Below, in pieces: positions 1-64,000 of a DNA stretch of 64,000 bases. The first letter of the stretch is position 1. Every line of letters starts with the position of its first letter. The translations under genes and the position numbers were made by a program. The notes beneath the pieces were generated by a model. The model was not told the DNA's origin. It made no database searches and worked only from the letters and a program-made list of their open reading frames with translations. Origin of the DNA: Protaetiibacter mangrovi (GTDB lineage: Bacteria > Actinomycetota > Actinomycetes > Actinomycetales > Microbacteriaceae); assembly GCF_024752305.1 (NCBI RefSeq), contig NZ_JANTHX010000004.1:310001-374000 (forward strand). Reading direction: 5' to 3'.

Positions 1-1
1 G

Positions 2-859
2 GGCACCACGGTGTTCCTCGCCCCGACGATCGCGAACTGGTTCTCCCAGGTCGAGCAGGCCCAGCAGATCATCGATCTCGACCACGGTGTGGAGGACCTC
101 GGCACCCAGGCCCGCCACCACGCGATCGAGCAGGCGAAGCTGTACAACACCACGCTCGTCGGCGGCGCGATCGTCGCGGCGAACGAGCGCATCCCGGTCT
201 CCTCGGATGCGGTGGACCCCGCCGCCCACCTGGACTACGACCAGCTGCTCCGCGCCGACTCGCACGGGCTCATGGCGCGGGTCAAGATCCCGGTGATTGG
301 CGTCGACCTGCCGGTCTACCACGGCACCGCCGACGAGACCCTCGCGGAGGGCGTCGGCCACCTCGAGGGCACCGCCCTCCCGGTGGGCGGCATCGGCACC
401 CGCGCCGTCCTGACGGGGCATCGCGGCCTCGCGACCTCGGAGCTGTTCACCAACCTCGACAAGGTGCAGATCGGCGACACCTTCACGATCGAGGTCTTCG
501 GCGAGGTGCTCACCTACCAGGTCGTCACGACCGAGGTCGTCGAGCCCGAGGACTCCAAGGCGCTCTACCCGGACCCGGACCGCGATCTCGTGACCCTCGT
601 CACCTGCACCCCGCTCGGCATCAACAGCCACCGCATCCTCGTGACGGGACAGCGGATCCTGCCGACGCCCGCCGAGGACCTCGCGAAGGCGGGGGCGGTG
701 CCGACCATCCCCGGCTTCCCCTGGTGGGCGGTCATCCTCGGCGCCGTCCTCGTGCTCGGCGCTCTCTACGTCTGGCTGTCGGGCCGGGCGCCGCGCCGCA
801 CGCGCCGAGCGGCCGCCCGCCCGGCCCCCTCCGACGAGGACGCCGCACCCGCTCCGTAG
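2..859 (+). CDS. Class C (pilin-type) sortase, 5' end outside window
   Basis: Membrane-anchored cysteine transpeptidase of the sortase family, which joins pilin or surface proteins by their sorting signals. The frame is open to the window edge, so the N-terminal signal-anchor segment is missing; the visible sequence starts just after it (FLAPTIANWFSQVEQAQQ). The catalytic triad can be seen: His in TGHRGLA, Cys in LVTCTPLG, Arg in NSHRILVTGQR. Near the C-terminus a hydrophobic segment (about 20 residues) followed by an Arg-rich stretch forms the second membrane anchor typical of class C enzymes. The tail is Ala/Pro/Asp-rich. Its pilin substrates would be expected upstream, outside the window. 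Family call is firm; substrate is unknown. Confidence 0.9.
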   Translation, partial: GTTVFLAPTIANWFSQVEQAQQIIDLDHGVEDLGTQARHHAIEQAKLYNTTLVGGAIVAANERIPVSSDAVDPAAHLDYDQLLRADSHGLMARVKIPVIGVDLPVYHGTADETLAEGVGHLEGTALPVGGIGTRAVLTGHRGLATSELFTNLDKVQIGDTFTIEVFGEVLTYQVVTTEVVEPEDSKALYPDPDRDLVTLVTCTPLGINSHRILVTGQRILPTPAEDLAKAGAVPTIPGFPWWAVILGAVLVLGALYVWLSGRAPRRTRRAAARPAPSDEDAAPAP

Positions 860-925
860 CGGTGCCGATCGCGCCCGCTGTCAAGGGGCTGGTCGCCCAC
901 GGCCCGGTCGGCGAGAGTCGCACGC

Positions 926-1894
926 ATGGTGAGGCTGCGGCGCACGCGGATCGGGGAGCCCGGGATCCGCCGGGTGCGATCGGGCCGCGGTTTCCGCTAT
1001 CTCCACGCGGACGGCACGGCCGTCGATGCGGAGCTGCGCGACCGCATCGAGGCGCTCGCCGTGCCGCCCGCGTGGACGCAAGTGTGGATCAGCACCTTCC
1101 CGAACGGCCACATCCAGGCCACCGGCACGGACGCGGCGGGACGCAGGCAGTACCTCTACCACCCGAGCTGGCGCGCGCAGCGCGACCGGCAGAAGTTCGA
1201 CCGCGCGCTCGCCCTCGCCGAGTCGCTGCCCGCTGCCCGCCGCGGGGTCACGGTCGACCTGCGGCGCGAGGGGCTGCCGCGCGAGCGGGCGCTCGCTGCG
1301 GCGTTCCGCATGCTCGACACGGGTCATCTGCGCGTCGGCTCCGAGCGCTACGCGCTCGAGCACGGCTCGGTCGGGCTGTCGACCCTCCTCGGCGCGCACG
1401 TCACGGTCGCCGGCGGTGAGACGGTCCGGCTCGACTTCCCCGGGAAGAGCGGACAGGAGTGGGCGTCCGAGATCCGCGACCCGGACCTGGCGTCCGCGGT
1501 CGCCGACCTCAAGCGTCGCGGGCCGCGCGCGCATCTGCTCGCCTGGCGCGACGACCGCGGCGTCCACCTGGTCCGCGCCGACGACATCAACGCCGACATC
1601 CGGGTGCGGACGGGAGGCGATTTCACGGCGAAGGACTTCCGCACCCTGCACGGCACCTCGGCCGCGGCCATCGCGCTCGCGAAGACCGGTGCGACGACGA
1701 GCGAGGCGGCCCAGGACCGGGCGATCGCGGCGGCGGTGCGCGCCGCGGCGGAGCTCCTCGGGAACACGCCCGCCGTCGCCCGCGCGAGCTACGTCGACCC
1801 GCGTCTGATCGACCTCTACCGCGACGGGGTCACGATCGACCCGGACCGCACCGGATCCGTCGAATCGGAGCTCCGGATGCTGCTGTTCGACTGA
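926..1894 (+). CDS. DNA topoisomerase IB (poxvirus-like)
   Basis: Type IB topoisomerase, which relaxes supercoils through a 3'-phosphotyrosine intermediate. The 322-residue length is typical of the bacterial/poxviral form. The N-terminal domain includes IQATGTDAAGRRQYLYHP, the conserved DNA-contacting region; the catalytic domain follows, with the conserved ROADFRTLHGT-type region here as KDFRTLHGTSAA and the active-site Tyr near the C-terminus in ARASYVDPRLIDLY. The ATG start gives the expected N-terminus. It lies in the same direction as the S10 operon but is separated from it by 324 bp containing a promoter, so it is probably its own unit. High confidence in family; cellular role not established in actinobacteria as far as I know. 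Confidence 0.93.
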   Translation: MVRLRRTRIGEPGIRRVRSGRGFRYLHADGTAVDAELRDRIEALAVPPAWTQVWISTFPNGHIQATGTDAAGRRQYLYHPSWRAQRDRQKFDRALALAESLPAARRGVTVDLRREGLPRERALAAAFRMLDTGHLRVGSERYALEHGSVGLSTLLGAHVTVAGGETVRLDFPGKSGQEWASEIRDPDLASAVADLKRRGPRAHLLAWRDDRGVHLVRADDINADIRVRTGGDFTAKDFRTLHGTSAAAIALAKTGATTSEAAQDRAIAAAVRAAAELLGNTPAVARASYVDPRLIDLYRDGVTIDPDRTGSVESELRMLLFD

Positions 1895-1903
1895 GCTCCC
1901 GCG

Positions 1904-1947
1904 CGCGACACGCCCGGGTTGCAGCAAATGCGGTGATGTGGCAGACT
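1904..1947 (+). promoter_or_regulatory. rpsJ (S10 operon) promoter with upstream block
   Basis: TTGCAG (1919-1924), 17 bases, CAGACT (1942-1947) reads as a -35/-10 pair. The 14-base block CGCGACACGCCCGG at 1904-1917 is found again at 20465-20478, in the same position relative to the infA promoter. The start point would be near 1954, giving a leader of about 265 nt. The -10 departs from consensus at the first base, but the shared architecture supports the call. Confidence 0.55.
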
Positions 1948-2218
1948 TTCATGGTTCAACACGCCGCGCATCCGTGTGCGGCTCACTCCTCTGGCAGTGC
2001 ACAGCCCCCGATCCTCAGGATCGGAAGCGGCTGGGCCGCGAGGAGAAGAACGAAGCTTCAATCGAATCCCGGATCCCGAAGGGGAGACGCGTGCGCCTGT
2101 GCGCCGCGGAACCGCTCGAGAGCCGGAGATTGACAGAAGAACAGCGGTGCGCATCGAAGGATGCGCGGATGTGCGGGCCGGGATCGGTGCCGTACGGGAA
2201 CAAGGAAGAGAGCTGACC
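1948..2218 (+). other. Untranslated leader of the S10 operon
   Basis: About 270 bases without a credible gene between the promoter and rpsJ. It holds a short perfect hairpin at 2008-2024 (CCGATCCT and AGGATCGG around one base) and another at 2149-2166 (GCGCATC, 4-base loop, GATGCGC). A long leader before rpsJ is known to carry autogenous control by L4 in enterobacteria; no resemblance to that structure can be claimed here. Shine-Dalgarno AAGGAAGAG precedes the rpsJ ATG. Confidence 0.4.
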
Positions 2219-2527
2219 ATGGCGGGACAGAAGATCCGCATCCGGCTGAAGTCGTACGACCACGCCGGCCTCGATGCATCGGCGCGCAAGATCGTCGACA
2301 CCGTGACCCGTGCGGGCGCGACCGTCGTCGGCCCCGTGCCCCTCCCGACGGAGAAGAACGTGGTCGTCGTGATCCGTTCGCCGCACAAGTACAAGGACAG
2401 CCGCGAGCACTTCGAGAAGCGCACCCACAAGCGCCTCATCGACATCATCGACCCGACGCCCAAGGCCGTCGACTCGCTCATGCGCCTCGACCTGCCCGCC
2501 GACGTCAACATCGAGATCAAGCTCTAG
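2219..2527 (+). CDS. rpsJ: 30S ribosomal protein S10
   Basis: Small-subunit protein of the 30S head, also the transcription antitermination factor NusE that pairs with NusB. The 102-residue product starts [15 protein letters not shown] and contains the family signature around [19 protein letters not shown]. The ATG at 2219 follows an AAGGAAGAG ribosome-binding site; the frame stays open further upstream but that part does not match the family. First gene of the S10 operon; rplC follows after 33 bases. Confidence 0.98.
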
Positions 2528-2560
2528 CCCGAGCTGAACCCGGAAGCCAGAAGGAAACCC

Positions 2561-3211
2561 ATGTCTGCTGTGAAGACGACCAAGGGTCTGCTGGGCACCA
2601 AGCTCGGCATGACCCAGGTCTGGGACGACAACAACAAGCTCGTGCCCGTGACCGTGGTCCAGATCACCCCCAACGTCGTGACCCAGCTCCGCTCGGTCGA
2701 GAAGGACGGCTACGAGGCCGTCCAGATCGCCTACGGCGCCATCGACCCGCGCAAGGTCAACAAGCCCGCGGCCGGTCACTTCGACAAGGCGGGCGTCACG
2801 CCCCGCCGCCACCTCACCGAGGTCCGCACCGCCGACGCCGCCGAGTACTCGCTCGGCCAGGAGATCGCGGTCGACATCTTCGAGGCCGGCCAGCTCGTCG
2901 ACGTCGTCGGCACGAGCAAGGGCAAGGGCTTCGCGGGTGTCATGAAGCGCCACAACTTCAAGGGCGTGTCGGCCTCGCACGGTGCGCACCGCAACCACCG
3001 CAAGCCCGGTTCGATCGGCGCCTCCTCCACCCCCAGCCGCGTGTTCAAGGGCATGCGCATGGCGGGCCGGATGGGCGGCGAGCGCGTCACCGTGCAGGGC
3101 CTCAAGGTCCACTCGGTCGACGTCGAGAAGGGCCTCCTGCTGGTCAAGGGCGCCGTTCCCGGTGCCCGCGGCCGCATCGTCTTCGTCCGCAACGCCGTGA
3201 AGGGTGCCTGA
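2561..3211 (+). CDS. rplC: 50S ribosomal protein L3
   Basis: Early-assembly large-subunit protein near the peptidyl transferase centre. The N-terminus reads [16 protein letters not shown], the classic L3 motif, and the basic loop [19 protein letters not shown] reaches towards the catalytic centre. 216 residues, normal length. An AGAAGGAAA ribosome-binding site precedes the ATG. rplD starts two bases after the stop codon, so translation is probably coupled. Confidence 0.98.
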
Positions 3212-3213
3212 TC

Positions 3214-3867
3214 ATGGCCGCTACCACTCTCGATGTCGTGGATCCCAAGGGTAAGAAGGCCGGTTCGGTCGAGCTCCCCGGTGCGATCTTCGACGTGCAG
3301 ACCAACGTCCCCCTCATCCACCAGGTCGTGACGGCCCAGCTCGCCGCGGCGCGCCAGGGCACCCACAAGACCAAGGGTCGCGGTGAGGTCTCCGGCGCCG
3401 GCCGCAAGCCGTTCAAGCAGAAGGGAACCGGTCGCAGCCGTCAGGGCTCGATCCGCGCCCCCGAGCACACCGGCGGTGGCGTCGTGCACGGACCGGTGCC
3501 GCGCGACTACTCGCAGCGCACCCCCAAGAAGATGATCGCCGCGGCTCTGCTCGGCGTCATCTCGGACCGCGCCCGCGGCGAGCGCCTGCACGTCGTGTCG
3601 AGCTTCGGCGTCGACGCGCCGTCGACCAAGGCGGCCGTCGAGGTCCTCGCGGGCCTCGGTGCGACCAAGAACGTGCTCGTGGTCCTCAACCGCGACGACG
3701 AGAACGGCGCCCTGAGCGTCCGCAACCTCTCGTACGTGCACGTGCTCTACGTCGACCAGCTCAACGCGTACGACGTGGTCGTCTCGGACGACATCGTCTT
3801 CACCCGCGCCGCCTTCGACGCCTTCGTGGCGGCGAAGAGCGCCAAGACCGAGGAGGCTGCCCAGTGA
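3214..3867 (+). CDS. rplD: 50S ribosomal protein L4
   Basis: Large-subunit protein lining the exit tunnel; in enterobacteria it also represses its own operon. 217 residues, beginning [15 protein letters not shown]. The tunnel loop is seen in [19 protein letters not shown] and [17 protein letters not shown]. The ATG lies two bases after the rplC stop. The stop codon overlaps the GTG of rplW. Confidence 0.97.
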
Positions 3868-4163
3868 GCGGCTACAACAAGGACCCGCGCGACATCATCA
3901 TCGCGCCGGTCGTGAGCGAGAAGAGCTACGGGCTCATCGACGAGGGCAAGTACACCTTCATCGTCGACCCGCGCTCGAACAAGACCGAGATCAAGCTGGC
4001 GATCGAGAAGATCTTCGGCGTCAAGGTCGCCTCGGTGAACACCATCAACCGCGTCGGCAAGACCCGCCGTACCCGGTTCGGCATCGGCAAGCGCAAGGAC
4101 ACCAAGCGCGCCATCGTCACGCTCAAGTCCGGCTCGATCGACATCTTCACGGCTGTCGGCTAA
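3864..4163 (+). CDS. rplW: 50S ribosomal protein L23
   Basis: Large-subunit protein at the exit of the nascent-chain tunnel, docking site for trigger factor and SRP. 99 residues. Family motifs are [16 protein letters not shown] near the N-terminus and the basic hairpin [21 protein letters not shown]. The GTG start overlaps the TGA of rplD by four bases, typical of coupled translation in this operon. Confidence 0.97.
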
Positions 4164-4181
4164 GGACCAGGGAAAGAAATC

Positions 4182-5021
<840 letters not shown>

Positions 5022-5033
5022 AGGTAGTAGAAG

Positions 5034-5315
5034 ATGCCGCGCAGTCTCAAGAAGGGCCCCTTCGTCGACGAGCACCTGTACCGCAAGGTCCAGACTCAGA
5101 ACGAGGCCGGTTCCAAGAACGTCATCAAGACGTGGTCGCGTCGCTCGATGATCGTCCCGGCCATGCTGGGCCACACGATCGCCGTGCACGACGGTCGCAA
5201 GCACATCCCGGTCTTCGTGACCGAGACCATGGTGGGTCACAAGCTCGGCGAGTTCGCGCCGACGCGCACCTTCCGTGGACACGAGAAGGACGACAAGAAG
5301 GGTCGTCGCCGCTGA
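5034..5315 (+). CDS. rpsS: 30S ribosomal protein S19
   Basis: 30S head protein that pairs with S13 and contacts the A-site finger. 93 residues, beginning [15 protein letters not shown]; the signature region [21 protein letters not shown] is intact (split here across 19-20 residue motifs [15 protein letters not shown]). Located 12 bases after rplB with a GAGGTAG binding site. Confidence 0.97.
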
Positions 5316-5339
5316 CGCGGTGACTGAGGAGGAAGAGAA

Positions 5340-5735
5340 ATGGTGGAGTCGATCGCCCGCGTGCGACACATCCGCGTGACGCCTCAGAAGGCCCGTCGCG
5401 TCGTGGACCTCATCCGCGGCAAGCAGGCCCAGGAGGCGCTCGCCATCCTGAAGTTCGCCCCGCAGGGCGCGAGCGAGCCGGTCTACAAGCTCGTGGCGTC
5501 CGCGATCGCGAACGCCCGCGTGAAGGCGGACGCCAGCAACACGTTCCTCGACGAGGCCGACCTCGTCGTGGCGCGCGCGTTCGTCGACGAGGGCACCACG
5601 CTCAAGCGGTTCCAGCCGCGTGCCCAGGGCCGCGCGTTCCGCATCAACAAGCGCACCAGCCACATCACCGTCGTGCTCGCCACGCCGGACGAGCTGGTCA
5701 CCGGCGCTTCCGCTGCGAAGAAGGCAGGTAAGTAA
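5340..5735 (+). CDS. rplV: 50S ribosomal protein L22
   Basis: Tunnel-constriction protein with a long beta-hairpin. 131 residues. The motifs [19 protein letters not shown] at the N-terminus and [19 protein letters not shown] in the hairpin identify it. A strong GAGGAGGAAGAG binding site precedes the ATG. A short Ala/Lys tail extends the C-terminus slightly. The stop codon overlaps the rpsC start. Confidence 0.97.
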
Positions 5736-6481
5736 TGGGCCAGAAGGTCAACCCCTACGGCTTCCGTCTGGGCATCACCACCGACCACGTGTCGCGGTGG
5801 TTCTCCGACTCGACCAAGGCCGGTCAGCGCTACGCCGACTTCGTGGCCGAGGACGTCAAGATCCGCAACCTGCTGAAGTCGAAGCTCGACCGCGCCGGCG
5901 TCGCGAAGATCGAGATCGAGCGCACCCGCGACCGCGTCCGCGTGGACATCCACACGGCGCGCCCGGGCATCGTCATCGGCCGCCGCGGCGCCGAGGCCGA
6001 GCGCATCCGCGCCGACCTCGAGAAGCTCACCGGCAAGCAGATCCAGCTCAACATCCTCGAGGTGAAGAACCCCGAGGCCGAGGCCCAGCTCGTCGCCCAG
6101 GGCATCGCGGAGCAGCTCAGCGCCCGTGTCGCGTTCCGTCGCGCCATGCGCAAGGGCCTCCAGGGTGCCCAGCGCGCCGGCGCCAAGGGCGTCCGGATCC
6201 AGGTCTCGGGCCGCCTCGGCGGCGCGGAGATGAGCCGCTCGGAGTTCTACCGCGAGGGCCGCGTGCCCCTGCACACCCTCCGCGCGAACATCGACTACGG
6301 CTTCTACGAGGCCAAGACCACCTTCGGCCGCATCGGCGTGAAGGTCTGGATCTACAAGGGCGACATCACCAACAAGGAACTCGCTCGCGAGCAGGCGGCT
6401 CAGAAGTCGTCGCGCCCCGAGCGTCGTGACGGCGCGCGTCGTGGCCCCCGGGCCGAGGCCGCCGCAGGAGTCGAGGCGTAA
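5735..6481 (+). CDS. rpsC: 30S ribosomal protein S3
   Basis: mRNA-entry protein of the 30S head with helicase-associated residues. 248 residues: starts [16 protein letters not shown] domain with the [14 protein letters not shown] loop, and the C-terminal domain [17 protein letters not shown]. The last 35 or so residues are an Arg/Ala/Glu-rich tail longer than in E. coli. The ATG overlaps the rplV TAA by one base. Confidence 0.97.
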
Positions 6482-6483
6482 TC

Positions 6484-6903
6484 ATGCTCATCCCCCGTAA
6501 GGTCAAGCACCGCAAGCAGCACCACCCGGGTCGTTCCGGGCAGGCCACCGGCGGCACGAAGGTCACCTTCGGCGAGTACGGCATCCAAGCCCTCACTCCC
6601 GCCTACGTGACCAACCGTCAGATCGAGTCCGCTCGTATCGCCATGACCCGTCACATCAAGCGCGGCGGCAAGGTGTGGATCAACATCTACCCCGACCGTC
6701 CGCTCACCAAGAAGCCCGCCGAGACCCGCATGGGTTCGGGTAAGGGCTCGCCGGAGTGGTGGGTCGCCAACGTCAAGCCCGGCCGGGTCCTCTTCGAGGT
6801 CTCCGGCGTCAGCGAGGAGCTCGCCCGCGGCGCGCTCACCCGGGCCATCCACAAGCTGCCCCTGAAGGCACGCATCATCAAGCGCGAGGAGGGCGACGCA
6901 TAA
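6484..6903 (+). CDS. rplP: 50S ribosomal protein L16
   Basis: Large-subunit protein that positions the A-site tRNA. 139 residues, starting [14 protein letters not shown]; the typical [19 protein letters not shown] segment and the surface loop with basic residues are present. Two bases separate it from rpsC, and its TAA overlaps the rpmC ATG. Confidence 0.98.
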
Positions 6904-7229
6904 TGGCCGTCGGATCCAAGGAGCTCGCCCCTGTCGAGCTCGACACCTTCGAGGACGAGCGTCTCGTCGACGAGCTGAAGAAGGCCAAGGAGGAGCTGTT
7001 CAACCTGCGCTTCCAGGCCGCCACCGGTCAGCTCGAGAGCCACGGTCGCCTGCGCGCCGTGAAGCGCGACATCGCCCGCATCTACACCGTCATCCGCGAG
7101 CGCGAGCTCGGCATCCGTGCCACGCCCGCCCCCGTCGAGGTGCCGGCGAAGAGCGCCGCGAAGAAGACCACCAAGAAGTCGGAGGCCGCCGAGGCCCCCG
7201 CTGACACCGCCGAGGAGGCGAGCGAGTAA
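6903..7229 (+). CDS. rpmC: 50S ribosomal protein L29 with extended C-terminus
   Basis: Small helical protein at the tunnel exit next to L23. The core (about residues 1-75, [20 protein letters not shown] and [19 protein letters not shown]) is normal; the product reaches 108 residues because of a tail of about 35 residues rich in Pro, Ala, Lys and Glu ([19 protein letters not shown]). The usual bacterial L29 is 60-75 residues. The start at 6903 overlaps the rplP stop. Confidence 0.96.
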
Positions 7230-7558
7230 TGGCAGAGACCAAGAAGGCCGCCGTGAAGGCGGCGCCCGGTCACGAGTCCGCCGCGCACGACGTGAAGGAC
7301 GCGGACGCCCGCGGCTACCGCAAGGTGCGTCGTGGCTACGTCACGAGCGACAAGATGGACAAGACCATCGTCGTCGAGGTCGAGGACCGCGTGAAGCACC
7401 CGCTGTACGGCAAGGTCATCCGCCGCAGCTCGAAGATCAAGGCCCACGACGAGCAGAACACCGCCGGCATCGGCGACCTCGTCGTCATCTCGGAGACCCG
7501 TCCGCTCTCGGCGACGAAGCGCTGGCGTCTCGTCGAGATCGTGGAGAAGGCGAAGTAA
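7229..7558 (+). CDS. rpsQ: 30S ribosomal protein S17 with extended N-terminus
   Basis: Primary 16S-binding OB-fold protein. The core starts near residue 28 ([19 protein letters not shown]) and ends with [20 protein letters not shown]. The preceding residues form a charged, Ala/Lys-rich extension. 109 residues against about 85 in E. coli. The ATG overlaps the rpmC TAA, so the extension is almost certainly translated. Confidence 0.96.
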
Positions 7559-7561
7559 CCC

Positions 7562-7930
7562 ATGATCCAGCAGGAATCCCGCCTCAAGGTCGCCGACAAC
7601 ACCGGCGCCAAGGAGCTGCTCACCATCCGCGTGCTCGGCGGCTCCGGCCGTCGCTACGCGGGCCTCGGTGACGTCATCGTCGCCACGGTCAAGGACGCGA
7701 TCCCCGGCGGCAACGTGAAGAAGGGCGACGTCGTCAAGGCGGTCGTCGTCCGCACCAAGAAGCAGACGCGCCGTCCCGACGGCTCGTACATCAAGTTCGA
7801 CGAGAACGCCGCCGTCATCCTGAAGAACGACGGGGACCCCCGCGGGACCCGCATCTTCGGACCGGTCGGCCGTGAGCTCCGTGACAAGAAGTTCATGAAG
7901 ATCATCTCGCTGGCCCCGGAGGTCATTTAG
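7562..7930 (+). CDS. rplN: 50S ribosomal protein L14
   Basis: Universal protein of the 50S interface that forms bridge B8 and is the docking site of the silencing factor RsfS. 122 residues, exactly standard, starting [19 protein letters not shown]. The basic motif [19 protein letters not shown] is intact. Three bases after rpsQ. Confidence 0.98.
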
Positions 7931-7932
7931 TC

Positions 7933-8292
7933 ATGGCGAACATCAAGAAGGGCGACCTGGTCCAGGTCATCGCCGGCCCCACGCAGGAGCGCGGCGGAGA
8001 CCGCGGCAAGCAGGGTCGCGTGATCGAGGTCCTGACGGGCCAGGACCGCATCGTCGTCGAGGGCGTCAACTACGTCACGAAGCACGTGCGCGTCGGCCAG
8101 ACCCAGCGCGGCACCAAGACCGGCGGCATCGAGACCCACGAGGCCCCGATCCACGTCTCGAACGTGGCGCTCGTCGACCCCAAGACCAAGAAGCCCACCC
8201 GCGTCGGTTTCCGCGAGGAGACCGTCGAGAAGGACGGCGTGAAGAAGACCGTTCGCGTGCGCTACGCGAAGAAGTCCGGAGAGAAGATCTGA
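7933..8292 (+). CDS. rplX: 50S ribosomal protein L24
   Basis: Assembly-initiating KOW-domain protein at the tunnel exit. 119 residues with the KOW motif [19 protein letters not shown] near the N-terminus and [19 protein letters not shown] in the middle. The loop between GPTQ and KQGRV carries a short insertion (ERGGDR). Two bases after rplN; its TGA overlaps the rplE ATG. Confidence 0.97.
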
Positions 8293-8870
8293 TGGCGAAC
8301 GCGACTGCCGCGGTGGCTGGCAAGAACCAGCCCCGCCTGAAGCAGAAGTACCGTGACGAGATCACCAAGACCCTGACCGAGGAGTTCGGCTACGCGAACC
8401 CCATGCAGGTCCCGGGTCTCGTGAAGATCGTCGTCAACACCGGTGTCGGAGAGGCCGCCCGCGACTCCAAGGTGATCGACGGGGCCGTCAAGGACCTCAC
8501 GCTGATCACCGGCCAGAAGCCGCAGGTCACCAAGGCCCGCAAGTCGATCGCCCAGTTCAAGCTGCGCGAGGGCATGCCGATCGGCGCCCACGTGACGCTC
8601 CGCGGCGACCGCGCGTGGGAGTTCCTCGACCGACTGCTGTCGCTCGCGCTTCCCCGCATCCGCGACTTCCGCGGCCTCTCGCCGAAGCAGTTCGACGGCA
8701 ACGGCAACTACACCTTCGGTGTGACCGAGCAGTCGATCTTCCACGAGATCAACCAGGACCAGATCGACCGCGTGCGCGGCTTCGACATCACGGTCGTGAC
8801 CACCGCCAAGACGGACGACGAGGGTCGGGCTCTGCTCCGCGCGCTCGGCTTCCCGTTCAAGGCCGAATAA
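8292..8870 (+). CDS. rplE: 50S ribosomal protein L5
   Basis: 5S-rRNA-binding protein of the central protuberance, bridging to S13. 192 residues. Recognised by [20 protein letters not shown], the [19 protein letters not shown] segment and the C-terminal [19 protein letters not shown]. The short N-terminal Ala-rich extension is usual in actinobacteria. The expected next gene, rpsN, is absent; an 82-base gap with a small hairpin (8905-8918) leads to rpsH. Confidence 0.98.
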
Positions 8871-8952
8871 GCCCCGCATCCCGCGGGATTCAAGAAGGTC
8901 GGCTCCGGGTGAACCCGGCGTCGAAACCGATTGAGATAAGGAAACCAACGAA

Positions 8953-9351
8953 ATGACGATGACAGACCCGGTCGCTGACATGCTGACCCGTCTGCGCAAC
9001 GCGAACCGCGCCTACCACGACACGGTCTCGCTCCCCAGCAGCAAGCTCAAGACCCACATCGCCGAGATCCTCCAGCGCGAGGGCTACATCTCCGGCTGGA
9101 AGGTCGAGGACGCGCGCGTCGGCCAGACGCTCACGATCGACCTCAAGTACGGCCCGAACCGCGAGCGGTCGATCGCCGGCATCAAGCGCGTCTCGAAGCC
9201 GGGTCTGCGCGTCTACGCGAAGTCGACCGAGATCCCCCACGTGCTGGGCGGTCTGGGCGTCGCCATCCTGTCCACCTCCTCGGGCCTCCTCACGGACCGC
9301 GAGGCGAGCAAGAAGGGCGTCGGCGGGGAAGTCCTCGCCTACGTGTGGTGA
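8953..9351 (+). CDS. rpsH: 30S ribosomal protein S8
   Basis: Primary 16S-binding protein of the platform and, in E. coli, repressor of the spc operon. 132 residues, starting [18 protein letters not shown] and ending with the signature [20 protein letters not shown]. Preceded by a clear GATAAGGAAA binding site and an 82-base spacer, the longest gap inside this ribosomal cluster apart from that before secY. Confidence 0.98.
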
Positions 9352-9357
9352 TCTGAC

Positions 9358-9894
9358 ATGTCTCGTATCGGACGCCTCCCCATCGCCGTGCCCGCGAACG
9401 TCACCGTGACGATCGAGGGCCAGGACGTCACCGTCAAGGGCCCCAAGGGCGAGCTCGCGCTCACCGTCAAGAGCCCCATCGAGGTCAAGCTCGAAGACGG
9501 CCAGGTGCTCGTCACCCGTCCCGACGACGAGCGCGAGTCGCGCTCGCTGCACGGCCTCACCCGCACCCTCATCGCGAACCAGATCATCGGCGTGACCGAC
9601 GGCTACTCCAAGAGCCTCGAGGTCGTCGGCACCGGTTACCGCGTGGCGGCGAAGGGCAGCTCGGTCGAGTTCGCGCTCGGCTACTCGCACCCCATCACCG
9701 TCGACCCGCCCGCCGGCATCACCTTCGAGGTCGAGGGCAACAACAAGCTCCACGTCCGCGGCATCGACAAGCAGGCCGTGGGCGAGGTGGCCGCCAACAT
9801 CCGGAAGCTGCGCAAGCCCGAGCCCTACAAGGGCAAGGGTGTCCGCTACTCCGGTGAGGTCGTCCGCCGCAAGGCCGGAAAGGCTGGTAAGTGA
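9358..9894 (+). CDS. rplF: 50S ribosomal protein L6
   Basis: Large-subunit protein at the sarcin-ricin/GTPase-associated region with two tandem similar domains. 178 residues, standard length. [19 protein letters not shown] starts it and [18 protein letters not shown] closes it, both diagnostic. Six bases after rpsH. Confidence 0.98.
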
Positions 9895-9896
9895 TC

Positions 9897-10256
9897 ATGG
9901 CTGCCATCAGCAAGTCGGCGCAGCGCAACCGTCGCCACGCACGTCTGCGCAAGCGCATCGCCGGGACCGCGGATCGTCCGCGTCTCGTCGTCACCCGTTC
10001 GGCCCGCCACGTCTTCGTGCAGGTCGTCGACGACAGCAAGGGCCACACCGTGGCGTCGGCTTCGACGCTCGAGGCGGACCTGCGCACCTTCGACGGTGAC
10101 AAGACCGCCAAGGCGAAGAAGGTCGGCGAGCTCGTCGCCGAGCGCGCCAAGAAGGCCGGCATCGACGCGGTCGTGTTCGACCGCGGCGGCAACAAGTACG
10201 CCGGACGCGTCGCGGCCATCGCCGAGGGCGCCCGCGAGGGAGGGCTGGAGCTGTGA
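9897..10256 (+). CDS. rplR: 50S ribosomal protein L18
   Basis: 5S-rRNA-binding protein. 119 residues from the ATG at 9897 ([20 protein letters not shown]), which matches the family N-terminus. A GTG six bases upstream (9891) is in frame and would add two residues; the ATG is preferred. C-terminus [17 protein letters not shown] is conserved. The stop overlaps the rpsE GTG. Confidence 0.97.
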
Positions 10257-10969
10257 GCGACGCCACCGAGAACAAGGAGAACCAGGACGTGCAGTCCGAG
10301 GAGATCACCGAGGGGCAGGTCGTGGAGACCGCCGCGGGGACGCAGTCGCAGGGTGAGCCCCGCGAGCAGCGCCGCGGCAGCCGCGAGCGCAGCCCCCGCA
10401 ACGACCGCGGTGCCCGCGGCGGCCGAGAGGACAGCCAGTTCCTCGAGCGCGTCGTGACCATCAACCGAGTGTCGAAGGTCGTCAAGGGCGGACGCCGCTT
10501 CAGCTTCACGGCGCTCGTCGTCGTGGGCGACGGCAACGGTCTCGTGGGCGTCGGCTACGGCAAGGCCCGCGAGGTCCCGCTCGCGATCTCGAAGGGCGTC
10601 GAGGAGGCGAAGAAGAACTTCTTCCGCGTCCCGCGTGCCGGAGCGACCATCCCCCACCCCGTCCAGGGTGAGGCGGCCGCCGGTGTCGTCCTGCTGCGTC
10701 CGGCCGCCGCGGGTACCGGTGTCATCGCCGGTGGTCCCGTGCGCGCCGTGCTCGAGTGCGCCGGCATCCACGACGTGCTGTCGAAGTCGCTCGGCTCGTC
10801 GAACACGATCAACATCGTCCACGCGACCGTGACCGCCCTCAAGCAGCTCGAGGAGCCCCGTGCCGTCGCCGCTCGCCGCGGCCTCGAGTTCGAGGACGTC
10901 GCGCCGGAGCGCCTCATCCGCGCCGAGGCCGACGCACGCGCCGCCGCTACCGCGAAGGTTGGTGCCTGA
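10253..10969 (+). CDS. rpsE: 30S ribosomal protein S5 with acidic/Arg-rich N-terminal extension
   Basis: Fidelity protein at the mRNA entry site. The core begins near residue 62 ([19 protein letters not shown]) and includes [20 protein letters not shown] and the N-acetyl-type contact [15 protein letters not shown]. The first 60 residues are low-complexity, Glu/Gln-rich and then Arg/Gly-rich, a tail not present in E. coli S5. 238 residues in total. GTG start overlaps the rplR stop by four bases, so the extension is supported by the operon geometry. Confidence 0.96.
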
Positions 10970-11154
10970 TGGCCGCGCGTCTCAAGGTGACCCAGATCAA
11001 GTCCGTTATCAGCGAGAAGCAGAACCAGCGCGACACCCTGCGCAGCCTGGGCCTCAAGCGCATCGGCGACGTCGTCGTGCGCGAGGACACCCCGGCCAAC
11101 CGCGGGTACGTCCGCACGGTCGCTCATCTCGTGAAGGTCGAGGAGATTGACTAA
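10969..11154 (+). CDS. rpmD: 50S ribosomal protein L30
   Basis: Small ferredoxin-fold large-subunit protein. 61 residues, starting [20 protein letters not shown] with the family's [23 protein letters not shown] overlaps the rpsE TGA by one base; its TAA in turn overlaps the rplO ATG. Confidence 0.97.
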
Positions 11155-11942
11155 TGGCTGACGAGAAGAAGCCGGCCGAGAAGAAGGCCGCTGCTCCGAA
11201 GGCCGCCGCCGAGAAGGCGACGACCGAGAAGAAGGCCCCCGCCAAGGCCGCGACGACCAAGGCCGCCGCGCCGAAGGCCGCTGCAGCCGAGAAGAAGCCC
11301 GCCGCCGCGAAGGCCGCCCCCCAGGCGACCGCCGCGAAGGCCGCGGCCGACAAGCCGGCCGCCGAGAAGGCTCCGGCCAAGGCTCCGGCCAAGGCCGCCG
11401 CCCCGAAGGCTGCCGCCGCCAAGGCCGAGGCCGACGCGCCGAAGACGGAGGCCAAGGCCCCCGCCAAGAAGCCGGCTGCCAAGAAGGCCGACGTCGCGTC
11501 GCGCCCGCAGGTGCTCAAGGCCCACCACCTCCGCCCCGCCGAGGGTGCGAAGAAGGCCAAGACCCGCGTCGGACGCGGTGAGGGCTCCAAGGGAAAGACC
11601 GCGGGTCGCGGCACCAAGGGCACCAAGGCCCGCTACCAGGTGCGCGTCGGCCTCGAGGGCGGCAACCTGAACCAGGTCATGCGCGCCCCGAAGCTCCGCG
11701 GTTTCAAGAACCCGTTCCGGGTGGAGTACCAGGTCGTCAACCTCGACCGCCTGGCCGAGCTCTACCCCAAGGGCGGCGACGTGACCATCAGCGACCTCGT
11801 CGCGAAGGGCGCCGTCCGCAAGAACGAGAAGGTCAAGGTGCTCGGCACCGGCGAGATTGCGGTTAAGCTGAACGTTGCGGTCGACAAGGTCTCGAGCTCT
11901 GCGGAGCAGAAGATCGTCGCCGCCGGCGGCTCCGTCAAGTAG
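11154..11942 (+). CDS. rplO: 50S ribosomal protein L15 with 118-residue Ala/Lys/Pro-rich N-terminal tail
   Basis: Late-assembly large-subunit protein. The L15 core starts at about residue 119 ([20 protein letters not shown]) with the basic [20 protein letters not shown] segment and runs to residue 262, which is standard. Before it lie 118 residues of Ala, Lys, Pro and Glu in irregular repeats such as [10 protein letters not shown] and [13 protein letters not shown], resembling histone-H1 or HU-tail sequence. The start is fixed by the one-base overlap with rpmD; no alternative start near the core has similar support. The role of the tail is unknown; nucleic-acid binding is a reasonable guess from composition. 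Confidence 0.95.
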
Positions 11943-11952
11943 CCATCGGGAA

Positions 11953-11974
11953 GGTGGCCCCACCCGGGGCCACC
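11953..11974 (+). terminator. Hairpin between rplO and secY (possible attenuator)
   Basis: GGTGGCCCC, four-base loop, GGGGCCACC: a perfect 9-bp stem, 11 bases after rplO and 56 before the secY start. No T-run follows, so it may only partly terminate, or protect the 3' end of the ribosomal segment. It would allow secY-adk to be expressed at a lower level than the ribosomal genes. Confidence 0.45.
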
Positions 11975-12030
11975 TCCTCGCCGCACCGACCCGTGTGCGG
12001 CACGCTCCAGAATCTCACCCGGGAGGCGTC

Positions 12031-13359
12031 GTGTTCAGTGCCGTCGCGCGGATCCTCCGCACGCCGGACCTCCGCCGCAAGATCGCGTTCACGCTGGGCA
12101 TCATCGCCCTGTTCCGGCTCGGGTCCTTCGTACCCGCGCCCTTCGTCGACTTCGGCAACGTCCAGGCATGTCTCGCGGGCAACGCGGGCGCCTCAGGTCT
12201 CTACGACCTCGTCAACCTGTTCAGCGGCGGTGCGCTGCTGCAGCTCTCGATCTTCGCGCTCGGCATCATGCCGTACATCACCGCGTCGATCATCGTGCAG
12301 CTGCTGCGCGTGGTCATCCCCCACTTCGACACCCTCTACAAGGAGGGGCAGGCGGGTCAGGCCAAGCTCACGCAGTACACCCGCTACCTGACGATCGCGC
12401 TCGGCGTCCTGCAGTCGACGACCCTCATCACGGTCGCCCGCTCGGGTGCGCTGTTCGGCACCTCGACCACCGCCGAGTGCTCGCAGCTGATCGTGCCGGG
12501 CGGCGACACCTGGTACGGCATCCTGCTCATGGTCATCACGATGACCGCCGGCACCGGCGTCATCATGTGGATGGGCGAGCTCATCACCGAGCGCGGCATC
12601 GGCAACGGCATGTCGCTGCTGATCTTCACCTCGATCGTGGCGCGCTTCCCCGACTCGCTCGGCACCATCGCGCAGCAGCACAACATCGAGACCCTGCTGC
12701 TGGTGATCGCCATCGGCGTCGTCATCATGTTCGCGGTGATCTTCGTCGAGCAGTCGCAGCGCCGCATCCCGGTGCAGTACGCGAAGCGCATGGTGGGGCG
12801 TCGCACCTACGGCGGCAACAACACCTACATCCCGATCAAGGTCAACATGGCCGGCGTCGTGCCCGTCATCTTCGCCTCGTCGCTGCTGTACCTGCCGGCG
12901 CTCATCGCGCAGTTCAACCAGCCGAAGGCCGGCGAGACGGCGCAGCCGTGGGTGCAGTGGATCTCCACGTACCTGACGCGCGGCGACCACCCGCTGTACA
13001 TGATCCTGTACTTCCTGCTCATCGTCGGGTTCACCTACTTCTACGTCGCGATCACGTTCAACCCGGACGAGGTCGCCGACAACATGAAGAAGTACGGCGG
13101 CTTCATCCCGGGCATCCGGGCGGGTCGACCCACCGCCGAGTACCTCGACTACGTGCTCACCCGCGTGACGCTCCCCGGGTCGCTGTACCTCGGGATCATC
13201 GCGCTCGTGCCGCTCATCGCGCTCGTGCTCGTCGGCGCCAACCAGAACTTCCCGTTCGGCGGCACCTCGATCCTGATCATGGTCGGGGTCGGCCTCGAGA
13301 CGGTGAAGCAGATCGACTCGCAGCTCCAGCAGCGCCACTACGAAGGCCTGCTCCGGTGA
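12031..13359 (+). CDS. secY: Preprotein translocase subunit SecY
   Basis: Pore-forming subunit of the SecYEG translocon in the cytoplasmic membrane. 442 residues with ten hydrophobic segments; N-terminus [20 protein letters not shown], the plug/first-helix region [11 protein letters not shown], the cytosolic loop [20 protein letters not shown] and the C-terminal [19 protein letters not shown] are characteristic. The GTG at 12031 follows a CGGGAGG binding site; the frame opens further upstream but without family match. The stop overlaps the adk GTG. Confidence 0.97.
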
Positions 13360-13955
13360 CGGTCCGGTTGCTCATCGTCGGCCCCCCCGGGGCCGGCAAG
13401 GGAACCCAGGCGGCCCGCATCGCGGAGCGGTTCGGCATCCCGACGATCTCGACGGGCGACATCTTCCGCGCCAACATCGCGAACGAGACCGAGCTGGGCA
13501 AGCGCGTCAAGGCGATCGTCGACTCCGGCGACTACGTGCCCGACTCGCTCACCAACGAGCTCGTGACCGACCGTCTCTCGGAGGCCGACGCGACGACCGG
13601 GTTCCTGCTCGACGGCTACCCGCGCACGCCCGACCAGGTGCACTACCTCGACGGGCTGCTCGCCTCGCACGGGCACAAGCTCGACGCCGTGCTGCGCCTC
13701 GTCGCCGACCAGGACGAGATCGTGCGCCGGCTGCGGCTGCGCGCGGTCGAGCAGGGTCGCGCCGACGACTCGGAGGACGCCATCCGGCACCGCCAGGAGG
13801 TCTACCAGCGCGAGACGGCTCCGCTGCTCGAGATGTTCCGCGAGCAGGGCCTGCTGATCGAGGTCGACGGCCTCGGATCGGTCGACGAGGTGACCGACCG
13901 CATCTGGGCGGCCTTCGCCGAGGCCGGCATCGGTTCCGTCGAGGCCTCGGCCTAG
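13356..13955 (+). CDS. adk: Adenylate kinase (short-LID form)
   Basis: Cytosolic enzyme that converts ATP and AMP to two ADP. 199 residues. P-loop [10 protein letters not shown] at the N-terminus, AMP-binding [10 protein letters not shown] and [11 protein letters not shown]. The LID insert with zinc-type cysteines is missing ([20 protein letters not shown]), as in other actinobacterial Adk. The GTG overlaps the secY stop (GTGA). map, which normally follows adk in this cluster, is not here; a convergent PTS regulator gene begins 24 bases later. Confidence 0.95.
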
Positions 13956-13961
13956 TCTCGA

Positions 13962-13978
13962 GCGGCTCCCCGGGCCGC
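13962..13978. terminator. Small GC hairpin between convergent adk and PTS regulator
   Basis: GCGGC, 7-base loop, GCCGC in the 24-bp gap between the two convergent genes. Only 5 bp of stem and no T-run, so this is a weak candidate for a bidirectional terminator. Confidence 0.3.
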
Positions 13979-13979
13979 G

Positions 13980-15878
13980 TCAGGCGTCGATCAGGCGCGT
14001 GAGCTCGGCGACCAGGGTCGGCACGTCGATGGCGCGGTTCACGAGGCCGCGCACGTTGTCGCGGTCGGCGAAGACCTCGACGAGCTGGTCGAAGACCTCC
14101 TGGAACGAGGCACGGCCCGACTCGCTGAAGGCGATGAACGCCACCACCTCGACGCGCGCCTCGCCCCACGACATCGAGGTGGAGTTCAGCACGAGGGCGA
14201 TCGCCGTGCGCTCTGCGGTCATCGCCATCGCGTGCGGCATCGCGAGCCCGTCGGTGAAGGCGGTGGACGAGAGCCTCTCGCGCTCGATCGCGGCGGTGAC
14301 GTAGGCGTCGTCGACGACGCCCGCGTCCACCATCCGGGAACCCAGCGTGCGGATCATGGACTCGGCGTCGGGGGCGTAGAGCTCGCGGAAGAACAGCCGC
14401 TCGTCGAAGTACGACGCCAGGCGCTCCGCGAGGCGTGCCCGGCGCCGCTGCCGTCGCACGCGCGCGATCGCCTGATGGATGGCCTGCGCGTCCGCCTCGC
14501 CGAGGAACGGGTGCACCACGATGATGCGCGCATCCGGCGTCGGCGGGTCGATCACCGAGATGACGAGGTCGCCGGGGAGCGCCTCCCAGTCGACGTCCGA
14601 TCGGGTGTCGAGCTGCTCGATCCGCAGCTCGGCGCCGACGGACGCCTCCACCCGCCGCAGCAGCTCGAGGTGGAGACGGTGGTAGGCGGGCGCGACGATC
14701 GTGGCGGTGACCGCCTGATCGGTCTGGCGCTGCTCCTCGAGACGCGAACCGAGGTGCATCGCGAGGTAGGCGATCTCGTCCTCGGGCACCGAGATCCCCG
14801 AATCGAGCTGCAGTTCGTGGGCGAGGTAGACCGCGAGCTCGTAGATCATCGGGTAGCCCGACTTGATGGAGCGGGTGAGGGGGTTGCGCGAGAACGAACC
14901 CTCCTGGGCGCGGCGCACGAGCTGACGGATGTGCATCGCCAGGCGCAGCAGGAAGTCGTCGTCGCCCTCCAGGTCGACGAGGTATTCGCGCGCCGCCTTC
15001 TCGACGATCGCCCGCACGCGCGCGAGCTCGTCGTCGTCCAGGGGCGGCGGACCCGCGTCGATCGGGTCGACCGCGACGCGCGTGCCCAGCAGGAACCCGA
15101 GGTAGTCGAGGTCGCCCGGGGGCAGCTGCACGTCGAAGTGGGCGCGCACCAGCTCGTCGATGATCGCGGCGAAGACGCCCTCGTCGGCGACCTCGCGGTC
15201 GGGCAGGGCGTGACGCGCCTGGGTGCGGTCGACCGCGATGGCGAGGTGCAGCAGCACGGTGCCCAGCCCGTAGTCGTTGATCTCGTAGCCGTCGGCGACC
15301 AGTCGCGCGATCAGCTCGGTCTTGAACGCGGTGAGGTCGCCCGCCGCGAACCAGCTCTCGATCCGGTCGACCTCGCGCATGCCGCGCGTCGCCTCGTCGC
15401 GGAACAGGGCGCCGATCAGGCGCCGGCGCGCGGATTCGGCGCCCTCGAGCTGCACGTGCTCCCGGGTGCGCACGATCGTGAGCCCCACGGCTCCGGCGCG
15501 GGAACGCGCCCGTGCGAGATCGGATTCGAGGGTCGAGTCGCTCACGTGCAGGTCCTCGGCGAGCGCGTAGACGTCCACCCCCTCCGACTCCGGCGCCGCA
15601 TCCAGCAGTGCGCGGAGGATGGCCGACACCCGCGCCGCCGGGGTGGAGGAATCGTCGGCGCTCCCCTCGCGCAACCGCCGCGCCCACTCCTCGCGATCGA
15701 GGCGGTAGCCGGAGGGGCCGGACTCGATGAGCGGGGTCTCGGCGGCGGCGTTGAGCCCGGACACGTATCCGCGGATGCTGCGGTCCGTGACCCCGAGGCG
15801 CGCCGCGAGGTCGGCCGCCGTCACCCAGCCACCGTGCTGGGCGAGCGCATCCGTGAGCTGCTCGCGCCGATCGGCCAT
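13980..15878 (-). CDS. MtlR/BglG-type PTS-regulated transcriptional regulator
   Basis: 632 residues with the domain order of mannitol operon activators: two N-terminal HTH domains (DLAARLGVTDRSIRGYVSGL near residue 25 and a second near residue 95), PRD1 and PRD2 with candidate phospho-histidines (LLHLAIAVDR; RLAMHIRQLVRRAQ; YLAMHLGSRLEE), an EIIB-like domain and a C-terminal EIIA domain with the His in FTDGLAMPHAMAM. The EIIB-like domain has no cysteine at its expected phosphorylation loop (TATIVAPAYHRLH), so that input is probably lost. It faces away from the PTS operon, 244 bp upstream of its first gene, and most likely senses mannitol flux and controls it. An antiterminator role as in BglG is less likely given the HTH domains. 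Confidence 0.88.
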   Translation of the reverse strand: MADRREQLTDALAQHGGWVTAADLAARLGVTDRSIRGYVSGLNAAAETPLIESGPSGYRLDREEWARRLREGSADDSSTPAARVSAILRALLDAAPESEGVDVYALAEDLHVSDSTLESDLARARSRAGAVGLTIVRTREHVQLEGAESARRRLIGALFRDEATRGMREVDRIESWFAAGDLTAFKTELIARLVADGYEINDYGLGTVLLHLAIAVDRTQARHALPDREVADEGVFAAIIDELVRAHFDVQLPPGDLDYLGFLLGTRVAVDPIDAGPPPLDDDELARVRAIVEKAAREYLVDLEGDDDFLLRLAMHIRQLVRRAQEGSFSRNPLTRSIKSGYPMIYELAVYLAHELQLDSGISVPEDEIAYLAMHLGSRLEEQRQTDQAVTATIVAPAYHRLHLELLRRVEASVGAELRIEQLDTRSDVDWEALPGDLVISVIDPPTPDARIIVVHPFLGEADAQAIHQAIARVRRQRRRARLAERLASYFDERLFFRELYAPDAESMIRTLGSRMVDAGVVDDAYVTAAIERERLSSTAFTDGLAMPHAMAMTAERTAIALVLNSTSMSWGEARVEVVAFIAFSESGRASFQEVFDQLVEVFADRDNVRGLVNRAIDVPTLVAELTRLIDA

Positions 15879-16020
15879 CAGTCTCCCGTTCCGCGATCGT
15901 CCGCGTGCTCCCAGTCAAGCAAAGTCGCGGGTGCCGCGGGGTTCCTCCGCGCGAGATTTCCGGGGGAGCGGAAGCGCCCGGGCTGGCGCGCCTCCGCAGC
16001 CCCGGAGCACACTGGCTCTC

Positions 16021-16101
16021 GCCCGCCGGAAGAGGGAACCGGCGGGCCCTGGACTCATCCGGGGACGGCAGCGCCGCCGACGCGGAAACCCCGTCGGCGG
16101 C
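16021..16101 (+). promoter_or_regulatory. Two strong hairpins in the PTS operon leader
   Basis: In the 244-bp gap between the regulator and the PTS operon there are two consecutive hairpins: GCCCGCCGG/CCGGCGGGC at 16021-16047 (9-bp stem, 9-base loop) and GCCGCCGACG/CGTCGGCGGC at 16073-16101 (10-bp stem, 9-base loop). Neither has a T-run. They could control transcript stability or readthrough. No convincing -35/-10 pair was found in this gap. Confidence 0.4.
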
Positions 16102-16122
16102 CGAGACGCGGAGACGGACGGC

Positions 16123-16443
16123 ATGCGGGTGCTCATCGTGTGCGGCGCGGGAGCGTCGAGCACCTTCGTCGCTCAGCGCCTGCGTCGCGCTGCGACGGCA
16201 CGCGGTCTCGAGTTGACCGCGACGCCCAGCTCCGCCGCTGCCGCCCCGGATCTCCTCGCCGCCGCGGACGTCGTGCTCGCGGGTGCGCACCTCGGCGACG
16301 AGGTCGCCCGACTGGGCGCCGCGGCCGCCTCCGCCGCCGTGCCGTTCGTGGTGCTCGCGGACGCGGCGCGGCAGGATGGCGACGAACTGCTCGACACGAC
16401 ACTGGCGGCCGTCGGCGCCGCCTCCCACGGAAGGACCTCCTGA
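16123..16443 (+). CDS. Small PTS EIIB protein (lactose/cellobiose-type fold)
   Basis: 106 residues. MRVLIVCGAGASSTFVAQRL has the phosphocysteine loop of lactose/cellobiose-family EIIB at the N-terminus, followed by alternating strands and helices with high Ala content. Such proteins accept phosphate from EIIA and pass it to sugar or to a regulator. No matching EIIC or EIIA of that family is nearby; since the mannitol permease has its own IIB, this could serve as a signalling subunit for the adjacent regulator (inference). It starts the operon and its stop overlaps the HPr start. Confidence 0.75.
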   Translation: MRVLIVCGAGASSTFVAQRLRRAATARGLELTATPSSAAAAPDLLAAADVVLAGAHLGDEVARLGAAAASAAVPFVVLADAARQDGDELLDTTLAAVGAASHGRTS

Positions 16444-16715
16444 TGGAACGCACGGTGACGATCGCCTCCGGCCACGGACTGCACGCCCGCCCCGCGAAGC
16501 TCTTCACGCAGGCCGTCGCGGCATCCGGTCACAAGGTCACCATCGGGCGGCCCGGTGGCTCGCCGGTGAACGCGGCGAGCATCCTCGGGATCATCGCCGC
16601 CGGCTTCGAGAACGGCGACGAGGTCGTGCTGGACGTGGAGGGCGACGAGTCGGAGCGCGTGCTCGGCGAGCTCTCGGAGTTCCTGACGACCGATCACGAC
16701 GAGGCGGCCGGATGA
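16443..16715 (+). CDS. ptsH: Phosphocarrier protein HPr
   Basis: Cytosolic phosphocarrier between enzyme I and EIIA proteins. 90 residues. The active-site His is in SGHGLHARPAKLF; the regulatory-serine region reads NAASILGIIAAG, so the serine corresponding to Ser46 is kept. ATG overlaps the TGA of the IIB gene and its own stop overlaps the ptsI start. Being cotranscribed with mannitol EII genes suggests that this organism's general PTS proteins are expressed with the mannitol system. Confidence 0.95.
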   Translation: MERTVTIASGHGLHARPAKLFTQAVAASGHKVTIGRPGGSPVNAASILGIIAAGFENGDEVVLDVEGDESERVLGELSEFLTTDHDEAAG

Positions 16716-18397
16716 TCGAGGTGCGCGAACTGGTCGGCGTCGGCATCGGATCCGGTGTCGTCGTCGGCCCGGTGCTGCACGTCTCGCGGCAGGCGGCGTC
16801 CGCCCCCGCCGACACCCCGAGCACGATCGGCGCCGACGCCGAGCTCGCGCGCGCGCGGGAGGCGCTCGCGAGCGTGTCGGCGCAGTTGCGGGAGCGCGCG
16901 GCGGGGGCGGACGAGTCCACGCGCGACGTGCTCGAGGCGCAGGCGCTCATGACCGACGACCCGGCGCTGCTCGACAGCGTCACCGTCAAGCTCGGGGCCG
17001 GCGTGACCGCCGAGAAGGCCGTCTCCGACGCGTTCGCCGAGTTCGCCGCCATGCTCGCCGATGCCGGGGAGTACTTCGCCGAGCGCGCCGCCGACCTCCA
17101 CGACCTGGCCGACCGCGCGGTCGCCGCACTCCAGGGGCGCTCGACCGAGCTCGTGATCGACCCCGGTCACCCCTACGTCCTGGTCGCCCGCGACCTCGCA
17201 CCCGCCGACACGGCGGTGCTCGACCTCGACCGCGTGCTCGCGTTCGTGACGAGCGAGGGCGGGCCGACCTCGCACACCGCCATCCTGGCGCGGCAGCGCG
17301 GCATCGTCGCGATCGTGGGCGCGCCGGGTGTCGAGGGCCTGGCCGACGGTACCCAGGTGATCGTGGACGCCGAACGGGGACGGGTCTTCGCCGACCCGGA
17401 TGCCGCGGAGCTCGCCGACGCCGAATCGCGGATCGCGGCACGCGCCGCCGCCGCCGACGTGCCGGCGGGGCCGGGTGCGCTCGCCGACGGCACCCCGGTG
17501 AAGCTCCTCGCCAACCTCGGCAAGCCGGGTGAGGCCGCGGAGGCGGTGCGCCTCGGCGCGGAGGGGGTCGGGCTGTTCCGCACCGAGTTCCTCTTCCTCG
17601 ACCGCCTCACCACCGCGCCGACGGTCGCCGACCAGCAGGAGAGCTACCGCGAGGTGCTGGCGGCGTTCCCCGGCAAGCGCGTCGTCGTGCGCCTGCTCGA
17701 CGCGGGGGCGGACAAGCCCCTCGCCTTCCTCAACCCCGGCGAGGAGGAGAACCCGGCGCTCGGCCGCCGCGGGCTCCGCGCCCTTCGGGCGACGGCATCC
17801 GTGCTGGCGGACCAGCTGACGGCGCTCGCCGCCGCCCAGGCGCAGACCGAGGCCGAGCTCTGGGTGATGGCGCCGATGGTGGCGACCGTCGAGGAGACCG
17901 CGTTCGTGACGCGGGCGATCCACGACGTCGGCATCCGCACCGCGGGGGTCATGGTCGAGATCCCGTCGGTGGCGCTCATCGCCGACCGGGTGCTCTCGCG
18001 CACCGACTTCGCGTCGATCGGCACGAACGATCTGACGCAGTACACGATGGCCGCCGACCGCCAGCTCGGCTCGGTGGCGGCCCTCCAGGACCCGTGGCAT
18101 CCGGCGGTGCTGCGGCTCGTGAAGGAGGTCGGCGCCGCGGGCGCCGCCCTCGGCAAGCCGGTCGGCGTGTGCGGCGAGGCCGCCGCCGACCCGCTCCTCG
18201 CCGTGGTGCTCGCCGGGCTCGGTGTCACGAGCCTGTCGATGTCGCCCACGGCACTCGCAGATGTCCGCGTCTCCCTCGCGCGGTACAGCCTCGACGACGC
18301 AGCCGCGATCGCCGAGGCAGCCCTGGCGGCCGATGAGGCCGCCGATGCCCGACAGGCGGCACGGGCTGCCGCCGACACCATCACCGCCGGACGCTAG
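16712..18397 (+). CDS. ptsI: PTS enzyme I (phosphoenolpyruvate-protein phosphotransferase)
   Basis: Transfers phosphate from PEP to HPr. 561 residues. The phosphohistidine is in SEGGPTSHTAILARQRGI; the PEP-binding C-domain has FRTEFLFLDR and the catalytic Cys in GVCGEAAADPLL. N-terminus GVGIGSGVVVGPVLHV is typical. ATG at 16712 overlaps the ptsH stop by four bases. mtlA follows after 30 bases. Confidence 0.96.
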   Translation: MIEVRELVGVGIGSGVVVGPVLHVSRQAASAPADTPSTIGADAELARAREALASVSAQLRERAAGADESTRDVLEAQALMTDDPALLDSVTVKLGAGVTAEKAVSDAFAEFAAMLADAGEYFAERAADLHDLADRAVAALQGRSTELVIDPGHPYVLVARDLAPADTAVLDLDRVLAFVTSEGGPTSHTAILARQRGIVAIVGAPGVEGLADGTQVIVDAERGRVFADPDAAELADAESRIAARAAAADVPAGPGALADGTPVKLLANLGKPGEAAEAVRLGAEGVGLFRTEFLFLDRLTTAPTVADQQESYREVLAAFPGKRVVVRLLDAGADKPLAFLNPGEEENPALGRRGLRALRATASVLADQLTALAAAQAQTEAELWVMAPMVATVEETAFVTRAIHDVGIRTAGVMVEIPSVALIADRVLSRTDFASIGTNDLTQYTMAADRQLGSVAALQDPWHPAVLRLVKEVGAAGAALGKPVGVCGEAAADPLLAVVLAGLGVTSLSMSPTALADVRVSLARYSLDDAAAIAEAALAADEAADARQAARAAADTITAGR

Positions 18398-18427
18398 TCC
18401 GGCATCCGAGCCAGGAGGCACAACACC

Positions 18428-19984
18428 ATGACGACGACGTCACCGACGACGGCTGCACCGCGGGGCGGGGGAGCCCGCGTCGCCGTCCAGAGATTCGGCA
18501 CCTTCCTCTCGGGCATGATCATGCCCAACATCGCGGCCTTCATCGCCTGGGGTCTCGTGACCGCGATGTTCATCGACAACGGCTGGGTCGGCAACAACAG
18601 CCCGGTCGAGGCCTGGCGCTGGGCCGACTCGGCCATGCTGGGCGGCGGAACGACGCCCGACGGCACCGAGTGGGTCGGCCTCGTCGGCCCGATGATCACC
18701 TACCTGCTGCCGTTGCTCATCGGCTACACCGGAGGCCGCATGGTCTACGGCGTCCGTGGAGCGGTCATCGGCACGGTCGTGACCATGGGCGTCGTGATCG
18801 GCGCCGCCGGAACGGTCATGTTCCTCGGCGCGATGATCTGCGGTCCGCTCTCGGCGTGGCTGCTGAAGCAGGTCGACAAGATCTGGGCCGGCAAGATCAA
18901 GCCCGGGTTCGAGATGCTGGTCGACAACTTCTCGTCCGGCATCCTCGGCTTCCTGCTGGCGCTCGCCGCGTTCTTCGGTCTCGCTCCGCTGATCAAGATC
19001 TTCAGCGATGCGCTGGGCGCGGCCGTCAACTGGCTGATCGCGACCCACCTGATCCCGCTCGCGTCGATCATCGTCGAGCCGGCGAAGGTGCTGTTCCTCA
19101 ACAACGCCATCAACCACGGCGTGTTCACCCCGCTCGGCACCGAGCAGGTCACCGAGCAGGGCAAGAGCCTGCTGTTCCTCGTCGAGGCGAACCCCGGCCC
19201 CGGCGCCGGACTGCTGCTCGCGATCACGCTGTTCGGTGTGGGCGCGGCGCGCGCGACCGCCCCCGGTGCGTTCGTGATCCAGTTCCTCGGCGGCATCCAC
19301 GAGGTGTACTTCCCGTACGTGCTCGCCAAGCCGCTGCTCATCGTCGCGATGATCGGCGGAGGCGCGACCGGCGTTCTCACCAACGTGATCTTCAACTCGG
19401 GTCTGCGCGCTCCGGCGGCGCCGGGGTCGATCTTCGCGGTCATCATCCAGACGGCGCCCGACAGCTACGTCGGCGTGATCCTGTCGGTGGTGCTCGCGGC
19501 GGCGGTGACGTTCCTCATCTCGATGCCGATCCTGCTCGCGAGCCGCAAGCGCGACCTGGCGTCGGAGGCCGAGGCGGATGCGCGTCTCGCCGCGTCGATC
19601 GCGCAGACCGAGAAGAACAAGGGCAAGGAGAGCTCGGTGCTCTCGGGTCTCGCCTCGAGCATCGCCGTGGGCGAGGTCGCCGGCGCCCCCATCCACAACG
19701 TGGTGTTCGCCTGCGACGCCGGCATGGGGTCGAGTGCGATGGGCGCTTCGGTGCTGCGCAACAAGTTCAAGAAGGCCGGCGTCGACGTCAACGTCACCAA
19801 CGCCGCCATCGCGAACCTGACGGGCGACGAGGATCTCGTCATCACCCAGAACGAGCTGACGGAGCGCGCCCGGCTGAAGGCGCCGAACGCGATCCACGTC
19901 TCGGTCGACAACTTCATGAACAGCCCCAAGTACGACGAGGTCGTGCAGCTGGTCGCGGAGCAGAAGGAAGGGGCCGCCAAGTAG
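18428..19984 (+). CDS. mtlA: PTS mannitol permease, EIICB
   Basis: Membrane permease that imports mannitol and delivers it as mannitol-1-phosphate. 518 residues: an EIIC domain of about 360 residues with hydrophobic segments and the substrate-site motif FLGGIHEVYFPYVL, then a charged linker (LASEAEADARLAASIAQTEK) and a EIIB domain with the phosphocysteine in VVFACDAGMGSSAMGASVL. No fused EIIA, which is supplied by the next gene. Substrate assignment rests on overall likeness to MtlA and on the mannitol-type EIIA. Confidence 0.93.
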   Translation: MTTTSPTTAAPRGGGARVAVQRFGTFLSGMIMPNIAAFIAWGLVTAMFIDNGWVGNNSPVEAWRWADSAMLGGGTTPDGTEWVGLVGPMITYLLPLLIGYTGGRMVYGVRGAVIGTVVTMGVVIGAAGTVMFLGAMICGPLSAWLLKQVDKIWAGKIKPGFEMLVDNFSSGILGFLLALAAFFGLAPLIKIFSDALGAAVNWLIATHLIPLASIIVEPAKVLFLNNAINHGVFTPLGTEQVTEQGKSLLFLVEANPGPGAGLLLAITLFGVGAARATAPGAFVIQFLGGIHEVYFPYVLAKPLLIVAMIGGGATGVLTNVIFNSGLRAPAAPGSIFAVIIQTAPDSYVGVILSVVLAAAVTFLISMPILLASRKRDLASEAEADARLAASIAQTEKNKGKESSVLSGLASSIAVGEVAGAPIHNVVFACDAGMGSSAMGASVLRNKFKKAGVDVNVTNAAIANLTGDEDLVITQNELTERARLKAPNAIHVSVDNFMNSPKYDEVVQLVAEQKEGAAK

Positions 19985-20018
19985 GCCACTGGGTCCGGCG
20001 GCGAGAGGAGAGCACACC

Positions 20019-20459
20019 ATGAGCGACGACATCCTGACGCCCGAGCGCGTGGTGCTCGCCGACCGGACCCCCAGCCGCGAGGAGGCGATCCGCGACGTCG
20101 GACGCCTCCTCGTGGAGGCCGGCGCCGTACGGCCCGGCTACGTCGACTCCATGCTCGCCCGCGAGGCGACGGTGTCGACCTCGATGGGCAACTACCTCGC
20201 CATCCCGCACGGCACGAACGAGGGGCGCGAGTTCATCGACGCGACGGCGCTCGCCGTCATCCGCTACCCCGAGGCGATCTCGTGGGACGGCGACGAGGTG
20301 CGCTTCGTGATCGGCATCGCCGGTCGCGAGAACGAGCACCTCGAGATCCTGGGACGGATCGCGGTGCTCTTCTCCGACGACGACGACGTGCAGGCGCTGC
20401 TCGCCGCGCCCACCGCCGAGGCGCTCTACGGCATCATCTCGGCCGTCAACGAGGACTGA
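20019..20459 (+). CDS. mtlF: PTS mannitol EIIA
   Basis: Cytosolic subunit that passes phosphate from HPr to the EIIB domain of MtlA. 146 residues. The phosphohistidine is in NYLAIPHGTNEGREF; the neighbouring ISWDGDEVRFVIGIAGRENE is family-typical. GGCGAGAGGAGAGC binding site before the ATG. Last gene of the PTS module: no mannitol-1-phosphate dehydrogenase gene follows, and infA starts 140 bases later from its own promoter. Confidence 0.93.
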   Translation: MSDDILTPERVVLADRTPSREEAIRDVGRLLVEAGAVRPGYVDSMLAREATVSTSMGNYLAIPHGTNEGREFIDATALAVIRYPEAISWDGDEVRFVIGIAGRENEHLEILGRIAVLFSDDDDVQALLAAPTAEALYGIISAVNED

Positions 20460-20464
20460 CAGCC

Positions 20465-20508
20465 CGCGACACGCCCGGCTGGCGCGACCGCGGTTAATCG
20501 GCTAAGCT
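20465..20508 (+). promoter_or_regulatory. infA promoter with the same upstream block as rpsJ
   Basis: TAAGCT (20503-20508) as -10, TGGCGC (20480-20485) as a weak -35, 17 bases apart. CGCGACACGCCCGG (20465-20478) lies one base before the -35 exactly as at rpsJ (1904-1917). This gives infA-rpmJ-rpsM-rpsK a transcription start independent of the PTS genes. Leader of about 85 nt. Confidence 0.6.
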
Positions 20509-20598
20509 CGATCTTTGGTGCTTTGTGCCTGTCGGCCAATCTGCACCAGCAATCAATCACCCGCATGACCGAGCGTCACCGATAGCGATTTAGAGGGT

Positions 20599-20820
20599 AT
20601 GGCCAAGAAAGACGGCGTCATCGAGATCGAGGGATCTGTCCTCGAGGCTCTGCCGAACGCGATGTTCCGCGTCGAGCTGAGCAACGGGCACAAGGTTCTC
20701 GCCCACATTTCGGGCAAGATGCGTCAGCACTACATCCGGATCCTCCCCGAGGATCGCGTGATCGTGGAGCTGAGCCCCTACGACCTGACCCGCGGCCGGA
20801 TCGTCTACCGCTACAAGTGA
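20599..20820 (+). CDS. infA: Translation initiation factor IF-1
   Basis: OB-fold factor that occupies the ribosomal A site during initiation. 73 residues, essentially consensus: [20 protein letters not shown], then [18 protein letters not shown] and the C-terminal [10 protein letters not shown]. First gene after the PTS insertion. rpmJ follows after 58 bases. Confidence 0.98.
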
Positions 20821-20878
20821 CACCCGGAAAGTAACGGCCCGCGCCCCGGCGCGAGTACGAGGACAGCGAGAAGGAAAC

Positions 20879-20995
20879 ATGAAGGTCAACCCGAGCGTCA
20901 AGCCCATCTGCGACCACTGCAAGGTCATCCGCCGCAACGGCCGCGTGATGGTCATCTGCAAGTCGAACCCCCGCCACAAGCAGCGTCAGGGCTGA
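20879..20995 (+). CDS. rpmJ: 50S ribosomal protein L36
   Basis: 38-residue zinc-ribbon protein of the large subunit: [20 protein letters not shown] then [16 protein letters not shown]. The Cys-X2-Cys, third Cys and His that bind zinc are all present, so this is the zinc-containing (C+) form. A GAGAAGGAAAC binding site precedes the ATG. Found by direct translation because of its small size. Confidence 0.97.
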
Positions 20996-21137
20996 AGCCC
21001 TGCCGCCGCCGAGCGGATTCACAACTCAATAGACACCTGCACCACCAGAACCTCCTCGGAGGGGACACCTCGGGCTCGGAGGCCCGGGCACCGGTGGCGC
21101 TCCACACCTCCGAACGACTCCACAAGGAGAAGCCGCC

Positions 21138-21518
21138 ATGGCACGTATCGCCGGCGTCGACATCCCGCGCGAGAAGCGCGTCGAGGTCGCCCTGACGTAC
21201 ATCTACGGAGTGGGACGCACGCGCGCCCTCGCCACCCTCAAGGACACCGGGATCTCCGGTGACATCCGCGTGAAGGATCTGACCGACGACCAGCTCGTCG
21301 CCCTTCGCGACTTCATCGAAGGCAACTACAAGGTCGAGGGCGACCTGCGCCGCGAGGTGCAGGCCGACATCCGCCGCAAGGTCGAGATCGGCTCGTACGA
21401 GGGCCTTCGCCACCGCCGCGGCCTGCCGGTGCGCGGTCAGCGCACCAAGACCAACGCACGTACTCGCAAGGGCCCGAAGCGCACCGTGGCCGGCAAGAAG
21501 AAGGCAGGTAAGAAGTAA
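21138..21518 (+). CDS. rpsM: 30S ribosomal protein S13
   Basis: 30S head protein contacting P-site tRNA and L5. 126 residues: [20 protein letters not shown], then [20 protein letters not shown] and a basic C-terminal tail. A 142-base leader precedes it; it holds TTCACAACTCAA (21018-21029), repeated in the rpoA leader. ACAAGGAGAAG is the binding site. The stop overlaps the rpsK start. Confidence 0.98.
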
Positions 21519-21916
21519 TGGCTGCTCCCAAGGCCGCCGCGCGCAAGCCGCGCCGCAAGGAGAAGAAGAACATCGCCGTGGGCCAGGCCCACATCAAGTC
21601 GACGTTCAACAACACGATCGTCTCCATCACCGACCCCTCGGGTGCCGTCATCAGCTGGGCCTCGTCCGGCGGTGTGGGCTTCAAGGGCTCGCGCAAGTCG
21701 ACCCCCTACGCCGCGCAGCTCGCCGCCGAGTCGGCCGCGCGCCAGGCGCAGGAGCACGGCATGAAGAAGGTCGACGTCTTCGTCAAGGGCCCGGGCTCGG
21801 GTCGTGAGACCGCGATCCGCTCGCTCCAGGCCGCGGGTCTCGAGGTCGGCACGATCAACGATGTGACGCCGCAGGCGCACAACGGCTGCCGTCCCCCGAA
21901 GCGCCGCCGCGTGTGA
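21518..21916 (+). CDS. rpsK: 30S ribosomal protein S11
   Basis: Platform protein lining the mRNA exit channel. 132 residues. A basic N-terminal tail is followed by [18 protein letters not shown] and ends with the conserved [22 protein letters not shown] overlaps the rpsM TAA. rpsD, often next in other phyla, is absent here, as usual for actinobacteria. Confidence 0.98.
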
Positions 21917-22063
21917 TCTCAGCATCCGGATGACCGTCCGCGTGAGCGGTGCGGTCGTCCGGATGCGTCACGTCTTTCACAACTCAACACCACGGCGGCC
22001 CAGCCACCCGCCGCATCTGTCGTGGGCGTCATATGGCGGACGCCCTCGCCGAAAGGAAACCAC

Positions 22064-23053
22064 GTGCTCATCGCACAGCGTCCCACCCTCTCCGAAGAGG
22101 TCATCTCGGAGTTCCGCTCCGCGTTCGTCATCGAGCCCCTCGAGCCCGGCTTCGGCTACACGCTCGGCAACTCGATGCGTCGCACCCTGCTCTCGTCGAT
22201 CCCGGGTGCGGCGGTCACGAGCATCCGTCTCGACGGCATCCAGCACGAGTTCGACACCATCCCCGGTGTCAAGGAGGACGTCGTCGAGATCGTCCTGAAC
22301 ATCAAGAACCTGGTCGTCTCGAGCGAGCACGACGAGCCCATCACCGCCTACCTGCGCAAGACCGGCGCGGGCGAGGTGACCGCCGCCGACATCTCGGCGC
22401 CGGCCGGTGTGGAGATCCACAACCCGGACCTCGTCATCGCGACCCTCAACGACAAGGCGAAGTTCGACCTCGAGCTGACCATCGAGCGCGGCCGCGGCTA
22501 CGTCTCGGCGACCCAGAACCGCAGCGAGTTCAGCGAGGCCGGCCAGATCCCGGTCGACTCGATCTACTCGCCGGTGCTGAAGGTCACCTACCGCGTCGAG
22601 GCCACCCGTGCGGGCGAGCGCACCGACTTCGACCGCCTCGTGGTCGACGTCGAGACCAAGCCCGCCATCACGCCGCGTGACGCGATCGCCTCCGCCGGCC
22701 GCACCCTCGTCGAGCTGTTCGGTCTCGCCCGCGAGCTCAACACCGCGGCCGAGGGCATCGAGATCGGGCCCGCCCCGGTCGACGCGGTGCTCTCGAGCGA
22801 GCTGTCGATGCCCATCGAGGATCTCGACCTCTCGGTGCGCAGCTACAACTGCCTCAAGCGCGAGGGCATCAACACCGTCAGCGAGCTCGTCGCCCTCTCG
22901 GAGACGCAGCTCATGAACATCCGCAACTTCGGTCAGAAGTCCGTCGACGAGGTGAAGGACAAGCTCGTCGAGCTCGGCCTCTCGCTCAAGGACAGCGTGC
23001 CCGGCTTCGACGGTGCGCACTTCTACGGCGGATACGACGACGAGACCGTCTGA
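22064..23053 (+). CDS. rpoA: RNA polymerase alpha subunit
   Basis: Assembly platform of RNA polymerase and target of upstream elements and activators. 329 residues: N-terminal domain with [20 protein letters not shown], linker, and C-terminal domain [20 protein letters not shown] plus [20 protein letters not shown] with the conserved DNA-contacting Arg. GTG at 22064 follows GAAAGGAAACC; an upstream in-frame ATG (22022) would add 14 unrelated residues and is rejected. Confidence 0.97.
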
Positions 23054-23092
23054 GCCCGCTTTTCTGAACTGAACCTCCTGGAGAACTAGATC

Positions 23093-23644
23093 ATGCCCCA
23101 GCCCACCAAGGGTCCCCGTCTCGGCGGCGGTCCGGCGCACGAGCGCCTGCTGCTCGCGAACCTCGCCGCGGCCCTCTTCACCCACAAGAGCATCACGACC
23201 ACCGAGACCAAGGCCAAGCGCCTGCGTCCGCTGGCCGAGCGCCTCATCACCTTCGCCAAGCGCGGCGACCTGCACTCGCGTCGCCGCGTGCTGGCCGTCA
23301 TCCACGACAAGACGGTCGTGCACGAGCTCTTCACCGAGATCGCGCCGCTCGTCGCCGAGCGCGAGGGCGGCTACACCCGCATCACGAAGATCGGCAACCG
23401 CAAGGGCGACAACGCGCCCATGGCGGTCATCGAGCTCGTGCTCGAGCCGGTCGTGAAGAAGCCGGCGTCGTCGAAGAAGTCGGCCGCCCGTGTCGAGACC
23501 CCGAAGGCCGCTCCGGTCGAGGAGGCCCCGGCCGAGGAGACCGAGGTCGTCGAGGAGGAGGCCGCCGCGGAGGCGCCCGCCGCCGAGGAGACCGAGGTCG
23601 AGGCGCCCGCCGAGGACGCAGCCGAGGAGTCGGAGGAGAAGTAG
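23093..23644 (+). CDS. rplQ: 50S ribosomal protein L17 with acidic C-terminal tail
   Basis: Tunnel-exit protein of the large subunit. Core of about 120 residues: [40 protein letters not shown] and [20 protein letters not shown]. After it come about 60 residues of Glu, Ala, Pro and Val ([20 protein letters not shown]), a low-complexity acidic tail common in actinobacterial L17. Last gene of the ribosomal cluster, followed by a strong terminator. Confidence 0.97.
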
Positions 23645-23663
23645 CTCCCCGCATCCGTACCGC

Positions 23664-23698
23664 CGAGAGGCCCCGCTCACGCCGAGCGGGGCCTCTCG
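23664..23698 (+). terminator. Terminator of the rpoA-rplQ operon
   Basis: Perfect 15-bp stem CGAGAGGCCCCGCTC / GAGCGGGGCCTCTCG with a 5-base loop, 19 bases after the rplQ stop. The trailing bases are only modestly T-rich, as is normal in high-GC actinobacteria. The acyltransferase gene converges from the other side, so it may act in both directions. Confidence 0.88.
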
Positions 23699-23710
23699 TC
23701 ATTCGGGCGC

Positions 23711-23772
23711 AGACATGTCTGAGACCCTCTGGACACCCGCGCGCGGGTGTCCACGGCGCCGGAGACATGTCT
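23711..23772. repeat. 62-bp symmetrical palindromic repeat, copy A (complete)
   Basis: AGACATGTCT, 10 bases, a 22-bp perfect palindrome made of GGACACCCGCG and its complement CGCGGGTGTCC, 10 bases, AGACATGTCT. Both outer arms are themselves 10-bp palindromes and both spacers are exactly 10 bases. It lies between the rplQ terminator and the convergent acyltransferase stop. Three related copies occur at 49742, 50809 and 52026. I do not recognise a named family. Confidence 0.85.
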
Positions 23773-23785
23773 ATGGGCGATGAGG

Positions 23786-25669
23786 TCAGACCGGGCGGGG
23801 GAGCGACTCGTCGGCCGCGTCGTCGCGCAGCGGGGGGAGGGCGGCGAGGCGCTGCAGCGCCTCACGCACCGCGTTCGTGAAGATCGAGGCGCCGATGTGC
23901 CCGAAGTGCACCTGATCGCGCGCCAGCTCGCCGAGATGGGGCTGGATGGCGGTGTACCAGTCCGCCAACTCGACGTTGCGGTACTGCCACGCATACGACG
24001 TCAGCTCGGCGTTCACCCCCGGGATCCATCCACGCGGCGCCTGGGCGGTGACGAGCACGAGCTCGCGGTCCGGGCCGATGACGTCGCGGATGTCGTCGAG
24101 CGTCGCCTGGCCGACCGAGCCGTTCGTGCCGAGGGCGACGATCACGACGTCGCGCAGCGAGCCCGCGTCGCGCATCGCGCGCAGGATGTCCGGAGCGGTC
24201 CGCATCTGCCGGGAGACCACGGCGTCGATCTGGATGCCGGGGAGCGCCGCCTGCAGCTCCGGCGCGGCGGCGAGCATGACCGAGTCGCCGATCGCGGTGA
24301 TCCGATCGCCCTGCAGCTCGGCCGGCGGGCCCTCGGGAGTCGGGCTCGGCTCCGGGGAGCGCGGCGGCGCGGTGTCGATCGCCTGCCGACCCGCACGGAT
24401 GCGCTGCTCGACCTCGCTGCCGTCGGGCTGCAGCACGACCGCGGCGGCCGTTCCGGCGACCCCGCCCACCACCAGCAGCGCCGCGACGGCGCTGGCGACC
24501 GCCGCCATCCGGGATCGCCGCCATCCGTCCGCCCAGGCGCGCCAGCTCGCTCGGAACCCGTCGCGGCGGATGGGCGTCTCGACGAATCGGTGGCTGACCG
24601 CGGCCGCCCCGACGGTGATCGCCGCGGCGATGCCTCCGAGTCCCCACGCGAGAGCCGGATCTGTCGACCAGGCCGGGGGCAGCGCGGCCGCGAGCAGCAC
24701 GAACACCGGCCAGTGCCAGAGGTAGATGCCGTAGCTGCGCACCCCGATCCAGCGCAGCGGTGCCGCGTCGACCGCTCGGGAGAGGGAGGAGCCGGGGACG
24801 AGGAACGCGGCGATGACGACGCAGCTGAGCACGGCGACCGCGAGCAGCCCGCCGCGGTAGGTCCAGTCGGCGTCGCCCGGCATCAGCAGCGACAGCGCGA
24901 GGAGCCCGGCGAGGGCCGCCGCACCGGCGACCCCGAGTCCGCGGCGTGCACCCCGCGACCACTCGAGCGCACGCGGAGACCACCAGCGGCTGACCAGGGC
25001 GAGCAGGGCGCCGAGCGTGAGACCGAAGGCGTGGGTGCCGGTGCCGTAGTAGACCGACGTCGGGTTGGCCGGCGACAGCAGCAGCGCCATGGCCATGGCC
25101 GACGCGACCGTGCCCGCGGAGAGCAGGGCGATCCGTCCGCCGCGCGGCAGGCGCAGCACCACGAGCAGCAGCACGAGCGGCCACAGCAGATAGAACTGCT
25201 CCTCGACCGCGAGCGACCAGAGGTTGCGGAACAACTCGGGCGCGGTGCCGGCGAAGTAGTCGGAGCCGGTCTGGATGAAGTACCAGTTGCTGGAGAAGGT
25301 GAGCGCCGTCACCAGCTGGCCGCCGAGCCCGACGAGCACGTCGCCGCCGACGGCGAGGGCCGCGGTCGAGCAGACGAGCAGCAGCACCACGAGAGCGGGG
25401 AGCAGTCGACGCGCCCGGCGCGCCCAGAACGAGCGCAACCCGATGCGACCGGTGCCGACGTGCTCGAGCAGCAGCAGCCGCGTGATGATGAACCCCGACA
25501 CCACGAAGAAGATGTCGACGCCCAGGTAGCCGCCGACGACCGCGCCGGGCGTGAGGTGGAAGAGCACCACGACGATCACGGCGACCGCGCGCAGGCCGTC
25601 GAGTCCCCGCACGCGGGCGACGGCGGTTGTCGCGGGCGCGTCGGCGGGTGCGTTCGGACGGCGGCTCAT
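23786..25669 (-). CDS. Acyltransferase 3 / SGNH fusion (OatA-like)
   Basis: Membrane O-acyltransferase with an extracytoplasmic SGNH esterase-type domain, the architecture of OatA enzymes that O-acetylate peptidoglycan or other glycans. 627 residues. About residues 15-380 form a multi-helix acyltransferase-3 domain (RGLDGLRAVAVIVVVLFHL; GVDIFFVVSGFIITRLLL; NLWSLAVEEQFYLLWPLVL). The C-terminal domain shows the SGNH blocks GDSVMLAAAPELQ, a Gly region, VALGTNGS and HFGHIG with the catalytic Asp/His pair partly altered. Divergent from truA with overlapping promoters. Acceptor unknown. Confidence 0.9.
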   Translation of the reverse strand: MSRRPNAPADAPATTAVARVRGLDGLRAVAVIVVVLFHLTPGAVVGGYLGVDIFFVVSGFIITRLLLLEHVGTGRIGLRSFWARRARRLLPALVVLLLVCSTAALAVGGDVLVGLGGQLVTALTFSSNWYFIQTGSDYFAGTAPELFRNLWSLAVEEQFYLLWPLVLLLVVLRLPRGGRIALLSAGTVASAMAMALLLSPANPTSVYYGTGTHAFGLTLGALLALVSRWWSPRALEWSRGARRGLGVAGAAALAGLLALSLLMPGDADWTYRGGLLAVAVLSCVVIAAFLVPGSSLSRAVDAAPLRWIGVRSYGIYLWHWPVFVLLAAALPPAWSTDPALAWGLGGIAAAITVGAAAVSHRFVETPIRRDGFRASWRAWADGWRRSRMAAVASAVAALLVVGGVAGTAAAVVLQPDGSEVEQRIRAGRQAIDTAPPRSPEPSPTPEGPPAELQGDRITAIGDSVMLAAAPELQAALPGIQIDAVVSRQMRTAPDILRAMRDAGSLRDVVIVALGTNGSVGQATLDDIRDVIGPDRELVLVTAQAPRGWIPGVNAELTSYAWQYRNVELADWYTAIQPHLGELARDQVHFGHIGASIFTNAVREALQRLAALPPLRDDAADESLPRPV

Positions 25670-25681
25670 GAAACGGCTTCC

Positions 25682-25691
25682 ACTCTAAACT
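25682..25691. promoter_or_regulatory. Overlapping divergent -10 boxes, acyltransferase and truA
   Basis: TAAACT (25686-25691) on the plus strand is six bases before the truA GTG, which implies a leaderless truA mRNA. On the minus strand TAGAGT (25687-25682) lies 12 bases before the acyltransferase ATG. The two hexamers overlap by two bases, so both promoters cannot be melted at once. Confidence 0.5.
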
Positions 25692-25697
25692 CGCCTC

Positions 25698-26597
25698 GTG
25701 GACTCCCCGGACGGCATCACCCGCATCCGGCTCGATCTCGCCTACGACGGCACCGCGTTCACGGGGTGGGCGACCCAGCCCGGGCTGCGCACGGTGCAGG
25801 GGGTGCTGGAGGACGCGCTCGCGACGCTGTTCGGCCGGTCGGAGGCCGCGCCTCCGCGCCTCACCGTCGCCGGACGCACGGACGTCGGGGTGCACGCGAT
25901 CGGCCAGGTCGCGCACCTCGACCTCGCGCCCGACCAGCTCGACCAGCTCGAGCGGCGCCCGCGCGGGCGCGGGGCGGGTGCCGCCGGCGTCGACTCGCTC
26001 GCCCGCCGCATCAACGGCATCGTGGGCCAGTCGGCCGACGTGCAGGTGCTGACCGCCCGGCACGCACCGGACGGGTTCGACGCGCGCTTCTCGGCGAGCT
26101 GGCGACGCTACGAGTACCGGATCGCGGATGCGCAGGCGCTGCGCGATCCCCGCACGCGCGCCTTCACCCTGTGGCATCCGGCCGCCCTCGACGTCGCCGC
26201 GATGGACGCCGCCGCGCGCGGGCTGCTCGGCCTGCACGACTTCGCGGCCTACTGCCGTCCGCGCGAGGGGGCCACCACCATCCGCACCCTCCAGGAGTTC
26301 GGCTGGCGTCGCGACGCCGACGGTGTGCTGATCGCCCACGTGCGGGCCGACGCGTTCTGCCACTCGATGGTCCGGGCGCTCGTCGGCGCCTGCGTGGCAG
26401 CCGGGGAGGGCCGGTTCGCGCCGGAGCGCGCGGTCGGCATCCGCGAGGAGGCGCGGCGCACGAGCGAGTTCATCGTGGTACCGGCGCGCGGCCTGACGCT
26501 CGTCGAGGTGGGCTACCCCGCCGACGCGGAGCTCGCGGCGCGGGCCGAGCAGACCCGCGCCAAGCGCGGTTTGCCGGATGCGGGTCCGATCGACTAG
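25698..26597 (+). CDS. truA: tRNA pseudouridine(38-40) synthase TruA
   Basis: Modifies uridines 38-40 of the tRNA anticodon arm. 299 residues. N-terminus [19 protein letters not shown], catalytic Asp in [19 protein letters not shown], and later [14 protein letters not shown] and the [19 protein letters not shown] block. GTG start fixed by the preceding -10 (leaderless). Between residues 78 and 95 there is an Arg/Gly-rich insert. The rplM promoter lies in its last codons. truA next to rplQ or rplM is a common actinobacterial arrangement. Confidence 0.96.
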
Positions 26598-26600
26598 TCT
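26571..26600 (+). promoter_or_regulatory. rplM-rpsI promoter
   Basis: TTGCCG (26571-26576), 18 bases, TAGTCT (26595-26600), the -10 overlapping the truA stop codon. Start near 26607, leader of about 120 nt. The upstream CGCGACACGCCCGG block of rpsJ and infA is not present here. Confidence 0.65.
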
Positions 26601-26727
26601 GTACAGGTTGTCTGCGCGCCGCGCGGGCGACCAGTTGGGCCCTCCACCGTCGGGTTCCGTCTCCTTCCGAGCGGAACGCACACCGGAGCGGGATTCACGA
26701 ACATCACCGACCAGAAACGAGTCTTCC

Positions 26728-27174
26728 ATGACGCGTACGTTCAGCCCCACCCCGGCGGATGTGAAGCGCGAGTGGGTCGTCATCGACGCCACCGACGTCG
26801 TGCTCGGCCGCCTCGCGAGCCACGCCGCCGCCATCCTCCGCGGCAAGCACAAGCCGACCTTCGCCCCCCACATGGACATGGGCGACTTCGTCATCATCGT
26901 GAACGCCGACAAGGTGGCGCTCACCGGTGCGAAGCTCGAGCAGAAGAAGGCCTACCGCCACTCGGGCTACCCGGGCGGCCTGTCGGCCACCAGCTACTCG
27001 GAGCTCCTCGAGAAGCACCCGACCCGTGCGGTCGAGAAGGCCATCCGCGGCATGCTGCCGAAGAACTCGCTGGGTCGCGCCCAGATCAAGAAGCTGAAGG
27101 TGTACGCCGGCGCCGAGCACCCGCACGCCGCGCAGCAGCCCAAGCCCTACACCCTCACCCAGGTCGCGCAGTAA
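26728..27174 (+). CDS. rplM: 50S ribosomal protein L13
   Basis: Early-assembly large-subunit protein. 148 residues: [38 protein letters not shown] and the motif [22 protein letters not shown] at 26728 matches the family N-terminus; the frame extends upstream but without similarity. Forms an operon with rpsI 29 bases downstream. Confidence 0.97.
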
Positions 27175-27203
27175 GCGCCGAGAGACTTCCAAGGACATCA
27201 CTG

Positions 27204-27692
27204 ATGGCGAAGATCGAAGACACCGTGTCGGACGAGGTTCTCACCAACTTCTCGACCGAGACCCCGGCTGACGAGGCGCCCCGCGCGCCCCGCGCCGTCC
27301 TCAACGTTCCCGGTGCGGCCGTCGGCCGCCGCAAGGAGGCCATCGCCCGCGTGCGCCTCGTGCCGGGCGGCGGCGAGTTCACCGTGAACGGCCGCACCCT
27401 CGAGGACTACTTCCCGAACAAGCTGCACCAGCAGCTCATCAACGACCCGTTCAAGGTGCTCGACCTGCTGGGCTCCTACGACGTGAAGGCCAAGATCACG
27501 GGCGGCGGCCCCTCGGGCCAGGCGGGCGCGCTGCGTCTCGCGATCGCCCGCGCGCTCAACGAGATCGACCGCGAGAACAACCGCCCGGCCCTCAAGAAGG
27601 CCGGCTTCCTCTCGCGCGACGCCCGCGTCATCGAGCGCAAGAAGGCCGGTCTCAAGAAGGCCCGCAAGGCGTCGCAGTTCTCGAAGCGCTAA
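27204..27692 (+). CDS. rpsI: 30S ribosomal protein S9
   Basis: 30S head protein whose C-terminal tail contacts P-site tRNA. 162 residues. An acidic N-terminal extension of about 38 residues precedes the core [19 protein letters not shown]; core motifs include [20 protein letters not shown] and the C-terminal [12 protein letters not shown] with the tRNA-contacting Lys-Arg. glmM begins 21 bases later and may be read through. Confidence 0.97.
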
Positions 27693-27713
27693 GGCGCGAC
27701 GCGGAACACGCGC

Positions 27714-29081
27714 ATGCCGCGTCTCTTCGGCACCGACGGGGTCCGAGGGCTGGCGAACGGTGAACTGATCACCGCCGACCTGGCCCTCGGCCTCGCCCAG
27801 GCTGCCGCGAATGTGCTGACCAAGGGTCGGCACGCCGAGCACGTCCGCGGCGAGGGCCGGCGCCCCCGCGCGGTGCTCGCCCGCGACCCCCGCGTGTCCG
27901 GCGAGTTCATCTCGGCGGCGGTCGCCGCGGGCCTCGCGAGTTCGGGTATCGACGTACTCGACGCCGGGGTCATCCCGACCCCCGCCGCCGCGTTCCTGGT
28001 GGCGGATGTCGGCGCCGACTTCGGCGTCATGGTCTCGGCCTCGCACAACCCGGCGCCCGACAACGGCATCAAGTTCTTCGCCATCGGCGGGGTCAAGCTG
28101 CCCGACGAGGTCGAGGACCGCATCGAGGCCGCTCTCGTGCAGCCCAAGCTCGCGCCGACGGGCGACGGGGTGGGCCGCATCCGCCGCTTCGCCGACGCCG
28201 AGGACCGCTACCTGCTGCATCTGCTCGGCACCCTCGACGTGCGGCTCGACGGCATCAAGGTCGTCATCGACGCGGCCAACGGCGCGGCGGCGGGCGTCTC
28301 GCCGCAGGTGTTCGCCGACGCCGGAGCGCACGTGACCGTGATCGGCGCCGATCCCGACGGTCTCAACATCAACGACGGCGTCGGGTCCACGCACCTCGAG
28401 AAGCTCCAGGCGACGGTGCGTCTCACCGGCGCCCACCTCGGCATCGCCCACGACGGCGACGCCGACCGCTGCCTCGCCGTCGACGCCGACGGCAACATGA
28501 TCGACGGCGACCAGATCATGGCGGTGCTCGCGATCGCGCTGCAGCGCCGGGGCAAGCTGGCGCACGACACGCTCGCGGTGACCACCATGAGCAACCTCGG
28601 GCTGCGGGTCGCGATGGCCGAGCACGGTATCGAGATCGTGCAGACCGCGGTCGGCGACCGCTACGTGCTCGAGGCGATGAACGAGCGCGGCCTCTCGCTC
28701 GGCGGCGAGCAGTCGGGTCACATCATCTTCAGCGAGCACGCCACAACCGGCGACGGCATCCTGACCGGCCTGCAGCTCGCCGCCGAGATGGCGCGCACGG
28801 GACGCAGCCTCGCGGAGCTGGCCTCGGTGATGACGGTCTACCCGCAGGTGCTCGTGAACGTGCGCGGCGTCGACCACCACGCGCTCGCCGGAGACGAGGT
28901 GATCGCGGACGCCGTGCGCGGCCACGAGGCGGCGCTCGGCGACGACGGGCGCGTGCTCCTGCGACCGTCGGGCACCGAGCCGCTCGTGCGCGTCATGGTG
29001 GAGGCGCGGGACGCCGAACTCGCGCAGAGCATCGCCGACGACCTCGCGGGAATCGTGGGAGAGCGTCTGTCGTTGTCCTGA
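27714..29081 (+). CDS. glmM: Phosphoglucosamine mutase
   Basis: Interconverts glucosamine-6-phosphate and glucosamine-1-phosphate on the way to UDP-GlcNAc for peptidoglycan. 455 residues. N-terminus [18 protein letters not shown], phosphoserine loop [17 protein letters not shown], metal-binding [11 protein letters not shown], sugar-binding [10 protein letters not shown] and the phosphate-binding [15 protein letters not shown]. Follows rpsI closely in the same direction; glmS, for the preceding step, lies 1.5 kb away. Confidence 0.97.
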
Positions 29082-29104
29082 CATCGAGGAGAGAGGACGA
29101 TGTC

Positions 29105-29542
29105 ATGCCACTGACCGGAGAATACGCACCGAGCACCTCGGACTGGGCCCGCACGCAGGCGGAGGCCTTCGAGGCGTCGGATGGCGCGGAGGCCAACGAG
29201 CTGCGGGGCAAGCCGATCATCGTGCTCACCTCCCGCGGGGCCCGGAGCGGCAAGCTCCGCAAGAACGCCCTCATGCGGGTGGAGCACGATGGCTCCTACG
29301 CCGTCGTGGCGTCGAAGGGCGGGGCGCCGCAGCATCCCGCCTGGTACCACAACCTGGTCGCCGACCCGCATGTCGAGCTGCAGGACGGCCCGGTGAAGCG
29401 CGACTACCGCGCCCGCGAGCTGACCGGCGAGGAGCGCGAGCTCTGGTGGGCCCGCGCGAACGAGGTGTGGCCCGACTACGCCGGCTATCAGACCAGGACC
29501 GAGCGCCTCATCCCGGTGTTCCTGCTGGAGCCGGTCTCCTAG
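29105..29542 (+). CDS. Deazaflavin (F420)-dependent nitroreductase-family protein
   Basis: 145-residue split-barrel protein of the Ddn family, which uses coenzyme F420H2 in mycobacteria to reduce quinones or nitro compounds. Signature: [20 protein letters not shown], followed by the conserved [17 protein letters not shown]. The N-terminus lacks a signal peptide or membrane helix. A GAGGAGAGAGGACG binding site precedes the ATG; 23 bases after glmM, so likely in the same transcript. Substrate unknown; flavin rather than F420 use cannot be excluded from sequence alone. Confidence 0.85.
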
Positions 29543-29552
29543 GTCTCGGCAC

Positions 29553-29601
29553 GCCCGCCGGGCGGGCTACTCGACCTGTGACGGCGTCTTCGACGTCGTC
29601 A
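29553..29601. terminator. Two hairpins between convergent reductase and coaA
   Basis: GCCCGCC-G-GGCGGGC at 29553-29567 and TGACGGCGTC, three bases, GACGTCGTCA at 29579-29601 (10 bp with one G-U). The second overlaps the coaA stop codon. Position between two convergent genes suggests bidirectional termination. Confidence 0.5.
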
Positions 29602-30546
29602 CACCTTCCTGATGAGCACGTTCGACACCGTGTGATCGGACGCCTTGCGCAGCACGAGCGAGGCCCGCGCGCGGGTCGGGGCGATGTTGTGCTCGAGGTT
29701 GGGTCCGTTGATGTCGTGCCAGATCGCCCGCGCGCGCGCGATCGCCTCCTGCTCGCCGAGCGCCGCGTAGCGGTGGAAGTAGGAGCGCGGATCGGCGAAG
29801 GCGCCGCGCTGCAGCCGGAGGAAGCGCTCCACGTACCAGCGCTCGATGTCGACCGTGCGCGCGTCGACGTAGACCGTGAAGTCGAACAGGTCGCTCACCG
29901 CGAGCCGCGCGCCGGGAGCAGGCGGCTGGAGCACGTTGAGCCCCTCGACGATGAGGATGTCGGGGCGGCGCACCACGATCTCGGCGTCGGGGACGATGTC
30001 GTAGAACAGGTGCGAGTACACCGGCGCCCGCACCTCCTCGACGCCGCTCTTGACTCGGCTCACGAACCGCAGCAGCGCGCGTCGGTCGTAGCTCTCGGGG
30101 AAGCCCTTGCGCTCCATGAGCCCCCGCCGTTCGAGTTCCGCGTTCGGCAGCAGGAAGCCGTCGGTGGTGACGAGCTCGACCCGCGGGGTGTCCTCCCAGC
30201 GCGCCAGCAGTTCGCGCAGGAGTCGTGCCGTGGTCGACTTGCCGACCGCGACCGAGCCCGCGACCCCGATCACGAACGGGGTCGGCGGCTCGTCCTGCCC
30301 GAGGAAGGAGCGGGTGGAGGCGTGCAGGCGTTTCGCGCCGACCGCGTAGAGGTTCAGCAGGCGGCTGAGCGGCACGTACACCTCGGCGACCTCGCGCAGG
30401 TCGAGAGCCTCGCCGAGCCCGCGCAGACGCACGAGCTCCTCCTCGGTCAGCGGATGCGCGGCGGCCGGCGCGAGTGCGGCCCAATCGGCGCGGTCGAGCT
30501 CGAGGAACGGCGTCGCCGCGGCGCCCCGCTCACCGTTGTCACTCAT
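29599..30546 (-). CDS. coaA: Pantothenate kinase (type I)
   Basis: First committed enzyme of coenzyme A synthesis, phosphorylating pantothenate. 315 residues, standard for the type I family. P-loop [20 protein letters not shown] near residue 95, then [20 protein letters not shown] and the conserved [20 protein letters not shown]. The ATG at 30546 is seven bases after a TACGCT -10 (30559-30554, minus strand), consistent with a leaderless start. Divergent from glmS. Confidence 0.95.
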
Positions 30547-30553
30547 CCGTTCG

Positions 30554-30599
30554 AGCGTAGCGCCGTCACAGCTTCGCCCCCGACCCCGGTCACTAGGAT
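30554..30599. promoter_or_regulatory. Divergent leaderless promoters for coaA and glmS
   Basis: Minus strand: TACGCT (30559-30554) seven bases before the coaA ATG. Plus strand: TAGGAT (30594-30599) seven bases before the glmS ATG. Both place the transcription start on or beside the A of ATG, so both mRNAs are probably leaderless. There is no ribosome-binding site before either gene. Confidence 0.6.
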
Positions 30600-30606
30600 C
30601 GACACC

Positions 30607-32457
30607 ATGTGCGGAATCGTGGGCTACGTCGGGTCGGGCAGCAGTCTCGAGGTGCTCGTCGGGGGCCTCAAGCGGCTCGAGTACCGCGGATACGACTCCG
30701 CGGGGATCGCGGTGCTCTCGCCCGAGGGCGATCTGGGTGCGCGCAAGCGCGCCGGCAAGCTCGGGGTGCTCGTCGAGGAGCTCGCCGAGAACCCGCTGCC
30801 GGACGGCGGCACGGGGATCGGGCACACCCGCTGGGCGACCCACGGCGGCCCGACCGACGTGAACGCGCATCCGCACTTCGGCGACGGCGGGCGACTGGCC
30901 CTCATCCACAACGGCATCATCGAGAACTTCGCGGAGCTCAAGGCCGAGCTGGTCGCCGCCGGCGAGAGCTTCGAGAGCGAGACCGACACCGAGGTGGCGG
31001 CGCTGCTCGTCGGCCGCGCGTTCCACGACACGGGCGATCTCACCGAGGCGATGCGTCGCACGGTCGAGCGCCTCGACGGCGCGTTCACGCTGCTCGCGGT
31101 CCACCGCTCGGCGCCCGGCGTCGTCGTCGGCGCGCGCCGCAGCTCGCCGCTCGTGATCGGTCTCGGCGAGGGCGAGAACTTCCTCGGCTCGGATGTGGCG
31201 GCGTTCGTCGAGCACACCCGTCGCGCGATGGAGATCGGCGAGGACCAGATCGTCACGATCCGTCCCGACTCGGTCGAGGTGATCGACTTCTCGGGCGCCC
31301 CCGCGGCGGCCAAGGAGTTCGAGGTCGCCTGGGACGCCTCGGCCGCGGAGAAGGGCGGCTGGCCGAGCTTCATGAAGAAGGAGATCGCCGAGGAGCCCGA
31401 CGCGGTCGCGAACACCCTGCGCGGGCGCACCCACGACGGTGCCGTCGCACTCCCCGAGCTCGACGGCGTCGCCGAGGCGCTCAGCGGGATCAACCGGGTG
31501 CTCGTGCTGGGCTGCGGCACCGCGGCCTACGCGGGAATGGTCGGCAAGTACGCGATCGAGGCGTGGGCGCGCATCCCGGTCGACGTGGAGCTCTCGCACG
31601 AGTTCCGCTACCGCGACCCGGTGCTCGACGAGCACACCCTCGTGGTCTCGGTGAGCCAGTCGGGCGAGACCATGGACACCCTGATGGCGGTGCGGTACGC
31701 GCGCGAGCAGGGTGCACGCACGCTCTCGATCTGCAACACCCAGGGCGCCACGATCCCGCGCGAGTCGGATGCGGTGCTGTACACGCACGCCGGCCCGGAG
31801 GTCGCGGTCGCCTCCACGAAGGCGTTCGTGGCGCAGGTCACCGCCCTGTATCTGCTCGGCTTGCACCTCGCGACCCTGCGCGGCACGCTCGACGCGGACG
31901 CGGTCGCCGCCCAGCTGACCGAGCTCGAGGCGGTTCCGACGAAGATCCAGCGCGTGGTCGAGGCCTCCTCGGCGCGCATCGCCGAGCTCGCGCACTGGAT
32001 GAGCGACACCCAGTCGGTGCTGTTCCTCGGCCGCCACGTCGGCTTCCCGGTCGCGTTGGAGGGTGCCCTCAAGCTCAAGGAGCTCGCGTACATCCACGCC
32101 GAGGGTTTCGCGGCGGGCGAGCTGAAGCACGGACCGATCGCGCTCATCGAACCCGGGCAGATCGTGTTCGTGGTCGTGCCGAGCCCGCGCGACCCCTCGT
32201 CGCTGCACAAGAAGGTCGTGTCGAACATCCAGGAGATCCGCGCCCGCGGTGCGCGCGTCATCGCGATCGCCGAGCTCGGCGACGTCGCGGTCGTGCCGTT
32301 CGCCGACGAGGTGATCCGCATCCCGCTCGCCGCCCCGTTCTTCGAGCCGCTGCTCTCGGTGGTGCCGCTGCACGTCTTCGGCATGGAGCTCGCGACCGCG
32401 AAGGGTCTCGACGTCGATCAGCCGCGCAACCTGGCGAAGTCCGTCACGGTGGAGTGA
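30607..32457 (+). CDS. glmS: Glutamine-fructose-6-phosphate aminotransferase (isomerizing)
   Basis: Makes glucosamine-6-phosphate from fructose-6-phosphate and glutamine. 616 residues. N-terminal class II glutaminase domain with the nucleophile Cys2 in [11 protein letters not shown] and [20 protein letters not shown]; two SIS sugar-phosphate isomerase domains follow ([39 protein letters not shown]) and end with the conserved [16 protein letters not shown] selected because the catalytic Cys must be residue 2. The stop codon sits right before acpS. No glmS-ribozyme-like leader, since the start is leaderless. Confidence 0.97.
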
Positions 32458-32459
32458 GC

Positions 32460-32816
32460 GTGATCGTCGGGCTCGGCGTCGACGTCGTCGATCAGGCGCG
32501 CTTCGAACGCGCCGTGACCCGGACCCCTCGACTGCGCGAGCGCCTGTTCGCCGAGAGCGAACGCGGCCTGCCGGTGCGTTCGCTCGCCGCGCGCTTCGCC
32601 GCCAAGGAGGCGCTCGTTAAGGCTCTCGGGGATGCCGAGGACGTGAACTGGGTCGACATGGCGATCGCGTCCGACGTCACCGGCAACCCGTCGTTCGTCG
32701 TCGCCGGCCCCCTCGCCGCCCTGCTCGAGCGCCGCGGCATCGCCGCCGTGCACGTCTCGATGAGCCACGACGCGGGCGTCGCGGTGGCGACGGTCGTCGC
32801 CGAGGCGCACGGATGA
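32460..32816 (+). CDS. acpS: Holo-[acyl-carrier-protein] synthase
   Basis: Transfers 4'-phosphopantetheine from CoA to acyl carrier protein. 118 residues. Motifs [18 protein letters not shown] (Mg-binding Asp) and [13 protein letters not shown] are diagnostic. Two GTG codons are possible: 32460, which gives the family N-terminus and has GGTGGAG five bases upstream, and 32454, which overlaps the glmS stop. 32460 is preferred. Stop overlaps the alr start. Links CoA use to the neighbouring coaA. Confidence 0.93.
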
Positions 32817-33907
32817 CGTCCCCCCGGCGCGAGGCCCGCATCCGACTCGACGCGCTCGCGGGGAACGTCGAGCTGCTGCGCCGCACCGTCGCACCCTCGC
32901 GCCTCATGGCGGTCGTGAAGGCCGACGCCTACGGACACGGTGCCGTGCCGGTCGCCCGCGCAGCGGTCGACGCGGGCGCCGACTGGCTGGGCGTGGCCGA
33001 CCTCGACGAGGCGCTCGCCCTGCGGGAGGCGGGGATCGCGGCGCCCATCCTCGCCTGGCTGCATGCCGGCTCGCCCGACTTCGGGGTCGCCGTCGCGCGC
33101 GGCGTCGATGTGGGGGTGTCGACGGCCGCCCAGCTCGAGGCTGCCGCTGCGGCGGGCGCGACCGTGCATCTCAAGCTCGACACCGGCCTCAGCCGCAACG
33201 GCATCGCCCCCGAGGATGCGCCCCGGCTGTTCGCACGCGCCGCGGAGCTCGAGCGCGCGGGGCGCCTACGGGTGCGGGGGCTCATGAGCCACCTCTCGGG
33301 AACCTCGCCGCAGGAGGATGCCGCCCAGCTCGACCGCTTCGCCTCGGCCGTCGCTGCGGCGCGCGCCGCCGGGCTCGACCCCGAGCTGCGGCATCTCGCG
33401 GCGAGTCTCGCCGCCCTGACCGAGCCCGACGCCCGTCTCGACCTCGTCCGGGTGGGGATCGCCCTGTACGGCGTCGCACCCGACGCGGCGGTCGACGCGG
33501 CGGCGCTCGGGCTGCGCCCGGTCATGGAGCTCGTGACCGAGGTCGCCGCCGTGCGCAGGGTTCCGGCAGGGGCGGGCGTGTCCTACGGCTTCACCCACCG
33601 CACCGCGGGCGACACGACCCTCGCGCTCGTGCCGCTCGGCTATGCCGACGGCATCCCCCGCCACGCCTCCGGGCGCGCGGAGGTCGCGATCGACGGCGTG
33701 CGGTACCCGCAGGTGGGCCGCATCGCGATGGACCAGTTCGTCGTCGACGTCGGAGACGCCGAGGTGCGGGTCGGCGACGAGGTGATCGTGTGGGGCGACC
33801 CCGCCGAGGGCGTGCCGGGCGCGGTCGACTGGGCGGATGCCGCGGGCACGATCGGCTACGAGATCGTCACCCGGGTGGGGCGCCGCGTCGAGCGGGTGCC
33901 GGTGTGA
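32813..33907 (+). CDS. alr: Alanine racemase
   Basis: PLP enzyme that supplies D-alanine for peptidoglycan. 364 residues. PLP-binding Lys in [18 protein letters not shown] near the N-terminus, second catalytic base Tyr in [12 protein letters not shown], and [16 protein letters not shown] overlaps the acpS TGA; its own stop overlaps tsaE. The run glmS-acpS-alr-tsaE-tsaB-rimI/tsaD is tightly packed and probably one operon plus an internal promoter at tsaB. Confidence 0.96.
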
Positions 33908-34374
33908 CCGAGGCGATCGACCTGGTCGTGCCGGATGCGGAGGCCATGGAGGCGCTCGGCGCCCGGATCGCGGCGCAGCTGCGGGCGGGCGACGTGGTGC
34001 TGCTGAACGGCGAGCTGGGTGCGGGCAAGACGACGCTCACCCGCGGGATCGGCAGCGCCCTCGGCGCCCGCGGCGCCGTCACGAGCCCGACCTTCGTGCT
34101 CGCCCGCACGCATCCGACGGCATCCGGGGTGCCGCTCGTGCACGTCGACGCGTACCGGCTGGGTTCGGCCGCCGAGCTCGACGACCTCGACCTCGACCTG
34201 GCCGGCTCGATCACGGTCGTCGAGTGGGCGGCCGACAAGCTCGACGGCGAGCTCGAGTCGTGGCTCGTGCTCGATCTCGTGCGCCCCCTCGGCGGCGACC
34301 CGGCGGACGACGACGCCCCGCGCCACGTGCGTCTCGCCGCCCACGGCCCGCGGTGGGAGGGCGTCGCGATCTAG
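33904..34374 (+). CDS. tsaE: tRNA t6A biosynthesis ATPase TsaE
   Basis: P-loop ATPase that drives the TsaB-TsaD complex in making N6-threonylcarbamoyladenosine at tRNA position 37. 156 residues. Walker A in [20 protein letters not shown], then [11 protein letters not shown] and the conserved [19 protein letters not shown], and EWAADKL. GTG at 33904 overlaps the alr stop (GTGTGA). Confidence 0.94.
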
Positions 34375-34377
34375 GCT
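34372..34377 (+). promoter_or_regulatory. Internal -10 for tsaB
   Basis: TAGGCT, including the tsaE stop codon, six bases before the tsaB GTG. Same spacing as the other leaderless starts in the window. Confidence 0.45.
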
Positions 34378-34383
34378 GGTGCG

Positions 34384-34995
34384 GTGCTGCTGGCGATCGA
34401 CACCTCGACGGGGACGAGCGTCGCCGTCGTCGATCGCGCCGGCACACGTGCGGAGCGCACGAGCGCCGACACCCGGGGCCACGCCGAGCTGATCGGAGGC
34501 TTCATCTCCGAGGTGCTCGCCGAGGCGGGGGTCGCCCCCGACGGGCTCGAGGGTGTCGCGGTCGGCATGGGCCCCGGCCCGTTCACCGGGCTGCGGGTGG
34601 GCATCGCGGCGGCGCGGGCCTTCGCCCTCGGCATCGGCCGTCCCGTGCTGCCCGTCGTCTCGCACGACGCCGTCGCGTACGGACGCAGCGAAGCGGTGCT
34701 CGTCGTGACGGACGCGCGTCGCCGCGAGCTGGCGTGGTCGAGGTACGCGGCTCCCGGTGCCGATGGCCTCCCGGTGCGCCTCGAGGGACCGTCGCTCGTG
34801 CCCGTCGCGGACCTCGACGTTGTCACCTCCGTCGCCGGTTACGTGCGCGTCGACGCCGCGACGATCGACGCGGGTCTGCTCGGGCTGCTGGCGCTCGCCC
34901 GGCTCGACGCGGGAGCGCAGCCCGGGCCGAGCGAGCCCGTGTACCTGCGTGCGCCCGACGTGACCCTCTCGACGCCGAAGAAGGTGACCCCGTGA
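34384..34995 (+). CDS. tsaB: tRNA t6A biosynthesis scaffold TsaB
   Basis: ASKHA-fold partner that dimerises with TsaD. 203 residues. Start [20 protein letters not shown] and the family signature [20 protein letters not shown]. The C-terminal half (residues 100-203) is variable as usual. GTG start supported by the -10 six bases upstream. Stop overlaps the GTG of the following fused gene. Confidence 0.94.
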
Positions 34996-36497
34996 TCCGC
35001 CTCCGCGCCGCGACCCCGGACGACCTCGACGCGATCGACGCCCTCGAGCAGGTCACCTTCCCGAGCGACGCGTGGTCGCGCGAGATGCTGGCGGCCGAGA
35101 TCGTGGGCGCGCACGGCTACTACCTCGTGGCGGTCGACGCGGACGCCGTGGTCGGCTACGCCGGACTCCTCGCCCCGCGCGGCAGCGGCCAGGCAGACGT
35201 GCAGACGATCGCCGTCGCCGAGGCGTCGCGTCGCGGGGGGATCGGGGCCGCGCTTCTCGACGCGCTGCTCGCCGAGGCACGCGCACGGGCCGCCGAGGAG
35301 GTCTTCCTCGAGGTGCGCGCCGACAACCCCGGCGCCGAGGCGCTCTACGCGAGCCGCGGCTTCGAGCGCATCGCCATCCGCCCCGCCTACTACCAGCCCG
35401 ATGGGGTGGATGCGGTGGTGATGCGCACTCGGAACCTCCAGCGCGCCCTCGTGCTCGGCATCGAGACGAGCTGCGACGAGACCGGGATCGGCATCGTGCG
35501 GGGCACCGAGCTGCTCGCGAACGTCATCGCCAGCTCGATGGACGAGCACGCGCGCTACGGCGGCGTGGTGCCCGAGATCGCCGCCCGTGCCCACCTCGAG
35601 GCGCTCACGCCGACGATCGAGGAGGCGCTGCGGGTGGCGGGCGTCCGGCTCGCCGACCTCGACGCGGTCGCCGTCACGAGCGGCCCGGGCCTCGCCGGCG
35701 CGCTCATGGTCGGCGTCGGCGCGGCCAAGGCGCTCGCGGTCGCCACCGGGAAGCCCTTCTACGCCGTCAACCACCTCGTCGGGCACGTCGGCGCCGACCT
35801 GCTGAACCACGAGCCGCTCGTCGGCGAGGGCGAGCTCGAGCTTCCGACGATCGCGCTGCTCGTGTCCGGCGGCCACACCTCGCTGCTGCTCGTGCGGGAC
35901 CTCGTCTCGGATGTCGAACTGCTCGGCGAGACGATCGACGACGCCGCGGGCGAGGCGTTCGACAAGGTGGCCCGGCTGCTCGGGCTCCCGTATCCGGGAG
36001 GTCCCGAGATCGACCGGGCGGCCGCCGCCGGCGATCCGACGGCCATCCGCTTCCCGCGGGGGCTCACGGCCCCCAAGGATCTCGAGCGGCACCGCTACGA
36101 CTTCTCGTTCTCGGGGCTCAAGACCGCCGTCGCCCGGCATGTCGAGGCGGCGGTCGCGGCAGGAGAGCCGGTGCCGGTTGCCGACGTCGCCGCGAGCTTC
36201 CGCGAGGCGGTCGTCGACGTGCTGCTCACCAAGGCGCTCGCCGCCTGCCGCGACCTCGGCGTCCCGCGGCTCCTGCTCGGCGGCGGCGTGGTGGCGAACC
36301 GCCGCCTGCGCGAGGCGGCGGTCGAGCGCTGCGCGGATGCCGGGGTCGCCCTGCGCATCCCGCCCCTGTCGCTGTGCACCGACAACGGCGCCATGATCGC
36401 CTCGCTCGCCGCGCAGCTGATCGCGGCGGGGCATCCGCCGTCGAGTCTCGGCGTCGGCGCCGACTCCACGCTGCCGGTGACCGAGATCCAGGCCTGA
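34992..36497 (+). CDS. tsaD: RimI-TsaD fusion: protein-N-alpha-acetyltransferase + tRNA threonylcarbamoyltransferase
   Basis: One uninterrupted 501-residue frame holds both proteins. Residues 1-145 are a GNAT acetyltransferase of the RimI type ([20 protein letters not shown] acetyl-CoA loop; [20 protein letters not shown]), which acetylates the N-terminus of S18 in E. coli. From about residue 153 it is Tsa[45 protein letters not shown] metal-binding histidines, and [15 protein letters not shown]. No stop codon separates them; the join reads [17 protein letters not shown]. In-frame ATG 35421 and GTG 35451 could still give a separate TsaD, but neither has a good ribosome-binding site. GTG 34992 overlaps the tsaB stop. 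Confidence 0.92.
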
Positions 36498-36564
36498 CGC
36501 ACCCGAACGGGTGGTTGCCCCGCGGCGGCGCCGCTGCGACGATGGCCGGGACCCGAGGGAGATC

Positions 36565-37014
36565 ATGTCCGAGCCCACCGCGCCCGCACCGTTCGAGCCC
36601 GCGCCGAACCCGTATGCCGCGCCCGCGAATCCGTACGCTGCGCCCGCGAACCCGTACGCCGTCGGGGCGGTCCCGTCGAGCTACCAGCCGGTGCCGACGG
36701 GGCCTGCTCCGGGGCTCGCGCCCTACTCGACGTCCGGCGCGGCCTACGCGTACGCGCCGCGCACCAACGGCGTGGCGATCGCCTCGTTGGTCTGCTCGCT
36801 CGCCGGACTGCTCGTGGGCGCGCTCGCGTGCATCGCCGGCGTGATCCTGGGCCACATCGCGCTCTCGCAGATCCGCGCTCGCGGCGAGGGCGGGCGCGGG
36901 ATGGCGCTCGGCGGCCTCATCACGGGCTACGTGCTCGGCGGCCTGCAGCTGATCTTCATCGCGCTCTACATCGGCTTCATCGTGCTCGCGGTGAGCCAGA
37001 GCAGCTACTACTGA
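36565..37014 (+). CDS. Proline-rich DUF4190-type membrane protein
   Basis: 149 residues. The first 75 or so are Pro/Ala/Tyr-rich with three NPYAAPA-like repeats; two hydrophobic segments follow (GVAIASLVCSLAGLLVGALA and a C-terminal one) with the DUF4190 hallmark GHIALSQIRARGEGGRGMAL between them. ATG at 36565 has GAGGGAGATC before it. Function not known; such proteins are abundant in actinobacteria. Paralogous to the next gene. Confidence 0.8.
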   Translation: MSEPTAPAPFEPAPNPYAAPANPYAAPANPYAVGAVPSSYQPVPTGPAPGLAPYSTSGAAYAYAPRTNGVAIASLVCSLAGLLVGALACIAGVILGHIALSQIRARGEGGRGMALGGLITGYVLGGLQLIFIALYIGFIVLAVSQSSYY

Positions 37015-37033
37015 TCCGTCGGGGGAGCCCGCG

Positions 37034-37062
37034 TTGACAGTCCGGAGGCGCGCTGGGAGCAT
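37034..37062 (+). promoter_or_regulatory. Promoter of second proline-rich membrane protein
   Basis: Consensus -35 TTGACA (37034-37039), 17 bases, GAGCAT (37057-37062), 34 bases before the ATG at 37096, with AAGGAG as binding site. One of the few exact TTGACA boxes in the window that sits correctly spaced before a gene. Confidence 0.55.
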
Positions 37063-37095
37063 GGGCGAGGTCCACCACATCGAAGGAGCCCGTCC

Positions 37096-37584
37096 ATGAC
37101 CGACCCCACCACCCCGGCTGCGCCCGAGGAGCCCACGACCCCCGCCGCGGCCGAGCCGGCCGCCGCACCGGTCCCGCCGGTCGCCGAGCCCGCAGCCCCG
37201 GCCGCCCCCGTGCCGCCGGTCGCCGAGCCCGCCGCGGCTCCCGCGAACCCCTACGCGGCTCCCGCCGCCGCGCCGGCCGCCGGCGCCGCCCCCGCCGCCC
37301 CGGTGAAGCAGACGCTCAGCCTCGTCTCGTTCATCCTCGGCATCGTGGGCTTCCTGCTCGCCTGGTTCGGCGGCTTCGGCCTGCTGCCCGGCATCGCCGC
37401 CGTCATCCTCGGCTTCATGGGCAAGAAGCGCGAGCCGCAGGCCCCCAAGTGGATGTGGCTCATCGGCATCATCGGCGGTTTCGTGTCGATCGCCCTCGGC
37501 CTCATCGTGTTCCTGGTGAGCGTGATCCTGCCGATCATCCTGTTCGCCAGCTTCGGCAGCTACTACGGCGGCTACTACAACTGA
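37096..37584 (+). CDS. Proline/alanine-rich membrane protein, paralogue of preceding gene
   Basis: 162 residues. Residues 1-70 are low-complexity Ala/Pro/Val/Glu with repeats of PVPPVAEPAA and one NPYAAPA; two hydrophobic segments follow (SFILGIVGFLLAWFGGFGLL and IIGGFVSIALGLIVFLVSVI) separated by a basic loop GKKREPQAPK. Ends in a Tyr/Gly-rich tail. The arrangement matches the preceding gene, so this looks like an old tandem duplication. Its last 10 bases overlap the stop of the convergent methyltransferase gene. Confidence 0.8.
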   Translation: MTDPTTPAAPEEPTTPAAAEPAAAPVPPVAEPAAPAAPVPPVAEPAAAPANPYAAPAAAPAAGAAPAAPVKQTLSLVSFILGIVGFLLAWFGGFGLLPGIAAVILGFMGKKREPQAPKWMWLIGIIGGFVSIALGLIVFLVSVILPIILFASFGSYYGGYYN

Positions 37585-38756
37585 ACGCGGTCGACGAGGA
37601 TCGCCGAGCGCGAGCCGGCGATCCTCGTCAGCACCAGGGTCGCGGACTGCGACCCGCGCAGCCCGAGCCGGGCGCGCAGTGACGCGGGGTCGACATCGAC
37701 CCCGCGTTTCTTGATCTCGAGGGTTCCGATTCCGCGCTCGCGCAGGGCCGACTTGAGCTTGCGCTCGTCGAAGGGCAGCACCTCGCGCACCCGGAACGCC
37801 TGGCCGAACGGCGTCGCGGGCGACGCGTCGCTCGTGATCCACGCGATCGTCGGATCGATCATCCGACCGTCGACCCGGCGGGCGAGCTCGCCGATGAGCC
37901 GGGCGCGGATGACGGCGCCGTCCGGCTCGAGCAGGTACTCGCCGAGCGGGCCGGGTTCGGCATCCGGTGCCGGGCCGGCCGCGGTGAGCTCTGCCGCGCC
38001 GCCCGCGCCGAGCAGCAACGCGGAGCGCCCGACGCCGTTCCGCGCCAGCGCGCCGCTCCACACGACGAGCTCGACGACCTCCCGGTCGACCGACACCCAC
38101 TGCGCCTCGACCCCCTCGGGGAGGAGCTCGTGGTCGAGGCCCGGGCCGAGCTTGACCCCGGAGGGGCGCTCGGCGGCGCGGGCGAATACGGCGTCGAGTG
38201 CGGGCGACCAGTCCGCCGGGTCCAGGCTGCGCTTCCCGCCGCCGCGCCGCGCCGGGTCGAACCAGAGGGCGTCCACCTCGCCGGGCTCCTCCTCGAGCGC
38301 GTCGCCGTGCACGACGCGGGCCTGGGGGAACGGGGCCAGGTTGTAGGACGCGAGCGCCGCCGTCACCTCGTCGCGCTCGACGGCGACGACCCGCAGACCG
38401 AGGCCGGCGAACGCCAGGGCGTCCGCGCCGATCCCGCATCCCAGATCGGCCACCGAGGTCATGCCCGCCCGCGCCAGGCGGCCCGCGTGCACCGCCGCGA
38501 CGGGGAGGCGGGTCGCCTGCTCGAGCCCGTCCGGCGTGAACAGCATCCGATCGGCGAACTCGCCGAAGCGCGCCCGGGCGCGCGTGCGCAACCGTGCCTG
38601 GGTGAGCACCGCCGACACGAGCTCCGGCGGATGCCCGGCGGCGCGCAGGCGCGACACGATCCGCACCACGTCGGCGTCGGCGGAGATGCCGCCGACCTCG
38701 TCGAGCAGCCGCAGGCCCTCGGGGGTCAGCAGCGCGCGCAGCTCCTCGGGCGTCAT
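37575..38756 (-). CDS. Class I SAM-dependent methyltransferase with THUMP-like domain
   Basis: 393 residues. Rossmann methyltransferase core near residues 90-190 with the SAM motif VADLGCGIGADALAFAGLGL and a DALWFDPARRGGGKR motif resembling the (N/D)PP catalytic loop. The C-terminal part (RVREVLPFDERKLKSALRER; GTLEIKKRGVDVDP) matches THUMP-like domains, suggesting an RNA substrate. ATG at 38756 lies six bases after TAGCGT (38768-38763, minus strand), a leaderless arrangement. Target not known. Confidence 0.82.
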   Translation of the reverse strand: MTPEELRALLTPEGLRLLDEVGGISADADVVRIVSRLRAAGHPPELVSAVLTQARLRTRARARFGEFADRMLFTPDGLEQATRLPVAAVHAGRLARAGMTSVADLGCGIGADALAFAGLGLRVVAVERDEVTAALASYNLAPFPQARVVHGDALEEEPGEVDALWFDPARRGGGKRSLDPADWSPALDAVFARAAERPSGVKLGPGLDHELLPEGVEAQWVSVDREVVELVVWSGALARNGVGRSALLLGAGGAAELTAAGPAPDAEPGPLGEYLLEPDGAVIRARLIGELARRVDGRMIDPTIAWITSDASPATPFGQAFRVREVLPFDERKLKSALRERGIGTLEIKKRGVDVDPASLRARLGLRGSQSATLVLTRIAGSRSAILVDRVQL

Positions 38757-38788
38757 GCCCTCACGCTACTGCCGTGGGGACCGGCCCG

Positions 38789-38860
38789 TTGGCAGTCGGA
38801 TTGAATGAGTGCTAATCCGGGCCTATAGTTGTCCTGGCACTCTCGAAGGGAGTGTGCCAA
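38789..38860 (+). promoter_or_regulatory. groES promoter with two CIRCE-type operators
   Basis: Promoter TTGAAT (38801-38806), 17 bases, TATAGT (38824-38829). Operator 1 is TTGGCAGTC-N9-GAGTGCTAA (38789-38815), overlapping the -35 and spacer; operator 2 is CTGGCACTC-N9-GTGTGCCAA (38834-38860), just downstream of the -10. Both follow the 9-9-9 layout of CIRCE, the binding site of the heat-shock repressor HrcA, with two or three mismatches each. Confidence 0.8.
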
Positions 38861-38888
38861 ACCCTGAGTCTTCAGAAAGAGGTCACAC

Positions 38889-39185
38889 GTGTCGGTCTCC
38901 ATCAAGCCGCTCGAGGATCGCATCGTCATCAAGCAGGTCGAAGCCGAGCAGGTCACCGCGTCGGGTCTGGTCATCCCGGACACCGCCAAGGAGAAGCCGC
39001 AGGAGGGCGAGGTCGTCGCCGTAGGCCCCGGCCGCATCGACGACAACGGCAACCGCGTGCCCCTCGACGTCAACGTCGGCGACAAGGTGCTCTACTCCAA
39101 GTACGGCGGCACCGAGGTCAAGTTCGGCGGCGAGGAGTTCCTCGTGCTCTCGGCCCGCGACGTGCTCGCGGTCGTCGTCCGCTGA
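38889..39185 (+). CDS. groES: Co-chaperonin GroES
   Basis: Heptameric lid of the GroEL chaperonin. 98 residues: [18 protein letters not shown], the mobile loop [19 protein letters not shown] and [23 protein letters not shown] start with AGAAAGAGG upstream. It is followed at once by a terminator and rarD, so no groEL is cotranscribed; a groEL must lie elsewhere. Confidence 0.97.
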
Positions 39186-39200
39186 GCGACGACATCCTGC

Positions 39201-39236
39201 CGAAAGGCCCCGTGGCCCTGCCATCGGGGCCTTTCG
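39201..39236 (+). terminator. groES terminator
   Basis: CGAAAGGCCCCG, 12-base loop, CGGGGCCTTTCG: a perfect 12-bp stem starting 15 bases after the groES stop. Makes groES monocistronic. Confidence 0.85.
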
Positions 39237-39262
39237 CGTCTCCGGGGTCCGGATGCGGCGGC

Positions 39263-39268
39263 TAGCCT
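39263..39268 (+). promoter_or_regulatory. rarD -10 (leaderless)
   Basis: TAGCCT six bases before the rarD GTG; no ribosome-binding site in between. Confidence 0.45.
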
Positions 39269-39274
39269 GACGAG

Positions 39275-40213
39275 GTGAGTGCGAACCCCCCTGCCCCGAC
39301 CCGAGTCGGGGGGCAGGGTGCGGGCCTGCTCTACGCGGTCGCCGCCTACGGGCTGTGGGGTTTCCTGCCCGGTTTCTTCCTGCTGCTGGATCCCGCGAGC
39401 CCGTGGGAGATCGTGGCCTTCCGCATCCTCATGTCCCTCGGGTTCTGCGCGATCCTGCTCACCGTGACCCGCGGCTGGCGGACGCTCGCCGGCCTCGCCC
39501 GGCAGCCGCGCGTGCTGTTCACGATGGCGCTGGCCGGGGCGTTCATCTACGTCAACTGGCAGGTCTTCGTGCTGGCGACGCTGAGCGGTCACGTCGTCGA
39601 GGGCTCGCTCGGGTACTTCATCAACCCGGTGATCACGGTCGCGCTCGGCGTGATCGTGCTGCGGGAGCGGCTGCGGCCGCTGCAGTGGGCCGCGGTCGGC
39701 ATCTCGCTCGTCGCGATCCTCGTGATCGCCGTCGGCTACGGCGCCTTCCCGTGGATCGCCCTCGCGCTGGCGTTCTCGTTCGGCTTCTACGGCTTCATCA
39801 AGAAGCGCGTGGGCGCGCAGGTCGACGCCGTCTCCGGGCTGACGCTCGAGACCGTGTGGCTCGCGCCCGTCGCCGTCGTGCAGCTGATCATCACCCAGGC
39901 GACGCTCGGGCTCACCTTCGGCAGCTCCGGGCCCGTGCACCTGCTGCTCATGATCGCCACGGGCGTGATCACGGCGACCCCGCTGCTCCTGTTCGCCTCC
40001 GCCGCGCGCCGGCTCCCCCTCGTCGCGCTCGGGCTGACCCAGTACCTCGCACCGGTGCTGCAGTTCCTCACCGGCGTGTTCCTGCTGCACGAACCGATGC
40101 CGGTGGGGCGGTGGATCGGCTTCTGCCTGGTCTGGGCGGCCCTCGTGCTGCTCACCGTCGACATGATCCGGGCGGCTCGGGCGGGTCGTCGCGCCTCCCT
40201 CCCCACCGCGTGA
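39275..40213 (+). CDS. rarD: EamA/RarD-family transporter
   Basis: Ten-helix membrane protein of the drug/metabolite transporter superfamily. 312 residues. RarD-type motifs: YAVAAYGLWGFLPGFFLLL at the first helix, GYFINPVITVALGVIVLRER, FSFGFYGFIKKRVG and the closing GLTQYLAPVLQFLTGVFLLH. GTG start with the -10 six bases upstream. Substrate not known; the name derives from chloramphenicol-resistance phenotypes in E. coli and does not define function here. Confidence 0.88.
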   Translation: MSANPPAPTRVGGQGAGLLYAVAAYGLWGFLPGFFLLLDPASPWEIVAFRILMSLGFCAILLTVTRGWRTLAGLARQPRVLFTMALAGAFIYVNWQVFVLATLSGHVVEGSLGYFINPVITVALGVIVLRERLRPLQWAAVGISLVAILVIAVGYGAFPWIALALAFSFGFYGFIKKRVGAQVDAVSGLTLETVWLAPVAVVQLIITQATLGLTFGSSGPVHLLLMIATGVITATPLLLFASAARRLPLVALGLTQYLAPVLQFLTGVFLLHEPMPVGRWIGFCLVWAALVLLTVDMIRAARAGRRASLPTA

Positions 40214-40221
40214 CGGCGCGG

Positions 40222-40227
40222 TAGGGT
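40222..40227 (+). promoter_or_regulatory. -10 for solute-binding lipoprotein gene
   Basis: TAGGGT six bases before an in-frame GTG at 40234. The transcription start would be near 40234, leaving a 36-nt leader with GAGGAGGAGG for the ATG at 40270, or a leaderless start at the GTG itself. Confidence 0.45.
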
Positions 40228-40269
40228 CGCGGCGTGGCCGGCCCCGCCGGCCCGAGGAGGAGGAACCGG

Positions 40270-41538
40270 ATGCCGCGCGCGATCACGCCCCGACGCCGTC
40301 CTCTCGCCTCGGCGGCCGCGGCGCTCGCGCTCGCGATCTCGCTCGCGGCGTGCACCGCAGCCCCGATGCCGACCCCGACCCCGACCCCCACCGAGACCCC
40401 GGTCGCGCCGAGCGGCGACGGCGTGCTGCGCATCGGCACCCTGTTCCCCACGACGGGCGCGACCGCCTTCCTCGGCGCCGCGCAGGTCGCCGGGGTCAAC
40501 GCCGCCATCCGCGAGATCAACGCGGCGGGCGGTGTGCTGGGCGCGCCCGTCGAGGTCGTCAACCGCGACTCCGGCGACGCGTCGACCCAGACCGCTGAGG
40601 CGTCCTTCGCCGCTCTCGTCGACAAGGGCGTCGACGTCGTCATCGGCCCGAGCTCCTCCGTGCTCGCCACGCGCCTGCTGCCTCTGGCCGTCGAGGCCGG
40701 CATCCCGCTCGTCTCGCCCGCGGCCACGTATCCGGGTGTCGGGTCCACGGCCGAGGGCTTCTTCGCGCGCACGATCCCCGCGTACCCGCACCAGGGCGTG
40801 GTGCTCGGGCAGCTGCTCGCCGAGAAGGGCGCGGATGCCGTCGCGCTGATCGTCGGCTCCGACGACGTGAGCTCCTCGATCGCCTCCCCGCTCGAGTCGT
40901 CGCTGGCCGACCACGGGGATGAGCTGGTCGCCACGGCGACCGTCGACGCTGCCGCAGGTGTCGCGGCGGCGGTCGCGAAGGCGACCAAGGTCAAGCCCGA
41001 CGCGGTCGTGCTCGCGACACCCGACAACGGCGACGTCACCAAGGCGCTCATCACGGCCCTCGTCGCTGCAGGGTACGGCGGCGGCAAGCTCTGGCTCACC
41101 ACGCAGAACCTGGCCGACTACTCGCAGGCCCTGCCGGCCGGCACCCTGAACGGCGCGAACGGCATCCTCGAGGGCATCCAGCCCGACGCCGCGTTCGTCG
41201 CGAAGCTCAAGGTCGAGGATCCGGGACTCACCGACGCGCGCTACGGCGCGGAGGCCTACGAGGCGACGATCATGGCCGCGCTCGCTGCGCTCGTCGCCGG
41301 CGACGACGGCGGTCCGTCGATCGCGAACCGGCTCGTCGGGGTCACCCGCGAGGGCATCCGCTGCACGAGCTTCGGCGAGTGCGCGGATGTGCTCGAGACC
41401 GAGCCCGACATCGCCTACGAGGGTCTCGTCGGACCGCTGCGCCTCGACGGTGCGGGCGACCCGACGATCGCCACCTACACCGTCTTCTCCTACAACGGCG
41501 AGAACAAGTACGCGGCCACGGGCCCGGTCACGGGCTGA
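40270..41538 (+). CDS. ABC transporter solute-binding lipoprotein (branched-chain amino acid type)
   Basis: 422 residues. Signal peptide with Arg-rich start (ITPRRRPLASAAAALALAIS) and lipobox LAAC, then a Pro/Thr linker of TP repeats. The rest is a type I periplasmic-binding fold of the LivJ/LivK family: IGTLFPTTGATAFLGAAQVA, INAAGGVLGAPVEVVNRDSG, VIGPSSSVLATRLLPLA. It is a diverged relative of the downstream livK, sharing the C-terminal Cys pair region (RCTSFGECADVL; in LivK KCTTFAECADLI). ATG 40270 is chosen for its strong ribosome-binding site; GTG 40234 is an alternative. May supply a second specificity to the Liv system. Confidence 0.85.
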   Translation: MPRAITPRRRPLASAAAALALAISLAACTAAPMPTPTPTPTETPVAPSGDGVLRIGTLFPTTGATAFLGAAQVAGVNAAIREINAAGGVLGAPVEVVNRDSGDASTQTAEASFAALVDKGVDVVIGPSSSVLATRLLPLAVEAGIPLVSPAATYPGVGSTAEGFFARTIPAYPHQGVVLGQLLAEKGADAVALIVGSDDVSSSIASPLESSLADHGDELVATATVDAAAGVAAAVAKATKVKPDAVVLATPDNGDVTKALITALVAAGYGGGKLWLTTQNLADYSQALPAGTLNGANGILEGIQPDAAFVAKLKVEDPGLTDARYGAEAYEATIMAALAALVAGDDGGPSIANRLVGVTREGIRCTSFGECADVLETEPDIAYEGLVGPLRLDGAGDPTIATYTVFSYNGENKYAATGPVTG

Positions 41539-41570
41539 TCCCGGGGCGCCCCGGATAACGTTTTGGTCGC

Positions 41571-41597
41571 GTTACACCCCTGTAACACCTTCGTATT
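41571..41597 (+). promoter_or_regulatory. livK promoter region with GlnR-like box
   Basis: GTTAC-N6-GTAAC-N6-GTATT (41571-41597) resembles the actinobacterial nitrogen regulator GlnR box (GTNAC-N6-GAAAC). The first two pentamers are also an inverted repeat. TTACAC (41572-41577), 16 bases, TATTGT (41594-41599) could be the promoter, so the box would overlap it. Nitrogen control of an amino-acid transporter would make sense, but this is inference from one site. Confidence 0.4.
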
Positions 41598-41681
41598 GTG
41601 AACGCATCGGGCGGCCCGTACCGTGACATTCACGCGCGCGCAAACTGGCGCGCGCGACCTGTTCACACTCCAAGGAGCATC

Positions 41682-42947
41682 ATGGGTGCATTTTCCCGGA
41701 GCGCATCGGCGCCCCGCGCGAAGCGTCTGGTCGTCAGCGGCCTCGCGCTCGCCGGCGCCGCCGCGCTCATCCTGAGCGGCTGCGCAACCGACAACGGCGG
41801 CGACGACAGCGGCTCGAGCGACAGCCTCGCGCTGAAGATCGGCACGATCCTGCCGCAGACCGGAACCCTGGCCGTCCTCGGACCGCCCGAGTTCGCGGGT
41901 GTCGACCTCGCCGTCAAGGAGATCAACGACGCCGACAAGGGCATCTCGATCAGCGTCGAGCACAAGGACTCCGGCGACACCACCACCGACATCGCGACCC
42001 AGTCGGCCACCGCGCTCCTCGCGGACGGCGTCTCGGCGATCATCGGTGCCGCTTCGTCCGGTGTGTCGAAGACCTTCATCGACCAGGTGACCCAGGCCGG
42101 TGTCGTGCAGCTGTCGCCGGCGAACACCTCGCCCGACTTCACGGACTACCCGGACGACGGCTACTACTGGCGCACCGCTCCGTCGGACGTGCTGCAGGGC
42201 CGCATCCTCGGCAACAAGATCGCCGCCGACGGCAAGACCAACGTCGCGATCCTGTACATGAACGACGCCTACGGCACCGGCCTCGAGTCGAACCTCAAGG
42301 AGTCGCTCGAGTCGAACGGCGTCACCATCTCGGGTGAGCAGATCTTCGAGCCGGCCTCGACCGACTTCACGTCGGCCATCCAGACGCTCCTCTCGGGCAG
42401 CCCCGACGCTCTCGTCGTGATCTCGTTCGACGAGCTCAAGACGATCGCCGAGCAGCTCGCCGGTCAGGGCTTCGACTTCGCCAACCTGTACGGCGTCGAC
42501 GGCAACTACGGTGTCATCACCCCTGACGACACCAACGTCGACATCGCGGGCGCGCAGTTCACCAACCCGGGCGTGCTGGCTCCGACCGACTTCCAGGACA
42601 AGCTCAACAGCGTCGCTTCCGAGCCGCTGACGGTCTTCTCCTACGGTGCGGAGTCGTACGACGGCACGATCCTGATCGCCCTCGCGGCGCTCCAGGGCGG
42701 TGCCACCGACGGTGCCACCATCCGTGACAACCTGCAGTCGGTCTCGGAGGACGGCACCAAGTGCACGACCTTCGCGGAGTGCGCCGACCTGATCGCCTCC
42801 GGCGAGGACATCGACTACGACGGTGTCTCCGGCCCGATCACGTGGGACGAGAACGGCGACCCGACCGAGGCCTACGTGTCGATCTTCCAGTACTCGACCG
42901 GCAACGCGTCGGAGGGCATCGACCAGGTCTACGGCAAGCTCGAGTAA
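41682..42947 (+). CDS. livK: Branched-chain amino acid ABC transporter substrate-binding lipoprotein
   Basis: 421 residues. Signal peptide (RLVVSGLALAGAAALILSGC) with lipobox LSGC, a short Asp/Ser/Gly linker, then the LivJ/LivK fold: IGTILPQTGTLAVLGPPEFA, IIGAASSGVSKTFIDQVTQA, LSPANTSPDFTDYPDDGYYW. ATG at 41682 has CAAGGAGC before it. Codon use is very regular and the protein is Asp-rich, suggesting high expression. Unusually it is on the opposite strand from the membrane and ATPase genes that converge on it, with a terminator between. Confidence 0.93.
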   Translation: MGAFSRSASAPRAKRLVVSGLALAGAAALILSGCATDNGGDDSGSSDSLALKIGTILPQTGTLAVLGPPEFAGVDLAVKEINDADKGISISVEHKDSGDTTTDIATQSATALLADGVSAIIGAASSGVSKTFIDQVTQAGVVQLSPANTSPDFTDYPDDGYYWRTAPSDVLQGRILGNKIAADGKTNVAILYMNDAYGTGLESNLKESLESNGVTISGEQIFEPASTDFTSAIQTLLSGSPDALVVISFDELKTIAEQLAGQGFDFANLYGVDGNYGVITPDDTNVDIAGAQFTNPGVLAPTDFQDKLNSVASEPLTVFSYGAESYDGTILIALAALQGGATDGATIRDNLQSVSEDGTKCTTFAECADLIASGEDIDYDGVSGPITWDENGDPTEAYVSIFQYSTGNASEGIDQVYGKLE

Positions 42948-42966
42948 GAGTCACGCCAACCGCTTC

Positions 42967-42996
42967 GGGGGCTCGGTCCGCAGGGACCGGGCCCCC
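42967..42996. terminator. livK terminator
   Basis: GGGGGCTCGGTCC, four-base loop, GGACCGGGCCCCC: 13-bp stem with one G-U pair, 20 bases after livK and 21 before the stop of the convergent lipoprotein gene; probably bidirectional. Confidence 0.8.
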
Positions 42997-43016
42997 GTCG
43001 CGTGCGCCCGGTGCGA

Positions 43017-43823
43017 TCAGAAGCCGCAGTACTCCTGGAAGAAGGAGTAGAGCTCGGCGCGGAGCGCATCGTCGGAGGCGAGGTAGACGATCCCGGAGTC
43101 GCCGTCCGCCAGCTCCACCTCGAGCGGCCAGAACGTGCCGCGCTTGTCCTCCGCGAGGATGTGGGGGTTGCAGTTGCTCGGCACGAGCGCGAGCTCGGCG
43201 CTCTGCTCCGCATCGTCGGAGTCGAAGGCCCAGTCGACCGGCCACCCCGGCTGCGCGTCGGCAGGGCGGAACAGGATCGTGCGGTCGATCGTCGGCACGC
43301 TCGCCGGCGGGCCGCCGTCGACGGCTCTTCCCGAGATCGTCAGGTACCCGGTCGGGCGCTCCGTCGCGCGGTCGACCCGGAACGGGCCCACCGTGAACGT
43401 CGCGGATGCGGCGAGCGCGGCGGAGCGGCAGTCGTCGGCGTGGATGCGGTCCAGCCAGCCGAGCGGATCCGTCGGCACGACGACGCCCTCGGCCGCGCGC
43501 CCGTCGACGATCGCGGTGACCGCGACCTCGGCGGTGACCGCCGCATCCGCGTCGCACACGGGTGCCGCGAGCAGCACCGGCAGATCCCGGGTGCTGCCGA
43601 TCGGCACGTCCTGGCCGCGGTCGTACGCGACCGGCTCCGCGAAGACGGGGGAGCGCAGCTCCACCCGCGTCACGCGCACCTCGTGCGTCGAATCGTTGCC
43701 GACCGCCAGCTGCAGCCGTCGCGGACCGTAGTCGAAGCGGTACTGCACGAGCTCGACCGTGACGCCCTCGGGCAGCTCGTCCGGGGCGGGTGCGCACGCG
43801 GAGAACGTCCCGACGGCGACCAC
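43017..43823 (-). CDS. Lipoprotein of unknown function, start uncertain
   Basis: No family recognised. From GTG 43823 it has 268 residues, but the sequence just upstream in frame (HRRLRRASAGATAIVVAVG then TFSAC) looks like a complete lipoprotein signal peptide with lipobox FSAC, and no ATG, GTG or TTG lies in front of it; only CTG at 43856 (giving 279 residues) fits. That CTG overlaps the livF stop. The mature part is Asp/Val-rich with beta-strand patterning and several Cys (APVCDADAA, ADDCRS, SNCNPH, EYCGF), suggesting a disulfide-bonded extracytoplasmic domain. Last gene of the livHMGF operon. Confidence 0.65.
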   Translation of the reverse strand: MVAVGTFSACAPAPDELPEGVTVELVQYRFDYGPRRLQLAVGNDSTHEVRVTRVELRSPVFAEPVAYDRGQDVPIGSTRDLPVLLAAPVCDADAAVTAEVAVTAIVDGRAAEGVVVPTDPLGWLDRIHADDCRSAALAASATFTVGPFRVDRATERPTGYLTISGRAVDGGPPASVPTIDRTILFRPADAQPGWPVDWAFDSDDAEQSAELALVPSNCNPHILAEDKRGTFWPLEVELADGDSGIVYLASDDALRAELYSFFQEYCGF

Positions 43824-43852
43824 GATGGCGGTCGCGCCGGCCGACGCCCGCC

Positions 43853-44602
43853 TCAGGCGCCGGTGCGTGCCTTCTCCTGGTCCGCGGCGAGCGTGCCGAG
43901 GTACAGCTCGATGACCTTCGGGTCGTGCATGAGCTCGCGACCGGTGCCGGTGTAGGCGTCGCGCCCGAGGTCGAGCACGTAACCGCGGTCGCAGATCTGC
44001 AGGCAGCGTCGGGCGTTCTGCTCGACGATCATCACCGAGACGCCCGCGCGGTTGATCTGCGAGACGTTGATGAAGGTCTCGTCCTGTCGGACGGGCGAGA
44101 GCCCCGCGCTCGGCTCGTCGAGCAGCAGCACGCTCGGGTTCATCATGAGCGCCCGCGACATCGCGACCATCTGGCGCTCGCCGCCCGAGAGCGATCCGGC
44201 GCGCTGCTTGAGCCGCTTGCCGAGCTCCGGGAACAGGCTCGTCACGAAGTCGAGTCGCTCCTTGTACGCCTTCGGGTTCTGGTAGATCCCCATCTGGAGG
44301 TTCTCCTCGATGGTGAGCGTCGCGAACACGTTGTTGGTCTGCGGCACGAATCCGACGCCGCGCGACACGAGCTTGTCGGTGCCGAGCCCGGTGATGTCCG
44401 TGCCCTCGAGCTCGATCGAGCCGCCGCGCACGTTGACGAGCCCGAAGATCGCCTTCAGCAGCGTGGATTTGCCGGCGCCGTTCGGCCCGATGATGCCGAC
44501 CAGCTCGCCCTTCTCGACGTAGACGTTGCATCCGTTCAGGATGTTGACGCCCGGGATGTAGCCGGCCACCAGGTCGGTGGTCTTGAGCACTGTCTCGGTC
44601 AC
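43853..44602 (-). CDS. livF: Branched-chain amino acid ABC transporter ATPase LivF
   Basis: 249 residues. Walker A GIIGPNGAGKSTLLKAIFGL, Q-loop FVPQTNNVF, signature LSGGERQMVAMSRALM, Walker B SVLLLDEPSAGLSP, H-region IVEQNARRCL: complete ATPase. LivF-type features include the C-terminal LMHDPKVIELYLG. GTG start overlaps the livG stop. It pairs with LivG as heterodimeric ATPase of the importer. Confidence 0.95.
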   Translation of the reverse strand: MTETVLKTTDLVAGYIPGVNILNGCNVYVEKGELVGIIGPNGAGKSTLLKAIFGLVNVRGGSIELEGTDITGLGTDKLVSRGVGFVPQTNNVFATLTIEENLQMGIYQNPKAYKERLDFVTSLFPELGKRLKQRAGSLSGGERQMVAMSRALMMNPSVLLLDEPSAGLSPVRQDETFINVSQINRAGVSVMIVEQNARRCLQICDRGYVLDLGRDAYTGTGRELMHDPKVIELYLGTLAADQEKARTGA

Positions 44603-45615
44603 GGGGTCACCTCGTCCTTCGCGGCGGGCTTCTTCCTGGGGGTCTTCGCCGGCGTCGCCTCGGCGTCGGGGGTGGCGTGCTCGACGGGGATGCCGGCCGC
44701 TTCGGCCTCCTCCTCCGCCTCCTCGCGCACGGCCTCCGAGTCCATCTCCTCGGCGACCTCGAGTCGACCCTCGATCGTGCCGAGGTCGACGTCGTGGTGC
44801 GCACCCAGATAGGCGTCGATGACCGCCTGGTCGTTCATGACGGTGCTGGGCGGCCCCTCGGCCACCACCTTGCCCTCCGCCATCACGATCACCCAGTCGG
44901 CGATCTCGTTGACCATGTGCATGTCGTGCTCGACGAACAGCACCGTCGTGCCGTCGTCCTTGAGGCTCAGGATGTGCTCCAGCAGCGACTGGGTGAGCGC
45001 CGGGTTCACGCCCGCCATCGGCTCGTCGAGCATGATCATCTTCGGGCGGGTCATCAGCGCACGGGCCATCTCGAGCAGCTTCCGCTGGCCGCCCGAGAGC
45101 GAGCCGGCGTAGTCGTCGCGCTTCGTGTCGAGCTTGAAGCGGGCCAGGAGCCCCTCCGCCTGCTCGGTGATCTCCGCCTCGCGCCCGCGCCAGAGCGGCC
45201 GGATCACGCTAGCGAACACGTTCTCGCCGCCCTGCCCGGTCGCGCCGAGGCGCATGTTCTCGATGACCGTCATGGCCGACAGGGCCTTCGTGAGCTGGAA
45301 GGTGCGCACCATGCCGCGGCGTGCGACCTTGAACGCCGGCACGCCGCCGAGCGACTGGCCGTCGAACGTCCACGTGCCGGTGTTCGGCTTGTCGAAGCCG
45401 GTGAGCAGGTTGAACAGCGTCGTCTTGCCGGCGCCGTTCGGTCCGATGAGGGCGGTGATCGATCCGCGCGGGATCTCGACGTGCGCGACGTCGACCGCCG
45501 TCAGGCCGCCGAAGTGGCGGGAGACGTGATCGGCGACGAGGATCGGATCCTTCTTGGCGCAGCCGGGGGCCGCCTCGCCCGCGAGGATGTCGGAGACGGG
45601 GGTCTTCTCAGGCAC
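44599..45615 (-). CDS. livG: Branched-chain amino acid ABC transporter ATPase LivG with C-terminal extension
   Basis: 338 residues. Walker A ALIGPNGAGKTTLFNLLTGF, LivG-type VRTFQLTKALSAMTVIENMR, signature LSGGQRKLLEMARALM, Walker B MIMLDEPMAGVNP, H-loop FVEHDMHMV. The usual protein ends near AYLGAHH (about residue 275); here a further 63 residues are added, first acidic (EEMDSEAVREEAEEEAEAAG) and then Lys/Pro-rich (KTPRKKPAAKDEVTP). The extension's role is unknown. Overlaps livM by eight bases and livF by four. Confidence 0.94.
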   Translation of the reverse strand: MPEKTPVSDILAGEAAPGCAKKDPILVADHVSRHFGGLTAVDVAHVEIPRGSITALIGPNGAGKTTLFNLLTGFDKPNTGTWTFDGQSLGGVPAFKVARRGMVRTFQLTKALSAMTVIENMRLGATGQGGENVFASVIRPLWRGREAEITEQAEGLLARFKLDTKRDDYAGSLSGGQRKLLEMARALMTRPKMIMLDEPMAGVNPALTQSLLEHILSLKDDGTTVLFVEHDMHMVNEIADWVIVMAEGKVVAEGPPSTVMNDQAVIDAYLGAHHDVDLGTIEGRLEVAEEMDSEAVREEAEEEAEAAGIPVEHATPDAEATPAKTPRKKPAAKDEVTP

Positions 45616-46585
45616 TGAACAGCGCCTCCTTCTTCTTGCCGAGGATGCCTTGCGGCCGGAAGATCACGAGCAGCATGAGCGCGACGCCGACGATGATGAA
45701 GCGGATCGGACCCTGCTGGGTGGTCGCGATCGGCAACCAGCCGTTCGACACCAGCAGCGACAGGACCCCGTCCGAGAGCGAGAGCACGACCCAGAAGATG
45801 ATCGATCCGAGCACCGGCCCGAAGACCGTCGCGGCGCCGCCGAGCAGCAGGATCGTGTAGAGGAAGAACGTCATCTGGGTGCCGTAGTTGTCGGGCTGCA
45901 GCGACCTCGGGAGGATGAACAGGAACCCGCCGAAGCCGCCGATGACGCCGCCGATGATGAGCGCCTGCATCTTGTACTGGTAGACGTTCTTGCCGAGGCT
46001 GCGCACCGCGTCCTCGTCCTCGCGGATGCCGCGCAGCACGCGTCCCCACGGGCTCCGGGTCAGCAGCCAGACCAGCAGGCACGCGATCGCGACCATCGCC
46101 CAGCCGACGATGATGAGCCACCACTGGGCCGAGGAGTAGGTGAGCACGCCCACGCCCCAGCGGCCGTCGGGCAGCGGGTTGGTGGCCTCGTTGAAGACCC
46201 GGCCCGCGCCGTTGATGCCCTCGGAACCGCCCGTGACATCCGAGAACTCGGGCGTCTTGACCGACAGGCGCACGATCTCGGCGGCCGCGATGGTGACGAT
46301 CGACAGGTAGTCGGCCCGCAGCCGGAGGGTCGGGATGCCGAGGATGAGCGCGAAGACCACCGACACCGCGATGACCATCAGGAAGCCCATCCACACCGGC
46401 AGGCCGAAGATCACGGTCGTGACCGCGAACGCGTACCCTCCGAGCGCCATGAAGCCGGCCTGGCCGAAGTTGAGCAGCCCCGCGAAGCCGAAGTGCACGG
46501 CGAGGCCGATCGCGGCGAGCGCGTACGCGGCCGTGGTGGGCGAGAAGACCTCGCCGAACGCCAGGGGGATGAAGTTGAAGTCCAT
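45608..46585 (-). CDS. livM: Branched-chain amino acid ABC transporter permease LivM
   Basis: 325 residues, multi-helix membrane protein. Family motifs: FGFAGLLNFGQAGFMALGGY, LRLRADYLSIVTIAAAEIVR, the EAA-like loop SPWGRVLRGIREDEDAVRSL and the closing RPQGILGKKKEALFSA. ATG at 46585 follows AGGGAGACG on the minus strand. Twelve bases downstream of livH. Confidence 0.94.
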   Translation of the reverse strand: MDFNFIPLAFGEVFSPTTAAYALAAIGLAVHFGFAGLLNFGQAGFMALGGYAFAVTTVIFGLPVWMGFLMVIAVSVVFALILGIPTLRLRADYLSIVTIAAAEIVRLSVKTPEFSDVTGGSEGINGAGRVFNEATNPLPDGRWGVGVLTYSSAQWWLIIVGWAMVAIACLLVWLLTRSPWGRVLRGIREDEDAVRSLGKNVYQYKMQALIIGGVIGGFGGFLFILPRSLQPDNYGTQMTFFLYTILLLGGAATVFGPVLGSIIFWVVLSLSDGVLSLLVSNGWLPIATTQQGPIRFIIVGVALMLLVIFRPQGILGKKKEALFSA

Positions 46586-46596
46586 GTCCGTCTCCC

Positions 46597-47982
46597 TTAG
46601 CCGATCCGCTCGCGTCGACCGAGGATGCCCTGCGGTCGGAACAGGAGGATGAGGATCATCACGACGAGCGCGCCGACGATCTTGAGGTTCTCGGGGATCC
46701 ACAGCGTCGACAGGTTCATGAAGACGCTCAGCACGAGCGAGCCGACGAGGGCGCCGAACGCGGTGCCGAGGCCGCCGAGCGTGACCGCCGCGAAGATGAG
46801 CAGCAGGATCGCGGCTCCGGTGTCCCACCGCAGGCCCTGGTAGTAGGCGACGTAGACGCCGGCGAGGGCGGCGAGCGCCCCGCCGCCGACCCACACGACC
46901 CGGATGACGCGCTCGACGTTGATGCCGGATGCGGCGGCGAGGGCGCGGTTGTCGGAGACGGCGCGCATCGCCTTGCCGATCTTGGTGCGCATGAGCACGA
47001 ACGCGACGACCAGGAGCACGACGATCGCGAGGCCGGCGCCGAAGACATCCGTGAAGCGCAGGCTCACCGGGCCGAGCACGAGGAACGGCTTCGGGTCGTT
47101 CGCGAGCGTCATCCGGTCGGCGCCCCAGATGAACGCGAAGAGGTAGCGCAGCACCAAGGACAGGCCGATCGTGACGATCATGAGCGGGATGAGCTTGAGG
47201 CCGCGCCTGCGCAGCGGCTTCCAGAGCACCGCGTCCTGGGTCCAGCCGAAGGCGCCGCCGAGGATCACCGCGATGGGGATGGCGAGCACCGCCGGGAGCC
47301 CCAGCAGGTTGCCGAAGGTGAACGCCATGAGCCCGCCGAAGGTGACGAGCTCGCCGTGCGCGAAGTTGTTGAGGCTCGTCGTGCCGTAGATGAGCGAGAG
47401 GCCGATCGCGGCGAGCGCGAGCAGCAGACCGAAGATCAGGCCCGTCACGATCTTCTGGATCACGAGACCCGCGATGTCCTGCGAGCTGCCGGTGGATGCA
47501 CCCGGCGTCTCGGTGGGCGACTCGCTCGCCCCGTCTCCCGTGCCCGAGCCCGTCGCGTCCGGCGCGAAGCTCGGGTCGATGAGGAAGTTCGCGGGCTGGT
47601 TCTTGTTGCCGGAGAACACCTGCACGTCGCGGCTGATCGCGTTGGGGCGACCCATGCCCGCCGGGATCGTCGACTCGTCGAGGGTCACGGTGTAGGTGCC
47701 GGCGTCCTCGAGGCCGACGATGACCTTGCCGTCGTCGCCGGTCGTGAACGACTCGTCGAAACCGTCACCGGTCACCGAGACGCCCACGCCCGCCACCCCC
47801 GCCTTGTCGGCGTTGTTGCGCACCCACACCTGGATGGTCTGGTCCGCGGTGGCCGGATCGACCGGATCGGCGTGCGCGGGCGCGGCGGCGGCGAACAGCG
47901 CGAACGCCGTCGCTGCGAAGACGAAGGCCGCGACGAGTGCGCGGCCCAGCCGTGGGACGGCCGCTGTTCGAGCGAGAGCCAC
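46597..47982 (-). CDS. livH: LivH-type permease with N-terminal secreted Ig-like domain
   Basis: 461 residues. Residues 1-38 are a signal peptide (VAAFVFAATAFALFAAAAP then AHA), 40-140 a beta-rich domain with the CnaB/prealbumin-like pattern (GVGVSVTGDGFDESFTTGDD; DAGTYTVTLDESTIPAG), 140-165 a Ser/Thr/Pro/Gly linker, and the rest a LivH permease (LSLIYGTTSLNNFAHGELVT; the EAA-like KIGKAMRAVSDNRALAAASG; C-terminal RPQGILGRRERIG). Standard LivH is about 290-300 residues. GTG 47982 is preferred because GGAGGT lies four bases upstream; an ATG at 48006 lacks one. First gene of livHMGF. Confidence 0.9.
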   Translation of the reverse strand: MALARTAAVPRLGRALVAAFVFAATAFALFAAAAPAHADPVDPATADQTIQVWVRNNADKAGVAGVGVSVTGDGFDESFTTGDDGKVIVGLEDAGTYTVTLDESTIPAGMGRPNAISRDVQVFSGNKNQPANFLIDPSFAPDATGSGTGDGASESPTETPGASTGSSQDIAGLVIQKIVTGLIFGLLLALAAIGLSLIYGTTSLNNFAHGELVTFGGLMAFTFGNLLGLPAVLAIPIAVILGGAFGWTQDAVLWKPLRRRGLKLIPLMIVTIGLSLVLRYLFAFIWGADRMTLANDPKPFLVLGPVSLRFTDVFGAGLAIVVLLVVAFVLMRTKIGKAMRAVSDNRALAAASGINVERVIRVVWVGGGALAALAGVYVAYYQGLRWDTGAAILLLIFAAVTLGGLGTAFGALVGSLVLSVFMNLSTLWIPENLKIVGALVVMILILLFRPQGILGRRERIG

Positions 47983-48065
47983 GGAACCTCCAAGACTTCG
48001 GGGCATGACGAGACCGGGCTGTCCTCGTCGACCTTGACGCTACTTACGCAATGTTGCCTTCGTGT

Positions 48066-48098
48066 TTCGAACGCATACCGCGTTCGAACAGTATGTTC
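48066..48098. promoter_or_regulatory. Overlapping inverted repeats in the livH-guaB gap
   Basis: TTCGAACGC, five bases, GCGTTCGAA (48066-48088, perfect 9-bp arms) overlapping GAACA, three bases, TGTTC (48086-48098). It lies between divergent livH and guaB, 84 bases before the livH start and 126 before guaB. Looks like an operator; the spacing differs from the LexA consensus (GAAC-N4-GTTC). Regulator unknown. Confidence 0.5.
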
Positions 48099-48157
48099 AC
48101 CTCTCCGGCATCCGTCCACCGGGGTCGCGTCGGGAATGCGCTTCGGGATCGAACCGT

Positions 48158-49726
<1,569 letters not shown>

Positions 49727-49741
49727 GTCTCTGCTGGCCAT

Positions 49742-49793
49742 AGACATGTCTATGGCCGGGTGGATACCCGCGCGCGGGTGTCCAGGTGTTCGG
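49742..49793. repeat. Palindromic repeat, copy B (right arm decayed)
   Basis: AGACATGTCT (49742-49751), 10 bases, 22-bp palindrome with one mismatch (49762-49783, GGATACCCGCG / CGCGGGTGTCC), 10 bases, then AATCTTGTCC (49794-49803) where the second arm is expected. Lies between guaB and the orphan AbiEi-like gene. Confidence 0.8.
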
Positions 49794-49887
49794 AATCTTG
49801 TCCTTCACCGGCGTCGCGGGCGGGAGTACGTCCACCGTGGTGCGGCGCGGTCCGGAGCGCGCGGACGCAGCCGGGCATCCTCCCGGC

Positions 49888-50862
49888 ATGGTCGATCTCA
49901 GCCCGGCTCTCATCTACATCGACGAACTGGTCGCCGCAGGGGAGGATGCGCGAGCGTTCCGGCGCGCTGCCCGCGCGGGTCACTTCATCCGCATCCGCCG
50001 GGGCGTCTACGTCGCGCGCGCGGAGTGGGACGCTGCGAGCGAGCGCGAACGCCACATCGCCCGGACCCGCGCGGTCTTCTCCCAGCTCCGGACGGGGTCG
50101 CCTGCGCTGGCGGCCGGATACTCCGCCGCCGCGCTCCACGGTGTTCCGGTGCGACGCCGATGGCCGGAGCACGTCACCCTTCTGATGCCGTATCGCGGAG
50201 GCGGCACCGCCGAACCCGGCGTGGTCCGGACGTCGGCGCGATGGGATGAACGTCACAGCGCGCTCGTGCGGGGCGTGCCGAGCACCTGCCTCGAGCGGAC
50301 CCTGTTCGATGTCGTCCTGCTGGACGGCTTCGCGAACGGCGTCGCGACGCTCGATGCCGCGCTTCGGAGCGGTGCGACGGCGAAGGATGCGCTCCGCGAC
50401 TTCCTCGAGGAGTGGTCTCCCGCCTCCGGCGCCGCGCGGTGCGCGGCCGCGCTCGGGTTCGCGGATGCCGCATCCGAATCGTTCGGGGAGTCTCTCGCCC
50501 GCGCGATCATGCACGCACTCGGATTCGTCGCGCCGGTTCTGCAGCACGAGTTCCGCGATGGCGACGGATCGATGCTGGTCGACTTCTGCTGGCCGCAGCT
50601 CGGGATCGCGGCGGAGTTCGACGGGAAGATGAAGTACACGCGCGACGAGTTCTCCCGCGGCGACCCAGCCGAGGTCGTCTGGCGTGAGAAGCGGCGCGAG
50701 GACCGGTTGCGCCGCCACGTGCGGACGGTCGTGCGGATCGTCTGGGACGATCTCCTCGATCCTCGGCGGCTCGCGCGGCTCCTCGAAGAAGCGGGAGTTC
50801 CGAGGAGCAGACAGCGATACGTGCACCTGGATACCGCCTCGCGGGTGTCTTTCGGGGCGTAG
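49888..50862 (+). CDS. AbiEi-like winged-helix protein with C-terminal PD-(D/E)XK nuclease-like domain
   Basis: 324 residues. About 1-100: winged-helix region as in AbiEi antitoxins (FRRAARAGHFIRIRRGVYVA; PALAAGYSAAALHGVPV). About 215-324: nuclease-like region with VDFCWPQLGIAAEFDGKMKY, giving Asp232, Glu243 and Lys247 in the order of a PD-(D/E)XK site. No toxin gene such as AbiEii is adjacent, so it is an orphan. The ATG directly follows a GCCGGG/CCCGGC hairpin (49870-49887), which would hinder initiation; GTG 49786 is an alternative, giving 358 residues. The last 17 codons are encoded by repeat copy C, and copy B lies upstream. Confidence 0.75.
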   Translation: MVDLSPALIYIDELVAAGEDARAFRRAARAGHFIRIRRGVYVARAEWDAASERERHIARTRAVFSQLRTGSPALAAGYSAAALHGVPVRRRWPEHVTLLMPYRGGGTAEPGVVRTSARWDERHSALVRGVPSTCLERTLFDVVLLDGFANGVATLDAALRSGATAKDALRDFLEEWSPASGAARCAAALGFADAASESFGESLARAIMHALGFVAPVLQHEFRDGDGSMLVDFCWPQLGIAAEFDGKMKYTRDEFSRGDPAEVVWREKRREDRLRRHVRTVVRIVWDDLLDPRRLARLLEEAGVPRSRQRYVHLDTASRVSFGA

Positions 50863-50870
50863 ACATGTCT
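50809..50870. repeat. Palindromic repeat, copy C (left arm decayed), overlapping a gene end
   Basis: AGACAGCGAT (50809-50818) in place of the left arm, 10 bases, degenerate 22-bp centre (50829-50850), 10 bases, perfect AGACATGTCT (50861-50870). The stop codon of the AbiEi-like gene lies at the first two bases of the right arm, so the gene's last 17 codons fall in the repeat. Confidence 0.75.
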
Positions 50871-50885
50871 AGAACGCCCAACAAC

Positions 50886-50891
50886 TAGGGT
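50886..50891 (+). promoter_or_regulatory. -10 of the GuaB3-type gene (leaderless)
   Basis: TAGGGT six bases before the GTG at 50898; no ribosome-binding site. Confidence 0.55.
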
Positions 50892-50897
50892 GGAGCG

Positions 50898-52019
50898 GTG
50901 AGCGACATCGAGATCGGCCGGGCCAAGCGCGCGCGGCGTGCATACGCCTTCGACGACATCGCGATCGTGCCGAGCCGCCGCACGCGCGACCCGAAGGACG
51001 TCAGCGTCAGCTGGACGATCGACGCGTTCACGTTCGACATCCCCGTGCTCGCGGCCCCCATGGACTCGGTCGTGAGCCCCGCGACGGCCATCGCGATCGG
51101 CCGGCTCGGCGGTCTCGGCGTGCTCGACCTCGAGGGCGTCTGGACGCGCTACGAGAACCCGGAGCCCGTGCTCGCCGAGATCCGTTCGCTCGCGGCCGAC
51201 GGCGCCACCGCGCGCATGCAGGAGCTCTACGCCGAGCCGATCAAGCCCGAGCTGATCAAGCAGCGCCTCGCCGAGATCCGCGCCGCCGGCGTGCCGGTCG
51301 CCGGCGCCCTCAGCCCCCAGCGCACCCAGGAGCACTCCCAGGCGGTGCTGGACGCCGGCGTCGACCTCTTCGTCATCCGCGGTACCACGGTGTCGGCCGA
51401 GCACGTCAGCAAGACGGTCGAGCCCCTCAACCTCAAGAAGTTCATCTACGAGCTCGACGTGCCGGTGATCGTCGGCGGCGCCGCCACCTACACCGCCGCG
51501 CTCCACCTCATGCGCACCGGTGCGGCGGGCGTGCTGGTGGGCTTCGGCGGCGGGGCGGCGAGCACGACGCGCACGGGCCTCGGCATCCACGCGCCCATGG
51601 CGACCGCGGTCGCGGATGTGGCGGGTGCGCGTCGCGACTACCTCGACGAGTCGGGCGGCCGCTACGTGCACGTCATCGCCGACGGCGGGCTCGGCACCAG
51701 CGGCGACATCGTGAAGGCCGTGTCGATGGGCGCGGATGCGGTGATGCTGGGCTCGACGCTGGCCCGCGCCGAGGAGGCACCCGGCGGCGGCTGGCACTGG
51801 GGCGCCGAGGCGCACCACCCCGAGCTGCCGCGCGGCAACCGCGTCGCGGTGGGCACGATCGCCCCGCTCGAGCAGGTGCTGTTCGGACCGTCGTCGCACC
51901 CCGACGGCCAGGTGAACCTCATCGGCGCGCTGCGTCGGTCCATGGCGACCACCGGGTACTCCGACCTCAAGGAGTTCCAGCGGGTGGAGGTCGTCGTCGC
52001 GCCCTACCTGCAGAGCTGA
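50898..52019 (+). CDS. GuaB3-family IMP dehydrogenase-related protein
   Basis: 373 residues, a TIM barrel of the IMPDH/GMP reductase superfamily without CBS domains. N-terminus RARRAYAFDDIAIVPSRRTR, APMDSVVSPATAIAIGRLGG, phosphate-binding IADGGLGTSGDIVKAVSMGA, C-terminal LFGPSSHPDGQVNLIGALRR and TGYSDLKEFQRVEVVVAP. At the catalytic loop the Cys is replaced: GFGGGAASTTRTGLG. It therefore probably does not use the thioimidate chemistry of IMPDH; a role as GMP reductase or regulator is open. GTG start supported by the -10 six bases upstream. Confidence 0.9.
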   Translation: MSDIEIGRAKRARRAYAFDDIAIVPSRRTRDPKDVSVSWTIDAFTFDIPVLAAPMDSVVSPATAIAIGRLGGLGVLDLEGVWTRYENPEPVLAEIRSLAADGATARMQELYAEPIKPELIKQRLAEIRAAGVPVAGALSPQRTQEHSQAVLDAGVDLFVIRGTTVSAEHVSKTVEPLNLKKFIYELDVPVIVGGAATYTAALHLMRTGAAGVLVGFGGGAASTTRTGLGIHAPMATAVADVAGARRDYLDESGGRYVHVIADGGLGTSGDIVKAVSMGADAVMLGSTLARAEEAPGGGWHWGAEAHHPELPRGNRVAVGTIAPLEQVLFGPSSHPDGQVNLIGALRRSMATTGYSDLKEFQRVEVVVAPYLQS

Positions 52020-52025
52020 GCGCCC

Positions 52026-52087
52026 GGACACCCGCCGCGACGGCCGGACACCCGCGCGCGGGTGTCCGGGGTGGCGCAGACATGTCT
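52026..52087. repeat. Palindromic repeat, copy D (left arm altered)
   Basis: Left arm position has GGACACCCGC (52026-52035), 10 bases, perfect 22-bp centre (52046-52067, extended to 26 bp at 52044-52069), 10 bases, AGACATGTCT (52078-52087). Between the GuaB3-type gene and glpD. The left arm is a half copy of the centre, as if from slippage or recombination. Confidence 0.8.
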
Positions 52088-52111
52088 CCGGCGAACCACC
52101 TCGTGCCGACC

Positions 52112-52117
52112 TAGGGT
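52112..52117 (+). promoter_or_regulatory. glpD -10 (leaderless)
   Basis: TAGGGT seven bases before the ATG at 52125. It is 24 bases after repeat copy D, so the repeat covers the -35 area. Confidence 0.5.
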
Positions 52118-52124
52118 GGGGAAC

Positions 52125-53813
52125 ATGGGTGAGCTGAGTCCTGCGGGGCGGGAGCAGGCGATCGCGGCGATGCGGGAGCGGGAGCTCGACGTGCTCGTCG
52201 TGGGCGGCGGGATCGTCGGGGCCGGCACGGCCCTCGACGCCGTCACGCGCGGACTCGGCACCGGGATCGTCGAGGCCCGTGACTGGGGATCGGGCACCTC
52301 GAGCCGCAGCTCCAAGCTCGTGCACGGCGGCATCCGCTACCTCGAGCAGCTCGACTTCCGGCTGGTGCGGGAGGCGCTCATCGAGCGCGGCCTGCTGCTG
52401 CAGCGGATCGCGCCCCACCTCGTCAAGCCGGTCAAGTTCCTCTACCCGGTCACCACGCCGCTCGTCGAACGGGCCTACATCGGCGCCGGCATGACGCTCT
52501 ACGACCTGTTCTCGTGGACGGGCGGACGCGAGCCGGGGGTGCCCCACCACCGGCACCTGACCAAGCGGCAGCTGGCGAAGGCGGCGCCCGACCTGCATCC
52601 GGATGCCTTCCGCGGGGGTCTCGTCTACTTCGACGCCCAGGTCGACGACGCGCGCTACGTGGCGAGTCTCGTGCGCACCGCGGCCGAGTACGGCGCCCAC
52701 GCCGCGAGCCGCGTGCAGGTCGAGGGCCTGCTGCGCGAGGGCGCCCGAGTCGTCGGCGTCGAGGCACTCGACCGCCAGTCGGGGGAGCGCTTCGAGATCC
52801 GCGCCCGGCAGGTGGTGTCGGCGACCGGGGTCTGGACGGACGAGCTGCAGGAGATGGCGGGCGTGCGGCCGTTCCGCGTGCGGGCCTCCAAGGGCGTGCA
52901 CCTCGTGGTGCCGCGCGACCGCATCCGCGGCACGATCGGCCTGCTGCTGCGCACGGAGAAGAGCGTGCTGTTCCTCATCCCGTGGGGGCGGCACTGGCTC
53001 ATCGGCACGACCGACACCGACTGGCACCAGGGGCTCGCGCATCCCGCGGCGACGGCGGCCGACATCGACTACATCCTCGAGCACATCAACACGGTGCTCG
53101 CCACCCCGCTCACCCGCGACGACGTGGAGGGGGTCTACGCGGGCCTGCGACCGCTGCTCGCGGGCGAGAGCGACGAGACCTCGAAGCTCAGCCGCGAGCA
53201 CATCGTGGCCTCACCGGTGCCCGGCTTCGTGGTGGTGGCGGGCGGGAAGCTCACGACCTACCGGGTGATGGCGAAGGACACGGTGGATGCGGTGGCGCGC
53301 GGGCTCGATCGCCCGGCCCCCGAGTCGGTGACCGAGCAGCTCGGCCTGACGGGCGCGGAGGGCTACCCCGCCGCCTGGAACCGCCGCGGCCGGATCGCGC
53401 GGAAGCACGGGCTCACGGCGGGCGCCGTCGGCCACCTGCTGAACCGCTACGGAACCCACGCCCGCGAGGTGCTCGCCCTCATCCGGGAGCGTCCCGAGCT
53501 CGGGCAGCTGCTGCCGGGATCCGAGGACTACCTGGCCGCCGAGGCCGTCTACGCGGCGAGCCACGAGGGCGCTCTGCACCTCGACGACGTGCTCGCCCGA
53601 CGCACCCGGATGTCGATCGAGGCCTGGGACCGCGGCGTCTCGGCCGCGCCCGTCGCTGCCCGCCTGATCGCCGAGGTGCTCGGCTGGGATGAGGAGCGCA
53701 TCGCCTACGAGGTCGAGCGCTACCTGGAGCGGGTCGCCGCCGAGCGCGCGAGTCAACTCGAACCCGACGACGCATCCGCCGAACGGGTGCGCCTCGAGGC
53801 CCGCGAGGTCTGA
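52125..53813 (+). CDS. glpD: Glycerol-3-phosphate dehydrogenase (aerobic, FAD)
   Basis: Membrane-associated flavoenzyme oxidising glycerol-3-phosphate to dihydroxyacetone phosphate. 562 residues. FAD-binding [40 protein letters not shown], and WLIGTTDTDWHQG; C-terminal DAO_C domain with LTAGAVGHLLNRYGTHAREV. ATG 52125 chosen from the -10 spacing; the frame extends upstream through the repeat without similarity. With the glycerophosphodiesterase at 61.6 kb it would complete use of glycerophosphodiesters. Confidence 0.95.
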   Translation: MGELSPAGREQAIAAMRERELDVLVVGGGIVGAGTALDAVTRGLGTGIVEARDWGSGTSSRSSKLVHGGIRYLEQLDFRLVREALIERGLLLQRIAPHLVKPVKFLYPVTTPLVERAYIGAGMTLYDLFSWTGGREPGVPHHRHLTKRQLAKAAPDLHPDAFRGGLVYFDAQVDDARYVASLVRTAAEYGAHAASRVQVEGLLREGARVVGVEALDRQSGERFEIRARQVVSATGVWTDELQEMAGVRPFRVRASKGVHLVVPRDRIRGTIGLLLRTEKSVLFLIPWGRHWLIGTTDTDWHQGLAHPAATAADIDYILEHINTVLATPLTRDDVEGVYAGLRPLLAGESDETSKLSREHIVASPVPGFVVVAGGKLTTYRVMAKDTVDAVARGLDRPAPESVTEQLGLTGAEGYPAAWNRRGRIARKHGLTAGAVGHLLNRYGTHAREVLALIRERPELGQLLPGSEDYLAAEAVYAASHEGALHLDDVLARRTRMSIEAWDRGVSAAPVAARLIAEVLGWDEERIAYEVERYLERVAAERASQLEPDDASAERVRLEAREV

Positions 53814-53833
53814 ATCGGCGCAGCCCGCCCGGA

Positions 53834-53839
53834 TAGGGT
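53834..53839 (+). promoter_or_regulatory. -10 of the antiporter operon
   Basis: TAGGGT, 31 bases before the ATG at 53871; here a real leader with GTGAGGAG binding site follows, unlike the leaderless genes around it. Confidence 0.45.
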
Positions 53840-53870
53840 GGAGTCGTCCGCGCGCGTGTGAGGAGTTGCC

Positions 53871-54395
53871 ATGGTCGACGTCCGACGGGTCAAGCTCCCC
53901 GGCGTGGGGGTGCTGCACACCTTCGTCACGGAGGACGGCGGCAAGGTGGGTGTGATCACGCACCGCTCCGGCGCATCCGACCTCATCTCGTTCGCGGATG
54001 CCGAGGACGGCGACGCGCGCAAGGTCTCGCTGCGGCTCGACGACGACGAGGCGCACACCCTCGCGGAGCTGCTCGGCGGCACGCGCATCACCGAGTCGCT
54101 GAGCGGGCTCGACCAGATCCCCGGACTCTCGATCGACTGGTTCCACGTCGACTACGACCACCACATCGCCGGCCAGCCGCTCGGGTCGATGACCGAGCGC
54201 GGGCTGCCGGGGGTGACGGTTGTGGCCGTCGTGCGCGGCGACTCGGCGAACCCCGGCCCCGACGCCGACTTCAAGGTCTTCCCCGGCGACACCCTGGTGG
54301 TGGCGGGGGCACCCGAGAAGGTGGCCAAGGCGTTCCAGTTCTACCGCACGGGCGACTTCAAGGCGCGCTCGGGCGACGCTCCCCCCGGGGAGTAG
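53871..54395 (+). CDS. Cation:proton antiporter regulatory subunit (KhtT-like, RCK_C domain)
   Basis: 174 residues. N-terminal half (VDVRRVKLPGVGVLHTFVTE; GKVGVITHRSGASDLISF) matches KhtT-type regulators; the C-terminal half is a TrkA-C/RCK_C domain (VVAVVRGDSANPGPDADFKV; PGDTLVVAGAPEKVAKA). In Bacillus KhtT gates the K+/H+ antiporter KhtU in response to nucleotide and pH. The antiporter gene follows three bases after the stop. Confidence 0.88.
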   Translation: MVDVRRVKLPGVGVLHTFVTEDGGKVGVITHRSGASDLISFADAEDGDARKVSLRLDDDEAHTLAELLGGTRITESLSGLDQIPGLSIDWFHVDYDHHIAGQPLGSMTERGLPGVTVVAVVRGDSANPGPDADFKVFPGDTLVVAGAPEKVAKAFQFYRTGDFKARSGDAPPGE

Positions 54396-54398
54396 ACG

Positions 54399-55829
54399 AT
54401 GGAGCACGGCGGAGATCTGCTTGTCCTGGGCGTCCTGTTCGTCATCGCCTACGTGCTCGGCCGACTCGGCAAGCTGATCGGCCTGCCGTCGATCCCGATC
54501 TACATGATCATCGGGCTGCTCGCGAGCCCGCACGTCACCTGGTTCCCGTTGAGCTTCGACTCCCTCGACGTCGAGCTCGTGGCGATCTTCGGCCTCATCT
54601 TCCTGCTGTTCACGCTCGGCCTCGAGTTCGACCAGGACGAGTTCTTCGGCAACGCCCGGGCCCTGCTGATCTCGGGCGGCACCCGTCTGCTCATCAACTT
54701 CGGCGTCGGGTTCGCGTTCGGGATGATGGTCGGCTGGGGCGGCCGCGAGGCGCTCATCATCGCGGGCATGACGGCCACCTCGTCGAGCGCGATCGTCACG
54801 AAGCTCCTCATCGAGCTGCGCCGCCTCGCCAACCGCGAGACGCCCGTGATCCTGGGCATCGCCGTGGTGGAGGACGTCTTCATCGCGATCTACCTCGCGA
54901 TCGTCTCGGTCGTGATCAGCGGCGAGACGGATGTCGGGTCGATCGTGCTGGAGCTCGCGATCTCGTTCACGTTCCTGGTGGCGATGTTCGCTCTCGCCCG
55001 CTGGGGCGGCTCGCTCGTGTCGCGCCTCATCCAGACCCGCGACGACGAGCTGTTCACGATCCTGTTCTTCGGCCTCGCCGTCGCCTTCGGCGGCATCGGC
55101 GAGCTGCTGGGGGTCTCGGATGCGATCGGGGCGTTCCTGATCGGGCTCGTGCTCGGCGCCACCCGGTTCCGGGCGCGCATCGAGCAGTTCACGCTCCCGC
55201 TGCGCGACGTCTTCGGCGCCTTCTTCTTCCTGAGCTTCGGCCTCTCGCTCGACCCGGCCGACTTCGGCTCGGTCGTGGTGCCCGTGACGGCGGCGGTGGT
55301 GCTGACCCTGGTGCTCAACACGGCGGGCGGCCAGCTCATCGCCTGGATCAACAAGCTCACCCCAGCCGAGGGGCTCAACGTCTCGGCGATGCTGCAGAAC
55401 CGGGGCGAGTTCGCCCTCATCCTCGCGACCCTCGCGTCGGCGGCGGGCCTCGACCCCCGGCTCGTGCCGTTCGCGGGACTCTACGTGCTGAGCATGGCCG
55501 TGATCGGACCGGTGCTCGCCGTGAACTCGGAGCGCGCCGGGGCGTGGCTCTTCGGTCGTCGGGGCCGGTCGGCCGTGGCGCCGGACGCCGAACGCGACCG
55601 CGCGCTCGCGCTCGCGGAGGCGGCGATGGCGGGCGACCCGCTCGCGGAGGAGGTGGCGGCGGGCGAGCGCCTCGACACCGTGCCGGTGCCGGTGATCGAG
55701 GACACGGTTCCGGACGTCGACTCGGCCCTCGAACGCGAGGCGCGTCGCGCCGAGCAGGCGCGCGCGCAGTCGGACGGCCTCACCGAGGACGAGCTGCGCC
55801 GCGCACGTGAGGTGGATCCCGAGTATTGA
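54399..55829 (+). CDS. CPA2-family K+(Na+)/H+ antiporter (KhtU/KefB-like)
   Basis: 476 residues. About 12 hydrophobic segments up to residue 385, with CPA2 motifs GLIFLLFTLGLEFDQDEFFG, the ion-binding region VSDAIGAFLIGLVLGATRFR and MLQNRGEFALILATL. The cytosolic tail (residues 385-476) is acidic and lacks a TrkA-N domain, which fits regulation by the separate KhtT-like subunit. Cotranscribed with it; likely exports K+ at alkaline pH or under stress (inference). Confidence 0.9.
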   Translation: MEHGGDLLVLGVLFVIAYVLGRLGKLIGLPSIPIYMIIGLLASPHVTWFPLSFDSLDVELVAIFGLIFLLFTLGLEFDQDEFFGNARALLISGGTRLLINFGVGFAFGMMVGWGGREALIIAGMTATSSSAIVTKLLIELRRLANRETPVILGIAVVEDVFIAIYLAIVSVVISGETDVGSIVLELAISFTFLVAMFALARWGGSLVSRLIQTRDDELFTILFFGLAVAFGGIGELLGVSDAIGAFLIGLVLGATRFRARIEQFTLPLRDVFGAFFFLSFGLSLDPADFGSVVVPVTAAVVLTLVLNTAGGQLIAWINKLTPAEGLNVSAMLQNRGEFALILATLASAAGLDPRLVPFAGLYVLSMAVIGPVLAVNSERAGAWLFGRRGRSAVAPDAERDRALALAEAAMAGDPLAEEVAAGERLDTVPVPVIEDTVPDVDSALEREARRAEQARAQSDGLTEDELRRAREVDPEY

Positions 55830-55834
55830 CCTGG

Positions 55835-55840
55835 CAGAGT
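55835..55840 (+). promoter_or_regulatory. -10 of SURF1-like gene (leaderless)
   Basis: CAGAGT six bases before the GTG at 55847. Departs from TANNNT at the first base, like the CAGACT of rpsJ. Confidence 0.35.
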
Positions 55841-55846
55841 ACTGAG

Positions 55847-56629
55847 GTGACCGAGCCGCACGCCCCCGACGCGGAGACGCCCCCGCCGCCGACGCTCGCG
55901 CAGTTCCTGCGCATCGCGCGGCGCCCGCGCTGGATCGGCGCGCTCGTGCTCGCGATCGCGATCGCGAGCGGCTTCGCCGCGCTCGGCCAGTGGCAGCTCG
56001 AGCGCAGCGTCGAGAACGCGACGGTGCCGGAGGTCGCGACCGAGACGCCGGTGCCGCTCAGCGAGGTGGCCGAACCGCAGACGCCGATGACCGACGCGGC
56101 GATCGGGCAGCGGGTCACCGCATCCGGAACCGTCGTGGCGGGCGACTTCTCGGTGCTGACGGGCCGCGAGAACGACGGGGTCGCGGGCGCCTGGCTCGTC
56201 GCGCACGTCGTCACGGCGGACGGCGACTCGCTCGCCGTCGGCCTCGGGTGGGCACCGGATGCGGACGCGGCGCTCGCCGCCGAGGCGCAGGTGCCGGAGA
56301 CCCTCGAGGTCGCGGGGCGCTACCTGCCGACCGAGTCGCCGCAGCTCAACGAGGTGGAGAAGGGCGAGCGGAAGGCCATGTCGATCGGCGAGCTCGTGAA
56401 CCTGTGGGCGGAGCCGGGGCCGGTCTACGCGGGATACGTGGTGCTCGCCGACCCGACGCCCGGGCTCGCCGCGATCCATCAACCCGCGCCCTACCGCGAC
56501 ACGAGCCTCAACTGGCTCAACATCTTCTACGCGGTCGAATGGGTGCTGTTCGCGGGGTTCGCCGTCTTCCTCTGGTACCGCCTGGTGCGCGACGTGTGGG
56601 AGCAGGAAGGGCCCGGGCCCCGCGCCTAG
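55847..56629 (+). CDS. SURF1-family cytochrome oxidase biogenesis protein
   Basis: 260 residues. Two membrane helices, one near residue 32 ([20 protein letters not shown] followed by WQLERS) and one near the C-terminus ([20 protein letters not shown]), enclosing an extracytoplasmic domain. These and the WQLERSVEN and [12 protein letters not shown] motifs are typical of actinobacterial SURF1, which assists haem a3 oxidase assembly. GTG 55847 gives [15 protein letters not shown]; a 21-base longer frame exists. Next gene starts 10 bases after the stop. Confidence 0.88.
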
Positions 56630-56632
56630 ACT
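56627..56632 (+). promoter_or_regulatory. -10 of DUF3817 gene (leaderless)
   Basis: TAGACT, overlapping the SURF1 stop codon, six bases before the ATG at 56639. Confidence 0.45.
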
Positions 56633-56638
56633 GGGTGC

Positions 56639-57084
56639 ATGCCCGAAGGCCCCCGCTCCGCCGACATCCCCCGCCTCCGGACGGCGCTCAAGGTCTACCG
56701 CGTCTCGGCGGCGATCACCGGCACCTTCCTGCTGCTGCTCGTCGTGATGATGGTGCTGCGCTACGGCTTCGGCGTCGACATCGAGCTCGGCGGTCCCTTC
56801 GGATTCCTGGCGCTCACCCCGAAGGACAGCCTCACCGCGATCAACCTGTCGATCGCGATCCTGACCGTGCACGGCTGGCTGTACGTGCTCTACCTCGGCT
56901 GCGACTTCGTCATGTGGCGCCTGGCGCGCTACAGCTTCGGACGCTTCCTGTTCATCGCGCTCGGCGGCATCGTGCCCTTCCTCAGCTACTACTTCGAGTT
57001 CCAGGTGCCCGCCTACATCGAGGCGCGCATCCGCACCACCGAACAGCCCACGGATGCGGCGGAGGCCGCGGAGGAGGTGAGCGC

Positions 57085-57088
<4 letters not shown>
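56639..57088 (+). CDS. DUF3817 membrane protein
   Basis: 149 residues with three hydrophobic segments ([59 protein letters not shown]). The HGWLYVLYL and [12 protein letters not shown] motifs are those of DUF3817, a family of unknown function regularly next to guaA and SURF1 genes in actinobacteria. Its stop overlaps the guaA start. A short acidic tail closes it. Confidence 0.85.
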
Positions 57089-58665
<1,577 letters not shown>

Positions 58666-58688
58666 TCGCGGGGCGGTAACGTCCTGTC

Positions 58689-58719
58689 TCTCCCCGTTGG
58701 GGGGAGACCCCTTCAGGGG
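58689..58719 (+). terminator. Tandem hairpins after guaA
   Basis: TCTCCCC, five bases, GGGGAGA (58689-58707) followed directly by CCCCT, two bases, AGGGG (58708-58719). Located 23 bases after the guaA stop, before a new promoter. Confidence 0.55.
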
Positions 58720-58744
58720 ACTGCCGCACCTCCGCGCGGGCTCC

Positions 58745-58750
58745 TACGCT
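58745..58750 (+). promoter_or_regulatory. -10 of 58758 gene (leaderless)
   Basis: TACGCT seven bases before the ATG at 58758. Confidence 0.4.
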
Positions 58751-58757
58751 TCCAGGC

Positions 58758-59420
58758 ATGCAGCGGCACGACGACGAAGCGGCGCGCCCCGCGCTCGTCG
58801 ACGAGACCGGCGCCTGGGCGCCGAGTCCGCTGTTCAGCGCCTTCCTCGGGGCGCTGGGGCTGTCGGGCGCGCTGGCCGTGCATTCGGGTGCCGATGCCTC
58901 GGCCCTCGCCGACTTCTTGCTGCTCGCCTCTCTCGTCGCGGGCTCGACGCTCGTGCTGTTCGCGGGCCTCATGATCTGGGCCGCCCGTGCGGGCCAACGG
59001 GTCGCGGAGCTCGCGGCCCTCCGGCCCGGAGCCGTCGTGCTCCGCGGTGCGCGGGTGCGGGGCCTCGGCGCCGCGATGCGGCGGCTGCATCCGGATGTCG
59101 CGTTCCTCCCGGTCGGGATCACGCTGCTCGCCGACGAGACCGGCTTCGAGCTGTGGAGCGGTTCCCCCGAGCACCCGATCCGCCTGGGCCGCGAGCCCTG
59201 GGAGCGGGTCGACGTCATCCGCGTGAGCCGCGTGACCCGTTGGGGGCGGGCCGTCGGCGGCGTCACGCTCGAGGTCCGCACCTGCGCGGGCGACTCGGTC
59301 GAGCTGCCTCTCGGGGTGCTGGGTGCGGGGCTCGGCGGTCTCGCCGTGCCGAGCGGCCTGGAGCTCGAGACGATCGTGGCCCGGCTCCGCGACCGCCGCG
59401 ACGAGTCGGTGCGCGTCTGA
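58758..59420 (+). CDS. Predicted membrane protein of unknown function
   Basis: 220 residues, family not recognised. Two hydrophobic segments lie at about residues 28-45 and 50-75 (LADFLLLASLVAGSTLVLFA). The remaining 145 residues are soluble and probably cytosolic, with beta-strand patterning (FLPVGITLLADETGFELWSG; WERVDVIRVSRVTRWGRAVG) that resembles PH-like or GRAM-type modules; this likeness is weak. A strong terminator separates it from the convergent phoA. Confidence 0.75.
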   Translation: MQRHDDEAARPALVDETGAWAPSPLFSAFLGALGLSGALAVHSGADASALADFLLLASLVAGSTLVLFAGLMIWAARAGQRVAELAALRPGAVVLRGARVRGLGAAMRRLHPDVAFLPVGITLLADETGFELWSGSPEHPIRLGREPWERVDVIRVSRVTRWGRAVGGVTLEVRTCAGDSVELPLGVLGAGLGGLAVPSGLELETIVARLRDRRDESVRV

Positions 59421-59433
59421 GCCCAGACGCGCA

Positions 59434-59465
59434 CGACGGGGACAGCCGGTCGGCCGTCCCCGTCG
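59434..59465. terminator. Bidirectional terminator between 58758 gene and phoA
   Basis: CGACGGGGAC / GTCCCCGTCG 10-bp outer stem, with an inner GCCG/CGGC stem and a two-base loop. In the 54-bp gap between two convergent genes. Confidence 0.85.
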
Positions 59466-59474
59466 CGATCGCCC

Positions 59475-60914
59475 TCAGCGGCTGAGCGCCCGCGGATCCA
59501 ACCGCATGGCCTTCGCGATGGTGAAGAAGGTGTCGGTCTGATCGCTCAGGCCCACCACCTGGTACGCCCACGGGCCGTAGGCGGCGATGCGCAGCTGCGA
59601 CCCGGTGTGCTGCTGCGATCCGCCGGCGGCCGCGGTGCCGTACGAGATCCGCAGCGGCGAGCCCTCGACGGTCAGCAGCGTGGTGCCGAGTCCGGGGGTG
59701 GCGCCGTCGACGATCTGGCTCGAGTGCGCGTGGTCGGCGGTGACGATCACGAGGGTGTGGCCGTCCTTCTTCGCGAAGTCGAGCGCCACCTTCACGGCCT
59801 CGTCGAGGTCCTGGGTCTCGCCGATCTGGCCGCAGGCGTCGGCGGCGTGGTCGCGCTTGTCGATCGAGGCGCCCTCGACCTGCAGGAAGAAGCCCTTCGA
59901 CTGCTTCGCGTCGAGCAGCGAGATCGCCTTCGACGTCAGGTCGGCGAGCGTCAGGCCGGCGCCCAGATAGTCGGGGTTGGCCTGGCAGGTCTCGGGCGCA
60001 CCGCCGGACCCGCCGACGGTCGCGACCGAGGGGGCGAAGCGGGTGGGCAGGTTGCCGGGCGCGAAGAGCCCCAGCACGGGCTGATCCTGGTCGGCCACCG
60101 TCACCGCCGCGAGGCTCGCGGCGTCGGTCGGCAGCTGGTAGCCGCGTTCCTCGGCCTGCTCGAGCAGGGTCATGCCCTCCCAGTCGCCGGCCTTCGCGGT
60201 CTGCGCGAAGGTCGCGGCGCCACCGCCCAGGGTCACGTCGGGGCGGGTGTCGAGCAGCTGCTCGCTGATGGATCCGGCGCCGCCGTTCACGAGCGCGTCG
60301 GGGCCGCAGCTGGCCGAGTCGGGGCCGAAGCAGGACCGCTGGGCGACGTGTGCGACCTGCACGGCCGGGGTCGCATCCTGGATCTCGGCGGTCGACACGT
60401 CGCCGGTCTTGTAGCCGTTGGCCTTCGCGAGCTCGAGCAGGGTCGCGTGCGGATCCCCGTGGATGTCGACCGAGATCGCGTTGTCGTAGGTCTTGGTGCC
60501 GGTCGCCCAGGCGGTACCGGTGGCGGCCGAGTCGGGCACGTAGTCGGGCTTGCCCGCGTAGGGGACGTCCTTGTAGAGGGAGTAGGTCGTGTACTGGCCC
60601 GTCGCGGGCAGCGCGTCGATGCCGGCGAGCGTGCCGCCCGCACCGACCAGGTAGTCGCGGGCGATGGTGATCTCGCTGTCGCCCATCCCGTCGCCGATGA
60701 GCAGGATGACGTTGTCGACCTTGCCGTCCCGCAGCGACGAGGTGAGGTCGGAGCTGATGCGGGTCTGCGCGGCGTGGCGGGCGGCGCCGCCGAACTGGTC
60801 GGGGCTGGGCGAGGGGAGGGCGCCGGCGGTTCCGGCGGCGGTCGCGACGAGCAGCGCCGTGAGCGCGAGCGCGCCGAGGGCGGCACCCGTACGGCGGGCA
60901 CGGACGGTGGGCAT
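59475..60914 (-). CDS. phoA: Alkaline phosphatase, secreted
   Basis: 479 residues. Signal peptide ([20 protein letters not shown] followed by AGTAGA), then the alkaline phosphatase fold: metal-binding [20 protein letters not shown], nucleophile Ser in [19 protein letters not shown], metal ligands [14 protein letters not shown] and [11 protein letters not shown], and [14 protein letters not shown]. Two Cys pairs suggest export. ATG 60914 has CAGGAGTCACC before it. A PHO-box-like repeat lies 64 bp upstream. It releases phosphate from esters outside the cell during phosphate limitation. Confidence 0.95.
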
Positions 60915-60977
60915 GGTGACTCCTGTCGATGGTGGTGGATGCGGTGGCGTCGACCAGGTCACCAGCGGTGCGCAGCG

Positions 60978-61010
60978 TCCGGATGAACGGATCGCCCCGC
61001 CGAGGTGAAC
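60978..61010 (-). promoter_or_regulatory. PHO-box-like direct repeats upstream of phoA
   Basis: On the minus strand GTTCACCTCGG (61010-61000), an 11-base degenerate unit, and GTTCATCCGGA (60988-60978). Units of 11 bases starting GTTCAYC match the PhoP-binding PHO box described for Streptomyces. The last unit ends 63 bases before the phoA ATG, a suitable place for an activator. No clear -10 was seen, as is common at activated promoters. Confidence 0.6.
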
Positions 61011-61035
61011 ACCCCCCGAACGAGGGGTGGAACGC

Positions 61036-61545
61036 TCAGTCGGCCCGGATCGTCCGACGGGCGATCAGGCGGGCCACCCAGGCGCCGCCCACCATGGTGG
61101 CGCCCACCACGGCCAGGGCGGGCAGCATCCGCGAGTAGTCCTGGCCGACCGCGTCGCCCACCAGCAGGGCGACCGCCGCGACCCCGATCCCGGTGAGGGA
61201 GGCGAGCCGCGGCCGGTGCCGCACGAGCAGCCAGAGCAGGTAGGGCAACGCGAGCACGACGAGGAAACGCGGGCCCGCGAGCAGCAGCCACATCGTGAGC
61301 GTCGCGGGCGCGACGGCCACGACCCGCCGCCACCCCGCCGACGGGAGGATGCACCACCCGACCACGTGTGCCGCGGTGCCCATCGCGAGCACCCAGAGGG
61401 CCTCCGTGTTGGAACCCGCGATCGAGACGCCCCCTCCGACCACGAGCCAGCTGCCCGCCCAGAGCCGGGTCGCATGGTCGCCCCAGCGCAACGGCAGCAG
61501 CGATGTCGGCTCGCGCCACGGCGTGCGCGGCGGGCTCGGGCTCAT
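61036..61545 (-). CDS. Predicted multi-span membrane protein
   Basis: 169 residues, no family recognised. Five or six hydrophobic segments ([75 protein letters not shown]). ATG 61545 lies six bases after TACGCT on the minus strand. Ends in RRTIRAD. Divergent from the glycerophosphodiesterase gene, 30 bp apart. Confidence 0.7.
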
Positions 61546-61551
61546 CCTCGG

Positions 61552-61569
61552 AGCGTAGCTGGATAGGGT
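61552..61569. promoter_or_regulatory. Divergent leaderless -10 boxes
   Basis: TACGCT (61557-61552, minus) six bases before the membrane protein ATG, and TAGGGT (61564-61569, plus) six bases before the GTG at 61576. The whole gap is 30 bp, so the -35 region of each promoter lies inside the other gene. Confidence 0.55.
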
Positions 61570-61575
61570 GTGCGG

Positions 61576-62565
61576 GTGAGCGAGCAGCGGCGCCCGTGGG
61601 TCATCGGGCACCGCGGGGCGAGCGGGTACCGTCCCGAGCACACCCGGGCGGCCTACGAGCTCGCCTTCGCCCTGGGCGCGGACGCGGTCGAGCCCGACAT
61701 CGTCGCGACGCGCGACGGGGTGCTCGTGCTGCGGCACGAGAACGAGATCTCCGGCACCACGGACGTCGCCGGCCGCCCCGAGTTCGCCGACCGTCGCACG
61801 ACGAAGAACTTCGGCCCCGTGACGGTGACGGGCTGGTTCACCGAGGACTTCACCTGGGAGGAGCTCTCGACCCTCCGCGCCGTCGAGCGGCTGCCCGAGC
61901 TGCGCCCGCACTCCGCGACCTTCGACGGCCGCTCCCCGATCATGCGGCTCGACGAGCTGCTGCGGCTGATCGCCGACGCCTCGGAGCGGCAGGGCCGCGC
62001 GCTCGGGCTCGTGGCCGAGATCAAGCACGCCGTGTACTTCGACGCGATCGGGATCCCGCTCGGCGAGCTCGTCGCGGAGGCGCTCGCCCGCTTCCCCGGT
62101 CCGCTCGTGGTGGAGAGCTTCGAGGAGACGGTGCTCGGCGAGGTGCGTGCGCGGGGCGTCGACGCGCGCTACGTGTACCTGCTCGAGGCGAGCGGCACCG
62201 CACCCGATCTGCTCATGCGGCTCGGCGCATCCGCTCCCGACTACTCGACCCAGCTCGGTGAGGAGGGCCTCGCCGAGCTCGCGACCCGCGTCGACGGCAT
62301 CAGCGTCGACAAGGCGCGGCTGCTGAAGCCGGATGCGCGCGCCGGGGTGGAGCTCGTGGATCGCGCCCACCGCCTCGGCCTCGACGTCTTCACCTGGACG
62401 CTGCGACCCGAGAACGCCTACCTCACGAAGCCCTTCCGCGCGGGCGACGGCCGCGCGGCGTGGGGCGACTGGCGGGGCGAGTTCGCATCCGTGCTCGCCA
62501 CCGGGGTCGACGGCGTGTTCGCGGACCATCCGGATCTCGCCGTCGCGGCGCTCGACGGCGACTGA
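61576..62565 (+). CDS. Glycerophosphodiester phosphodiesterase
   Basis: Hydrolyses glycerophosphodiesters to glycerol-3-phosphate and an alcohol. 329 residues with no signal peptide, so cytosolic. GDPD TIM-barrel motifs: VIGHRGASGYRPEHTRAAYE (catalytic His-Arg), AVEPDIVATRDGVLVLRHEN (metal-binding Glu-x-Asp and His), FTWTLRPENAYL near the end. A long insert between the second and third strand (ISGTTDVAGRPEF to PIMRLDEL) is typical of the larger subfamily. GTG 61576 is preferred over GTG 61570 from the -10 spacing. Feeds GlpD with substrate. Confidence 0.92.
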   Translation: MSEQRRPWVIGHRGASGYRPEHTRAAYELAFALGADAVEPDIVATRDGVLVLRHENEISGTTDVAGRPEFADRRTTKNFGPVTVTGWFTEDFTWEELSTLRAVERLPELRPHSATFDGRSPIMRLDELLRLIADASERQGRALGLVAEIKHAVYFDAIGIPLGELVAEALARFPGPLVVESFEETVLGEVRARGVDARYVYLLEASGTAPDLLMRLGASAPDYSTQLGEEGLAELATRVDGISVDKARLLKPDARAGVELVDRAHRLGLDVFTWTLRPENAYLTKPFRAGDGRAAWGDWRGEFASVLATGVDGVFADHPDLAVAALDGD

Positions 62566-62646
62566 GGGACAACCGCCCCTGGATTCCGGGACGGCGGACG
62601 CGGCATCCTGGCCTGCAGAGACCGCGCGACGCGGAAGGATGCAGGA

Positions 62647-64000
62647 ATGAGCGCCCCGGGCGACGCCGCGCGGTTCGACCCGCGATGGGCCCCCGTGCGC
62701 CCTCGCCGAACCGCACTCGCGGTGGGGGTCGCGGTCACGGCCGCGTCGTGGGCGCTCGCTCTCGCGGGCGTCGTCGCGGCGACGCTCATCGGGCCCCCGT
62801 ATCTCGTCGAGGGCGACCTCGCGGTCGTCTACCTCGGATACGCCGTCGTGTGGGGTGCGGTCGCGGGCATCATCGTCGCGCGGGGCGCGCGCCTCGTCGG
62901 AGCCATCCTGGCCGTGCAGGGGGTGGGCGCCGGGCTCTCGCTCCTGCTGACCGTGTCGGCGCGGCACGGCGCCGGCGACCCCGCCGTCGACGGGCTCCTC
63001 GCTCACCTCGCCGATCGGGCGTGGATACCGGGTGCCCTCGCGAGCTTCTCGATCCTCCCCCTCCTGCTCACGTCGCGGCCGCTCGGCCGCGGGGTGCGCG
63101 GCCTCGTCGCGGCGGGGCTCGTGATCGCCGTCGTGCCCGTCGTGCTCGCCCCGTTCCGCCAGCGCGAGGGCGTCGCCGACAACCCGCTCGCGATCGCCGA
63201 CCCCGTCGCCCAGGAGGTGCTGCGGGCGGTGATCGTCGCGGCCTTCACGGCCGCGGTCGCCCTCGGCGCCGTCAGCCTGGGTGTGGCCGTCTGGCGCCGG
63301 TGGGTCGGGCCGCCATCCGATCGACCGGGCCAGGGATGGATCGTCGTGGGCCAGGCGCTGCTCGTCGGGCTCGGATCGCCGATCTTCCTGCCCATCTGGC
63401 CCGAGCTGGCGCAGTCCTTCACGCGCGTCTCGCCGCTGGCCCCCCTCGTGGCGCTGCTCTTCATGCCGGCCGCCGTCATCGTCTTCGCCCTCGGCCGCCG
63501 CGTCGGAGGCATCGAGGTCGCCGTCAACCGCGCGGTCGTCAACGTGCTGCTGGTCGCCGTGCTCGTGCTCGCCTATTCGGCGATCGCGACGACGATCGCG
63601 ATCGCCTTTCCCGTCGCGCCGCTGGTCGCGGGGGCGTTCGGGGTGGCGGTGCTGGCGCTCGGCATCGACCCGCTGCGCACCTGGATCCAGAGCCGGGTCG
63701 ACGAGCTCGTCTACGGAGACGCCGCCGATCCGGCGCAGCTGATGCGCACGCTCGGCGACCGTGTGCCGGACGACGTCGACGTCGACGACCTGCGGGCCCT
63801 CGCCGAGGAGCTCCGCTCGGCGCTGCGCCTCGCACGACTGGAGCTGAGCTCGGCGGAATCGAACGGGGTGCGCGTGGTCGCCGGATCGCCCGGCGGCCCT
63901 CCGGCGCGCGTCGCATTGCGCGGCTCGTCGGGAGAGGTCGGTTGGATCGAGGCGGCGGCCCCGGGGCGGCAGCGGGTCGATCGCCGCATCGTCCACGTGC
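62647..64000 (+). CDS. Sensor histidine kinase, N-terminal part (runs off window)
   Basis: 451 codons are visible and the frame is open to the window edge. Residues 15-330 contain eight or nine hydrophobic segments arranged in pairs (ALAVGVAVTAASWALALAGV; RLVGAILAVQGVGAGLSLLL; VVNVLLVAVLVLAYSAIATT). They are followed by GIDPLRTWIQSRVDELVYGD, a junction sequence characteristic of NarL-type actinobacterial kinases with a multi-span sensor; the next 90 residues look like a GAF-like region. HisKA_3 and ATPase domains should follow outside the window. GGAAGGATGCAGGA precedes the ATG. Confidence 0.75.
   Translation, partial: MSAPGDAARFDPRWAPVRPRRTALAVGVAVTAASWALALAGVVAATLIGPPYLVEGDLAVVYLGYAVVWGAVAGIIVARGARLVGAILAVQGVGAGLSLLLTVSARHGAGDPAVDGLLAHLADRAWIPGALASFSILPLLLTSRPLGRGVRGLVAAGLVIAVVPVVLAPFRQREGVADNPLAIADPVAQEVLRAVIVAAFTAAVALGAVSLGVAVWRRWVGPPSDRPGQGWIVVGQALLVGLGSPIFLPIWPELAQSFTRVSPLAPLVALLFMPAAVIVFALGRRVGGIEVAVNRAVVNVLLVAVLVLAYSAIATTIAIAFPVAPLVAGAFGVAVLALGIDPLRTWIQSRVDELVYGDAADPAQLMRTLGDRVPDDVDVDDLRALAEELRSALRLARLELSSAESNGVRVVAGSPGGPPARVALRGSSGEVGWIEAAAPGRQRVDRRIVHV

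Follow-up and report, generated by a model that had tools for sequence, protein, structure and literature searches.

What ties a nuclease-like gene that has no partner toxin to the two palindromic repeats that enclose it? The question is raised by the interval between two guaB paralogues in the window (the whole 64-kb stretch of DNA analyzed here), where copies B and C of a 62-bp element flank a gene joining an AbiEi-type part to a nuclease-like part. The original prediction held that such a protein, acting on the palindromes or moving with them, might represent an undescribed system.

An AbiEi/Vsr-fold gene at the guaB locus

Copies B and C were read directly from the window sequence and lie on the two sides of the gene as had been described, and NCBIfam profiles bore out that the neighbours are two guaB paralogues (Table 1). 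An ATG start is preferred for the gene; an in-frame GTG is also present at 49786. Sequence searches of the PDB gave nothing useful, and the domains were recognized by comparing an AlphaFold2 model of the protein (pLDDT 92.8) with known structures. Residues 4-193 matched AbiEi (6y8q; VIA-align Z 8.9, Foldseek E 2.9e-4), and PADLOC AbiEi profiles matched the protein at 5e-9. Residues 198-305 matched the homing endonuclease I-Bth0305I (3r3p, VIA-align Z 8.2) and Vsr (1cw0, Z 6.7). As modelled, the protein is an AbiEi-antitoxin-like half fused to a nuclease of the homing-endonuclease/Vsr fold.

Across 62 homologues, residues Glu201, Asp232, Glu243 and Gly246 are invariant and Asp245, Lys249, Tyr250 and Arg270 almost invariant. 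Of the site proposed beforehand (Asp232, Glu243, Lys247), the two acidic residues belong to this conserved set; Lys247 is not conserved. Pfam matches in the 62 members comprised AbiEi_4 (29), AbiEi_1 (9), REase_MTES_1575 (5) and DUF559 (3). The description of the gene as AbiEi-type, nuclease-like and devoid of a toxin agreed with these fold matches and with its surroundings: an adjacent AbiEii nucleotidyltransferase toxin gene is absent, guaB and guaB3 being the neighbours, and no toxin partner was found among the adjacent genes examined (guaB, guaB3, a glycerol-3-phosphate dehydrogenase gene and a permease gene).

Table 1. Positions in the window of the nuclease gene, its neighbours and copies of the 62-bp element
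Feature	Position	Strand	Basis
Dispersed copy of the 62-bp element, fully intact	23711..23772	.	
guaB (IMP dehydrogenase), left neighbour	48224..49726	+	NCBIfam TIGR01302
Outer arm of copy B, perfect 22-bp palindrome GGCCATAGACATGTCTATGGCC	49736..49757	.	Read from sequence
Copy B (62 bp), made up of the full arm AGACATGTCT, the central palindrome GGATACCCGCGCGCGGGTGTCC between two spacers, and a half arm with TGTCC at its end	49742..49803	.	
Central palindrome GGATACCCGCGCGCGGGTGTCC of copy B	49762-49783		
AbiEi-like/Vsr-fold nuclease gene, 324 aa	49888..50862	+	Codon-usage gene call, homologue alignment
Residues 4-193, AbiEi antitoxin-like: winged helix and AbiEi C-terminal-like domain	49897..50466	+	VIA-align, Foldseek, PADLOC
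Residues 198-305, predicted homing-endonuclease/Vsr-fold nuclease (Glu201, Asp232, Glu243, Lys249)	50479..50802	+	VIA-align, conservation
Copy C (62 bp), with its half arm facing inward and its full arm AGACATGTCT facing outward; overlaps the gene's 3' end	50809..50870	.	
guaB3, right neighbour	50898..52019	+	NCBIfam TIGR01304
Copy D, right after the guaB3 stop codon	52026..52087	.	

Composition of the 62-bp element

The element consists of AGACATGTCT, 10 bp, RGAC-14 bp-GTCY, 10 bp and AGACATGTCT; in each of copies B, C and D, one arm is full and the other is a half arm. The motif AGACATGTCT occurs five times in the window (0.02 expected) and at 34 sites genome-wide, the reversed control pattern giving none; with a 28-position element score, copies B and C each reached 23 and five shuffled windows gave no score above 18. 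The spacing of the arms is exact in ten full copies. In 46 full copies, the arms and the central half-sites are constant and the spacers vary without covariation. Judged from the aligned copies, a constant motif with free, non-covarying spacers would fit a protein-binding site better than an RNA hairpin.

Other accounts of the copies were rejected. Random decay of the damaged arms is contradicted by the half arms, which in 25/25 cases retain GAC at positions 2-4 behind an A or a G. That the element is mainly an RNA hairpin or terminator disagrees with the non-covarying spacers and with a search of Rfam, in which no family scored above its gathering score. The initial reading of the copies as simple 3'-end terminators was overturned by the comparison of homologues. 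Searches for the element in viral contigs and in plasmids gave no match, a literature search for a known motif name for AGACATGTCT gave no relevant paper, and no full-length AGACATGTCT element was present in 196 other genomes of the family that were searched.

Members of the nuclease family are bracketed by repeats

For each homologue, the upstream flank (-260 to +30) was aligned with the downstream flank (-60 to +300), the gene starts used in this survey being estimates; 639 genes from the window, G003 and G006 served as the control. At a score of at least 40, a bracketing pair was found at 53 of the 79 homologues (67%) and at 12 of the 639 control genes (1.9%; Fisher p 1.7e-48); at a score of at least 60, the figures were 42/79 and 5/639. 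With windows and threshold unchanged, 15 of 25 new homologues (60%) from an independent phylum-wide set were bracketed. These surveys lend strong support to the suggestion that a nuclease-like protein of this kind is tied to palindromes. Bracketing is about 35 times commoner at the nuclease family than at control genes, and the control rate is if anything too high because some of the control hits adjoin copies of the same element families (for example L165 10402-10878, guaB3 of G006). About a third of the homologues, including five of the six paralogues of G012, had no bracketing pair in the windows used.

In the 69 bracketed genes, the repeats have a median length of 76 bp; the upstream one ends a median of 93 bp before the start codon and the downstream one begins a median of 0 bp from the stop codon, overlapping the gene in 34 cases. 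The two repeats are in direct orientation in 32 pairs and inverted in 37. The nuclease family is present in 113 of 296 genomes sampled throughout the phylum. It looks numerous in four large genomes from another family of the class (G263, G319, G298 and G373), with six or seven scored hits per genome, and members in these genomes (L271-L274) are bracketed by private repeats such as GAGCAGACGCGAAAGCCCCC.

The repeat goes with the gene

Repeat sharing was assessed in 1485 gene pairs, 15 of which share a repeat. Where protein identity was at least 60%, 12 of 13 pairs had a repeat in common; among paralogues from the same genome, 0 of 37 pairs did. One paralogue in the window genome (G000:C3:94684) has a wholly different repeat in six copies, two of which bracket it. 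It is the first of two more family members that lie about 10 kb apart in this genome (G000:C3:94684-95550 and G000:C3:104910-105743), and the examination for repeats covered this first one.

At the guaB locus itself, the AGACATGTCT element follows guaB and also marks the 3' end of the nuclease gene in the window genome, in G001 and in G079. The same positions are held by a GGCTCCAGCCGCGCC/GGCGGGAG element instead in G002, G003 and G004, and by GGCGGGAG-type palindromes in G005, G006, G008 and G030; where the locus has another clade of the gene, these positions have another repeat. Conservation of the gene without the repeats had been named as a finding that would speak against the association: species of the same genus do keep the gene without AGACATGTCT, but another palindromic repeat is present at the same positions.

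The elements are also dispersed, with copy numbers derived from searches and samples. The AGACATGTCT element (score of at least 22) has about 26 copies in the window genome, 19 in G001 and 26 in G079, and a different element is dispersed genome-wide in its place in G002-G004. Among the best 40 candidate regions per genome, the G003-type element was found in at least about 40 places in G003 and at least 28 in G002 and in none in the window genome or G001; G006 gave a single weak half match. The repeat of G006 had no copies outside the gene region in a 400-kb sample and dispersal is therefore not universal. Since the paralogue of the window genome has its own repeat and the G003-type element is limited to matching genomes, the repeat families follow the gene clade. 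On the proposed check whether homologues elsewhere are also flanked by this repeat, 53/79 have a repeat pair of their own, AGACATGTCT being limited to the matching clade. Overall, the AbiEi/Vsr-fold family has a strong, phylum-wide and gene-specific association with bracketing palindromes, which in several cases are dispersed.

A putative repeat-enzyme partnership

We favour, at a probability of roughly 0.65, a partnership in which the AbiEi/Vsr-fold protein recognizes its own palindromes and the element population depends on the protein. The protein probably cuts and spreads its palindromes, and we infer binding, cutting and dispersal as follows. The winged-helix half would bind the half-sites RGAC/GTCY, which in the window lineage are about two helical turns apart; the nuclease would nick or cut at the element or at its cruciform or single-stranded form; and new copies would then arise by repair or replication at other intergenic positions, for the most part directly after stop codons. 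Through the upstream copy, the protein probably also controls expression of its own gene in the manner of AbiEi.

Element copies lie a median of 13 bp from a stop codon, with 7 between divergent and 24 between convergent genes. A terminator-like role would also suit this placement and the depletion between divergent genes. The same placement bears on the alternative of a repressor-type regulator, in which the palindromes are operators and make up a regulon or a set of architectural sites instead of being mobile DNA, the nuclease half being vestigial or serving some other purpose. AbiEi antitoxins repress their own operon, and autorepression would be in keeping with the upstream copy in the promoter region of the gene. 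The invariant arms and centre with their free, non-covarying spacers resemble selected binding sites. Against this reading, the elements are found behind stop codons and not at promoters, are depleted between divergent genes and turn over between species; with the nuclease residues invariant in 62 diverse proteins as well, we consider a repressor unlikely.

Occupation of the guaB-guaB3 interval

Of the nine genomes of the genus that were examined, eight have the nuclease gene between guaB and guaB3. It is in the same interval in G079, which belongs to another genus, and beside guaB3 in G030; it has been kept at this locus throughout the genus as well as in two further genera. In G007, the interval contains an unrelated gene and lacks such a repeat. 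In the tree, the genes of the guaB locus form one clade (100/99), inside which those of the window genome, G001 and G079 group together (97/92). The G079 nuclease gene is nearer to that of the window than is the gene of G003, a species of the same genus, whereas guaB and guaB3 show the reverse. G012 and G011 have family members in this interval, one of them oppositely oriented, that come from other parts of the tree, so that the interval has been filled on at least three occasions. Between guaB and guaB3 of G014 (L088), a palindromic element, GCTAGTCTTTCGGC...GCCGAAAGGCTAGC, stands alone with no AbiEi/nuclease gene.

These occupations by separate clades, once in reverse, are consistent with a homing-type selfish unit, in which the gene and two palindromes, serving as ends or targets, insert together and the dispersed elements are relics of internal deletion comparable to transposon miniatures. 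The nuclease fold matches a homing endonuclease and the clusters of paralogues are lineage-specific. The intact arms had been reported to face outwards like the ends of a mobile unit: they do so in the window genome and in G079, and in part only in G001, whose copy C has an intact inner arm and one mismatch in the outer one. Bracketing alone is no proof of a unit, because two ordinary genes of the window genome are bracketed too: trmD (G000:C4:317264-318106; L067:7665-8507) by two copies of the 62-bp element with the full arms outward, and an aquaporin-family gene (G000:C3:20518-21907; L056:2019-3408) likewise by two copies. With this and the long vertical persistence of the gene at guaB-guaB3, the claim that a unit of about 1.1 kb moves as a whole is not supported. 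Nor does the window genome contain multiple identical copies of the whole unit. The comparison of the interval among relatives, proposed as a check, revealed no empty site with one leftover repeat, and the element sites compared with G001 revealed none with a target duplication. Insertion as a selfish unit is improbable, and movement of the gene with its repeats is possible only through the three or more separate occupations of the interval.

A chance position of the gene among hairpin terminators or intergenic repeats of an ordinary kind is strongly disfavoured. Each of copies B, C and D does come after a stop codon, and genes such as trmD and the aquaporin gene are bracketed as well; yet bracketing of the family far exceeds the control rate, the repeat goes with the gene rather than with the genome, and the stem is neither covarying nor assigned to an Rfam family above its gathering score.

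Relation to known systems

RAYT/TnpA-REP systems have a gene, in most cases present once per genome, with cognate palindromes on both sides that also recur in other intergenic regions; every such gene is paired with a repeat specific to it, the repeat co-evolves with the protein, and the family is defined by an HUH/Y1 (IS200/IS605-like) tyrosine transposase (PMC3116915, PMC3733652, PMC8266576). The nuclease family resembles RAYTs and REPtrons in that the gene is bracketed by palindromic repeats also dispersed in the genome, and in that the repeat is gene-specific and inherited together with the gene. In contrast, its enzyme is predicted to combine AbiEi with a Vsr/EDxHD nuclease fold, and no Y1 transposase family was found among the Pfam matches of the 62 members at E 0.01. 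Unlike REPs, the elements are about 60-110 bp long, are symmetric sites of the duplex type and have no GTAG tag. Because a tyrosine transposase is the defining feature of RAYTs, the family is better said to work like a RAYT/REPtron than to be one. TIRtrons (TIRYTs) are genes for tyrosine transposases flanked by inverted repeats that are also found elsewhere in the genome (PMC3733652); the flanking repeats of the nuclease gene recur likewise, but are themselves palindromic and form direct and inverted pairs about equally often (32 vs 37).

The AbiEi fold of residues 4-193 and the matching PADLOC profiles are shared with AbiE, a type IV toxin-antitoxin system, from which the family differs by the missing adjacent AbiEii toxin, the fusion to a nuclease and the associated dispersed repeats. 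Its modelled catalytic fold and conserved acidic residues liken it to the EDxHD/Vsr-fold nucleases (I-Bth0305I, Vsr, REase_MTES_1575 (PMC3710099) and DUF559), the likeness being one of fold and of invariant Glu201, Asp232 and Glu243. Unlike the known nucleases of this group, the gene lies in no intron or intein, has no methyltransferase neighbour, and has an AbiEi half and private flanking palindromes. In the open-access literature we found no earlier description tying DUF559, AbiEi or Vsr-type nucleases to palindromes; an earlier one elsewhere is possible. As the defining features of no known family are present and no description was found, we take the family to be categorically new. A gene with private dispersed palindromes is the known logic of REPtrons, and what is new is the unrelated enzyme class and the likewise unrelated element classes, found phylum-wide; a strict reader might still count the family as a kind of REPtron.

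Until now, REP/REPIN elements have been the chief example of dispersed palindromes that go with a vertically maintained gene. We consider it likely on balance that the AbiEi/Vsr-fold proteins are a phylum-wide class of repeat-partner nucleases, each maintaining and spreading its own palindromes, and that this class is a convergent parallel to RAYT/REPIN that gave rise to many of the unexplained palindromes between genes in this bacterial phylum. If so, a second, unrelated class of enzyme has a REPIN-like organization and such an arrangement has evolved repeatedly; numerous palindromes between genes of high-GC bacteria would be explained, the very common orphan genes annotated as AbiEi antitoxin or DUF559 would gain a function, and many natural pairs of protein and target would be available for studying the evolution of DNA recognition.

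Turnover of elements between species

The flanks of six complete element sites of the window genome were searched in G001. One site clearly shares the element and one has a different palindromic repeat in its place; at the other readable sites, only some of which were comparable on both sides, the element is absent in G001. In this collection of one genome per species, the comparison shows a turnover of elements between species and does not indicate its mechanism. No precise insertion footprint or target duplication was found at the sites compared between the two genomes.

A few single sites are recorded here. At L284 (G001:C3:110629-110794), which is orthologous to an element site of the window genome, the sequence present is a palindromic repeat of a wholly different kind, in two tandem copies (AGGGGTCGCAAACTGC...GCAGTTTGCGTCCCCT). 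At L061, near G000:C3:704725, an element copy lies close to a tRNA-like sequence. Copies are spread very unevenly along G079:C1 (2.88 Mb), one being at 7.9 kb and the next at about 1.09 Mb. In G001, two near-identical full copies lie about 2 kb apart with no called CDS between them (L140, G001:C1:417539-419608).
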